64,000 bases of DNA from Anadara kagoshimensis (Eukaryota; Mollusca; Bivalvia; Arcoida; Arcidae): positions 70,112,356 to 70,176,355 of the forward strand of contig CM037865.1 in the NCBI GenBank assembly GCA_021292105.1, in the 5' to 3' direction. Positions 1-64,000 of the stretch are shown in pieces; the stretch's first letter is position 1, and every line of letters starts with the position of its first letter. Both the position numbers and the translations under genes were made by a program. The notes under the pieces were generated by a model. That model had not been told where the DNA came from. It was given only the letters and a program-made list of their open reading frames with translations, and did no database searches.

Positions 1-1911
1 CCCCACCCCCACCCCCAAACACATTTTTTTAACAGCCATTGCTTGTGAGTAGACATTTGATTGGTGCTTTCAAATGGATATTTGTGGCAATAAAAAAAAT
101 AAAACACATTAGCCAAGAGGTGACTGCCACATGCAGATGTTAAACTTTGACAATCATCATAAATACAAATGACTCGGTTCAGATCAGAGGCAAAGTGGAA
201 GTAGAATATGTGTTAATGGTCAACTGGTATACTATGTGAGTTCAGTTGAAACTTTTTTGTTACTGTAGTACCAGCTGAAGTTTACCCCTGTGTTAACATG
301 TTTATGTTTCAAACTGGGCTAGCATTGAAAACAATATGAGTGTGTTTGACAAAAAAGTGAAAACCTTTAGCACATGTTGGGTCAGTATAACCATGTGTTC
401 AGTCATTATGAATTTATTTGATGCTCACATCAAAATCAACTACAACATATAGACAATAATCTAACTTTTGAGGCACAAATATCATCTAAAAAACATACAA
501 TAAAACTTAATCTACATTCTAAATTTGAATGTTATATGACTTTATGCTAATTACGGGTAATTTTACACACAATAAAATAAATTCTTTATATTAACAGATT
601 TTACAAAACTTCCGGCTAACATCATTTATAAATTTGTTTATATATCCTCAATTAAAGATCAGAAAAACACCATTAATATATTTCCTGAGTTAAACCTACG
701 TCATTATTGTTTGACTAACACGTAATGTATCTTCTTGTGTCAGTATTCTTATGTTTAAAATGGTCACATGACAGTGTTTTAAGATTTCATGCTAACCTAA
801 TTAGTATTCAGTTTTACATAAAAGTGATTATAAGTGTTGTATAAAAATCGGCTTTTGATGTGATACACAATAAAATATTTTAGCTCTAAAAAAATATCTT
901 TCTATCAGATATTGATTTAATATTCAATTAACATTTGATTCTACCAAAAAAGATTTGTATGGTTTTAAAGATAAGATTTAGATTTAACGTTTTTAGTTTA
1001 ATTAAGTCTGGTTTTTGATGCTTTATTAAACAACTTGTTATTTTTATAAATATTTCTGTCACTATATAACCTGGTATTGAAGAAAAATGTTTCCAGGAGG
1101 TCACATTGCTACAGAAAGATGTAGGTGTTGTTAATGAAGATATAAATTTCTATTTTGGGAATTCCAATCTTAGCTGCATCCTGTTATTGACGTGTGTCAT
1201 CAGCCGTTAGCTCTAGCCATATTGATTTTGTGTCTCATGTCAAGTCATTTAACAGGATCTTCTTCATTCAATTTCCTAATTAAAATAACATGGTTTTATA
1301 TCCATTTTAACATTTATATAATTTATAAATATTGCAGTTATTTGTATATATATATTGTTTCGAGTATCAAGCATTTTAATTGGTCATATTTTTCTGTTAC
1401 TTTTGCATGAATGGATTGGCTCTCAGTGACATCATCTTATTTTGGATGACGCACAGAGGCATTTGAATTAGATGTTGCTAATGTAAAAAAAATAAATTCG
1501 CGTGATGCGAATTATTCAGTGTGCAAAATGTCCAATTCTTTTATACTTCCATAACAAAAAGCAAAATTAACCTCATTTCTATAATAAAATTGCCTGACAA
1601 CGAATATTTTATTTTGATATAATTCACTTGCATTTATTTTGACCAGCACCCAACAACAACTGTGCAGAAATTAATGTATGTTGAAATTTTGAAGTGACTT
1701 TTTTCATGAAATTTGTCAATTTACAATATCTCTTTAGTCTTCCATTTTTGGTGTTCACCCATCTGTCCATCTTTCTTAGATTTTTAAAAACTAGATTTTG
1801 TAGTCCAAAACACATTTTAATATTGCTTGTTATGCTTTAACATATTGACAAAAAATACAAGTACCTGTATACCTTAATTTGATTTTGAGTTTTGTTGTTA
1901 TTATTTTTCAG
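1..1911. other. Intron sequence upstream of the first visible synaptotagmin exon
   Basis: AT-rich sequence with a short C-rich start. I see no exon, no strong repeat and no RNA gene here. The exon coding for the first C2A strands is not recognisable and presumably lies outside the window. Confidence 0.5.
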
Positions 1912-10118
<8,207 letters not shown>

Positions 10119-13100
10119 AGAAAGGATGACTTTCAATCACAAAATTAAATGTGTAAATTACTCTTTGTGTCTGAGATCCATTATAATAGTAGTAATCTGA
10201 GGTGATATGGAAAAGAAAGATTAGACAAACAGGATAGATTTTATTAGAATCTTTCTTTTCTCTCTCTTTATCATCATCTAATGTTATCAGATTTCAGGGG
10301 AGATAACTACGTAATAATTAAACACAAGTCTCTGATCGAAAAGGCAATTTTGTTAGGTCATATTTCATTAATATTACTATTTATTAACATTTTATCCATG
10401 AAAATCACAAAATCAGAAATAATTATGATCCAAATTGTTTATGTAGTATAAGGTTTTATAGATGTTTTGAAAATTTGAAAAAAATATCATGTTTTGTTTG
10501 TATAATAAAGGACTTTTGGAAAATCAGAGAATGACAATTAGAATGGGATGAAGAGGTTTTCTCTGAATTATGACAATGTTTAGCAAGAAACAAATTTGCA
10601 TAAAAATAGAGACACTTTAAATATTTTAAAAAACTTTGTTTTTAAACAGAAAACAAATTTTAACAAAATATTGATAATAAATGAAATTGTGATTTACCAA
10701 CAATTCTTGTACATGACAAAACAATTCATATAATGTTATAATTGCAATTTTAAACCCAGTGAATCGTAAGATGTGATCATATGTGATGTGTGGTGATGAG
10801 AAGTATTGTAATATACAGAGTGAGCTATTCAGTAAAACCTTCAATAAATGACATTATCTTTACGATAGAAATGATGGGATTTTTACAAAGCTACTTAATA
10901 TTTCCTTAATGATATTGCCAAAAGTAATCACACTGCTACACCGTTTTCTTTAACAACTTTATGACATAAAGTTTATAGGGGAAAAAAACGGAATGACCGA
11001 ATTTCAATTCAGCGTTTTATTTGCCAATTCGGTGATTTTTAGCCGATTTTGGCGATATGTGGGGCCCTGCTTTATGTGCAACTTATCACATAAATAACCC
11101 AAGTTTTCATCAGTAAGTGTTCACCAGAATGAAAAATTGTTTTTGAATTTTTGACTTCATTTTAACTGTATTTTAAAATATAAATCATTCAGTGATGAAT
11201 TGACATTATTGAGATCTGTGATTAGAAAACATAATGTCTGGGCACGTTATTATAACTGTGGATCAGTCAATGTTTGAAGTGTCAATATCTAGATTGATGG
11301 CTAGAGTATAAGAGTTCCAAGTAGAATACTTCACTGGTTCTTTTATACTAAAGTTACTTTAAAACAAAGATGTCACTGTGTTTAAGAATACCATTTATTG
11401 AGAGATTTTACTGTATGGAGAGATGTGTTGGTCAGTTAGAGTCTGTCACAGGGATTTTATCTATACTACATGTAAATAGTAAAACAAGCACCTGTTGATG
11501 ATGTCGTTAACAGGTGTTAATATATTGGTGTACTTATTTAAATATTCTTAATGTACAGTTAGAACTGTGTGTCTCATTACACCATGTTATGTCGATACAC
11601 CATTCCTGTGTGATGCTGTTTTAGGCTTGCAATGCGTTTTATTCTGTGAAATACTTTATGCTATATAAGTGTTCTATACGAGATTGCTTCTAAAATCATT
11701 GAAATCCATATTGAGTTGAACTCTCTATCTATTTATAAATTGTATTTATTGTTTTTTGAGAAATCCATGGCAATGAAATTTTGTTTGATATTAAGAAATC
11801 CATCGCAATAAAAATGTTTTTCAATTGTAAAATTCTACTAATAGTGCAATTTTTCCGTTCAATACAAATATTGATAAAGAGATTTGTGAAACTAGTATTC
11901 TGCTAGTGTTGTTGATAACATAATCATGTAAATGTCTTGATTACAGGGAAATAACTTCAAATTTCTGTACTGTTAACAAAAATCAAATGAATTACCATAA
12001 TGTATCTATGTAGTAATCTGCCATTTACTTGGCGGCGAATTACAACATGGACAAATTTTCTCTTCTTAATCTTTGACTCTATATTGTTGTGATACCAGAC
12101 TTTTTTCTTTGGTTGCGAAAACTTTGTACAAATTGCACTGTGATATTTTTTGTTAATTTTTTTGTATAGATCAACGATATGATACACCATTTTGAACATG
12201 TATTGGAATAGTTCTCGTGTTTCTTTTGACTACTTATTTGGTCGATTCTGACGATTCATAGGGAATGTTGTGGCAATGTCATAGAACAAGTACAGAACAA
12301 AATGGATACCTCAAAAAGTTTGTAAAAGTTCCAACAGGATTTGACTTTTGTCATTTCATTCATCAGAATCATTCTGATGGCATTATCTTGGGTACTTGAT
12401 TTTGGACCATGCCAACAAACAAAATATATAACTCAAAAATTGGTAAACTTTGGACCATGCTAACTGTATGTCCCAAGGGAGAAAGAATTGTATATATCAT
12501 TCTTAAGGATAAAATTAACAATTCTACAGTGTTGTTAAACATTTAAATTTACATAATACCAAAATATTAACATTACCAGTAATTTAATTTTACATATTCA
12601 ACTTTACATGAGAATGGACTTACACTGTCGACACTATGTTTTCTATACTTTACTGAGAATGGGTTGTTGGTAAAGTCTGTAATCCATGCAGGATAAAATA
12701 TTACAGGTAATCTAACTTACACGAGAATGGACTTACACTGCCGACACCATGTTTTCTATACTTTACTGAGAATGGCTTGTTAGTAAAGTCTGTTTTGAGA
12801 ATGAGTTGTTAGTAAAGTCTGTACTGAGAATGAGTTGTTAGTAAAGTCTGTACTGAGAATGAGTTGTTAGTAAAGTCTGTTATGCTTCTTTTCTGTTAAT
12901 CTTTACCATTATTATAATTATTATTATTGTTGTTGTTGTTGTTGTTATTGTGTATATACATACAAGGATATGTAACAAAACCAAATCATCAAGGCAGGTC
13001 TTCAGCTGACAAATATTTTATTTTTATTAATTTTTTATTTTTTATTTTATTTAAATAAAAAATGTATATATACAAACCAAATTCTGTACATTCCAATCTA

Positions 13101-13700
13101 GTGTATTTGATCAAGGTTGTACAATTTACAAGTTCCGTAATTAAAATTAATTATTTAAATTTTACGAAATATATAGCAAAAAATTAACTCCAATGATTTT
13201 TATTATTTACTAACCCAGACAAACATTGAATATAACAACTATTGGTAAAAAACTATAATATTGTCCAAAAACATGCAAGAAATATTTTTGGTTTATTCTA
13301 CAAAAAAATGCAGGTTTACTTCAACTAGAATTTTTTTGCTCGTGGTTGTGAATTGTTTTAGTGATTTTTACGAGTCACAAAGTTTGGCAAAATTATCTTT
13401 CAGATCTGGAATAATGTAAATCTATTATCTTATATAGAGATTATTGTCATTCTTAGTTTACTTATGTAGTCTTATTAGGTCTAATAATGTTTTCAATATG
13501 ATTAAAGATCTGTCATCACATGACACATCCATTTGGTGTACTTAAGGTCACATGATATAAATATGGCATCATTAATGGTAGGTGTAACCATACTTCTATA
13601 ATATTATCATTACACTGTATAGATCTGTAATTTATCTGTTGGTCAATAAAAGTCTGTTTGTCTGGTCTGAAGTGTCTTCTACTTTGTTATTTACTTAAGT
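10119..13700 (+). other. Probable 3' UTR and downstream of synaptotagmin
   Basis: There is no second coding exon here. AATAAA occurs at 10504-10509, 10843-10848 and 13645-13650; the last is followed by a GT-rich stretch (gtctgtttgtctggtctg) as expected for a cleavage site, so a 3' UTR of up to 3.5 kb is possible. The stretch also holds a tandem repeat at 12607-12880 and TTA/TTG microsatellite sequence near 12910-12950. The choice among sites is an inference. Confidence 0.35.
12607..12880 (+). repeat. Nested tandem repeat
   Basis: A unit of about 113 bp beginning gagaatggacttacactg is present twice (about 12609 and 12722). The second copy then runs into four further copies of a unit of about 30 bp, tactgagaatgagttgttag plus taaagtctg. 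Confidence 0.85.
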
Positions 13701-13989
13701 TGATGGTGGCAAGCAAGGTCCCTGGTTTAGTACCTGTATGATTTGCTCATGCTAGTTCCATTGTTCCATTGTTGATGATTTTCATTCTAAGTATCTCCTC
13801 ACCTCACTTCACCTATCCTCTTCGTGCCCACTGCTACATAAAGGCCCCATTCTAGATATCTACATATAACTAAATGGGACCCTGGTTGTAAATTAAGTGG
13901 GATGGTGTGTGTCATCTTATAGTCCTATAACCACACCACTGAACATCATTTTGCCATTTGATTTATTGCCTTTCCAAGGTCAGATAACA

Positions 13990-14102
13990 TACCGGTCCTT
14001 GTCCAAATCACAATCCCAAAGCAAAGCAAAGTAAAAGCTTTGTAATGTAAACACGCAAACTTCCATCAGGGAAGCGAGACCAAATGCTCTGGAAGGGTCA
14101 TC
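13990..14102 (+). repeat. Family A repeat, 5' part
   Basis: Starts ggtccttgtccaaatcacaa and runs to ctctggaagggtca. This is the leftmost member of family A in the window. Confidence 0.7.
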
Positions 14103-14226
14103 AGTATGTTCAATATGTTTTTGTCTTTTCTTGTCTAGCCAATTCACACTTCATATCAAGTTGGCCTATAGGAGTATAATTCTACAGTTCAAATGAAAAA
14201 TAAAATTTCCCCTTTTTTGTTAACCG

Positions 14227-14232
14227 TTTATT
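14227..14232 (-). terminator. Polyadenylation signal of cassette 2
   Basis: AATAAA on the minus strand, in ctcaataaacgg, shortly after the TGA at 14309. It supports cassette 2 being a functional 3' end. Confidence 0.55.
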
Positions 14233-14308
14233 GAGAAATCCAATTCTGTTAGTTACATACAATGTATTCATTATCATTTGGGTAAGAATTGAATTTTAGA
14301 AAAAGTCC

Positions 14309-14527
14309 TCATGAAAAATCATAAGTAAAGATACATGAGTGATTGGTCCTGCTTGGCTGAACTTTGACCCATCCTTTGTCAGCAAGGCCAACAACATCAT
14401 ACGGATCATAAAGCTGTGTATACATTAGAGAAGATACTCGCTCGTGTTCTATGCCGTAATCCATCTCGAAGTAATAACCATATATACTAGCTGTGTGGCG
14501 GGAATGGTCAGATCCTGGCCAGTTTAC
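14309..14527 (-). CDS. DUF4434-like gene, cassette 2 last exon
   Basis: 72 codons and a TGA stop: VNWPGSDHSRHTASIYGYYF, SSLMYTQLYDPYDVVGLADK and FTYDFS at the end. It matches the cassette 1 last exon at about half its residues. A canonical AATAAA (14227-14232, minus strand) lies about 77 bases past the stop. Confidence 0.8.
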   Translation of the reverse strand, partial: VNWPGSDHSRHTASIYGYYFEMDYGIEHERVSSLMYTQLYDPYDVVGLADKGWVKVQPSRTNHSCIFTYDFS

Positions 14528-17500
14528 CTAGAAAACAAACATTAATTATAAAACTGAAATATTGAAATATAAATACATGTATATTAAATCCCACGAATAC
14601 TAACACAGACCGGTATGTTTGTGTTTGATTTTATATGTTCAAATAACTTAAGATTGTAATTAGGCTAGTGGAATTGTTCTTTTATATTTATACCCAATGT
14701 TTGAATATGCAATACCAACTAGGTGTAGTAATTATGTTTGTACAACTAAAACAGTCTTGCAAAATGGAACACCGATCCATGTCCAAACTACAATCCCAAA
14801 AGCAAAGAAAAAAAAAACTGAAATTAAGTTAAACATTGGGCCTTCCACAAGGAAATCTAGAGTTGGGTGCTCCAGAGAGGTAAACACATCTAGTCTGGCT
14901 AGAAACAACTGCCATATCTAATCAAAATGAAAGTGAAAGGGACATGGAAGTATGGTGTGTCAAATATATCCAGAGTAATCCTGGACACGGAGTCAATACT
15001 ATTGTGATGGCGACCATGACCATAAAACATTTAAGGGCCATAAGCTTAGACTTGCAATATTTAATGAGTCATTTCAAGCACAACGGTCAGATTATTATAG
15101 CCTATACAACTAAGATGTATATTTCTTTAACTGATGTTTTGTAAAATGAATTATAATTAATATACCCAAGGTATTGTTTTATACTTACCGTAAAAGACCC
15201 TAGGTTATAGCCTACAGCAACAACAGAACGATTTGCGGCGGAATGGAAGAAACAATCGGAGATAATCGGCGCTCCAAAGTTGTGTTGTATCTGAGATGAT
15301 AGGCTGTAGTTATATCGTTTAGTTTTACAAGTAAAGCCTGGATCCCAAGCAAAGGATACGATTTTCTGTGAAGTAGCTCCAGCTCCGGTCAAAGACCTGT
15401 CTACACGACCTTTAACTGTCTTGGCTAACATCTGGTCACTTCCAGAGCCTGCAGGATCAAGTGGTAAACAAGGGTCATCATGAAGATACTCGAAAGCTTC
15501 AATCGTCAACCAGAAATCCACTTTCTTACCATTTGCCACCAAATTGTCTCTAGCTCTTCCAATGTCTTTAAATAACTGGAATTATAACATTATACAAAAT
15601 TGTATGATGCTGTTGAGAATCTCTCATGTACCTTGCCGCCTTGTATCTATATATGGTTGGTCAGGTGTTTGACACACATTGTATGGAATGCAGAATATTA
15701 AGTTGCCAATGAACATATAGTATTGATCTATACTACATACAAATATGAAAAAAACATAACTTTTCTGAAGCATTTGCTTGATATTCCTTTTGTGATCATG
15801 ATGCAAACACACTTCGGATATAATTGTAACACCTTAACGTCACAAAAAGCCATATAAAGAACGATATATAGCAGGCTCCAATAAATGTTCTACTGAATCG
15901 TTATCACTAGTTTTGACAGGTTCAGTCTTATCCAGATAAAGACTTTTCTATATCGGGAATCAACTAAATGTGATTCTAAAAAAATTCTAAAGAATTACTT
16001 GAGCATCTAATATTTTATCCCGTGTAAAAAGTATAAAAACCTTTGAATTTTCTACACTTCACACCACTATCCTTCATTCAATATTGAAATAATGTCTAAA
16101 ACAAATTATTCACTTCTCATATTTTTACAAAAATGGTAAACAAAGATGCAAATACCTGATGCTGAACAGAGATTCTAGTTTTTTTTAATCAAGCATCATA
16201 CAGACTCCAAACAAATTTATACGGAAGATACCACCAACAAAATATTAGTTTTTGATAGACAACATGTTGTGTTTGGTAATATAACTTTCCAACAAACATT
16301 CGGTATATCAATGGGCACAAACTGTTTACTATTGCTTGCGCTTGCTATTCGTATGAAGCAGAATTTATGCAGAACCTTATTAAATCTGGAGAGAAGACTG
16401 TGGCCAAATCATTGAATTCCACATACAAATTTTGAGATTGCGTTCTATCTGTCAATAATCCCACGTTTAGAGATTATTTGGATGCAATTCATCCTAGCGA
16501 GTAAGATATAACAGATGTGACTGATTCTTCCATAGATTTATACCTCAACTATGACGTCAACGTAATGCTACATTTGAAGCTGCATGACAAACGCTTTGAC
16601 TTCAAAATTGCCTAGAAAAGGAGAGTTGACAATAGAAAAATTGAAGTTATCACGTTTGTCATAAAGTTTCAAATGTAGCCTTTCGTGGATGTCATAATTG
16701 AGGTACAAGTCTAAATATGGAGCAGAACTTCTGAAGAGGAGTCAGTCGTATCGTTTCTTTCAAACTCACTGCGATAGATTCCATTCATATATCCCGGCCC
16801 AAAATTCAAAATATAGGATTAATAAAATACAAAGCCATGTATACATGTAACTGTATATTGGATTTAATGATTTGACGACTTTACTTTCAAATTGCGAAAC
16901 ACTGATTGAAAACAAAACAACTTAGCTAGACAGTAAAATCTTTAATTCTAATCATCAAAACTGAAAATAAAGGTACAAGAATGGTACGATCCTCCGGCCT
17001 GCACGGTTACCCATCCACTCTTCGCTAAATCTATTGCGTTATAGGAATCGTATAATTGTGTGTACATCAACGATGGCAATCTCTGGTGAGCTGAACCCCA
17101 ATCCAGTTCAAAATAATATCCATGTACGTCAGTCATTATATGTCTCTGTCCATCTCTATCTGGCCAGTTGACCTGGAAATACAAAACATTTTTATGTACA
17201 TATAAACAGTAACCTATTGCAAATAAAGTATAAATATATTAATCAATCAAAACAAACACACCAGTCCATATTAAAACCATAATCTAAAAAACACAGTTTT
17301 TACTTTGAAAACTGGTAAATTTAGTCAAGACATGAACCTCCACTAGGAAAGTGAGACCGGGTGCTAAGGAAGGGACACAATAATTGAAGACAATAATTGT
17401 CCCCTAAAACTATAGATAATGCCGATAGTAAAATAAACACCCAGACAAGACAGACATATATGATATGTGACCCGCGCGCAACGACAAAGGTACAATTCAG

Positions 17501-19023
17501 CTTTTACGTCACAATGTGAGAAAATGACGTCAAACTTTATCGATGTTTTGGCGGGTTGCCTACGAATACCAGACAAAATGATAAACAGGCACCTTGTTGT
17601 GTTATTAAAAGGCTCGACAATGTAATAAAGAAATATACTAACACATTTTGGCAATGTGTTTTTGCTATGTTTCTATTATAACATTTAAAGACATGACATT
17701 AAGATCGCTTACACGTTGCCAATCCGATTAAATTTCGTAAGTCATTTTATTTTTTGAAAAGCTAACAGCTTACACCTGGTAAGTTTAGGGTATTACTATT
17801 TAAATCTGATTATATGTAATGAGAAATAATAAAATGTACCGAGAAATTAAACAACCATGTTATATCAGAGATATGTCTCTGGTTATATGAGAAGGACAGA
17901 ACAATTGTCGATGCAACTTTAAGGATTTAAAGTAACGTCTGTACTGATAACCAAAAGAACAACACAAATACCAATCCATGTCAAAGTCACAATCCCAAAA
18001 AGCAAAGCCAGAACTTTGAAACTGGCACATTAAGTGAAACACGGTAACTTCCACCAGGGAAGTGAGGCTAGGTACCCATTTAGCTAGCTACACCAACATA
18101 CCGTAAATCCCTGCGTTTCTCCTTCCAGATTGTAACCAATAACAACCACAGACTTGTTGTATTGAGAATGGAAGAAGCAGTCAGCAATGATTGGTCTACC
18201 ACTGTCAGCTCTGATCTGGGCAGCTAGACTTCCATTGTGTGCCTTGGTCGTACAGGTAAAGTCTGGATCCCAGGCAAAAGATACGATCTTCTGTGACGTA
18301 GTTCCAGCCCCTGTCAGGGATTTGTCTACTCGTGATTTGGTTGTCCTGTCCATGATCTGACCATTGCCTGATCCGGCAGGGTCAATAGGTAAACATATGT
18401 TGTCATCATCTTGTAGGTATTCATAGGCTTCAATGATAAACCAGAAATCTATCTTCACTCCGTCTTTGACCAAAGTGTCTCTGTGTTGACCAATGGCGCT
18501 AAACAACTAGAAATACCACGAGAAATGCACGAAATAAGATTTATTTCTGAGCGTTTTTACGATTGGAGTATTAGTATGTACAGGTTATTATAACATATTA
18601 GTTCTAACGGTTTCATAAAGATAAAGTCACAGAAAAGCTAATCACATTTTTAAATCACATGTAGCATTCTGAGTATTTGAACCAAACATTTTTAAAAATG
18701 AGTTAAGATCTTTTTTGCTTTTAATACATTAGTGACAAATTAATCTGATCTATCAGGTTAAAGCCAATATCCATTTTACTTAGCTTAAAAACTTTAGACA
18801 GACAAACATTATTAAATTGGGAATGAAAGTCATATGTTTGAGAAGTAAGGTATCCACATTAGAGTGTGATATAATTGCGCTGTAATGACCGATAAGTTTG
18901 TGTTTGCTATTGTTTCATGTAATGAATTAATTGTTACATGATATTAGAAATCGCCTAATACGTTTAAGACTAGTATCTCAGTAATTTGTTGTTTTTTCTT
19001 ACAATTATCATCATCATGAACAA

Positions 19024-19054
<31 letters not shown>

Positions 19055-21190
19055 AATAGTTTATCCAAGTATTAATTATCTTTCAAAAAAAATCTCGAAA
19101 GTGTGTTTGCAAAAAATCAAATTTAATACATTTTAAAAATTCAAACAAGTGAGAAAATACGGCAGCTACGTTTACTTTGCTAAGCCCTTTTAACCTTGTT
19201 CATTTTGTCCGTTTTCAAAAAGAAATTACAGTAATTAAATTAAACAAACCTCTTGATTGCTTCCAGAGAACACTTCTCCAAATGTAACATTCTCCTTCCA
19301 GCTCGGATTTCTATACCGGATTATCTGGTCAAGTACAGGATCTATTTTACTGATGGAGGAATTAGTTTGAGTTGGCCAGTAGTAAGCTCCCCTTCCCATT
19401 CCCCGTCCTTCATAAATAGCAACATTGTCTATTACACTCGAGTTTGCTAAGACCTCAAATCCCTTTACATGAGAGTCAATGATGACATTGTTTGGAGAGC
19501 GTTTCTTTAAACTTTTATTCGAGTCGCCATCCAAGTTTATATTCATGTCTATGACGGCCGATACTGTGAAGAGTTTTCCAGGAGCTATATTCCGAATTAG
19601 GTTCCCAACCGTTTCAATTTCTGTAAATTGGTTAGAATTCTCGTATATATTAAGAAGAGAGCAGTCCTCATTGAAGTAATACCCTTTAAGTGAGTCATAC
19701 AAGGTGACGTTCTTTTTGTTAGTCTTTTCATTTGTATATCTATTTTTATGATCTAACAAGATTCTACTGATCCATTCATAATAAGGTTGCAGGAATTGCT
19801 TCACATAAAATGTAAATCCGTTCTCGTCCATTGGAGCTGGTGGTAAACTGAAGTAAACAGACATTTTGTGTTCCTGTGCACTCTGAAGTAGTAACTCGTG
19901 TGGATCAACTCCGTCAAAGACCGTAAACAGTATATAAACTGATTCTCCGGCAGGGTATGGACATGAACTGTAAAAAATATAAAAATACACCATGTAGATT
20001 ACATTGTGTAAAATTATTGTCTTTTATGTGTTTGGCTTTTCTGGTCTTGTTTGGCTGCCTTTTTCTAGCGAAGAGCATGTACATGTATTTGACAACGCAC
20101 CAACGCAACCATGAACAAGGCACAATCCAAGTTAATGATAAAAAATATGCAATTAGAATCAAAATATACCGAGGCATAGTGAAAACGAACTCCTAAAATC
20201 AAAGTGAAAATAGCAAGTTGATTTAAACATTTGAACTTCTAACAGGAAACTGGTCTGACGCCGAGTAATGGTGAGAGCCACTCGTATTATTAACTACATC
20301 CGCCCCGTGTGAGATGTTTGAAATGTGAAAATGATAGGAACATGCATGGAACTATGAATCGTAAACATATCCAAGATAATTTTGAATACAAAGACAAAAT
20401 ACTTATCAAAATTATTTCGATGACACCATTAACTGGTGAGAGTTTTGATCAATAATCCCAGGTTTGCAATAATTTTGCTTAAACAAAGTATACAACTGTC
20501 GTCGGAAAAAGACACTAACATATAGACGCCATTGACCGTAAATACTCCCGGCTTTAGACAAACATTGTAGTGAAAGATCCGGTGCAATTTTTGGACCTCA
20601 ACTATTCCACCTGTCTTAATGCAAATTCATTAACGATGACAAATAGTAACTAAAACTGTTTCCAAAGAAAATATTTACACAATTATTTACCTGACATTAT
20701 TTACAGGTAGTACAATCCTGTGGTAAATCCTAGAACCAGCTATCTTTACATCTAAAGGCGGACATTTAATTATAGAATCACCATAGTTTTCATTATACTT
20801 GTATGTAGCGAAACCAGCGAAATTCAAACCTGCTTTTGTCACAACTTGTATAGCATCGTCAAAACAGTTGATCTGAGAACTTCCATTTGAACCACTTTTA
20901 CAATACTTAAAATCAGGATCTTGTAGTAATTCAGACTTATTGAATAGCATAATAGGTGGCGCTCCGAGCATAATAGTGTCGCCATCTTGTTTTGCAAATT
21001 CAGTCAACGTTTTGTTCCATTCTTCTTTTGTGAACCTGTCTTTAAACCAAGCACCTGTTATGGGATATTTTGGTCCAAATGGACCTAGATTTTCGTCCTC
21101 AGCTCCAGTGGTCAGTTGTCCTGTGATAGCAACCACAAACAATAAAATACATGTAAAAGATTGCATGTCCAAAATTTGGTTTCTATTCAT
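14309..21190 (-). CDS. Secreted DUF4434-like protein with two alternative last-exon cassettes
   Basis: Exons on the minus strand: 21190-20691, 19967-19250, then cassette 1 (18506-18102 and 17172-16948) or cassette 2 (15575-15189 and 14527-14309). All splice sites are GT/AG and the phases agree, giving about 615 or 607 residues. Residues 9-29 form a signal peptide (start MQSFTCILLFVVAITG). The body starts ITGAWFKDRFTKEEWNKTL and carries GYYFNEDC, YEGRGMGRGAYYWP, IDFWFIIEAYEY and KIVSFAWDP, the landmarks I associate with DUF4434, a TIM-barrel family related to glycoside hydrolases. Several N-glycosylation sequons (NKT, NKS, NGS, NSS, NVT) fit secretion. The reaction and substrate are unknown. 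Family assignment is by remembered motif pattern, not a search, so moderate. Confidence 0.7.
14761..15062 (+). repeat. Family A repeat, nearly full length
   Basis: From ccgatccatgtccaaac through ggagtcaatactattgtgat to agcttagacttgcaatat. It lies in the cassette 2 intron of the DUF4434-like gene. Confidence 0.75.
15189..15575 (-). CDS. DUF4434-like gene, cassette 2 penultimate exon
   Basis: 387 nt, 129 codons, phase 0 to 0, acceptor AATTCCAG, donor ACG|gtaagt. It reads LFKDIGRARDNLVANGKKVD, FWLTIEAFEYLHDDP, SLTGAGATSQKIVSFAWDP and ISDCFFHSAANRSVVAVG. By eye it is about 60% identical to the cassette 1 exon, with two small gaps. No first exon or signal peptide lies between it and cassette 1, so it is best read as part of the same gene. 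Confidence 0.8.
15940..16615 (+). mobile_element. Penelope-like reverse transcriptase fragment, plus strand
   Basis: Conceptual fragments in order resemble the Penelope-like RT: VKSIKTFEFSTLHTTI near 16030, QTFGISMGTNC near 16300, SYEAEFMQNLIKSGEKTVAK near 16370 and LHDKRFDFKIA near 16590. The same order is seen in the better copy at 31.0-31.9 kb. It is decayed, with several interruptions, and lies between the two cassettes of the DUF4434-like gene. Confidence 0.7.
16616..16800 (-). mobile_element. Inverted second piece of the same Penelope-like RT
   Basis: On the minus strand the sequence next to the junction reads LKLYDKRDNFNFSIVN, the same RT segment that ends the plus-strand fragment (LKLHDKRFDFKIA). 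The two pieces meet tail to tail near 16615, making a divergent inverted repeat with arms of roughly 130-170 bp. Confidence 0.65.
16948..17172 (-). CDS. DUF4434-like gene, cassette 1 last exon
   Basis: 74 codons and a TAG stop: VNWPDRDGQRHIMTDVHGYY, LPSLMYTQLYDSYNAIDLAK and a C-terminus FIFSFDD. An ATTAAA polyadenylation variant (16941-16946, minus strand) follows the stop almost at once, so the 3' UTR would be very short. Confidence 0.8.
   Translation of the reverse strand, partial: VNWPDRDGQRHIMTDVHGYYFELDWGSAHQRLPSLMYTQLYDSYNAIDLAKSGWVTVQAGGSYHSCTFIFSFDD
17250..17388 (+). repeat. Family A repeat, 5' part
   Basis: From aaacaaacacaccagtccat to gtgctaaggaagggacac, in the intron of cassette 1. 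Confidence 0.7.
17965..18095 (+). repeat. Family A repeat abutting a splice donor
   Basis: From ataccaatccatgtcaaagt to ttagctagctacacc. The repeat ends about six bases from the donor at 18101, so the intron side of that donor is repeat-derived. Confidence 0.75.
18102..18506 (-). CDS. DUF4434-like gene, cassette 1 penultimate exon
   Basis: 405 nt, 135 codons, phase 0 to 0: LFSAIGQHRDTLVKDGVKID, then FWFIIEAYEYLQDDD, SLTGAGTTSQKIVSFAWDP and IIADCFFHSQYNKSVV. The donor ACG|gtatgt lies only about six bases from a family A repeat. Confidence 0.85.
19021..19055. repeat. (AAAT)n microsatellite
   Basis: About eight AAAT units in the intron between exon 2 and cassette 1 of the DUF4434-like gene. 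Confidence 0.9.
19250..19967 (-). CDS. DUF4434-like gene, exon 2 (central barrel)
   Basis: An exon of 718 nt from acceptor TTTTTTACAG to donor CAAGAG|gtttgt, 239 full codons. It holds SVYILFTVFDGVDPHELLLQ, the GYYFNEDC strand, the basic SLKKRSPNN loop and YEGRGMGRGAYYWPTQTN. It ends phase 0, so it can join either downstream cassette without loss of frame. Confidence 0.85.
20225..20415 (+). repeat. Family A repeat, degenerate 3' part
   Basis: Recognisable words are ggaacatgcatggaactatg, catatccaagataattttg and atacttatcaa. It lies in intron 1 of the DUF4434-like gene. Confidence 0.5.
20691..21190 (-). CDS. DUF4434-like gene, exon 1 (signal peptide)
   Basis: Two in-frame ATGs, at 21190 and 21166; the second directly precedes the hydrophobic stretch QSFTCILLFVVAITGQLTTG and could equally be the start. 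The exon ends GTC AG|gtaaat, leaving two bases (phase 2), completed by T of the next exon as serine. The barrel start ITGAWFKDRF is here. Confidence 0.8.
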
Positions 21191-21271
21191 GAAATAACAG
21201 ATGTTTTATTCTCTTTGTAATCTGTAAATACAAACTCTTTAAGGTCATCAGAAAAGGTCAATGTTACCGAT

Positions 21272-21280
21272 CTATTTATA
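21272..21280 (-). promoter_or_regulatory. TATA box of the DUF4434-like gene
   Basis: TATAAATAG on the minus strand, 83-107 bases before the two candidate ATGs. This spacing would place transcription start near 21245 with a short leader. Seen in sequence; function inferred. Confidence 0.45.
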
Positions 21281-21558
21281 TGACAACATTCCGACTAAAA
21301 TCGAATATCATCGAGATAGTTTATCTTTGAGGTTAATATTGTTCATAAAATGTTTGGTAGACGAGAAATGGAACCCAAAATGCTGACTTTATCCGGTGTG
21401 ATTGACCTATGTTCTCCAATGTATGATGAAAGGTTATCCATAATAAGCAATTTTACATACCCTTGAAGGATAAGCAACATAATAAACGAATTGCCCTTAA
21501 GCCTTTGAAACCACGGCATACATGTATGTATCAACAAACACACATTATAATTATGTTA

Positions 21559-21840
21559 TAATGTGGTCCCAATACGCTTTTATTTTTTTCTCAGTGTCTT
21601 GACTTCCTTATGTAGTACTCGCGTTTGCGTTTACTGTTGTCAAGTACATTGTATGTTTTTCTTAAGCTTGTATCGTTTCGTGTTCTTGTTTGGGTTGACT
21701 GTTGTCAAAAATATATTTTTCTTACGCTTGTATTGTTTCGCGTTCTTGATTGGGTTGGCTGTTGTCAAGTACATGTTTTATCAAAAATACTTGTGTTGTT
21801 TTGAGTTCATGTATTGTTTGGTGTTCTAAGTTGCGTTAGC
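21559..21840 (+). repeat. Family B module with degenerate minisatellite
   Basis: Starts aatgtggtcccaatacgc and continues with repeats of a unit of about 65 bp containing ttgactgttgtcaagtacat and gtttcgtgttctt. The same words recur at 36.3-36.9, 43.0, 51.0, 51.9, 53.1-53.3 and 57.0 kb. Confidence 0.65.
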
Positions 21841-22451
21841 TGTAGATTAGTAAGATACAGATTTCTTCTTTTAATACATGTATGACTATGTTCTTATATA
21901 AGGAAAATTATAATAAACAGTATGGACTTATTAGATGGATAGTAGTCAGGAACAGCCAACATCTGTAGAGCTTTAAGGTGATCCGATATGGAGTCTCTCT
22001 AGCAATATGTTTACGTTCTGATGGTTTTCTATGCGTGTTAAGTGTGCAAGGAAGAGATTGGCAAGGCTTAGCGTTTTGTAAGTGTCTTCAACAAATTGCA
22101 GCATGTGTTATAAAACTTTTTAATTAAGGTGTCAACGTTAACGAGTAAAACTTTATTAAATTTGGAGCTATTGATAACATGTTTGAAATCAAATAATAAA
22201 AGAGAAACAAATGAAACATTCAAACCTTAAGAGGGTATTGTTTTCTTGTATTCCATGAATTCTATCATGTCTGGGGAGAATTTAATGTTTGTTTTGTTTT
22301 GTTTGTTTGTCAGGTGCACAAGAAGACACGGGAGATTATTTATTCTTATCATCCGTAGCATTGCTATTTTCAAAGGTATATTCTATTTAGGGGTGGCATA
22401 GTTACTGCTCCTGATCATGGTATGGATCATAGACATAACAGGAGAAATACT

Positions 22452-22482
22452 ACATTTATTTATTTATTTATTTATTTATTGA
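22452..22482. repeat. (TTTA)n microsatellite
   Basis: About seven units followed by a short A run. Confidence 0.9.
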
Positions 22483-23174
22483 AAAAAAAATACAAGAACG
22501 GAATAACTTAATGTTTTGTTTGGAACTAGATTGTGGTCAGTAGTTAACATTGGGATTAACTACAACTAACTGCCTTTCGTCAGATTATATTAATTCCAAC
22601 CTTTGACTTCTAAACATTGACTTTATGCAAGTCATGTATCTGATAATCCAATATTCAATGTATTCATCGAGTTATTGAATTATATATATAATAAACATGC
22701 TTTTATAGTATATACTCTAGACCTCACAAAGGAACCAATCAAGTATGACGACATTTTACAAAAGTTTAAAATAATCTGACAAGTAGTTTAGTATATTAGA
22801 TTTAAATTGTGTCATGCGCACTTCTATATCTGTTGGAAGATTAAAGGGTAATGTCTGATGTAAACTTCCGTTGCTAACCAAACCTTCAGTGTCAGTTAAT
22901 TGATCCCGGACACCTGTTCTATCATTAATTACTGAAGTAACTGGTAAGTGTCTACTTTCTCTTTTACTTATTTACAATTTAAAATGTCTTAAACCTTGTT
23001 TATTTTATTTTTATCTATTATAAGTTAAATCCACTCGTATTGATACAATAGTATGCAGTGTATATGTCCCTTTAATTTACGACATATCCAACATTCGTGA
23101 CGTTTTTAAAGTTCATTCCAAAGTAGGTATTTAAAAACTCATATGATTATACATGTAAACAACCGTTTTCATCA

Positions 23175-23201
23175 CACACACACACACACACACACACACA
23201 T
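23175..23201. repeat. (CA)n microsatellite
   Basis: About 13 CA units. Confidence 0.9.
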
Positions 23202-25623
23202 GGACGGTTTACGGCATGATGATATTTCATATCAAATATTCATTTTAAGTACCCGCTTATCTCTGTAAGCTTTAGGGTAACACAATATTAAGTCACATGG
23301 TGTAGTACATGTTCTGTATAAGTTATATTAAATATAAATAATATTTGTGCTCCCTGTAACCTGAATTATTCTTTGAGAGTAGGACGTAAATACAAAGCCT
23401 ACAAAAATTAACCTTGGAATATCTACATGACGCTTCCGTACAATACTTAAAAACTTTTGCTATTCTTGTGAACTTCTAACTCACCGGTGGTACCTGTTTA
23501 ACACTAGTGGCGCTTATTCACAACGACCGTTGTCTCGACCGGCCCATTGTTCATGACAAAATTGTACCAATGTTAGATTAAAACAAGGACCCTCCCTCCA
23601 TTCCACGTACATTGGACATTATCTTCAATGTCGTTTAGAGTAAGAAGACCCCAATATATATGTCTTTTTGTCTTGTCTTTTTTGGATGTTTTTTAACTTG
23701 TGTTGCGTCGTTTTCTTTATTGCGTTGGCTGTTACTAAGGTTACAAACTTCCTTATTTTACTCCCCATTATAATGTCAAAACAAAAACGTGGGAACCAAA
23801 TTTAACGAAAATGCGTTAGCATTCATTTATTATAAATGTTTTAATATGATTTACAATAGAATATTTCTTGAATACAGCCATAATTGATACATTAAAACCG
23901 TGACAAACGTACCAGTGTGTACTTCATATTTACATTAACACCTTCTGTTTGGTTAATTTAAGAATGGCCTTCATTTTAAAATCAATTAAATGTACATTAA
24001 GGTAAGAGCGTTTCCGTTAAGTACAGGATTTCACAGACTTCGACAACTCAAATCACCGAGAAATAATTGCAATCAATCGCTATGTATTGGTAAAGCTTAT
24101 CTGTGTCTGAGCGTTTGGTTCTAATTGCTTTCATTCTAAATACAGCAGTTAAAACGAGAAATCGATGAAGTTCTTTTGTCCTTAGCATTTTGCTTTTCTA
24201 GAAACGTGAAAATCGAATTTGGAATTATAACATGTTTCAATATTCTATAAGTGGAATTGTAAGGTGTCTTTCAATAGTACTTTCAACAGACCATCGGGCA
24301 AAAACTCTAGTGCCTGTTTAAAGTCGTGGTTTTAATACCAGAGGTCCCAATGCGTGTTTATCGGGCTTATCTTGTCTTGTTTTACATCATCATCTTCGTC
24401 GTCGTCGTCGTTTCAAAACGAAAAAGTGCTCTAACTAACTGATTACACAAGTTTATTATATAAAATCTCCTGCTTTAACAAATTGCTTAACATTGGATTT
24501 ATAACGATAAGTTATAACAATGTTTTAATGTGTTGTTTTACGTAAAAAATTATGTTAAAATCGCATTCTTCTCATTGGATTAGGAAATTAGGGAAAAAAC
24601 ATGCATTTTTAGAATATGTACCTCAATTCTCGGTTACTATGGCTTGAATTTATGATGATAATCTATAAATAATGAAATGCCTGATATATACATAGATAAA
24701 TACATTGTTGTAATATAATACTATAACAAATATTTCAATAGTTTATTTTAATATGATTGAATAACGCCTTGTCATTCGGTAATAACCTGATTCAATAACA
24801 GTCCATTATTTGTCTATCGTTTTGTTGCTATTCAATTTAAAAATGTTACAAATAAAAACGATATTTACTTTACTTATTTTGATAGCTATACCAATTTATA
24901 AAAAAAATTATGAGATAATTTGCTCAATTACGTACATCGTATGACCATAAACTTTTTTCTATATTTAAAATCAATTTTAATTTGAGTAGGTTATATCATT
25001 TTAATGTTAAAATGTAATGTATAACGATATTGGCAGTAATAAAGCGCTTTATGTGTGTTTTGTTCAAAGTTAAATTGTATACAATGTAAAGATATGCCAA
25101 GTCATTGACGGCAATTACAAACTAAACTTTATAATATTGATATAGAATTCCACATTGTTACACATTTTATAACACATAACTAACTATTCAACATCTACAA
25201 TACATATATAATAATACGCTTTAGACCAATACATGGAATATACACGAGTTAAATGCTTTTCAGAATCGTTCATATTTGCCAGGACAAAACACAGGTATAC
25301 TAAACGTTATATCAGGACGTGCCTGGTTAGTTTTAGTGTTATTTGTACTACGTTGGTCTTGGTACATGTATGTGCTTGCCTTGTGTGTTTTGTTCCTTAT
25401 GTTGTAAGTTTTGTTAAAATATGCTCTTGGTTGCTTTGACATTTGAAAATTACTTGTTATTTGCAAAAAAAAAAAATACTTTGAATTTATTTTAGTCTTC
25501 ATAAGATTCGTGTCAAACCGCAGTCAGTCTTTGTTACCTAAGTCTCTCAAACAACAAGAATGGGCCGTAACCAGTTGTACAGATGTGCATGTCATTTCAC
25601 TTCACATTTTTCTTTTATTCTAG

Positions 25624-25770
25624 ATTAGTGTGGTAAAATGGTGGACACCCAGTCGCAGTACAGATTGTATTCGCACGGGTACACATCACCAGAAATAAGA
25701 AAATCAACGCCAACCTACAGAGATCTGTACCATGAAAATGCGCCGTATATTTTCGCACGTCGTCCACAAG
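25624..25770 (+). CDS. NHL gene, first coding exon
   Basis: The acceptor is at 25622-25623, with 14 nt of leader and ATG at 25638. It encodes MVDTQSQYRLYSHGYTSPEI to FARRPQ plus one base; donor CAAG|gtttgt. Confidence 0.7.
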
Positions 25771-28026
25771 GTTTGTTTATCATCCCCTGCCGAAAATCGG
25801 CTGAGGGATAAAGCAATAAATTTCACTCACCTATCCGTCCATATATCCATACGCCATCCTTCTTTTCTGAACCAGTTCTCCAATATCATTCATCAGATGT
25901 TGATGAGACTTTACACGAATGACCAGTCGAAGGTGTCGTTTTGCATATCGTTTTGTTGTCATCCTTCAATGATTTTGCCTATAATAACATATTTGAAGAA
26001 CATTATATATACATATTGTTTGAAACTGTTTTAACATTGTTTTGTATTGCTTAAACTAAAGGATTGATTCATTTTTCAGTTTTTCCTCTTAGAATGAATA
26101 TTTGTGTGCTGAATATGTTACAGTTAGAGAAAATAAAATTATGCAAAATTAATGTTATTGTTCAAACATAAGTTCCATTGTGTTGTTTCAGTTTATGAAT
26201 GCCTTAACTTCAATATCTCGTATTTCTGATTTTTCTTTATTTTGTTTATTTCAGCCCATGATTGCCGGATGGATTTTATCAAAGCGAACAGAGAGAAGAA
26301 GGACTGGGAGGCCTGGATGTATGCTAAAGGAATGAGAGAAACATACAAAAGTCTGAGTGTTATACATACCAAAGTCATACAAAAGTCGTCAAGTGGAGCA
26401 ACAAAGTAAGTTGTAGAATATATATGTAAACCACCTAACAAATTAGTCTGAACAGATAACCGAAGGATAGAAAAGCACCATTCAAAACATACTCGACATC
26501 TGCATAACAGTTTGGTTGCTGCAAGAACACTTTAAATAATGTTTTCTATATCCAAAACTGGATGCCTTGTATGCACTGTCGCAACTAGTCTATGAGATTA
26601 ACTATTGAAATCTTTGAACTTCCGTCGCACTAATGTCATGATTTACCTTAAATAAACCTTCAATGTAATCACAAACAGTTGTAAATAATCAAGCAAGGGT
26701 TCGACTTTTGGAAGCACGATATTGCCCAATGCAATTAAAATGTTTGTCTGCCATGTATAACTGTACACAAACATACCGGCTCAGATCCAAATAACAATCC
26801 AAAAAACAAAGTCAAAAAACTTTAGAAACTGACATATTAAATGAAGCTAGTGATCTTCAACCAGAGAGACCGGTGCTTTGGAAGGGTAAACACCACGTGT
26901 CTAGCTATATAATACCCACCACATGTGGAATCAAAATTGAGAAGGAAAGGAACCTAAAACTGAGATATTATTTAGTATTTTAAATAAGATAAAGTTACTA
27001 AACTTAATTTTATAAATAAAGGTTGAATTCCGTTCCATGAAACAGCAAATATTTAAAGCTATGCTCATCATAATTGTTGCAATGGATATAATATTACATG
27101 TACTTTATTTACAACAACTGTTTATATTTTCTTGTAGACCAGACAAGCTGTTATTTGACGTAGGAGTGAGAGGGAATGGTCTTGGGGATTTTGTATACCC
27201 TAGGGGATTATCCGTTACTCTAGATGGAGATATCCTTGTTGCGGACACCGATAACAGTAGAATACAAATCTTCAATCAATTTGGACTCTATAAAAGAAAG
27301 TTTGGAACAAAAGGAAACGCAAAGGGACAGTTCGATCAGCCAACAGGGGTTACTGACATGCCCAACGGTAACATTGCAGTTGCTGATAAGAATAACAAAA
27401 GAATACAAGTGTTCTCAGAGGAGGGAAAATATAAATATGAGTTTCCCACACTTGATCCTCCATTTTGTATCTGCTGTGACAGAGATTTCAATACTGTCGT
27501 ATCCACTACCAAGAGAACTATTGAAATTTACAATAGGGAGGGAAAACTTCTTCATTGTTTTTATATTGGAGGAAAGTCGAGAGATCGGGTAGGTTGCCAA
27601 ATATGCATAAATAACATTAGAGCGGAAGTTGTAGTATGTGATACAGTGACCGGTCTAGTTAAGTATTTTAAATATGACGGAAAGAAAGTGTTTGAATTTG
27701 AACCAAAATCGGCAAGTGAAGGTCTTACAATGGTCCCAAGTGCAATTGGACTAAGTCCGCTAGGAGATATATTAGTAGCAGACGCTTTGAATCACGTAGC
27801 TAACGTTTACTCAGACAAAGGTGTTTTCATAAAACAGTTGCTCTGTCCAACAGATGAAGCTGGAGCTATTCAGGCATGCGCTGTAGGACCGGAAGGACAT
27901 TTCATTGTGACCGAATTTAGTGTTGATGGTCCCCATTCGCTAAAAATATTCCGATACCTGCAATGTGTATGTCATTTAACAAGACCAGGGTCCAGCAAAC
28001 GTTCAACACCTACACAAATGGATTAA
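25638..28026 (+). CDS. NHL-repeat protein without RING or B-box
   Basis: Three coding exons, 25638-25770, 26255-26405 and 27138-28026, with agreeing phases (1, 2) and GT/AG sites, give 390 residues. The ATG follows AAA and precedes G; an acceptor (ATTCTAG) 14 bases before it shows a non-coding 5' exon further upstream. Residues 1-95 are hydrophilic and charged, with YRDLYHENAPYIFARRPQ and REKKDWEAWMYAKG and no zinc-binding pattern. Residues 96-370 form an NHL beta-propeller: FVYPRGLSVTLDGDILVADT then DNSRIQIFNQFG, FDQPTGVTDMPNGNIAVADK then NNKRIQVF, and a later IGLSPLGDILVADALNHVAN. NHL propellers bind RNA or protein and usually sit after RING/B-box in TRIM2/3/71-like ligases; here the ligase part is absent, so a binding or scaffold role is the safest inference. 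Confidence 0.85.
26255..26405 (+). CDS. NHL gene, second coding exon
   Basis: Acceptor TTTCAG, 49 full codons (HDCRMDFIKANREKKDWEAW to SSGAT), donor AA|gtaagt. It is lysine/arginine-rich with no recognised domain. Confidence 0.75.
26765..26953 (+). repeat. Family A repeat
   Basis: From acaaacataccggctcag to aaaattgagaaggaaaggaa, in the second intron of the NHL gene, 185 bp before the last exon. Confidence 0.65.
27138..28026 (+). CDS. NHL gene, last exon (beta-propeller)
   Basis: Acceptor TTCTTGTAG, then the split lysine codon and 294 further codons to the TAA. The whole propeller is in this single exon. An in-frame ATG at 27037 lies in the intron and is not the start. Confidence 0.9.
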
Positions 28027-29024
28027 TACGAAATACATATAGAACAATACACATTTATATTTTTGATTTTTTCATAACCATCATCTTTCATGACATTTAC
28101 CATACTTAATCTTGTTTATAAGATTGCTAAATAATAATGATTAAAATTTTCACACATAATCTATTCTCATTTGGTACAAACCGCTCGCGCATTTCATGTT
28201 TATCCGTGCCTACGCTCACTAAGAAAAACGTTGTATAAGAATGTGCTACTTGAGGATCATGGTTTGTCCCCCATGATGTAGCATTTTCTGCATTCTGTTT
28301 TTTTTGTAGGATTTTCATCAGATGCAAAAAAATTAATCAATAATTTTGCGTCAAATTTGAGAAAACAAAAAAGCAATCTATAAATGATGATATTTTCACT
28401 TGTATCAAAAACTGGGTCAGAGATGAATTCAACTTGACTCAATATTTACTCAAACGCATCAATATTATATTAGTGACTCTTGAAATCTCTAACAAAAGTG
28501 TTTGTCAAACAGCTCAGTTGAAGTTTTTGTTCAACGATTTTAAACGTTGAATGTCGGCCTGCTAGAATAGGTTTTTTTTCAGAAAGCAAACAGTCTGCAT
28601 ATAACAACAGCTAACAGTTCAACACCGTTTGAGTAATCTTGAAGATATCAGGAAAATTTTAATATATTCATTCAATTTTTATGCAATATTCTAATAATTA
28701 ATCATTCTATATTAGTATGAGGGTTGTGCAAATAGGCATATTGGCTAATATTTGTGATTTCAGCTTAACAGTGTTAAGAACGTATTTTATACATTTGTCT
28801 TTCATAAATGTGTAGCGTTGCTTATTGTGGATTGGCTTCAACAGTATATCATTATTATTGCAATAAAATATATTTTACTACTCGATCTATACTTTACTGT
28901 TATCTGGAGTTACGCCTCTTTGATAGCATATTCACTTTACCGAAGTCTTTGAGCTATTATAACAGAGCAAACAAAAATTACTTTGGAATATGCTGATTTC
29001 TAATATTTTGTCGTGAAGAATATT

Positions 29025-29130
29025 AACCAAAACCAAAGATACTAATCCATTTCTAAAGCAAAGTAAAAACTTTTAAAACTGTGCAAATTGGGTTGAACAC
29101 ATGGTCTTCCACCAAGTAAATATGAGAAAT
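29025..29130 (+). repeat. Family A repeat, 5' part
   Basis: From aaccaaagatactaatcca to cttccaccaagtaaatatg. Confidence 0.6.
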
Positions 29131-29310
29131 AAGTCCGTTGTATTACATATGGTTAAAATAATGTCAGAGAAAACACATTTTATCTCAACATAATTTGTAA
29201 TTGGTTTACGCCAAAATAATATTCTTAATTTGTATAGAATAAATCATTTCTAAAATGTCCATTCATATATGTTCGATAGGTACTTCATGTACATGCGATT
29301 TCTTTCGTCC

Positions 29311-29380
29311 TGTTTGAAGCGCCGCGGTGGCCTTCAAACCAAAGGGGTTGGGTTAGAACCCGGTCGCCAAAGAGAGGGAG
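29311..29380 (+). repeat. Remnant of a tRNA-derived SINE
   Basis: The words ccgcggtggcc and gggttagaacccgg recall the A-box and B-box flanks of bivalve tRNA-derived SINEs, with the part between lost. Low confidence. Confidence 0.35.
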
Positions 29381-29608
29381 TAGTTATTTGATGTCTCGGC
29401 AACGGAATAATTGCATGAGTTATGGTTGTTTTTCTTCTAAATTTCTATGAGATAACGGACTCAATACCTACAAATAACACATACTTTAAAAAAAATTGTT
29501 TTGAAATTTCCAATATTAACTAAATTGTAAACATTGAACAAAATCGAATACAGTGAAAGGTGGTACATTGATGTATATTTTTATTATCCATCATGATAAA
29601 TACTTTAT

Positions 29609-29770
29609 TACACACGTGACGGCTGTAGCTAGCTAAACAGGAGGTGCTTATCCTTCCGGCCTCACTTCCCTAGTTGAATTTCACGTGTCTAACCTGATCA
29701 TAACTTGTTAGTTTCAAAGTTTTTACTTTCCTTCTGGATTGTGATTTGGACATGGTTTCGTATGTTTGTT
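29609..29770 (-). repeat. Family A repeat, minus orientation
   Basis: Reads acacgtgacggctgtagctagct and on to tggatttggacatgg on the plus strand, the reverse complement of the family. Confidence 0.7.
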
Positions 29771-30642
29771 TTTGTTTGTTGATTATATTTCATGAAACAA
29801 ATACGAAATTGAAATTTCAGTTTCAACAATTGTCTGGATAACAAAGTAATTATACATATTATATTCCATATATCAGGTTGAAGTTTGGTAAAATAATACT
29901 TATTTTAATTCGCGTTTTCAGAAAATAAGGGAATTGGATGGTTATGACCCTCCAAAGATACTTTAACCACTGGATTACCGTTTTGTCAGTAGATCAAATA
30001 CCCGTTAACAATAAGTGGTTCCTTTCACGTACCATTCCAGTGTTAATTTTACAGCACTAGACGCTCGTTTCGGAATACGAAAAAAAATCCTCATAAGTAG
30101 CTTTTTGACCAAAATTAAGGGGTTGAAAAAATAGCTGAAGGATCAAAATATATTGAACCAAATTTACCTTTTTTGAGGATTTTCGGATTTTGATATATGT
30201 TCTCATGATGTTTAGCTAGTAAATCTATGTTCTATTCTGGTACTAAAGTACTTAAAGTGCAAAAAGTTCAAATTATGATAATATTTGTGACAGAACCACA
30301 CGAACATCGAGTTAACAATATCATAGAGAACTTAAATGGATGTTTGTTGATTTTGAATCTTTAAATAAATATTATAAATATCATCGATACTTGACCTATA
30401 ATTTATAAGTATTGCAAGTTGGCTCATTTGAAATTTGACAAACGTATTGAAATTTTGACGTACATGCCTGCAAAATGATAACCTTAAAGTTTGGTATGGC
30501 ATAACCGGGAAGTTAGAGCGCAACAGGATATGGCTTCAAAATAAGTGATCAGATAGTATCATTTCTACCTGGTTTAGGCAAGTAAACTAATCATGTTACT
30601 CGAAAGTTCTGGAGGTTGTTTGATGAACAAGATGTATCAATC

Positions 30643-30965
30643 AAAAACAAATATACTAATCCATGTCCAAATCACAATCCAGAAGCAAAGTAAACACTTT
30701 GGAACTGACAAGATAGGTTAGACACGTAAACTTCCACCAGGGAAGTGAGGCCGGGTGCTCCGGAAGGATAAGCACCTCCTGTTTAGCTAGCTACACCCGC
30801 CACGTGTGTAATCAAAATTGTGCGAAAGGAACATGGAACTATGAGACGTCAAATATATCAAGGGCAATCATGGACACAGATACGTCAAACTTATCAACAA
30901 TACTGTGATAACGGCCATAAAACTTTTTGAGGGCCTTGATAAGCCTAGGCTTGCAATATCCCTGA
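30643..30965 (+). repeat. Family A repeat, full length (left end of the Penelope-like element)
   Basis: The best-preserved copy: aaaacaaatatactaatcc, aaacttccaccagggaagtg, aggataagcacctcctgtt, tagctagctacacccgcc, gtgataacggccataaaac and taagcctaggcttgcaatat. Confidence 0.8.
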
Positions 30966-31904
30966 GTCAATAATTTATTTGCAAGCAGCAGCCTACTTCG
31001 TTGTACAAAGTCCCTGTAGTGGGAACATATTAATTGGGAAACAACTACACCATAAGCAGGAGAAGCGGGTATATTGCTGCATAGAAAAGGAAAGTTGACA
31101 ATAAAAAGTCTAAGTCTAAATATGAAGCAGAACTTGAGGAATCAGTCGTGTCTTTTATTTCAAGCTCACTAGGATAGATGACATTCACAAAGTCTCCAAA
31201 TTTCGGATTGTTAAAAGACAAAACGTCATCTACTTATCTGATTTGGCGACAATCTTCTCTCCAGATTTAACAAGGTTCTGCATAAATCCTGCTTCATAAG
31301 AATAAAGAAACAAATCAGCAAGCAATGGTGCTCAGTCTGTACTCATTGGTATACCGATTGTTTGCTGAAAAACTACATCACATATGTTATCTATCAAAAA
31401 CTCCAACATTTTGTTAATGGTATCTTTAGTATTTTTGTTTAGAATCCGTATGATGCTTGACAAAATAACCAGAATCCCTGTTCAGCACCAGATATATTTG
31501 TATCTTTGTAAAAGAATGACAAGTGAATAATTTCTTTTAGACGTTCTTTTAATTTAGAATAAGGGATAGTGGTGTATAGTGTAGAAAAATCAAATGTGTT
31601 TATACTTTTTACATGAGATAAAGTATTATAATCAAGAAGTTCAGGTAATTCTTTAGAATTTTTGAGAATCCACATTTGGTTGATTCCAGATGTAGAATTT
31701 ACTTTTTCTGAATAAGATACAATTTATTCTCTTGAAAAGTTATCATTCTCAGTTTTATTTAAGATAAGCATCTCCTCGCTCAGTATAAAAACTTTAAATC
31801 GTATTATGAAAACAGATTTGAAAGATGACTTTTTGATTAAGCAATATTGTTAGCAAGTATGATGTGTCCGTATCCTAAATTATCCTGAAAATCTTTGAAG
31901 TCCC

Positions 31905-32100
31905 ATAGTTCCATGTCCCTTTTTATTCTAAAATTTGATTACACACATGGCGGGTTTAGCTAGGTGAGCATGAGTAGCTTATCCTTTCTGAGCATCCGGC
32001 CTCACTTTCCTGGTGAAGGTTCACGTGTTTAACTTAATTTTCAAGTTTTCAAAGTTTTTACTTTGCTTTGGATGGATGGATTGGTATGTTTAAAAATGTT
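31905..32100 (-). repeat. Family A repeat (right end of the Penelope-like element)
   Basis: On the plus strand: gttccatgtccctttttatt, cctcactttcctggtgaagg and ggatggattggtatg, inverted relative to the left end. Confidence 0.75.
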
Positions 32101-32663
32101 TAAATCATTTAACAAATGCAAAATGAGTACTTCTACTTGACCAATTTTAGTTTAGTTAGAAGGCGTCATTACTACAAGTTAAAGACAGTCAACATAAGTA
32201 AAACATACAGTAACATTATCAACACTGCGGAATAATGTTATCTATTTCTATAGACGAAAAAAGTAAAGTTCTATGATATCTATAATGTAAATGTATGTTA
32301 TCTATCTATACAAGTAAGTTAAATTAAAAACGTCACCAAATAGTCATGTCAAATAGATAAAACAAATGTTTATCAAAGAAAAATCATAAGGAAAAAGCGT
32401 GTGACACGAAGTTTTAGCATTTTTGTCATAGGATAGCCATCAAATTAATTTTTCAGATAAAGCAATCAACCAGTATAAAATAGATTGTTTTGTGAAATAA
32501 AATACTTTGTTCTATTCTTCGTATTGTCAATAACTTTTATCAAAATTGTTACGTCTTTAAACGAATTTATTGTATAGTATTTATTGTTTTAAACCATCAA
32601 TATATTATCTGCTCTATTACACGAACAGGCAATTAAAAATAATTGTCATGTTTTAAGAATATA

Positions 32664-32886
32664 CAGTACAGACTTGTCAAAAGTTTAACACTTAGCTAAC
32701 AAAAAAGTGTGTTATAAGCCCGGCAACCGAGTTGTCGAGATATGGCTAGTTACTAGTAGTGACCGAAAAACTATCAATAGATAGATAACAGCTGTCCAAA
32801 AGCTGTGTAACTGTAGTAAACGACGGTCCGAGATAAACGGTACTTATTTGCTATATTAATGTTAAACTTTTGACAGGTCTGTACTG
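32664..32886. mobile_element. MITE with CAGTACAGAC ends, copy 1
   Basis: Left end cagtacagacttgtcaaaag, right end cttttgacaggtctgtactg, flanked by TA on both sides (32662-32663 and 32887-32888). Inverted ends of about 28 bp that start CAGT, plus a TA target, point to a Tc1/mariner-type MITE. There is no coding capacity. Confidence 0.75.
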
Positions 32887-33292
32887 TAGTTCTCATTCTA
32901 TGCTTGTATTGAGTTAGCACTATTTTACAATTGGTGCAACATGCATTAGAATGAATGATTGGGGGATAATTGTCTTTTAGATTCAGATTTGCAAACGTAT
33001 ATCGATGGTTATATTGTCGTTGCAAATTTAGTTTTATTAGCGACGCGAAGTAAATTAAATGTTTTTGCAATAATATAACCACATTTCTAAATCTGAAAAT
33101 AAAAGAAATTATACTTATTCCAGATTCAATCAAGAATTTGGCACAAAAAAGCAGTATGCCGCTGAGTACCGAGATTCCCCACACAGTACATTGTACTGAA
33201 AATGGAGTTTAGCAAAAATAGTTTCTATGGCATCGGTTTCCCGTTTCGATGAACAAAAATATTGTCTTCAATATTCACAGAATATACATCAT

Positions 33293-33530
33293 AAACAAAC
33301 ACACCAATCCATGTTTAAATCACCATCCCATAAGCAAATTAAAAACTTTAGGAACTGGCAAATTAAGTGAAATACGTGACATTTCACCAGGGAAGTGAGG
33401 TCGGGGGCTCCAGAAGGACAATTCCCTTTCTATCTAGCTAGCTACATCCATCACAAAGGGAAAAAATTAAACTATGCGATGTCAAATATATCCAGGATAA
33501 CTTTGGATACATCATACTTATATACACCAT
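33293..33530 (+). repeat. Family A repeat
   Basis: From caaacacaccaatccatg through ttcaccagggaagtgaggtc to atccaggataactttggata. Confidence 0.7.
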
Positions 33531-36282
33531 TTCATTTCTGAATTTTACCGAATTTACTGTTTCCATATTTGAATCGCTGATATCAGCGTAAGAATATACG
33601 AAACTGACCTAAATAAGAAACATTATTTTGTAAGCAACTTGAATGGAAGTACGATTTACATACAAATTGAGTTAGAATGACCGGTAGTTTGCTTAACCGC
33701 AGTCTAAATCTGAAATTTTATGCAAAGATGATGGACCAATTAGTATATAATGAACATTAACTGCTGTTAAATGCGCAAAGTCACGACTGAATTTACATTG
33801 CTGGTAATTGTATTAATAAAGGTATAGTTTGAATGTAACAAATTGAATTACCTATTTACTTTGTAATGACAGGAAGTTTATAGAAAAGTTGTCAAAGAAC
33901 ATCTCTGGATTATGTTAACAAAGAACGAAGTCAGGGGTATACATTTAATTATAGTACCATAAATTACATTACTTCATAATGGAGTTCATTTGATGAACGT
34001 GTTGCCGTGATTATAACCAATAATCGTATCTAAGCTTGACTGAACACTTCTATGAAACACACATGCACCTTTAAATTACCTGTGCACTAATTCAGACAAA
34101 TTGCTGCAAAATATGCAATTCGGATATCCGTTATAGAATAATTGAGACCTTATCTTCAGAAAAAAACCTTAATTGGTTCTGTATTTCGGTCTAAATTGGA
34201 ACATAACAATTGCAGCTAAAATCCAAAAATTATATGGTCCAAACAAATGGTGTTCTTCATTGACCAACAACAGCTGAAAAACGAACAATATACCGGTATA
34301 ATATAACATAACAAACGTTGGAAATAAATGAACAAATGATGGCAATATACACATAATGATACCACCAATTACAAAACTCCCGACTTTATACCGGCACTGG
34401 GATAAATAACAAAATAGTATTCAGTGTATATGTTAATTCTTATATTACCAAATGAACCAATTCCGACATTGTATTCCAAAAGCAAGGTAGTATAATGTAT
34501 CGACATACACAGCAATGTGGTTCAATGTGCTCATTTAGACTTTGTTAAACAATGCAACTATATATATATTAATTACTTTAACATATCATGTATTCTGAAT
34601 TTGTTTACATTATGTCAAGGATACAAAGTTATCCAAAGAACATCGTGTATGCTTATGTTCATTCTCTTTGTAAGACTTAGTTAACATAAAATGGCTAAAG
34701 CCAGGGAAATATAGCAAACTTGAGGAACAACGCACTCACAATACCCACACTGATTTGGTGTTCATTGCAAAACAATAGAAGAAGAAAAGAAGAAAAACAG
34801 TGCCCTGGAAAAACTCGTCTGTAAAGCAGTGATGACGTGATATACTAACATAGAGAAACAAGAAGTAATTAACATCACTAATTAGTTATAATTAAGGTTA
34901 TGCGTTTCTTAATTCATTGTGTATTTGATACTTCTTAAATAGAAAAAAGTTTGTTGATGAAAAATATGTACATGTACTTGACAACAGTTACTAGTATAAG
35001 TTAATGCCAAAATGGCAAGACACATTCTTAGATGTTTAGGAGGGATCCGTCATTTAAACTAAAGGATTCTTGTTTTTCAACCTCTTATCGAGGTTAATTA
35101 TTTTTGAGTCTGCAAACAAAATGGTTATTGGTTAAGCAATACTTGTTAGGAAATTAAATCATGATGTGTCACTCAACAAAACATTTATAAATGCGAAAAA
35201 ACTTACTACTCCATAATTAGCGTCAATTTTTAAAACCTGCCCATAGGCTTAGTTATCTCATACCTGGCTAAACATAATATTATCTAGCTCTAAAAATTTA
35301 TCACCGATTTGTTGAAAAAATTTGGCGGAATAATTCTATATATTTCCCTGTGATTGTTGTTTGATTTTGATGTATGTTTGGTCCAGTTATAATTTATAAT
35401 TGATAAATACCTAAACTAGTAATAACGTATTTATACGGGCGTAATGAAGTGAAATGTAAACAAATATATTGATGGCTTAAGACAATTAACAATTACAATT
35501 AAACTTGTTTGTATCAGTGTGACAAAATACATAATATAAATGGATAAATAACTATGGAAGAAAAGAACAGTTTTTGTAACCAAATATGACAGACTAGCGT
35601 ATTTACTTTCAGAAAATAAATTGAAAAATTGTGTCTGGCTGATTGTTTTCTCTAAAAATAATTTGTCGACTATCCTATGAAAAAAACGACTAAACATCAT
35701 AACACACGCTTTTTACTTTTGACTTTTCTATAATAGATAGCGAATTTGTTTTTACAATTTACATGAACATTTGATGACGTTTTTCACTAAACTTGTATGG
35801 TGTTTTAGGTATAGATAGCATTCAATTAAACCCTATAGACGACATTTTTGTTTTTAGGTTGTATGGAAATGTTTGATTCTGTCGTGTTGATAACGTTATC
35901 CTATATCTTGCGTACATATATTGACATTATTTGTGAAGTGTACTTAACTCCCAGAAACACGGTCAAAGTCAATCAGATATAATATATATGTATGACTAAT
36001 ATCTTCATAGTTTTCAGTCAAATTCGAGTATTGGATAGGATGGTAAAATATGGACTGTTAGGTAAGTTAAAATCATTATTTAGTTTTATTCAAAAGGTTA
36101 TTAAAACGTTTTCATTTTTTATTTTGGCGGTATTTATTTATTTATTAATACATTATCCCTAGTCACACACTATCTCTATTTTAGTATCCCATCAGTTACC
36201 CCACTAAATAAGTACTGATTTTTAAACAAAAGTTTTTATGGACTATAAGTTGTAAAATAAGGAAGATTGTTTTGGGTTCTCC

Positions 36283-36930
36283 AATAGTACATTAATCACA
36301 CCACTGGACGCAATTTATCATTTAAATCAAGTGTTTATCCAAAGTTGAGAGTTGAAATACAAGTACTTAAGTATGTGTCTATCTATTATTGTTTGTCTGT
36401 TTCTTTCATTCGATGTTACTTGTTTTTTGGTTGCATTGAGTGTTTTCATGTACATGTTTTCATTGTTTCGTGTTTTGGTGTTTTGTTTGGGTGTTTTCAT
36501 GTACACTTTGTGTATTGTTTCCTGTCTGTTCTAAATTGCATTGACAGTTGCCTTGTACTTTTTTTCGATTGTTTCATGTTCTTGCTTCCATTGACTGTTG
36601 TCATGTACATGTTGTTTCATTGTTTTGTTTTATTGCTTTCATTGGCTGTTGTCATTTTCTTGTTTTCTTCATAGTTTCGTGGTTTTGGTTGCAATGGATG
36701 TTGTCATGTATATTTTTATTGTTTCGTGTTCATAGTTGTATTGGCTGTTGTCATTTACTTTTTCTATAGTTTCGTGTTTTTGGTTGCAATAAATGTTGCC
36801 ATGTACATGTTTTAATTTTTTCGTGTTCTTGGTTGTAATGACTAAAGATATGTAAAATGGTTTCGTTGTTTCATGTTCTTGGTTAAATTGCCTATTGTCA
36901 TGTTCGTGTTCTCAGCTGCAAGTTGTTCTC
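36283..36930 (+). repeat. Family B module with 50-bp minisatellite
   Basis: The head reads atcacaccactggacgca and gtttatccaaagttgagag. It is followed by about ten degenerate units of 47-53 bp with the core ggctgttgtcatgtacatg and gtttcgtgttcttggttgc. Confidence 0.75.
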
Positions 36931-37816
36931 AGTTTTACATTAGATAATGTTACACCCAAGCAAGCACGTGGTATTGTTTACAAACAACTTAAACAAGGAA
37001 CAATGGTACCTGAAAGCATTTTACTGTTTTAATAGATAAAACAATATTTAATTTATAATCAGAGTCGCTGAAGAAAGACTTTGAAGATAAAAATTAGTTT
37101 ATAGCCCAAACAAAATTTTTGTCAAAAGCATGAAAAGAATACTTATCATTGACTATAGAACATTTTATAGGCTTACGTATTTTTTATGTTAGAGTTTACG
37201 TTGTAAGTCTGGTAGTTTATAGATTAAATGGATAAATAATTTATTTTATAACTCATGTACAGCGTTTACCTTTGTAATAAACACGAGCGAGAACGTTAAC
37301 ACGCATATCTCCACAACCGTGGTAATGAATGCGACGCCCAAACAGGACCTTATATCAAATGGTTTAATTTGAAAACTTTTACTTTTTAAATTTGAATTAA
37401 GAAAAATGGAGAGTTTAAGTTTATATAAGGTGAATAGTTCCTGTTTAAATTTTATTTTGAAAAATTAGTTATTAATGTGAAGATATTATTTAGTCTGATA
37501 ATTTAAGAAAACATTTGGTCACCTGTAATGTTCATTGACACTAGTTTATATCTTAACTTATTAATCTCTTTAGAAACTTACAAAGATAAACTGTACACAT
37601 GTTTAATTGAATGGAAAATTGAATTTCACTTTGTAGCCTGCGTCATATAGTAAGATTACAATCGACCAACACGGAGCCTCTGTCTACACAGTGTGTTACA
37701 GTTACACGGGTACCATTCTGATGTGAAAGTTATAGACAAGAGACACGAACACATTTAGAAGACTTGCACATTTTGAAGGTTTACGCATTAAACTGTTGCA
37801 AAATAAAACCGTTACC

Positions 37817-37895
37817 ATGGATTTGGAGTATAATGCATTGAGGAGGCGGATGAGTCGACTCCGGGTGGAACATAAACATAGAAGGATTTCTGATG
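37817..37895 (+). CDS. Plus-strand paralogue, exon 1
   Basis: ATG in ACCATGG, 26 codons plus G; donor GATG|gtgagt is a consensus site. Confidence 0.6.
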
Positions 37896-40800
37896 GTGAG
37901 TTATTTTTCAACTTATAGGATTTTATTGTATTTTGATGTTATCCCATTATGTCATTAGATCATTTAGCTGAATAGAGCGATGATAACTGCTTCATTGATT
38001 GGTAAAAAAGGTGTGTTTTTAAGTTTTATTTTATGTTTATGGACATAGTGGTGGAATAAGTGGGTTGATTCAAAGTCTTCCGATAATACTAAACCACACC
38101 ACTAGACATTTACTTAAGTGCCTGTCCAAAGTCTGGGATTTATAAATCAGTGGTCCCATTCGTGTTGGTTTTTTTTAGTTTCTGACATTCTACTTTTCAC
38201 CATTAACATGTATTTTGTAGTGTTCTTTGTTGCATTGAATGTTGCCAATTACGATAGGTTTCAAATTTCTTTCCTCTTTTTCACACCACAGTCAAGATTC
38301 TTATTCTTTATAGATGATTAATGCAACCTTAGAAACACAAAATACATATAGAAACAGAAGCGCAAATATAAAAAACGACGTTTTATAAACATAACATAAA
38401 ATGAAAAGTTAAATAATTGATAAGACATTGATGTCGCCTACAATATCTTTTCAAACTAATTTATTGAAGAATTCGTTTCGCATAATTTTAATACATTTTT
38501 TACACTTATTATCTTTTGCATTTATTGTATTTCTTTCCCGAAAAAATGAACTACAGACAGTACGCACTGGGTAAATTACTTGCCATTAATCAAAGTCGCA
38601 GCAGCATGCCACATCAAATGGAGGAATAAAAACGCGTCAGCACATACTGAAACCACTGATCATGACTATAATACTCCCGATATGGAACGGGGTCTGAACA
38701 AAATGTTTCCAATACATATTTTTATGTTGAGCCAAGATAAAACACAAACAGACACATTCACTTGTTCGTACTTTGTAGTAATGTATTCTGAGGTAGGGCG
38801 TTGAACCACGTACAGCAAGTTATATCGTTCTGTTGCTGGGAATCTGATAAATTATGGATCTGAAACAAGACGTAAAAACAAATTATAGCTGCTGAATTTT
38901 TTATTTGGTATCCTTTTCATCTGATAATCACACGAGAATCATCATTATGTAGCAAAACAAATATATACGTAATAATGGTTATATTTACGTCTGTTTGTTA
39001 CAATTTACAGAACAGACCTGTTGAAAGTTTAACACTGTGTCATGTGCTGACACTGTAATTTTCAAAAAGAATGATTTAATACTTATTTTCTTTTATTTCT
39101 AATTATTGTAAAAATAAAGATATTTTCAGTATTATTATCACATTTTATCTTTAAAAGCTATAAAACTTTTTATAAATTGAATTTAACTTTTTTTAAAGCC
39201 AAATTAATGCTTCTTTAAATTAAAATTCAAAAGGCAGGGCTTTTGAATTTCTATTAAAATAATGCATTCAAAAACAGCACATGACAAGTGTGTTAATGGA
39301 AGGAGTCGAAGCTCGGCTGTCGAGACACACGAGACTGCTGTAGTCATCAGTGGCCGATTAGATGACTAGGAGTCGAGCTGAGCTGCTGATTCGGTACTTA
39401 CTCGTTAGCTTAGTGTTACACTTCCGACAGGTCTGTATTGTATATTTATTTTCACTCGGAGATGTCCATTGTCCAAACGAGTACTATTGTTATTGTTAAG
39501 GGAGTAATTCAGATATAGTACTGGTATTGGGTGTTGAAAATGTTCTTTAATTGTGCATTTACAACAGTAAAGAAACATTAAGTGTCTATTATGATTAAAT
39601 TAACATTAAAAAATGGAATAAATACATTGTACCACTATTTACCTTAATTAATGTCGAAGTCTTAAGTGCCAAAACCGTCGTCAACAGTCATATATTCATG
39701 GTCTCTATTGTACCATTGGATATTAGTTTTGTATACTGTAGTGACGGAAAAACAACCAGGCCTCGGTTTCACAATATTCCTTGGCTAAGATTTTCCTTAA
39801 CTTAAATTTAGCAAATTTTGGTAATCTCTTTTTGGAACTACTGGTAAATATTTTTGTCAAAAATAAATGCAGATGTCTGAATCTAGAAGTGATCATAAAA
39901 ATGACACCATAAATTCCTGAATATCTTAAAAATTAACAAAATTATAAAGACTTGAAATTTTGCTAGATTTAAGTTAAGAAAAATCTTAGCTAAGGAATGA
40001 TTTTGAAACCGGGGCCTGATCGCTAAAAATATATTGTCTGTCAATTTAGATCGCTTAAAAGAAATTCAGATCGCAAAAATTAATTAAACAACAAGAAAAT
40101 CAACAATACACTGTTGACAGTTCATACATAATATTCTTATTTCAAATACTCTGGACTGGGACATTAAAAATAATTCAACTCACCCTTATTTCTAGAATAA
40201 TTGCTTTTTTATTTTCTTTTTCTGATTTCTTAACAATTCTTTCTTTGTATATTTTTGTCTGATTTCTGTAAGCTAAATGCTTTTAAATGATTTAGTTGCT
40301 TGAAAGTAGTTACTTTTGAATATCTGTTGAAAATAAATCAATTTCATGATTTTATCAATGTGTATTATCTCTATATACTATCACAAAACGAAATCAGAAT
40401 GTATAAGAAGAATACCTTTTAATATTTATTAAAACCAAAAAACTTCAATTCTTCTTCTTTGTTTTTTTTTTAATTCAATATGAATGCAACTCACTGACAA
40501 CATACATCAGATGTAAACTGTTAAATGACTTTGCAGGTGGCACTTGGATAGATGAGAATTGAAATAAAACCTATGAAATAGAATTTTCCTTGTACTGTTA
40601 AGAAAGTGAAAAAGTATCTAGTTGAACTGAAAAAAAAACATGGCCATAATAGAAGAAACAAAGTTAAAACAAAGGGATCACCATTATTAAAATTGAAAAA
40701 TTATGTAGGTCTGTAGACGCCCGTACGAGAAACAGAAAACTTCAATATTTAATGTAGTCTTGTTGTTTGCAGCTAATTAAGATTAGCTTGGTTTATCGAA

Positions 40801-43800
40801 AGTTCATTATAAAACAAGGTAAATTTTACAACCATTTGACACACTCACCAAAACACGTATTGGCATTAACTTATTTATTTGTCATTTCTAAAGAGGTGGT
40901 CATTTCCCGGGCGATTTTGTAGTTTAACCCTGCCTGATGGTTTTGGTCATATTAATCATAAAGAGATCTAAAGTGGTCAAAGTATGAGTGAAAGTATTTA
41001 ACATAATTTGTCATAATATTATGATTATTTATCAGATGAATACTAAAATGCTTTTAAAGCCTTAATAACTCGACTCGAGCATTACATGAACATACACACG
41101 TATTCAAATAAACACATTTCCACCCTTCTTAGGCCATTGATCTGCAAGAACCGTGACCGAAGGAACAACATGGCATTACTGGAATGTCCTTGGTCGTAAA
41201 CACAAATTTAAAGGGCATGGTTTCTCGTAAGAACAATTGAACTGACATTGGTATTTTAAATAAATTATAAATACTGTATGCTCACCATAGAACACTAAAA
41301 CTTCAAGCATGAGGCTAAGCCAGTTTAGCTTAAATAATTTTTTATGCAACATTTGCAAATTATAGATTACCAAAACGTCCGAGTTTAAGTGGCACAACCT
41401 TCCTGAATCTTGATGCCATTTAAATGAAAGTTTTCGATTTGAGATGTTTCCACATATGGAGGCCATTCTATACATGTACTTATCTTGTTTCTGCATTTCA
41501 TATACAAGTACAGTTTTTGTCGTCAGGCAAAGGAAAACTGTAAAAAATAAAAAAAATTATGAAAAACGTTCTTTAAGTCAAATAATAGCTTAAATGTAAA
41601 CAAGGCAGCTTTTATCGCCTATTTCATTCTTTCGACGACCGTTATAGAATCTTCAATCAACCCACACACCTAGGCCTAGTGACTACACGATCATTAGCAT
41701 TGAAAGAAAAGCAGTATTGTGAAAGCAAACATAAAAAATTGTTCATATTGCATCGTAAACACAGTTTAAAGGACATTGACAGAGGCGCTTACGAGAACTT
41801 TTAAGCAAAACGTACCGTCAAGCAAGAAACTTTATTTTGACTACGTGCATGGCATTACCATACTGACTAGAAGCTTCCTAGCCTTAAAAGCAAAGCATTA
41901 TTGTAAGAGAGGAAACACGTAAATTTTAATAGTTGGTCGAAGTTTTTCTGAACACCTACAAACATGTCAGAAACCTTCCACAAAAAAGTACATGTGCATA
42001 GTAATCTAGCACTGGTCATATAGGACAAAGTGAATGACCAATACCTGCTTTGTGTTGTATATTTCTAGCACAATATTAATTTTATGGGTTAATATCTTAT
42101 ACAATTCAACTATTTAATGTAACCAGAAAAAAGAACATTGTATAATCCGTTTAATGTGACTTTCGTTAATGTTTTAACCACAGATAAAACTGAATTTAAT
42201 TCAAAATTAAGTTCGCATATATGAGTTTTTATATAGGAAATGGCCATATAAATTTTATCAAACATCTAGATATTGAGATACCTTAGTAAGAAACAGCCGT
42301 TGTTATTGTGACATGTATGTATATTGATTCTATCACGCTCTCAGAATACAAAGGACAGGCGTGTATCAACAAATAAGTTTTTTACCTGTCGTAGAACATT
42401 TATCTTTACCTTTCTTGTTACAGACTCATTAATCCAGGTGTGATATACGCTGTAATACACATCCCGCCTTAATTATCGTAATGGCAAACTTTTTATAACC
42501 TTTTACTATATCGTTTGATGTTTAATTGTAGTTATATAGAAACAAATTTTACACCATCACTTAGTATTACATGCAAATTAACTCGGTTGTTAACTTATAG
42601 TATGCCATTATGCCATTTATATAATACCATTATACAGCTGAGAATTACAAAGAGGTCAAAATACAGAATATTATCTTAAATTTGTATTAGAAATCATTCC
42701 TTGTTTTTTTTAACTATAAATACATCCTTTGCAGCTGCCAATATATACATTTTATTACATAATTCAGCGACACCTCTTATTGTGCAGATGAAGATTTTTT
42801 TCAGTTTTTGCTGTAAAACGAAGTTTAGATGTTTTTAAGTTTTTTCGGGGTTGTTGACTCATTAATAAAATAAGGGCGATTATTGGATTTTTAAATGTTT
42901 CTTTTTGTGGAACACTGGTGGTAGAAAAATATAGTTGCTGATCTACATGTAACTATAGCCAATTCACTTAGAAATAAACTCCAGTCCCGTCCAGATTCGG
43001 GAGTTTTATAACCAGTGTTACCAACTGCAATACGTGTTTTTCTTTTCTTTTCTTTGCTCGCTTGGTTGTTTCCATATTGTATTGTATGTGTGTGAGAGAA
43101 GTACTCTTACGGTATATCGTTGATTGGTTAACATCCCCAATTCAACCAAAGACGTTTTATGATTTTATAACAATTTGTAAGATTCTGGCCGAACAAACAA
43201 TTTTATTCCTATACTTACCTTTATCTTTGATATTTAATATTGATTATTTGGATTATAACAATGACAAAAAACGACAAAGCTTAATTTAATACTTTAAAAA
43301 GCCCAAAAAGACATAAAAAGAAAGAATAATGATAATTATACCACAAAAGTAGTATATTTCGTAAACTTTCAAAATTAGCACATGACAGTTATAAACTATT
43401 CATACTGTCTCAATGTGTTTGTTACAACGAATTCGGCACATTTTTACATCTGCAAAATAACAAACATGCACCAGTGCATTTGTATTTATATGCTACATCA
43501 TGTTTGGCTTAATCAACAAAAATCGGAAAGCGCACGATGAATACAAATTTTACCGAATTAGGTTTTGAACCTTAAAAATTATATTTGAACCAGGATATAA
43601 ATATATAATATGTGAAATATCAAACTTTATTTTCTCAAGTAACTTCTTTTCAAATTTTCTCATTAATTTTAAAAGTAGTAAAATTCTCGTTTTGCTAATA
43701 TTATGAAAACCACATTATTGATCAAAAGTCATATTTATTTACACACAAATAACATCTACAAGCAGTTGTAATAAAGATAATCCCTATTAAAGAAAATTTG

Positions 43801-46800
43801 TTTTATCGAGGATTTTAAACTTCGGCTAATTAACTTTTATTATAAAAACTTTTCAATTTTGACTGAAAATGAAATAGTTTATGAAGAGATATATTAAAAT
43901 CAATTGCGTGTATACTTGCATAATCATGAAATTTTGATGGAGCAATGTAATATGTAGATGTAGAAGAAATGGTCGCCCACCTGGACAATTGTTTGGATAT
44001 AAGAGCATCCAATCAGGAAACCCGTGTAAAAGGACTCCTGGGCGAATATTTTTTCCGAAAAAGATCATGTATGGTGGGGAACCGTGCCACCAGATGGCCG
44101 ATTAAAGAACCAATTTGAAATGAAACAAAGTTGTTCCCCGCCTTGCTTAATCAGATTGCTAAAAAGAAATAGTGTATTTGAAAAAAGGACAGAGGAGTTT
44201 TAACAGAAATTCATGAACTTAGCAACAACAAACGCAACTGAGAAAACGACACAATAAAAGTAAATGACAGACACAACCAAAAACGACAAGACAAATTTAT
44301 TTAAGCAATGTAAACAAGATATTCTTTTACTATTTTGTTTTTATCTTTAGTAATGACATTTCACGAAAACTTAAGAAGTATGGTGCAGTGAGGGGTGTCA
44401 ACGGAAATTCAAGCTTCCAGTAAGCAGATACATGTGTGTAGGCGAGCAACAGCTTTAAATGTCGAGGTGTACTCAATATAGATGGCAATGTAAACCTTCT
44501 TTTATGACGTGCTTAGAGAAGGGGATTACGTGTTTTCAATGCAGTACACTAATATGACCCACATTGTTATTGTCCACTAGTGTCCAGAGGATTTTATATA
44601 TAAACTAAGGTCCAGATAAGCTATCTCAAGTGGTCAATAGAGGGCTTTATTATTAATATGTATATAAACTGACCTATTGGTAATAAACTGACCATGATAA
44701 TTGTATACATGTATAAACCAAAATATTTAATGTTGGTTTAATAAGTTCTTACAAAGTTTTAAGGGCTTTGTGTCATTTGTACAGAATTCATATACAAAAA
44801 ATAACATTTATGTCTCTTAAAAATTAGATTTATATTTCTTATGACCTTGATAAGGAATTTAAGTTTAGTATTATTATACCTCTTGCAAAGTTGTTTTAAA
44901 AAGAGTTGAGTGGTCTCAATAGTCTTTATCTATTGTCTTTTATTTTACCGGAAATCGTATAATCGTAAAACAATATTGCTAGCAAGAAATTTGTCCTTAC
45001 TTTGTTATACATGAATATACTACAGTGGTTGATATCAGCCTTCAAGTTTCATTGGTTGCGGAAGAAAAGTGTTTTTACTATTGTCAAGTTTCTTATTTCA
45101 GTTTTTACATTTCTTCCTTCACCTTTTTAATTACCACATTCGTTTAGCAAAGTTATTGAATATTTCATTTCAGAAAGGAATGTGACAATGAGAAAAGTGC
45201 CAATTATGTAGAATATGATAATAAGAACAATGACAATTAAGTTGCTTACTTTCTACAATATGAAAACAGACAATAGAAACCTGTCAATCATAAAAACTCT
45301 TTTCTTCCACAACAAATGAAACTTAACGGCTAACACCGGTCATCGTGGTTTACATATTTATTGTAGATGTTCGTTTATTCAGGCATCACTCGCATTTGTA
45401 CACCCTATGGTTGTACATTTTACTTGGATGTATATAGTCTCTGTTAGCATACTTTAGTCCCTATTTAAAGCATTCGATTGATTTTGTTATACGGAGTGTT
45501 GAGAAAATCATCAAATTTTCACCTACTATGCTGCTTAACTTGCAAGGCGAGGAACATCTTGTTGCATGCTTTTGAATGTTCTCGGGTGTATTGACCATTT
45601 AATAGTTACGGGCAAATAGAACATTTCTAGTCAAACCGGAGATGGTAAGCTATATAGCTTATTTTAATATCTACGGTTCTTGCATGACTATCAAACACTT
45701 TCAGAGCATTCTTTCTGAATTATTTGTGTACCTAAACGCTATATAAGCCATACATTTCTTGTTGTATGGTCATCCAAGTGTTTGAGCAGACCATATAAAG
45801 GCCCGGTTTATTAGTGATATTGATAAGGATAACCTATAAAATGAGAGTATATATAATTAAGTTTTTAAATATTGACATATCATTAACGGGCGAAGGGCAA
45901 TCTAGACTGTTGTTTCGATATCTAGATATCGGTCGATTGTTTCAATAAAATACTTCATGTCACATATAGATTAGGGTAATTTATATTCGATTTCGGATAA
46001 TCTGACCTCTATTAAATAATTAAGTAATTAAGATTGTATATCAAATTATTAAAGACCGAAAAGTTCAGATGACCAGGACCTACGCACGGCATTTAATGCT
46101 GAACAAGGACATGTCTTCTGATTCAATGTAAATGTCCTAACTAATACACTATACTGCACTCAAATATTACGAGTGGGGTGGGTTAACAGTGCTTTACGCA
46201 CAGTCAGGCAGTTTTAGAATGGTGAAAGAATTCGGAGTATCCAGAGAAACCAACCTTCCACTGGCGAAATCAAATGACTCCAATCTAGCAGGTGAAAGGC
46301 GTTGTAATCCGTTAAACGGCGTTTGAACCACTCGGCCACCGAGGTCCTCTGTATTCTAAGAATCTATCATAATGTTCATTTGCTTGTTTATCTGACTGGA
46401 TAAAGTACAAATGGCATCTATTTAATTCGCATCCATTCAATGCTGATGTTTCTTTTTGCGTCATGTACCCGATGTTAATATGCTTTGTTACGTCATGTAT
46501 TTATGGTGTTTACGTCAGCTGTTTTTACTATTATAATGGTACTATTTATACCAACAATATAAACAATTCAGAACTTTGTATACATTAGGTGATAACATTA
46601 TTATAAAAGTGCACTTTTAGATAAGACTGAAGTGTGACTTGATATAAAATGAACTTTAACACAACTGAGATTATCGTCTATAAAAGGCTGTAATGGTCAG
46701 ACTTTGATAAGCTATAATTGACAGTTATACAAAATGATTGATTGTACTCAGTTACTGCTATCAGTAATTTTAATTTCTTTGGTATTTACAACAATCAACA

Positions 46801-48547
46801 ATAACTGTAAACATGTTTGTTTGTTTGTTTATTTATTTTTATTTACATATTTAATCATAGTAGGTTAAAAGTTCTACAAAATGCACAAAAATGTATTCAG
46901 TTGTTGTTCAAGATGCTCAGTACCAATCATTTTACATTGTTTGCTTCCAGCAGGGTCCGTCGCATTGATTTGGGCATTGAACAAGACCATGCGGCACTAT
47001 TTTACATTATATATATACAGCATAGAACGTTCATATGATTAGGGCATACGTAATACAGTTTTACCATCAGTGCCTGTCAAAATAATCGGTGCAATGAACA
47101 ACACTACTGGACACTTTTTATTATGTAAAAAAAAATTCAGACATTGAACAAATCCACAAAAGTACTATCTCACATTATGTCCAGCGCCAATCCAAATGGT
47201 AAGGGCATTGGGCAATACTACTGGACACCATCTTTTTCATTATGCACAGTGCCCAATATTATATTACCGGTAAAATAATGTATTTATGATAAAGGTCGTA
47301 TCCGTGCTTTGTATTTGATTGATTATCTTAAGTTCCTTTGCCTATTGCAAAGTAAACCATTATCAGATACAAATAAAAAACAAACATATTATTCCATGTC
47401 CAAATCACAATCCAGAAGCAAGGTAAAAACATGGAACTGACAAGTCAGGTAGACTATTTATACTTTTTCATTTTATACATTTCAGATATGAGTGCTGATG
47501 TAGAAGATGTAGGCTATGACGATCTTATAAAGTTCTGGAAGAAACACAACATTAGTATAGCAAAAGAAATTATACCCGCAGCCAACAGACACAAAGGTAA
47601 AATCTAGCACTGACATCAGAGGATCTGATCAAACACAAACATAATAATTCATGTCCATATTATAATCCCGGAAGGGTAAATGCATCCTGCCTAGATAAAA
47701 AGTAAATATTGAATTATAATATTTCAAAAGTGGGAGCAAACTGGTTTCAAACATAAAAAACTGAAGAATGGAAGAACTAAGTAAATACATATATATGTAC
47801 AAATAGATACCCAGTGGGTAAGGTAGTTCAGTAATACTGAATTATAGAATATTTAACTATGTTGATCTATCCAATCCAAAAACTTGACGGTCTACCCAAT
47901 ACAAATCTACTGTTCTACCTAGTCCAAAGCCTGTTTTCCTGTTAAAAGCACCAAATGCTATACAGCTGGTGAAAGTATATAAAATAAAACCTCTGCCTCC
48001 ATTTTCACAAATATACAGACTTATCTAATTAAATTAAGTTTTGATTATGTCCCTCTTATGATTGTAAGTATTGTAAGAATATTTTATTTATATTTCAGCA
48101 CGAGAAAAAGCGAAAGCTAGAGGAAGAAGGAGGTCAATAGAATTAGAGGATCTGGATATGAACCCCACAACAGGGAGTCTAAAGCTACCACTGGGATTTA
48201 AAAAGGCTAAAGACATCACGAGAACAGATTCTAAAGACGCAATTGCAGAGGAACCAGAAAGTCCAACAGAAACACAGAAAGTCCCATCAATAAGAAGGCC
48301 GCGTAAAACAATATCAGAACAACAACATGACTTTGTGGTAAATCGTCAAAAATCTAAAACCTCCATGGGAACCAAAGAAAAACAAATTGTAAATTCTAAA
48401 TTGGACACCGCACAGAAAGCACCACTAAAACGGGTTGATTCTGATCAAACTGTCAAGAAAAGAGTTGGTTCTGTAAAAGGTGTGAAAAGTACAAGAGACA
48501 AGAAAAGTCCTGACCGAACAGTTAAATCTACGTCAGTTACAAAGTGA
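37817..48547 (+). CDS. Uncharacterised small basic protein, plus-strand paralogue
   Basis: Exons 37817-37895, 47486-47596 and 48099-48547, phases 1 and 1, GT/AG throughout, give about 212 residues; a further small exon in the 9.6-kb first intron cannot be excluded. The start is ACCATGG, a strong context. Exon 1 is very basic (MDLEYNALRRRMSRLRVEHK). Exon 2 has an acidic patch (MSADVEDVGYDDLIKFWKKH). Exon 3 is a charged, disordered tail with ARGRRRSIELEDLDMNPTTG, SIRRPRKTISEQQ and a C-terminus rich in K/S/T. No signal peptide or membrane segment is seen. The last exon is similar to that of the convergent gene at 56.4-63.0 kb (GRRxSxExEDLxM, TGxLKxP, RRxRKTxxEQ). I do not recognise the family and assign no function. 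Confidence 0.65.
39008..39440. mobile_element. MITE with CAGTACAGAC-type ends, copy 2
   Basis: Left end cagaacagacctgttgaaag, right end acttccgacaggtctgtatt plus g, flanked by TA. Its inner part ggagtcgaagctcggct and gagctgctgattc is shared with copy 3, so these two are one subfamily. Confidence 0.75.
39757..40018. mobile_element. Second MITE type with inverted ends of about 60 bp
   Basis: Left arm caggcctcggtttcacaata, then ttccttggctaagattttcc; the right arm is its inverse, ending ttttgaaaccggggcctg. Arms pair over about 60 bp. The target duplication is not clear. It resembles the 'cggtttcaca' MITE type common in marine invertebrates. Confidence 0.7.
46201..46349 (-). mobile_element. tRNA-derived SINE, minus strand
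   Basis: Read on the minus strand it starts aggacctcggtggccgagtggtt, whose tggccgagtgg is an intact RNA polymerase III A box of a serine/leucine-like tRNA head. It continues with ggttggtttctctggatact and ccgaattctttcac, matching the body of a SINE common in bivalves. The B box is degenerate, so it is a SINE copy rather than a working tRNA gene. Confidence 0.65.
47378..47457 (+). repeat. Family A repeat piece before exon 2
   Basis: aaacaaacatattattccat to aagtcaggtagac; it ends about 30 bp before the exon at 47486, in the branch-point zone. Confidence 0.65.
47486..47596 (+). CDS. Plus-strand paralogue, exon 2
   Basis: Acceptor ATTTCAG, 36 full codons (MSADVEDVGYDDLIKFWKKH to AANRHK), donor AAAG|gtaaaa. 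Family A pieces lie 30 bp before and 34 bp after it. Confidence 0.75.
47630..47695 (+). repeat. Family A repeat piece after exon 2
   Basis: caaacacaaacataataatt, then an internal deletion, then cggaagggtaaatgcatcct. It starts 34 bp after the exon 2 donor. Confidence 0.55.
48099..48547 (+). CDS. Plus-strand paralogue, last exon
   Basis: Acceptor TATTTCAG, 148 codons, TGA. The frame is open from the acceptor, well before the first in-frame ATG at 48158. Lysine, serine and threonine dominate the last 60 residues. Confidence 0.8.
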
Positions 48548-49156
48548 TTATATATGTAGCGTTTTAGATGGCAAAAAATGAAATCGGGCCGATATGCAAT
48601 TGGTTCAAAGTAAGAATAGGAAATGGTCACAGATATGGATCGTATTGTCATAAATTGGTCGTTTGAATGCTGTCATTTGATGAATCAAGATTGCGAATAT
48701 TACACATTTATCTTCAAATGTATACCTAGGCAAGATAAATGAATTAAATTTCAGAAGAATTCGCACGTCGTGATTAAAAATTATAAGAAAGTTTTGAGGA
48801 GTGTCAAGTTACGAGAAAATCCATTTAGAACTGTCAGTTGGTAATGGGGATGTAGATTTTTTTACTTTGATACCTTTCAATAGATATTTCGTTTCATATG
48901 AAAATAATTCAACTACGTGCCTGGCGAGACGGCATTAGTTAAAATGAAGCTTCAAAAATGCTTTTACTTTGCAAATTTGACTTATTTTGTCACTTATATA
49001 AGGTCGCAACAGAGACACTTTTGTCATTTTATAACGAGCTTCTTTTGCCTATGTTAAAACAAATCTGATATGGAACCAGTCATTTCCCAGTTATGAAGCA
49101 CAAACTGGCTATATAATATAATTGGCAAAAGAGACTCGATATTGTTAGCTGTTTCT

Positions 49157-49157
49157 T

Positions 49158-49226
<69 letters not shown>
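49157..49226. repeat. (TA)n microsatellite
   Basis: About 35 TA units with one interruption, able to form a cruciform. Confidence 0.95.
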
Positions 49227-49227
<1 letters not shown>

Positions 49228-49474
49228 CAATATTGATCATGATTTATATCTATTTTAAATTAAAGAAAATATTATCCATTTTTCTACATTATGTATTCGA
49301 GCTTTATTTGTTGCTGAAATGGACGCATTGTTCTATAACTTCACGGAGTTATTTCCCTTTAGTTACTCTTAAGAAGTAAAGTGTTCTTATAAATCTGTGA
49401 TTGTTTGCACCACGCACTCAAGTTCAAAATGGCACATTTATTATTACATCATTAGAGACAACAATTGAAGTAGT

Positions 49475-49585
49475 CAAACACAATCCAGTCCATTTCCAAA
49501 TCACAATTCCAAAAGCAACGTAAATACTTTAAAAACTTGCACATTACTTTAAATGAGGGAAGTAAGGCCGTGTTCCCTACTTACC
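49475..49585 (+). repeat. Family A repeat, 5' part
   Basis: caaacacaatccagtccatt to gaagtaaggccgtgtt. Confidence 0.6.
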
Positions 49586-50619
49586 ATCTCAAAATGTGGA
49601 TGTCAAGCTTTTTTTATGTAAACTGGCTGATAATACAGGAAGGAATCAATGGCGGGTCCATTCAAAATGTTCTGAAACACTAGGTTACAAAATAATGTGG
49701 TCGGCTTATCATTAATGTCAGTCGGGTTCCTTAACAAGTCGTTCCAAGAATGTAATATAACACTTTGCGAAGCGAGATAACTCATGATGAATTATGGATT
49801 TAATGGCAGTAAATATAATTTTGTGCTAAAGCTAAATGTCATGTTTCAATTATTTATTGCAATTCTTGCTGTTTTCACACCTTTGCATTGCTGTTCTTTG
49901 TTTGACTCCCTTTTCTGTTCATTGACTGATTTTATATTATATGATTAAAGAAAAACAAAGTTTGATAAGGAATTGCTTATTGCTTTTCAATTATCAAAGA
50001 TAAATTGACTGATTGCTTGAATGGGGTTTTACGATCGAGTCCAGAATAGTTCATTTATATCGAGACGTCACTTAATATTGTTGAAGTGACAGAAATTTTA
50101 AAGTCTCTTCGGAAGACCCCCAAGATTACTATCTACTACAGATCGAATGGAATGATACATGTGACAACACGCTTAGCACTGACTATTCAATAAAATGATT
50201 ATGTAAACAGTAGCAGCATTTGTGGAATCGTAAAAAATAATTTTCTCCAATTTTTTCTCGACAATGACTTGTAAAGTTTGTAATCCTTTTTAATTTTCAA
50301 AGAGACAATGGGGACATAAAATATGTTTTGTCACAAATACAATGGAACAAAGAAGGTCAAAGGACGGACTTAAAGCTACTTATATGATATTTTGCATAAA
50401 TATACTAAATGGTTTGCATTCTTAATATATCTATAATGTTCTTACTTTTCACTATTTATACATTAAATATTAAATTTTAACGGTAAAAAGCACGAAGAAT
50501 ATTCTTATTCTGAAATTTCAAATCGACATTTACCTTTCTATAATCATTTAACACAAACATACTGGTCCTTGTCTAAATCATTGAATATAAGTATGCATAA
50601 ATGAACTGTAACTAAACAT

Positions 50620-53600
50620 GCATTTAGACAGTGTATAGACACATCAACTAAGAACGTGCTTAAACAACAAAACCTAGAAAAAATTCCAACACAAACATAC
50701 CAGTCAATGTGCTAGTCATATAAAACATTGTGATAACTGATTATGCCTGTCTTTGAATTTGCATTGTATATAATAACATACCATATCCAGTGAGTGGCAT
50801 GGTTCAAGTATTTTTATACATTTATTTTGAAACCAGTTGTATATACACACGATTTCCTAAAAACATACTGCATCCAGTGGTGTATACGCACAGTATTTAT
50901 ACAAGCGCAGCAGTCGTAATATGACATACACACATTCCATGTTAAAACAACTATTAATCATAGGTTTTATAACCATTGGTCCCAAATGTGTGTGAGTGTG
51001 TGTGTGTGTCTTTTGTTTGGTTGCTGCCAAGTACATGTTTTCATGTTTTGAGTACATTGAGGTCTAGTTGAAATTTCTTTTACTTCTTACTTCAAACAAT
51101 ATGTAGTTCAAATATACTACACAAGAAGCTCTTCTTGGTTTGCATAAAGAAATGGTCAGGGACAAATAAGTTAAAGGACATTTCAAGTGTAGTATTTACA
51201 GCTGTTAATTTGTGACGTTTTTCAGACAAGTACTTATATTTCCGATAAACGAAATTCAATTCCGCAATAATATTGACTTGAATATGCATGACTTGTTTAA
51301 AGATAATTTGAAAATAATACTAATTCCATACGTCGAACCGTAATAGCACCAACAATGCACAATTGTTTATGAACAATTTCCAAATTCAAACATGAGTCAG
51401 ATCTTCTCAGGGACATTGACTCAAAAAGTTTAAGTTAAGTGTTTCCGACTATTGATTCATATAGATATTTACAGGCAATGTCATTTAAAATGTTTACCAT
51501 CACCAATAAAATTATCCAATAATATTTACCTAATTATATAACTGAGTGTTTTTTTAGTAATAAAATTAAGTATATGTGACGAGCTTTATCGTATCAAACT
51601 GTATTAGCACCAAAATGCACAGTTTGTATATAAAATGTTCAAATCAAAACAGGTACTTAGTGCAAAGCCACGCCACATTTACAAAGAACGTGCGTCAACA
51701 ACTCAAACTTAAGAATAAATCCAACACATGCATAACAGTCAAACTTCAAATCCATGTTATATACAAATATGGAGATAGCATGTTGTATCCAGTGACGTGG
51801 TTCAAGTATTTGCGTATCTATTTTAAAACCAGTTGTATCTACACAAAGCTTTCCGAAACAATAATCGTAATATTACATATAATTACATTCCATTAGAAAA
51901 CTAATATCATTTATACCTTTTTCAATGAGTGTGCCCAAAATGTGTGTGTCTTTTCTTATTTGCCCTATTTGGTTGTTTTGTTTACTTGTATTGTGTCATG
52001 ATCTTGGATTCGCTAGCTGTTGCGAAGTACATGTTTTTAATTAACTTTAAGTCGTCTATTTTGAAATCTTCCAATTTCCAAACAGTATGCAGTAAAAATG
52101 TGCCGCACTCGAAGGAAGCTAGTTCGTTCCTTAAAATGTTCAAAGACAAAAAAAAGTTAAATGTTTAAGAACATTTTAAAAATGTGTAGTATTTTACAGC
52201 TGTTGATTTGTGACGATTTTGAGACAAGTACTTATATTCCCGATAAATGAAATTTAAGTCCGCAATAATATTGACTTAAATATGCATGACGTGTTTGAAG
52301 ATAATTTAAAAATAATACTAATTCCATACGTCAGACCGCAGTAGCACCACAAATGCACAATTTGTTCATAAGTAATTTCCAAATTACAGAATGAGTCAGA
52401 AATTCTCGGGGACATTGATTAAACAAAGTTTTACAATATATTTGGATTAAGTGTTTACGATTTTTTTCAGAAACAGTTATTAACAGACAGTGTTTGGTCC
52501 AGTGTCATTTAATATGTTTACCATTGCCAACAAAAATTATCCAATAATATTACCTTAATTATATAATTGAGTGTTTTATTTTAAATTGTACAATGAAGCA
52601 TACGTGACTGACGAGCTTTATTATATCAAACTGTAGTGGCACCAAAATTTCACACATAAACGGTTTCGAATGTTAAACGTACTAAGTGCATAGCCACCCG
52701 ACATTTACCAAGAACGTGCGTCAACAACACAAACTATAAAAGAAACCCAACACATATACCATAAAACCACTTTTAATTTATTTTATGTTTAAATTCAAAA
52801 AGTGATATATGACACATACATACCGGTAAAAGTTCAAATCAATGACAGTACTAGTTAGATAGCTGATTGGGATTTTGCATTTGAATTGGCACTGGATAAA
52901 ATAACATATTGTATCCAGTGATGTAGTTCAATTATTTTTGTATCTATTTACAAACCGGTTGCATCTTGATCTACACAAGGCTTTCCTTACCATTATTAAT
53001 CAACAGTTGTAATATGACATATAGTTACATGCCATTTGAAAACGAATATTATTTATAGCTTTTATGATCAGTGTACCAAAAATGTGTGTTCTTTGATTTT
53101 CTTCTTTGGCTCAAAAAGTATGTCATTAAAGCAGAAACAATGACAATTGTAAATATAATTACATGTACATAGCAATCGTAATAACACATATTATTACATT
53201 TCATTTGAAAACGATTATTATTTATACCTGTTTTACTCAGTGTACCCAAAAATTGTGTATCTTTTCTTGGCCTATTTGGTTGTTTCTTTTTTCTTGTATT
53301 ACGTCATGATCTTGTTACGTTAGCTGTTGTCATGTACATGTTTTAAATTTAATTTCAGTCGTCCATTTTTCCATTTTTCAAACAGTATGCACTGGACTGG
53401 AAGGAAACTAGTTAGATCCTTGAAATGTTCAAGGCCAAAATGTTCAATATTGAAGAACATTTCAAGTTTAGTATTTATAGATTCTTGACGAGTTTCAGGC
53501 AAGTATTTATATTCTCGATAGACGAAATTTAATCCTGCAATAATATTGACTTAAAATGACATGACGTGTTTGAAAATAATTTCAAAATAATACTTATTCC

Positions 53601-53860
53601 ATACTTAAACAACAGAAGCACAACAAATGCACGATTTGTTTATAAGCAATTTCGAAATCAAAGCATGAGTCAGAAATTCTCAGGGACATTGACTCAAAAA
53701 ATTAAGTTAAGTGTTTACAACTATTGATTCATATGGAATTTGAAATATTTACAGACAGTTTAGTTTTTGGACCAATGTTATTTTAAATGTTTTAAAAGAT
53801 TATTCAATTATATTGACTTAATTATATAATTAAGCATACATAACAAGTGTATCGTGTCAA
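50620..53860 (+). repeat. Three tandem copies of a 1.0-1.13-kb non-coding unit
   Basis: The landmark tatccagtg occurs at 50785, 51786 and 52912. The landmark aagaacgtgc plus ttaaacaac/gtcaacaac occurs near 50652, 51686 and 52708. Each unit also has catgagtcag, a tgacgagctttat-like word, the cgcaataatattgactt word and a family B piece. The third unit contains an extra internal duplication of about 180 bp (near 52.98 and 53.17 kb). Copies are moderately diverged and non-coding. Confidence 0.8.
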
Positions 53861-54094
53861 TACAATATATAAGTAAGTGCGTAGCTGTTTTCTTTTATTT
53901 TAAAAATGACAAAATACACGAAGTATGTTAATCGGTTATTTTCGCCATATTCTTAGTTGTATTGACTATTGTCAACTCAATGTTTTCAATTTCAACTCCT
54001 GCTCTTTTGAAAGATAACAAGAAAAATAACGGAATATCGGTATCGTTCACAACGGTAAATTGCAACGATGTAAATACACATAGTCTTATATATA

Positions 54095-54225
54095 CAGTAC
54101 AGACCTGTCGAAAGTTTAACACTGTATAAACGGACAGGAGTCGAAGCTCGGCTACTGAGTTGAGCTGCTGATTCAACACTTAAAGGTTAGCTTAGTTTTA
54201 AACTTTCGACATGTCTGTACAACTG
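54095..54225. mobile_element. MITE with CAGTACAGAC ends, copy 3 (short)
   Basis: Left end cagtacagacctgtcgaaag, right end ctttcgacatgtctgtac with a small insertion before the last ctg, flanked by TA. At 131 bp it is an internally deleted relative of copy 2. Confidence 0.75.
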
Positions 54226-55187
54226 TATGCGGCCTTTTAATCAGAATGTCTCATACATTAAAAATTTATTTATTTTATTATTGGAGAGATTTCTTAATAT
54301 GAAATAGAGTTTAAAATCGGGAAATGGAAATTAAAAAACAAACCACTCGAAAAGACCCCCATATCTTCTAATACCTTTATTAACTGTATTTATCTACTTT
54401 GTATATTTTTGAATTAACTATATATTGAACAATTATAAAGCACTGCTATACTGAAGAGTATTTAACAATTAAACACGAGACTGATAATTGTAAAACGCAC
54501 TAACACTTAAGAAGTTAACTCGAAGCTTGAAGTAGTTTTTCTGACCTTGTCAACTTGAAAATGTTTCTCTGACGTTATTTAAGTAATTAACATTGTAGAT
54601 ATTATGCTTACAACTTAGTTTGACCACACTGAGCTAGAATGTTCTAAAGGTTTTTGTACTTTTGGTTTCCACCCTCTCCTTTTAGTTTAAATGTTACATT
54701 TGATAAACAGTCTTTGTCTCATTGTAATCAGAAAAAAATATGAAATCATCTAAAAAATCAGAACGTATACACAGTTTGTTACAACGCCCAAACCCAAATG
54801 AAGTCAATAAAAACATAAATATTTAAATCCCCCAATAGCAACAAAACATAAGTCAGTATTCTCTGTCTCTCTTCAATTAAGTCAGTCAAGTACAGTTTAA
54901 TTTCTTTAGCGTGTATGTAACAAGCATTGTATATGGATACATGTAAACAAAACATTAAATTTTCTTTGAGAAGCGAGTAATTTTTAGTGTCAATATCAAG
55001 CCAATATAAAACCAATAACATAAAGCACATAAACAAGAAACGGTGTTTCTTATCGTGTGTGTTATTGACAAATAACAATCGTTTTTCGCTTTTCAACTGA
55101 TGAAATCGTTAGAAAAAAAATTAATTATTGTTTTATGAACTTAAATCATGAATATATCAATAATTTCAAAACTTATCTTCACAGACC

Positions 55188-55405
55188 ATCTCAGAGCACT
55201 CAGGCTTCATTGCTTAGTAGAAATTCACGTGTTTAATTTGGTTTGACAATTTTCAAAGTTTTTACTTTGCTTTTGAAATTGTGATTTGGGCATGCATTGG
55301 CTAGCTCCCTTCGTCATCTGCCTAGTGAAAGTTCACATGTTTAATTTAATCTAAAGATTTTACTTTGTTTTGGGATTGTATTTGAATATTGATCGGTGTT
55401 TTTGG
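55188..55405 (-). repeat. Two head-to-tail family A pieces, minus orientation
   Basis: aaagtttttactttgctttt at about 55255 and agattttactttgttttggg at about 55350 mark the same part of the repeat twice in tandem. Confidence 0.65.
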
Positions 55406-56320
55406 TGTACTCCCTAACCTTAGTTGGTTGTGTCGTGCTTGGTTTTTTAAAGTCAAATATATTGTTTCAGCAGGAAACTTTAAAATTGTTTTGGATACCA
55501 AGCGGTTATCATGGCAATATAAGATAATATGAAGACCAAATGACAGCCACCACAATACAACTATTGCGTTACTCTGGCTCTACAAAAACTTGGTCTAATG
55601 CAGTGTAGAACAGTACATAAAATATGTCAGAATATTTATAACAATTGTGTTGAGCCATAATAAATTGTTTTCCATGATATATTTTTATTATGAAAATAAA
55701 ATAAAGTGAATAATGATAATACGGAAAGAGGGCATTGGGGATACAATAATTTATCACAAACATTATGTCTAACAACACATATAAAACATACGTCACTAGC
55801 CATGTCAGTTCTGCTATACGTCAGTGTGTTTATGGCACTTGTGTTGACAGATGGTCAATAAACGTATATTGGATACAAATAAATGCATTAAATAACATAG
55901 AACGACATACAATATCAGAAACAATGTTACCCGTATATACATATAAAGTTTGATAATGTATTGGCCTCCACGACACTAATAATTAATGATACCACATATA
56001 TTCACATGAAACAAACTACCGGAGTACCAGAACTTATTACTCGGGTAGCTTTAACTGTTACTGTCATCTAGAAATGTCATAATGACAGCAAGAAAAATAC
56101 AATTTACAATGTAGATTGAAATTGGCATCGGCTTAACAATTGTAAGAATGTATAATATTAATATGAATATTTAATCACAGCTTTTGATACATTATCACAG
56201 TTATCTTTTGACTTTCAGTCCACGTGACTTCCTTTTAGCTTTAGTTAACATTATAACAACGTATTTTAACGAAACACTTACACTATTAAATATGTCTGTT
56301 ATTTATTAACAACACGACTG

Positions 56321-56326
56321 TTTATT
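56321..56326 (-). terminator. Polyadenylation signal of the minus-strand paralogue
   Basis: AATAAA in ccgcaataaacagtcg on the minus strand, with a second AATAAA 19 bases further on. Confidence 0.5.
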
Positions 56327-56408
56327 GCGGTCTTTCATGTGCAATGATCTGTTTTAAATGAACGGAATGTCAAAGATATTAGACGATGTTTTACAATCGA
56401 ATTAATAG

Positions 56409-56779
56409 TCATTTTGTTTTTCCTCGCAAGTTTGTGTAATTCCGAGTTAGTTCCTGTTCCTCTAGCGTTTTTCTATTTCTCCGTACAGATTTCGTAGCTT
56501 CCGGTGATCCTATCCAATGTAAATCTTCCAGTGATGACACTGGAGACGAGGATCCATCGCTTGATTCCATCAGCTTCCTCCGGAGACTTGGACTTTGATT
56601 TTTACTGTTAGGTGGCGAGTGTCGAGGTGAGCTTGCTGCTGATGATCTAGCAGACCTTGCTGAGAGTATTCTTTTCGCCATATTTTGTGGCTTTTTAAGC
56701 TTTCCAGTTTCCGTGTCCATACTTAAATCTTCAAATTCTTTTGAGACTCGTCGGCCTCTTCTTTTTGCATATAATTTAC
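56409..56779 (-). CDS. Minus-strand paralogue, last exon
   Basis: Acceptor TTCTTACAG, 122 codons and TGA, from KLYAKRRGRRVSKEFEDL to NYTNLRGKTK. AATAAA signals on the minus strand at 56321-56326 and 56302-56307 lie about 85-105 bases past the stop. Confidence 0.8.
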
Positions 56780-59700
56780 CTGTAAGAAAACAACAAAACA
56801 ACGTGCAAGTGTTTGTTATTGCAATGCCACTTATTGATTACGTCATACTTTGCCTACATAAATTGTATCTTATTGGATTCGGACCACCCGGTCTCACTTT
56901 CCTGGTGGATGCTTGCGTGTTTAACCTTATCTGCCTGTTTTCAAAGTTTTTGCTTTTGCATTAGGGATGTGGTTTCAATATTAATTGGTTTGTCCTTGTT
57001 TTAATTTATCTCGTGTCTTGTTCTTAGTTGCGTTGACTATTGCCAGGTATAAGACACAAGTTATTTCTTCTCTATTATACACTTCATTCTCTTTGTTACT
57101 ACAGGAAAAGTAAAAGCGTACAAACATTGAAGTCATTGATTTTTTTGATAGAGAAATTCCATGATTACAATAATAATAGTGTGTGACATGTCGTATTTTT
57201 TGGATACCGAGGCCGATTTTAAGTTTAAATTCATTGAGTAGAATATTCTCTATATTTTTTATTTTTTTATTTTTATTTTAATTAACTTCAATTTTGAGAC
57301 TTTAATTTTAAAAGCTTTAGGTTTAAAAAATTTAAAAGCAATGGTTTTGAGTTAAAAGCAAGTTTTATCAATATTGATGTCAACAAAAGTAAGAGTATTT
57401 ATTCTCATAAATATGTTGATTGTGTTTAGGATATAAAATCAGAGTTATGAAAATTTAAAATTTTGAAATAAACCATGAAACTCAATTATCAAATGTTATT
57501 GACACTTATCTCAAATAATCGATAAATTTTATTATGCGTTCACAAGATCAAACAGTGAACATTTGACCTCTATCACCTGTTGCTTGTGCTGTAATGTGTA
57601 TTGGGTAGGTAATAAACCCGCGGGTAGATTTATACCTGAGAGCAATATAGCGATAAACATCTATAATTCATTTCTGCATTTTTATCAGTACATGAGTGTA
57701 TCCTGCAATTAAGCCAATAGTGCACTTATACATTGTACATGTATACATTAGTTCAATAAAGGGAAATGTAATAAACATCTTGAGAATTAAGCTGAAGTTT
57801 TAAATTAAAATTAATCTTTCACTTTAAAATCTTTATTGAAGTCTCAACTTTTGATGTTTTTGTTGATGTGTGATTTTAAAATTTGAAGCGTTACTTTTAA
57901 AATTAAAGTTTCTAACCTTATCTAAAACTTTTAACTTTTAACCAAATTTGTCTTTTTTATAAATTCACAATTTTATGTGTAAATTCATTATGAGAAAAAT
58001 TTATCACAACACTGCACATTTCTGGTACAGAGATATAATTACGATACAAACTAAAGCACGGGTATTTCATTTGTGGTGGAACGTCATTGCTGGTAATAGT
58101 TTTGAATCAAACACTGACTGATTATGTGTGAATTTTGACAGGGTAATGATCCGGTTGCTCCGGAATAGTAAGCATCCCCTGTTTTGAACCGATTCCTGGA
58201 AAATCAAGAAACCTGAGTATTGCACGTATATCCCGATTTTGACTAACTTTTCTGACTCTGGGTAAAAACAATAAATAATTTGTGTTTGATGAGTTGAGCA
58301 AACGGCGTCTAAATATAGTATTGATAAGTTTTATATGATTGATTCATCATAGATTACATGATGGTTAAGCAATAACAGCAGGTGGTTGTTTCACATAATA
58401 TGACGTAGTCGGGGTTAAACATCATAAACACGGGCGGACACGACGGACTTTATTAAGACAATAATGATAAAAACATAATTTAGTAGTTGCCATTTTGTAA
58501 AATATTGATAACTTTAATGTACCATGATTGCCAGAATGCATACTGAGTAATAGATGTTCACCTCAAGTGGTTAAGGTCAATAATTGTTACTGTTCAAAAA
58601 AATGTTAACGACATCAGCAAAGTACCTAATAATATTGCTTCATACCATCTTTGAAATTTAATCATTGAAGGTGTTGAAACGAAAGTTCCAATTAAGCCGT
58701 TATAATACAATCAGGTCAATGGTCAAGGACGTTTCATCATTTTGTAGGTTCATATGATACCACCATGAGTTACATACACTCTCAGTCTTATATTAAATGA
58801 GCCAGTTCAATGCACATAGGCCAATGCATAAGAATCTTTCGCCATTTAATAGGTCCTACAATAGTTTATGGATTTTGTAAGTCACACCAAAAGTATATGG
58901 ACCTCAGCAGGGGATGTACTTTTTTCTTATCCATTATAAGTGAGAATATACAATGTATTATGTCTGATATACTAACCTTTCTCTTCAATAGTCATTGCCC
59001 GTCGTCTTGTACCTGGACTGCTATCTGGACTACTATCATTTAACGTCACGGGGTAGGGTTCTATTGGTATCCTCAAGTGTAAGTCAGGGTCTTTGCTTTC
59101 TTCATGGATAACTTTGTGTCCTTTTGCTTTCTCTAAAATAAACGAAAATTATCAGTAACCAACTCACTTTCAAATCAAAAACAAATATACCAATCCATGT
59201 CCGAATCGCAATTCCAAAGCAAAACTTTGAATTTGGCAAAAATAAGTTAAACACGTGAACTTCCGCCAGGTACGCAAGATTGGTTGCTCCGGAATAGTAA
59301 GCACCTCCTGCTTAGCTAGCCACACCCACAACGCGCATATTTAAATTAATAATGAAAGGAACTATGGGACGTCAAATTCATAACAAACATGCCAATCCAT
59401 GTCCAAAACCACAAATTTAAAGCAAAGCAAAAATTCCAAAGCTGGCAAATTAGTTTAACATGTGAACTTCAACCAGGGAAGTGAGGTCGGAAGGGTAAGC
59501 AGGGTAAGCACCTCCTGATAAGCTAGCTCAATCGAAATTGAGAATGAAAGGAACATGGAACTATGGTACGTTAAATATATTAAGGGTAGTTTTGGATCAG
59601 AGGAGGCATACTTATTAACAATATTGTGAATATATATGAATAAATTTTAAAACGAAACATTGCACATTTTAAGAACTGACGAGGTTAATCTTATAATTAC

Positions 59701-61118
59701 CATGTACTAGCCTACTTTTTATCTTTTGAAAGAAATTGATAAGAAAGTTTTCACAATGTTAACATGTCTGATAATTTGTACTAACGTTCTAAACCAAGGT
59801 TCTTTTTCTAACCCAAGGTTTTTGCGAGACAGGGACACTTAAATATGCCCTGCACGTATTGCTCGTGTTTGAATGTCAATTGTAATTCATAATTTCAGGA
59901 AGGCATCGATTCTTAACTCACTCAGTAAACATTTACAGAAGAAGTCAGACTCCTATTAAACAAACAGTTGATAATGTGGGTGACGATCGATACGGAAATA
60001 TTTCAACAAGTTAATCTGATATGAATAATATTTATTTTAAAATTCAATACAAACTACGAATTTTGACGATTTTTAGTTTTTTTTCTTTCTCTTGCATAAA
60101 ATAGTCCTGGAGCAGTTAGTCACAATTAGCTTCCCTTTAACATTGACTGCCTTATCTGAATACGCAATAGTATCATTAATCAGAATTGTGGGCGTCATCA
60201 ATGTTTTATGAAGCCAGGTTGGTCTTATTTCAATCACAATTCAGTTGACATATGAAAGGGTATTTTAAGATACATATTTAAGAAATGACATTCTGTCCAT
60301 GGTATTTAATAAATAATGCAACATGGTATGGGGAGTGACAAATTCTATGAAGAACCGCGTGCGTGTGTGCGTGTGTGAGTTTTTGCGTGAACATAGTGTC
60401 CAGTTCTGTTGTACCATTTCTGGAATACAGAAATTTTCTGCTGATCAGTATGAACAGGTCTTTGAATTTGGTCAAGAACACCGCGCTATTTACCCAAAAT
60501 GGACCCTCATGTTTCTGTTTGATTTTTGCAAATATTGTCCCCCAACCACAAGTCTTGTTTAACGAGAGGTGATTATAATAATAAATAAAATGACTTAACT
60601 TTATAATGTTATCGGGGTTAGGTAGGAAAATTACCAGTTTTATTATAAACACAAAATCTACAAATTTACATACTTCAGTGAAGGAAAGTGAATATTGGTC
60701 AATATTTAGTAAATCTTTAATCAAATAAGTCACTTGAGAATTGACAAGGAACGGCACAGTGTGGGGCAATATTAGTGTTATCAGTCTCACAATTGTAAAG
60801 AAAATATTTACTGTCACAGGAAACATCAGCATTAATATAAACTAAGATATTGCTTATAAGGGTTTGATATTTACAAACGCTTTTAAAATTCAAAATAGTT
60901 ATTCAAACTAACTACCTATTTCAAATGAAATTTAAAAATTTAACTGGAAAAATAGCAAAATGTAACCTGGCAATTTATCACTTCAAAAAGTACAAAATAT
61001 TTGATTGAATCGGAAATATAAGATAAAAGCGATTATTGAGTTTGATCAATGAACATGTAATGGAATAGTTGGAAGCAAGGACAAAATTAATGAAATACAG
61101 ATAGAACATTTGCACGGG

Positions 61119-61155
<37 letters not shown>

Positions 61156-62142
61156 TGATAATAATAATAGATAAAGTGGAGATCACTGATTATAAAACCC
61201 CTGACTCTGCACAAGTGCAACAAAATAACGACTACTACATACCCGCCAAGTGTGCAATCAAAATTGAGAATGAAATGAACTAGAACTATAGGATGTCAAA
61301 TAATTATATCCAGGGTAATTTTGGATACAAAGACATGCTTATCAACAATACTGTGATGACGGCCACAAATCTTTGTAAGGATCTTGATAAACCTAGGCCT
61401 GCAATGTAAGCTTATTGGCAAGAAATAAAGTGTCAGCAGTTTTACATTTTGCTTTATAGAATGGCTTTATGTTTTGGAACAGCGTGTGTTTTCGACATAT
61501 TTATTGTCTAAAAGTCAAGTTAAGTTGCGCATGTGTTTGTTTTCCATTTTAAATGGAAATTATAACAGTCGAAACACTCAATCCCAAATCTAAAATACTT
61601 ACTCGCCCATAAAATTATTAGACGGCAATAAAATGTGGATTTTATCGGTTCCTACATAGCTGTTTGAAGGCTAGTAACATAAATAGACTTAAAACCTGAA
61701 CAAATAAGACAAATCTATGTAAAATAGGTGCCAACTGAAAATATACAGCACAAGTGGATATATTATATTTTATATGATTTATACTGATCACTTTAATTCC
61801 TTAACCCCAAACAAATCAATGTCCACGAAATCTGAGTAAATAACGAGATTTTACTTCTAAAGATCTGTCTAAATCTTATTGATACAGCAATAGTAACATT
61901 TCTATCTGAAGCTTATTGCTTTTCTTATAGCCTTTATAGTTATGTGTTTAGTAAAAACCCTACGTGTTGAAGAAATGGAATTCAGAACAAGGTCATATTT
62001 AGAACTAAACAGTAGAACAGATGACAAGCTGTAAAACAGACAAATTTAAATGAATGTAACAAAATAGAACCAAATAGATGAAATAGATAGACAAACTGAA
62101 GAATTTAACGATGCAGGTGGCGACATTATATAGAGTTCTTGC

Positions 62143-62221
<79 letters not shown>

Positions 62222-62226
62222 GTTTC

Positions 62227-62270
<44 letters not shown>

Positions 62271-63008
62271 AACAAAACAAAAACAAAAACAAAACTTGCA
62301 TTCCAGTTTCAGGCAGGCAGAGCATTTACACAATATACAATCGATGTTTACATGCTAGTCTTTGCGTTTTTCTGGGATAAAGGTTTCCTGTTTTGTCAGA
62401 AATACATGAATTGCAAACGGGTTTTTCAAACAACATCAGTAAAATGCTATACAAAAGTTACGCATGCCATGATTAATAATAATATGTTATTGCAAGCAGC
62501 AAACAATACATTGCTATAGCATTAAAAAAAACGAATTAAATTATGTAACAACATGACAAATAACAGAGAACAGTCAGGTGTTGAGAAGTTGAGATCTAAG
62601 TACTTTGAGTAGGCTTTAAATAGATAAATACAAAGTTTAATTAAACCATTATAAGCACAACAGTTAAAGATTTATAATTATTTTTAAGTAATGAACGTTT
62701 CATTAATCTTTGTGTGATTGAGCCAAGATAAATTGATGCAGAGAAAGAGTGTTTAGAAAACATATAAATGTCCTACCTCTCATATCGTGTATCATGGAGT
62801 TCTTCTTTTTGTCTATCTGCATTTGTCTTAATTGTTCTCGTAATTGTTTCTCTTCTCTGTTCAGTTGTGCACTCACTAGTTTTCTTTCTATGTCTATACC
62901 TAATGTCTTCTTCTGTAGAGAACTTCTCCTCGCATAGTTCTTTATTTTACATTCCTTATAACTCCTAGAGCTTTCCTGAATGTATCTGTCTATATCGGAA
63001 TCATCCAT
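56409..63008 (-). CDS. Uncharacterised coiled-coil/disordered protein, minus-strand paralogue
   Basis: Exons 63008-62777, 59132-58977 and 56779-56409, phases 1 and 1, GT/AG throughout, give about 252 residues. Exon 1 (residues 1-77) is charged and helical, with ERKLVSAQLNREEKQLREQL followed by RQMQIDKKK, a likely coiled coil. The middle has DSSPDSSPGTRRRAM. The tail is serine- and arginine-rich (ARSARSSAASSPRHSPP, RRNRKTLEEQELTRN) and probably disordered. There is no signal peptide or membrane segment. The last exon resembles that of the gene ending at 48547: RRGRRVSKEFEDLSMDTETG against ARGRRRSIELEDLDMNPTTG. The coiled coil weakly recalls vertebrate CCDC190, but that is only an impression. 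No function is assigned. Confidence 0.7.
56875..57062 (-). repeat. Family A piece followed by a family B scrap
   Basis: ggtctcactttcctggtgga to gttttcaaagtttttgctt is family A inverted; tcgtgtcttgttcttagttg and cgttgactattgccagg is family B. It lies in the second intron, about 100 bp upstream of the last exon. Confidence 0.6.
57063..58976 (-). other. Second intron of the minus-strand paralogue
   Basis: AT-rich sequence with a run of T-rich words near 57260 and a short family A scrap near 58135-58185 (gttgctccggaatagtaagc). Nothing else firm is seen. Confidence 0.5.
58977..59132 (-). CDS. Minus-strand paralogue, exon 2
   Basis: 156 nt; acceptor TATTTTAG, then the split glutamate and KAKGHKVIHEESKDPDLHLR, IPIEPYPVTLNDSSPDSSPG, TRRRAMTIEEK; donor AAAG|gttagt. 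This exon is not obvious as an open frame from an ATG and is missed unless read between splice sites. Confidence 0.7.
59165..59360 (+). repeat. Family A repeat next to exon 2
   Basis: Starts ttcaaatcaaaaacaaatat about 33 bp upstream of the minus-strand acceptor at 59133 and ends near ggaactatgggacgtcaaat. Confidence 0.75.
59380..59640 (+). repeat. Family A repeat, second tandem copy
   Basis: Starts aacaaacatgccaatccatg and runs to cttattaacaatattgtga, directly after the copy at 59165, same orientation. Confidence 0.75.
61120..61155. repeat. (AAT)n microsatellite
   Basis: About eleven AAT units. Confidence 0.9.
61228..61410 (+). repeat. Family A repeat, 3' part
   Basis: From actacatacccgccaagtg through ccagggtaattttggataca to aacctaggcctgcaatgt. 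This is the rightmost member in the window. Confidence 0.75.
62145..62269. repeat. Compound (CT)n(CA)n followed by a 42-bp A run
   Basis: About 28 CT units, 10 CA units, a seven-base spacer, then A at 62228-62269. It lies in the first intron of the minus-strand paralogue. Open frames across it are repeat artefacts. Confidence 0.95.
62777..63008 (-). CDS. Minus-strand paralogue, exon 1 (coiled coil)
   Basis: 77 codons plus one base: MDDSDIDRYIQESSRSYKEC, then YARRSSLQKKTLGIDIERKL and the coiled coil; donor AGAG|gtagga. Confidence 0.7.
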
Positions 63009-64000
63009 TTTGTTTTTCTTTTTTTCCCTCTCTCTTTTTTTTAAAAAAATAACTCACTCTTGTTTAGTAATTTTATAATCTGGCTTCCACCTTATTTTCA
63101 AAACAGTTTTCACGTTTTTGAATAAATCGGTTGTGTATGAGAATTATTATGATGTCTTCGATATTCACGTGTGCTTAAGTTCACATACTGTGGTAACTTT
63201 AAGATAAATGGAAATTAAGAGCAGTCTCTATAGTCTGTTCGATCAGCTGATTGGATCCTGGTATTTGTCTCTCTTTTCAAAGTACGGTTAGATCTTCTCA
63301 GTATTTTCTAAGGCTATCAAACTCAAGTCTGTCTTTAGATATAAACAATGAGTTTAGATCTACAACTAAACGCCCTCGTGTAGTTTAGAGCTTATCGGAA
63401 ACAGAGTCAATAAATTCATAGATCATCAATAAATTGACCCAAAAATTTACTTTAACAGCTATAACGGAAAACAAACACCAACTTAACAGTACTTATACTG
63501 CGATCGATCTCAGGTATGTACTAATGTCTTGTAGTAATGCAGTTAAAATACCTGGTGTGTTTCTGAAGTTGCAATATATATATACCCCGTTCAGGTGTCA
63601 AACTTTTACCGGGTATTATACGATCGTAATGTCTGGTCTTAAAATAGAAAACAATTAATGTTCCCGTTCATTACTCTCTTCCTAAATGTCAGAAATCTAA
63701 CCAGCGACTTTTTATTTACTTGCAATGTTTTAGTGTAATTGCAAATGATTGAAATGTCTTAAAATACACTACAAGTAGTTCCCGTTCATTCCTCTTCTAG
63801 CGTGTGTCAGAACACTTACTTTCATACCGACTGGCGACTTTATATATACTTGCAAAATTAAGGATTGTAATTTTATGTATATATGTAAATGGTTTAAACT
63901 TAAGAATCATATGTTTACTTTTTTATTTCTATTGACTCGGCCTTGTTAGTTTCTTTTGTGACGGTAATTGACATATCCTCAACACTTTCCGATTGTAAAT
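63009..64000. other. Upstream region of the minus-strand paralogue
   Basis: Contains the twofold repeat above and presumably the promoter. I see no exon of another gene. Confidence 0.4.
63661..63875 (+). repeat. Twofold repeat of about 120 bp upstream of the minus-strand paralogue
   Basis: gttcccgttcattactctct at 63661 and gttcccgttcattcctcttc at 63779; each is followed by a cagaa word, a gcgactttwtattt/tatatac word and acttgcaa. Confidence 0.7.

Follow-up and report, generated by a model that had tools for sequence, protein, structure and literature searches.

Exons, junctions and 3' ends of the gene

A gene on the minus strand of the window (by which we mean the whole 64,000-nt stretch of DNA analysed) has six exons, the last four of which form two tandem pairs. 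Exon e1 (20691..21166) opens with an ATG at 21166 and encodes a hydrophobic start, signal-peptide-like by hydropathy, and the first barrel strands, while e2 (19250..19967) encodes the middle of the barrel; both would be common to the two predicted isoforms. Further along the minus strand lie cassette A (e3a, 18102..18506, and e4a, 16948..17172) and then cassette B (e3b, 15189..15575, and e4b, 14309..14527). e3a carries the strands at residues 418-424 and 471-475 of the predicted model, including Glu424, and e4a carries most of the C-terminal beta-sandwich; e3b and e4b are their respective counterparts. Both cassettes have open frames, each with its own stop (TAG in A and TGA in B), giving an isoform A of 607 aa and an isoform B of 599 aa.

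A sequence-only reading had proposed that the last two exons are present twice, with open frames, intact splice sites and their own stops, and checking of borders, frames and dinucleotides confirmed this. Examined directly, AG is found in 5/5 acceptors and GT in 4/4 donors. The e1/e2 junction is phase 2. Phase 0 holds at e2/e3 and at e3/e4, whichever cassette is used, so the cassettes are interchangeable after e2, and joining e3a to e4b as a hybrid would keep the frame as well. Scored against the usual 9-position consensus, the donors of e1 and e3b reach 8/9, that of e3a 7/9 and that of e2 6/9 (GAGGTTTGT). The pyrimidine tract of the e3b acceptor is poor (7/15), compared to 10/15 for e3a.

Each cassette had also been credited with its own possible polyadenylation signal. 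Both do have a hexamer on the minus strand, although that of cassette A is the variant ATTAAA (16863..16868, 79 nt past the stop); cassette B has AATAAA (14227..14232, 76 nt past the stop). Other ATTAAA-type hexamers lie 1 and 758 nt beyond the stop of cassette A, and no AATAAA was found on the gene strand between 16947 and 15576. Across both strands of the window AATAAA occurs 245 times (201 +/- 14 in shuffles), and since it is this common a single hexamer is weak evidence.

When isoform A was searched against its own 1.1-Gb genome, which by its size is probably that of an animal, six matches were returned, and these are exactly the six exons; the search scores only the best candidates at E 1e-3, and distant relatives may escape it. 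At this threshold the gene is single-copy. e1 and e2 were each detected once only, both in the window and, at E 1e-3, in the genome, and no third cassette was detected in the window or among the six genome matches. Searching the same genome exon by exon with the Pfam DUF4434 family gave 0 matches, and Rfam gave no match at gathering score on 12000-24000.

The absence of a first exon between the cassettes, which had been part of the original proposal, holds in so far as the searches showed no further e1 or e2. However, one weak candidate is present at 15678..15773 (minus strand), where an ATG at 15773 opens a frame with a very hydrophobic start (Kyte-Doolittle value 3.06 over nine residues) and a phase-0 donor (7/9) ends the exon at 15678, 102 nt before e3b. 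If this exon were used, cassette B would be transcribed from a first exon of its own and would encode a short independent protein, either secreted or anchored. We regard this as very improbable: the same combination of ATG, hydrophobic start and donor is not rare (3/92 like-sized stretches of the window, a count that may include 15678..15773 itself), no homology stands behind the exon, and a protein begun at ATG 15773, without the first six strands of the barrel, could scarcely adopt the modelled fold.

Several features were seen in the neighbouring DNA. The spacer at 16179-16800 resembles decayed retroelement DNA, with a plus-strand open frame bearing what we take to be a reverse-transcriptase-like motif; the one Pfam match for this segment, to an unrelated family, is below threshold. 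Inverted arms of 73 nt lie at 16533-16605 and 16641-16713 (81% complementary), and 16500-16745 forms a long hairpin on folding (-87 kcal/mol). A dispersed repeat is found at 13989-14078, 14768-14855 and 17967-18061, once in each cassette's inner intron and once shortly downstream of B. This repeat accounts for the best match between the two inner introns (95 nt, 73%; 17967-18061 vs 14768-14855); since it also lies near 13989-14078, the match does not speak for a duplicated intron, and that candidate was rejected. Elsewhere in the window, the plus strand has an open frame with NHL repeats at 27016-28026 (74.4 bits, cut-off 20) and another frame with the end of a C2 domain at 9900-10118 (22.3 bits, cut-off 22), synaptotagmin-like by eye. 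A tandem 29-nt repeat of a few units lies at 12761-12905.

Bacterial relatives and predicted fold

Against Pfam DUF4434 (PF14488), isoform A scored 14.3 bits and isoform B 12.1 bits, and the cut-off of 30 bits was not reached. By tblastn of plasmid records, residues 34-571 of the query matched a Nonomuraea protein (24%, 4e-27) and residues 33-528 matched a Paenarthrobacter protein annotated DUF4434 (2e-13); these two proteins score 55.6 and 35.3 bits, respectively, and both lie over the Pfam DUF4434 cut-off. Scanning of genome contigs yielded 77 loci, actinobacterial by title, and 27 of them were aligned with isoforms A and B, giving 29 rows, each with a DUF4434 match at E of 1 or below. The earlier description of the gene as DUF4434-like is thereby upheld by homology to accepted members over most of its length, although its own score is under the Pfam cut-off. 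Judged from these alignments, the window protein is related over its full length to the DUF4434 proteins of actinobacteria.

Other searches returned nothing. No relative was found when bacterial and viral contigs were scanned with the two-row alignment, no NCBIfam match was found for isoform A at E 0.01, and no PDB sequence match was found up to E 1 for isoform A or for the 29-row profile. A literature search for DUF4434 by name found no paper. It should also be noted that bacterial DUF4434 (PF14488) genes are single open frames, unlike the exon-split gene described here; this family and BT_0435 (PDB 4h41), which is presumably itself a DUF4434 protein, are among the nearest known counterparts.

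All relatives found in the plasmid records and genome contigs searched are bacterial, and horizontal transfer is among the possible origins of the gene.

A first fold model, built from the two-row alignment, was discarded (pLDDT 26.9). The model used here predicts a glycoside-hydrolase-type TIM barrel with a beta-sandwich (pTM 0.80). We read the cassettes as supplying the last two barrel strands and the sandwich, the strand numbers being our own assignment on the model. The segments FWFIIEAYEY (419-428) and SFAWDP (474-479), which had been suggested to line the barrel, fall on or just after model strands 418-424 and 471-475, which we read as those last two strands; the predicted fold thus agrees with the suggestion for both segments.

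Members of clan GH-A have a TIM barrel in which strands 4 and 7 each end with a catalytic Glu. Glu424, the final residue of strand 418-424, is identical in 29/29 rows. Within strand 252-262, nearly every row has Glu in one column, at which the window protein has Asp260, adjoining Glu259. The protein is probably secreted, N-glycosylated and of glycoside-hydrolase type, secretion and catalysis being properties that we infer. Of the columns in the cassette region, 41 show at least 90% conservation among the 27 bacterial relatives, and at least 21 of these conserved residues are absent from each cassette. Absences on this scale are to be expected in a distant relative; in view of them, enzyme activity is not assured.

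Divergence and retention of the two cassettes

The cassettes are identical at 122/201 aligned residues (123/202 in a pairwise alignment counting the shared stop), with 84/129 in exon 3 and 38/72 in exon 4. This is close to the first estimate of about half to 60%. Within the window, tblastn cross-matches between A and B reached E 5e-49 for exon 3 and 9e-20 for exon 4, a likeness much greater than chance would give. Gaps between the aligned proteins span whole codons. Of 603 aligned coding bases, 37% differ, and the differences at codon positions 1, 2 and 3 number 58, 49 and 117 (chi-square p about 1e-8). The comparison of synonymous and non-synonymous change that had been called for gave an excess at the third position and a dN of 0.31 (Nei-Gojobori), with no finite dS. 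This degree of divergence, with differences concentrated at codon position 3, indicates that the duplication is old and that purifying selection acted on the coding sequences through much of the period that followed. As an average over that whole period, the A-B comparison is compatible with recent disuse of one cassette.

We also compared each cassette to the bacterial relatives. Of the 41 conserved columns, A keeps 17 and B keeps 20, with 17 common to both. In the cassette region the 27 bacteria share on average 26% identity with A and 27% with B. At the 48 sites where A differs from B and a bacterial residue is present, A is nearer at 23, B is nearer at 22, and 3 are tied. Cassette B has all four cysteines and both N-glycosylation sequons of cassette A, and one extra sequon. 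As divergence from the bacteria is about equal and both keep the same 17/41 conserved positions, cassette B is, by this sequence comparison, not visibly decaying, nor is A. Both sets show purifying selection, in the comparison of A with B and in that of each with the bacteria, in line with the original view that the duplication is old and that both copies were kept.

These comparisons bear on whether cassette B could be a silent 3' remnant of a tandem duplicate that has lost its e1 and e2, with isoform A the only product made. In favour of a remnant, B lies 3' of A, the matches in the window and genome include no 5' exons belonging to it, and the acceptor tract at e3b is weak. However, B has acquired no stop or frameshift despite its high divergence, its splice sites are intact, and it is about as near to the bacteria as A is while keeping slightly more of the conserved residues. 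We therefore consider a silent remnant unlikely, though less so than a separate first exon for B.

Possible use of the cassettes and comparison with known systems

Cassettes A and B are most probably alternative 3' terminal cassettes of one gene; their alternative use, the single promoter and the regulation are what we infer. Under this proposal, the last two exons would have been duplicated in tandem long ago, and one promoter with the shared e1 and e2 would now yield a pre-mRNA with a weak e2 donor. Joining of this donor to e3a and then e4a would be followed by cleavage at the variant ATTAAA. Where A is skipped or read through, the e2 donor would instead join e3b, followed by e4b, and the transcript would be cleaved at AATAAA. 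That the hexamer of cassette A is a variant may let some transcripts continue to B. The resulting isoforms would have the first six barrel strands in common and would differ in the last two, in their loops and in the sandwich.

Since both cassettes keep Glu424, a switch that tunes substrate or partner specificity, or one that is tied to tissue or condition, appears likelier than an on/off switch. A single-sequence scan for pairing between intron 2 and the spacer between A and B gave -29.5, compared to a shuffle mean of -29.1 (SD 2.0, n=25). As this is no better than shuffles, a switch based on competing RNA structures is without support here. A bolder reading, suggested by ectodomain switching in immune receptors, is that of a combinatorial hydrolase in which one gene swaps the barrel end with the likely nucleophile and the sandwich, perhaps also through e3a-e4b hybrids, to give at least two enzyme specificities; we put this forward tentatively, as a possibility with the odds against it.

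If both cassettes are expressed, one gene would make two proteins that have most of the barrel in common and differ in the strands at the catalytic end and in the accessory domain. This would be a natural swap inside an active site, in which the exchanged block is defined and its effect is measurable.

At this locus, homologous terminal exon sets lie in tandem and in the same phase, with intact splice sites, stops and 3' signals consisting of hexamers only, and the shared exons are single in the window and, at E 1e-3, in the genome. Genes with alternative terminal cassettes are already known from the literature, namely PGRP-LC in insects, pip in flies and AOX in oysters, and by analogy the locus is most likely a further case. 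No published report of this gene was found in a literature search of limited depth. It has been cautioned that the choice between homologous terminal exons is often made through poly(A) sites and not by mutually exclusive splicing in the true sense (PMC3228551).

Insect PGRP-LC has a design of this kind. In Anopheles PGRPLC, as here, a shared 5' part and first part of the ectodomain join alternative two-exon 3' cassettes, and the introns are at identical relative positions (PMC2715215). Unlike the gene described here, PGRP-LC is a membrane peptidoglycan receptor with three cassettes and another function, and its transcripts, including a hybrid, have been shown (PMC2715215). Drosophila pip and CG42235 are named as having 3' variable regions, and competing RNA structures are reported for both and for PGRP-LC (PMC9013439). 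pip has eight clusters compared to the two cassettes here, and competing structures are reported for it (PMC9013439), whereas the single-sequence scan at this locus found no pairing above chance.

Oyster CvAOX is also similar: in this mollusc enzyme gene, a tandemly duplicated terminal exon gives two C-termini by 3' alternative splicing, and both copies keep key residues, as cassettes A and B do (PMC5589949). It differs in that one exon rather than two is duplicated, in that it encodes a mitochondrial oxidase, and in that isoform use has been shown and is stress-dependent, with one form favoured under air exposure; it was called the first such case in a mollusc (PMC5589949). If the host of the present gene is a mollusc, as the sequence-only reading implied by pointing to related bivalves, the locus would stand beside oyster AOX as a further case of duplicated terminal exons serving as a switch.
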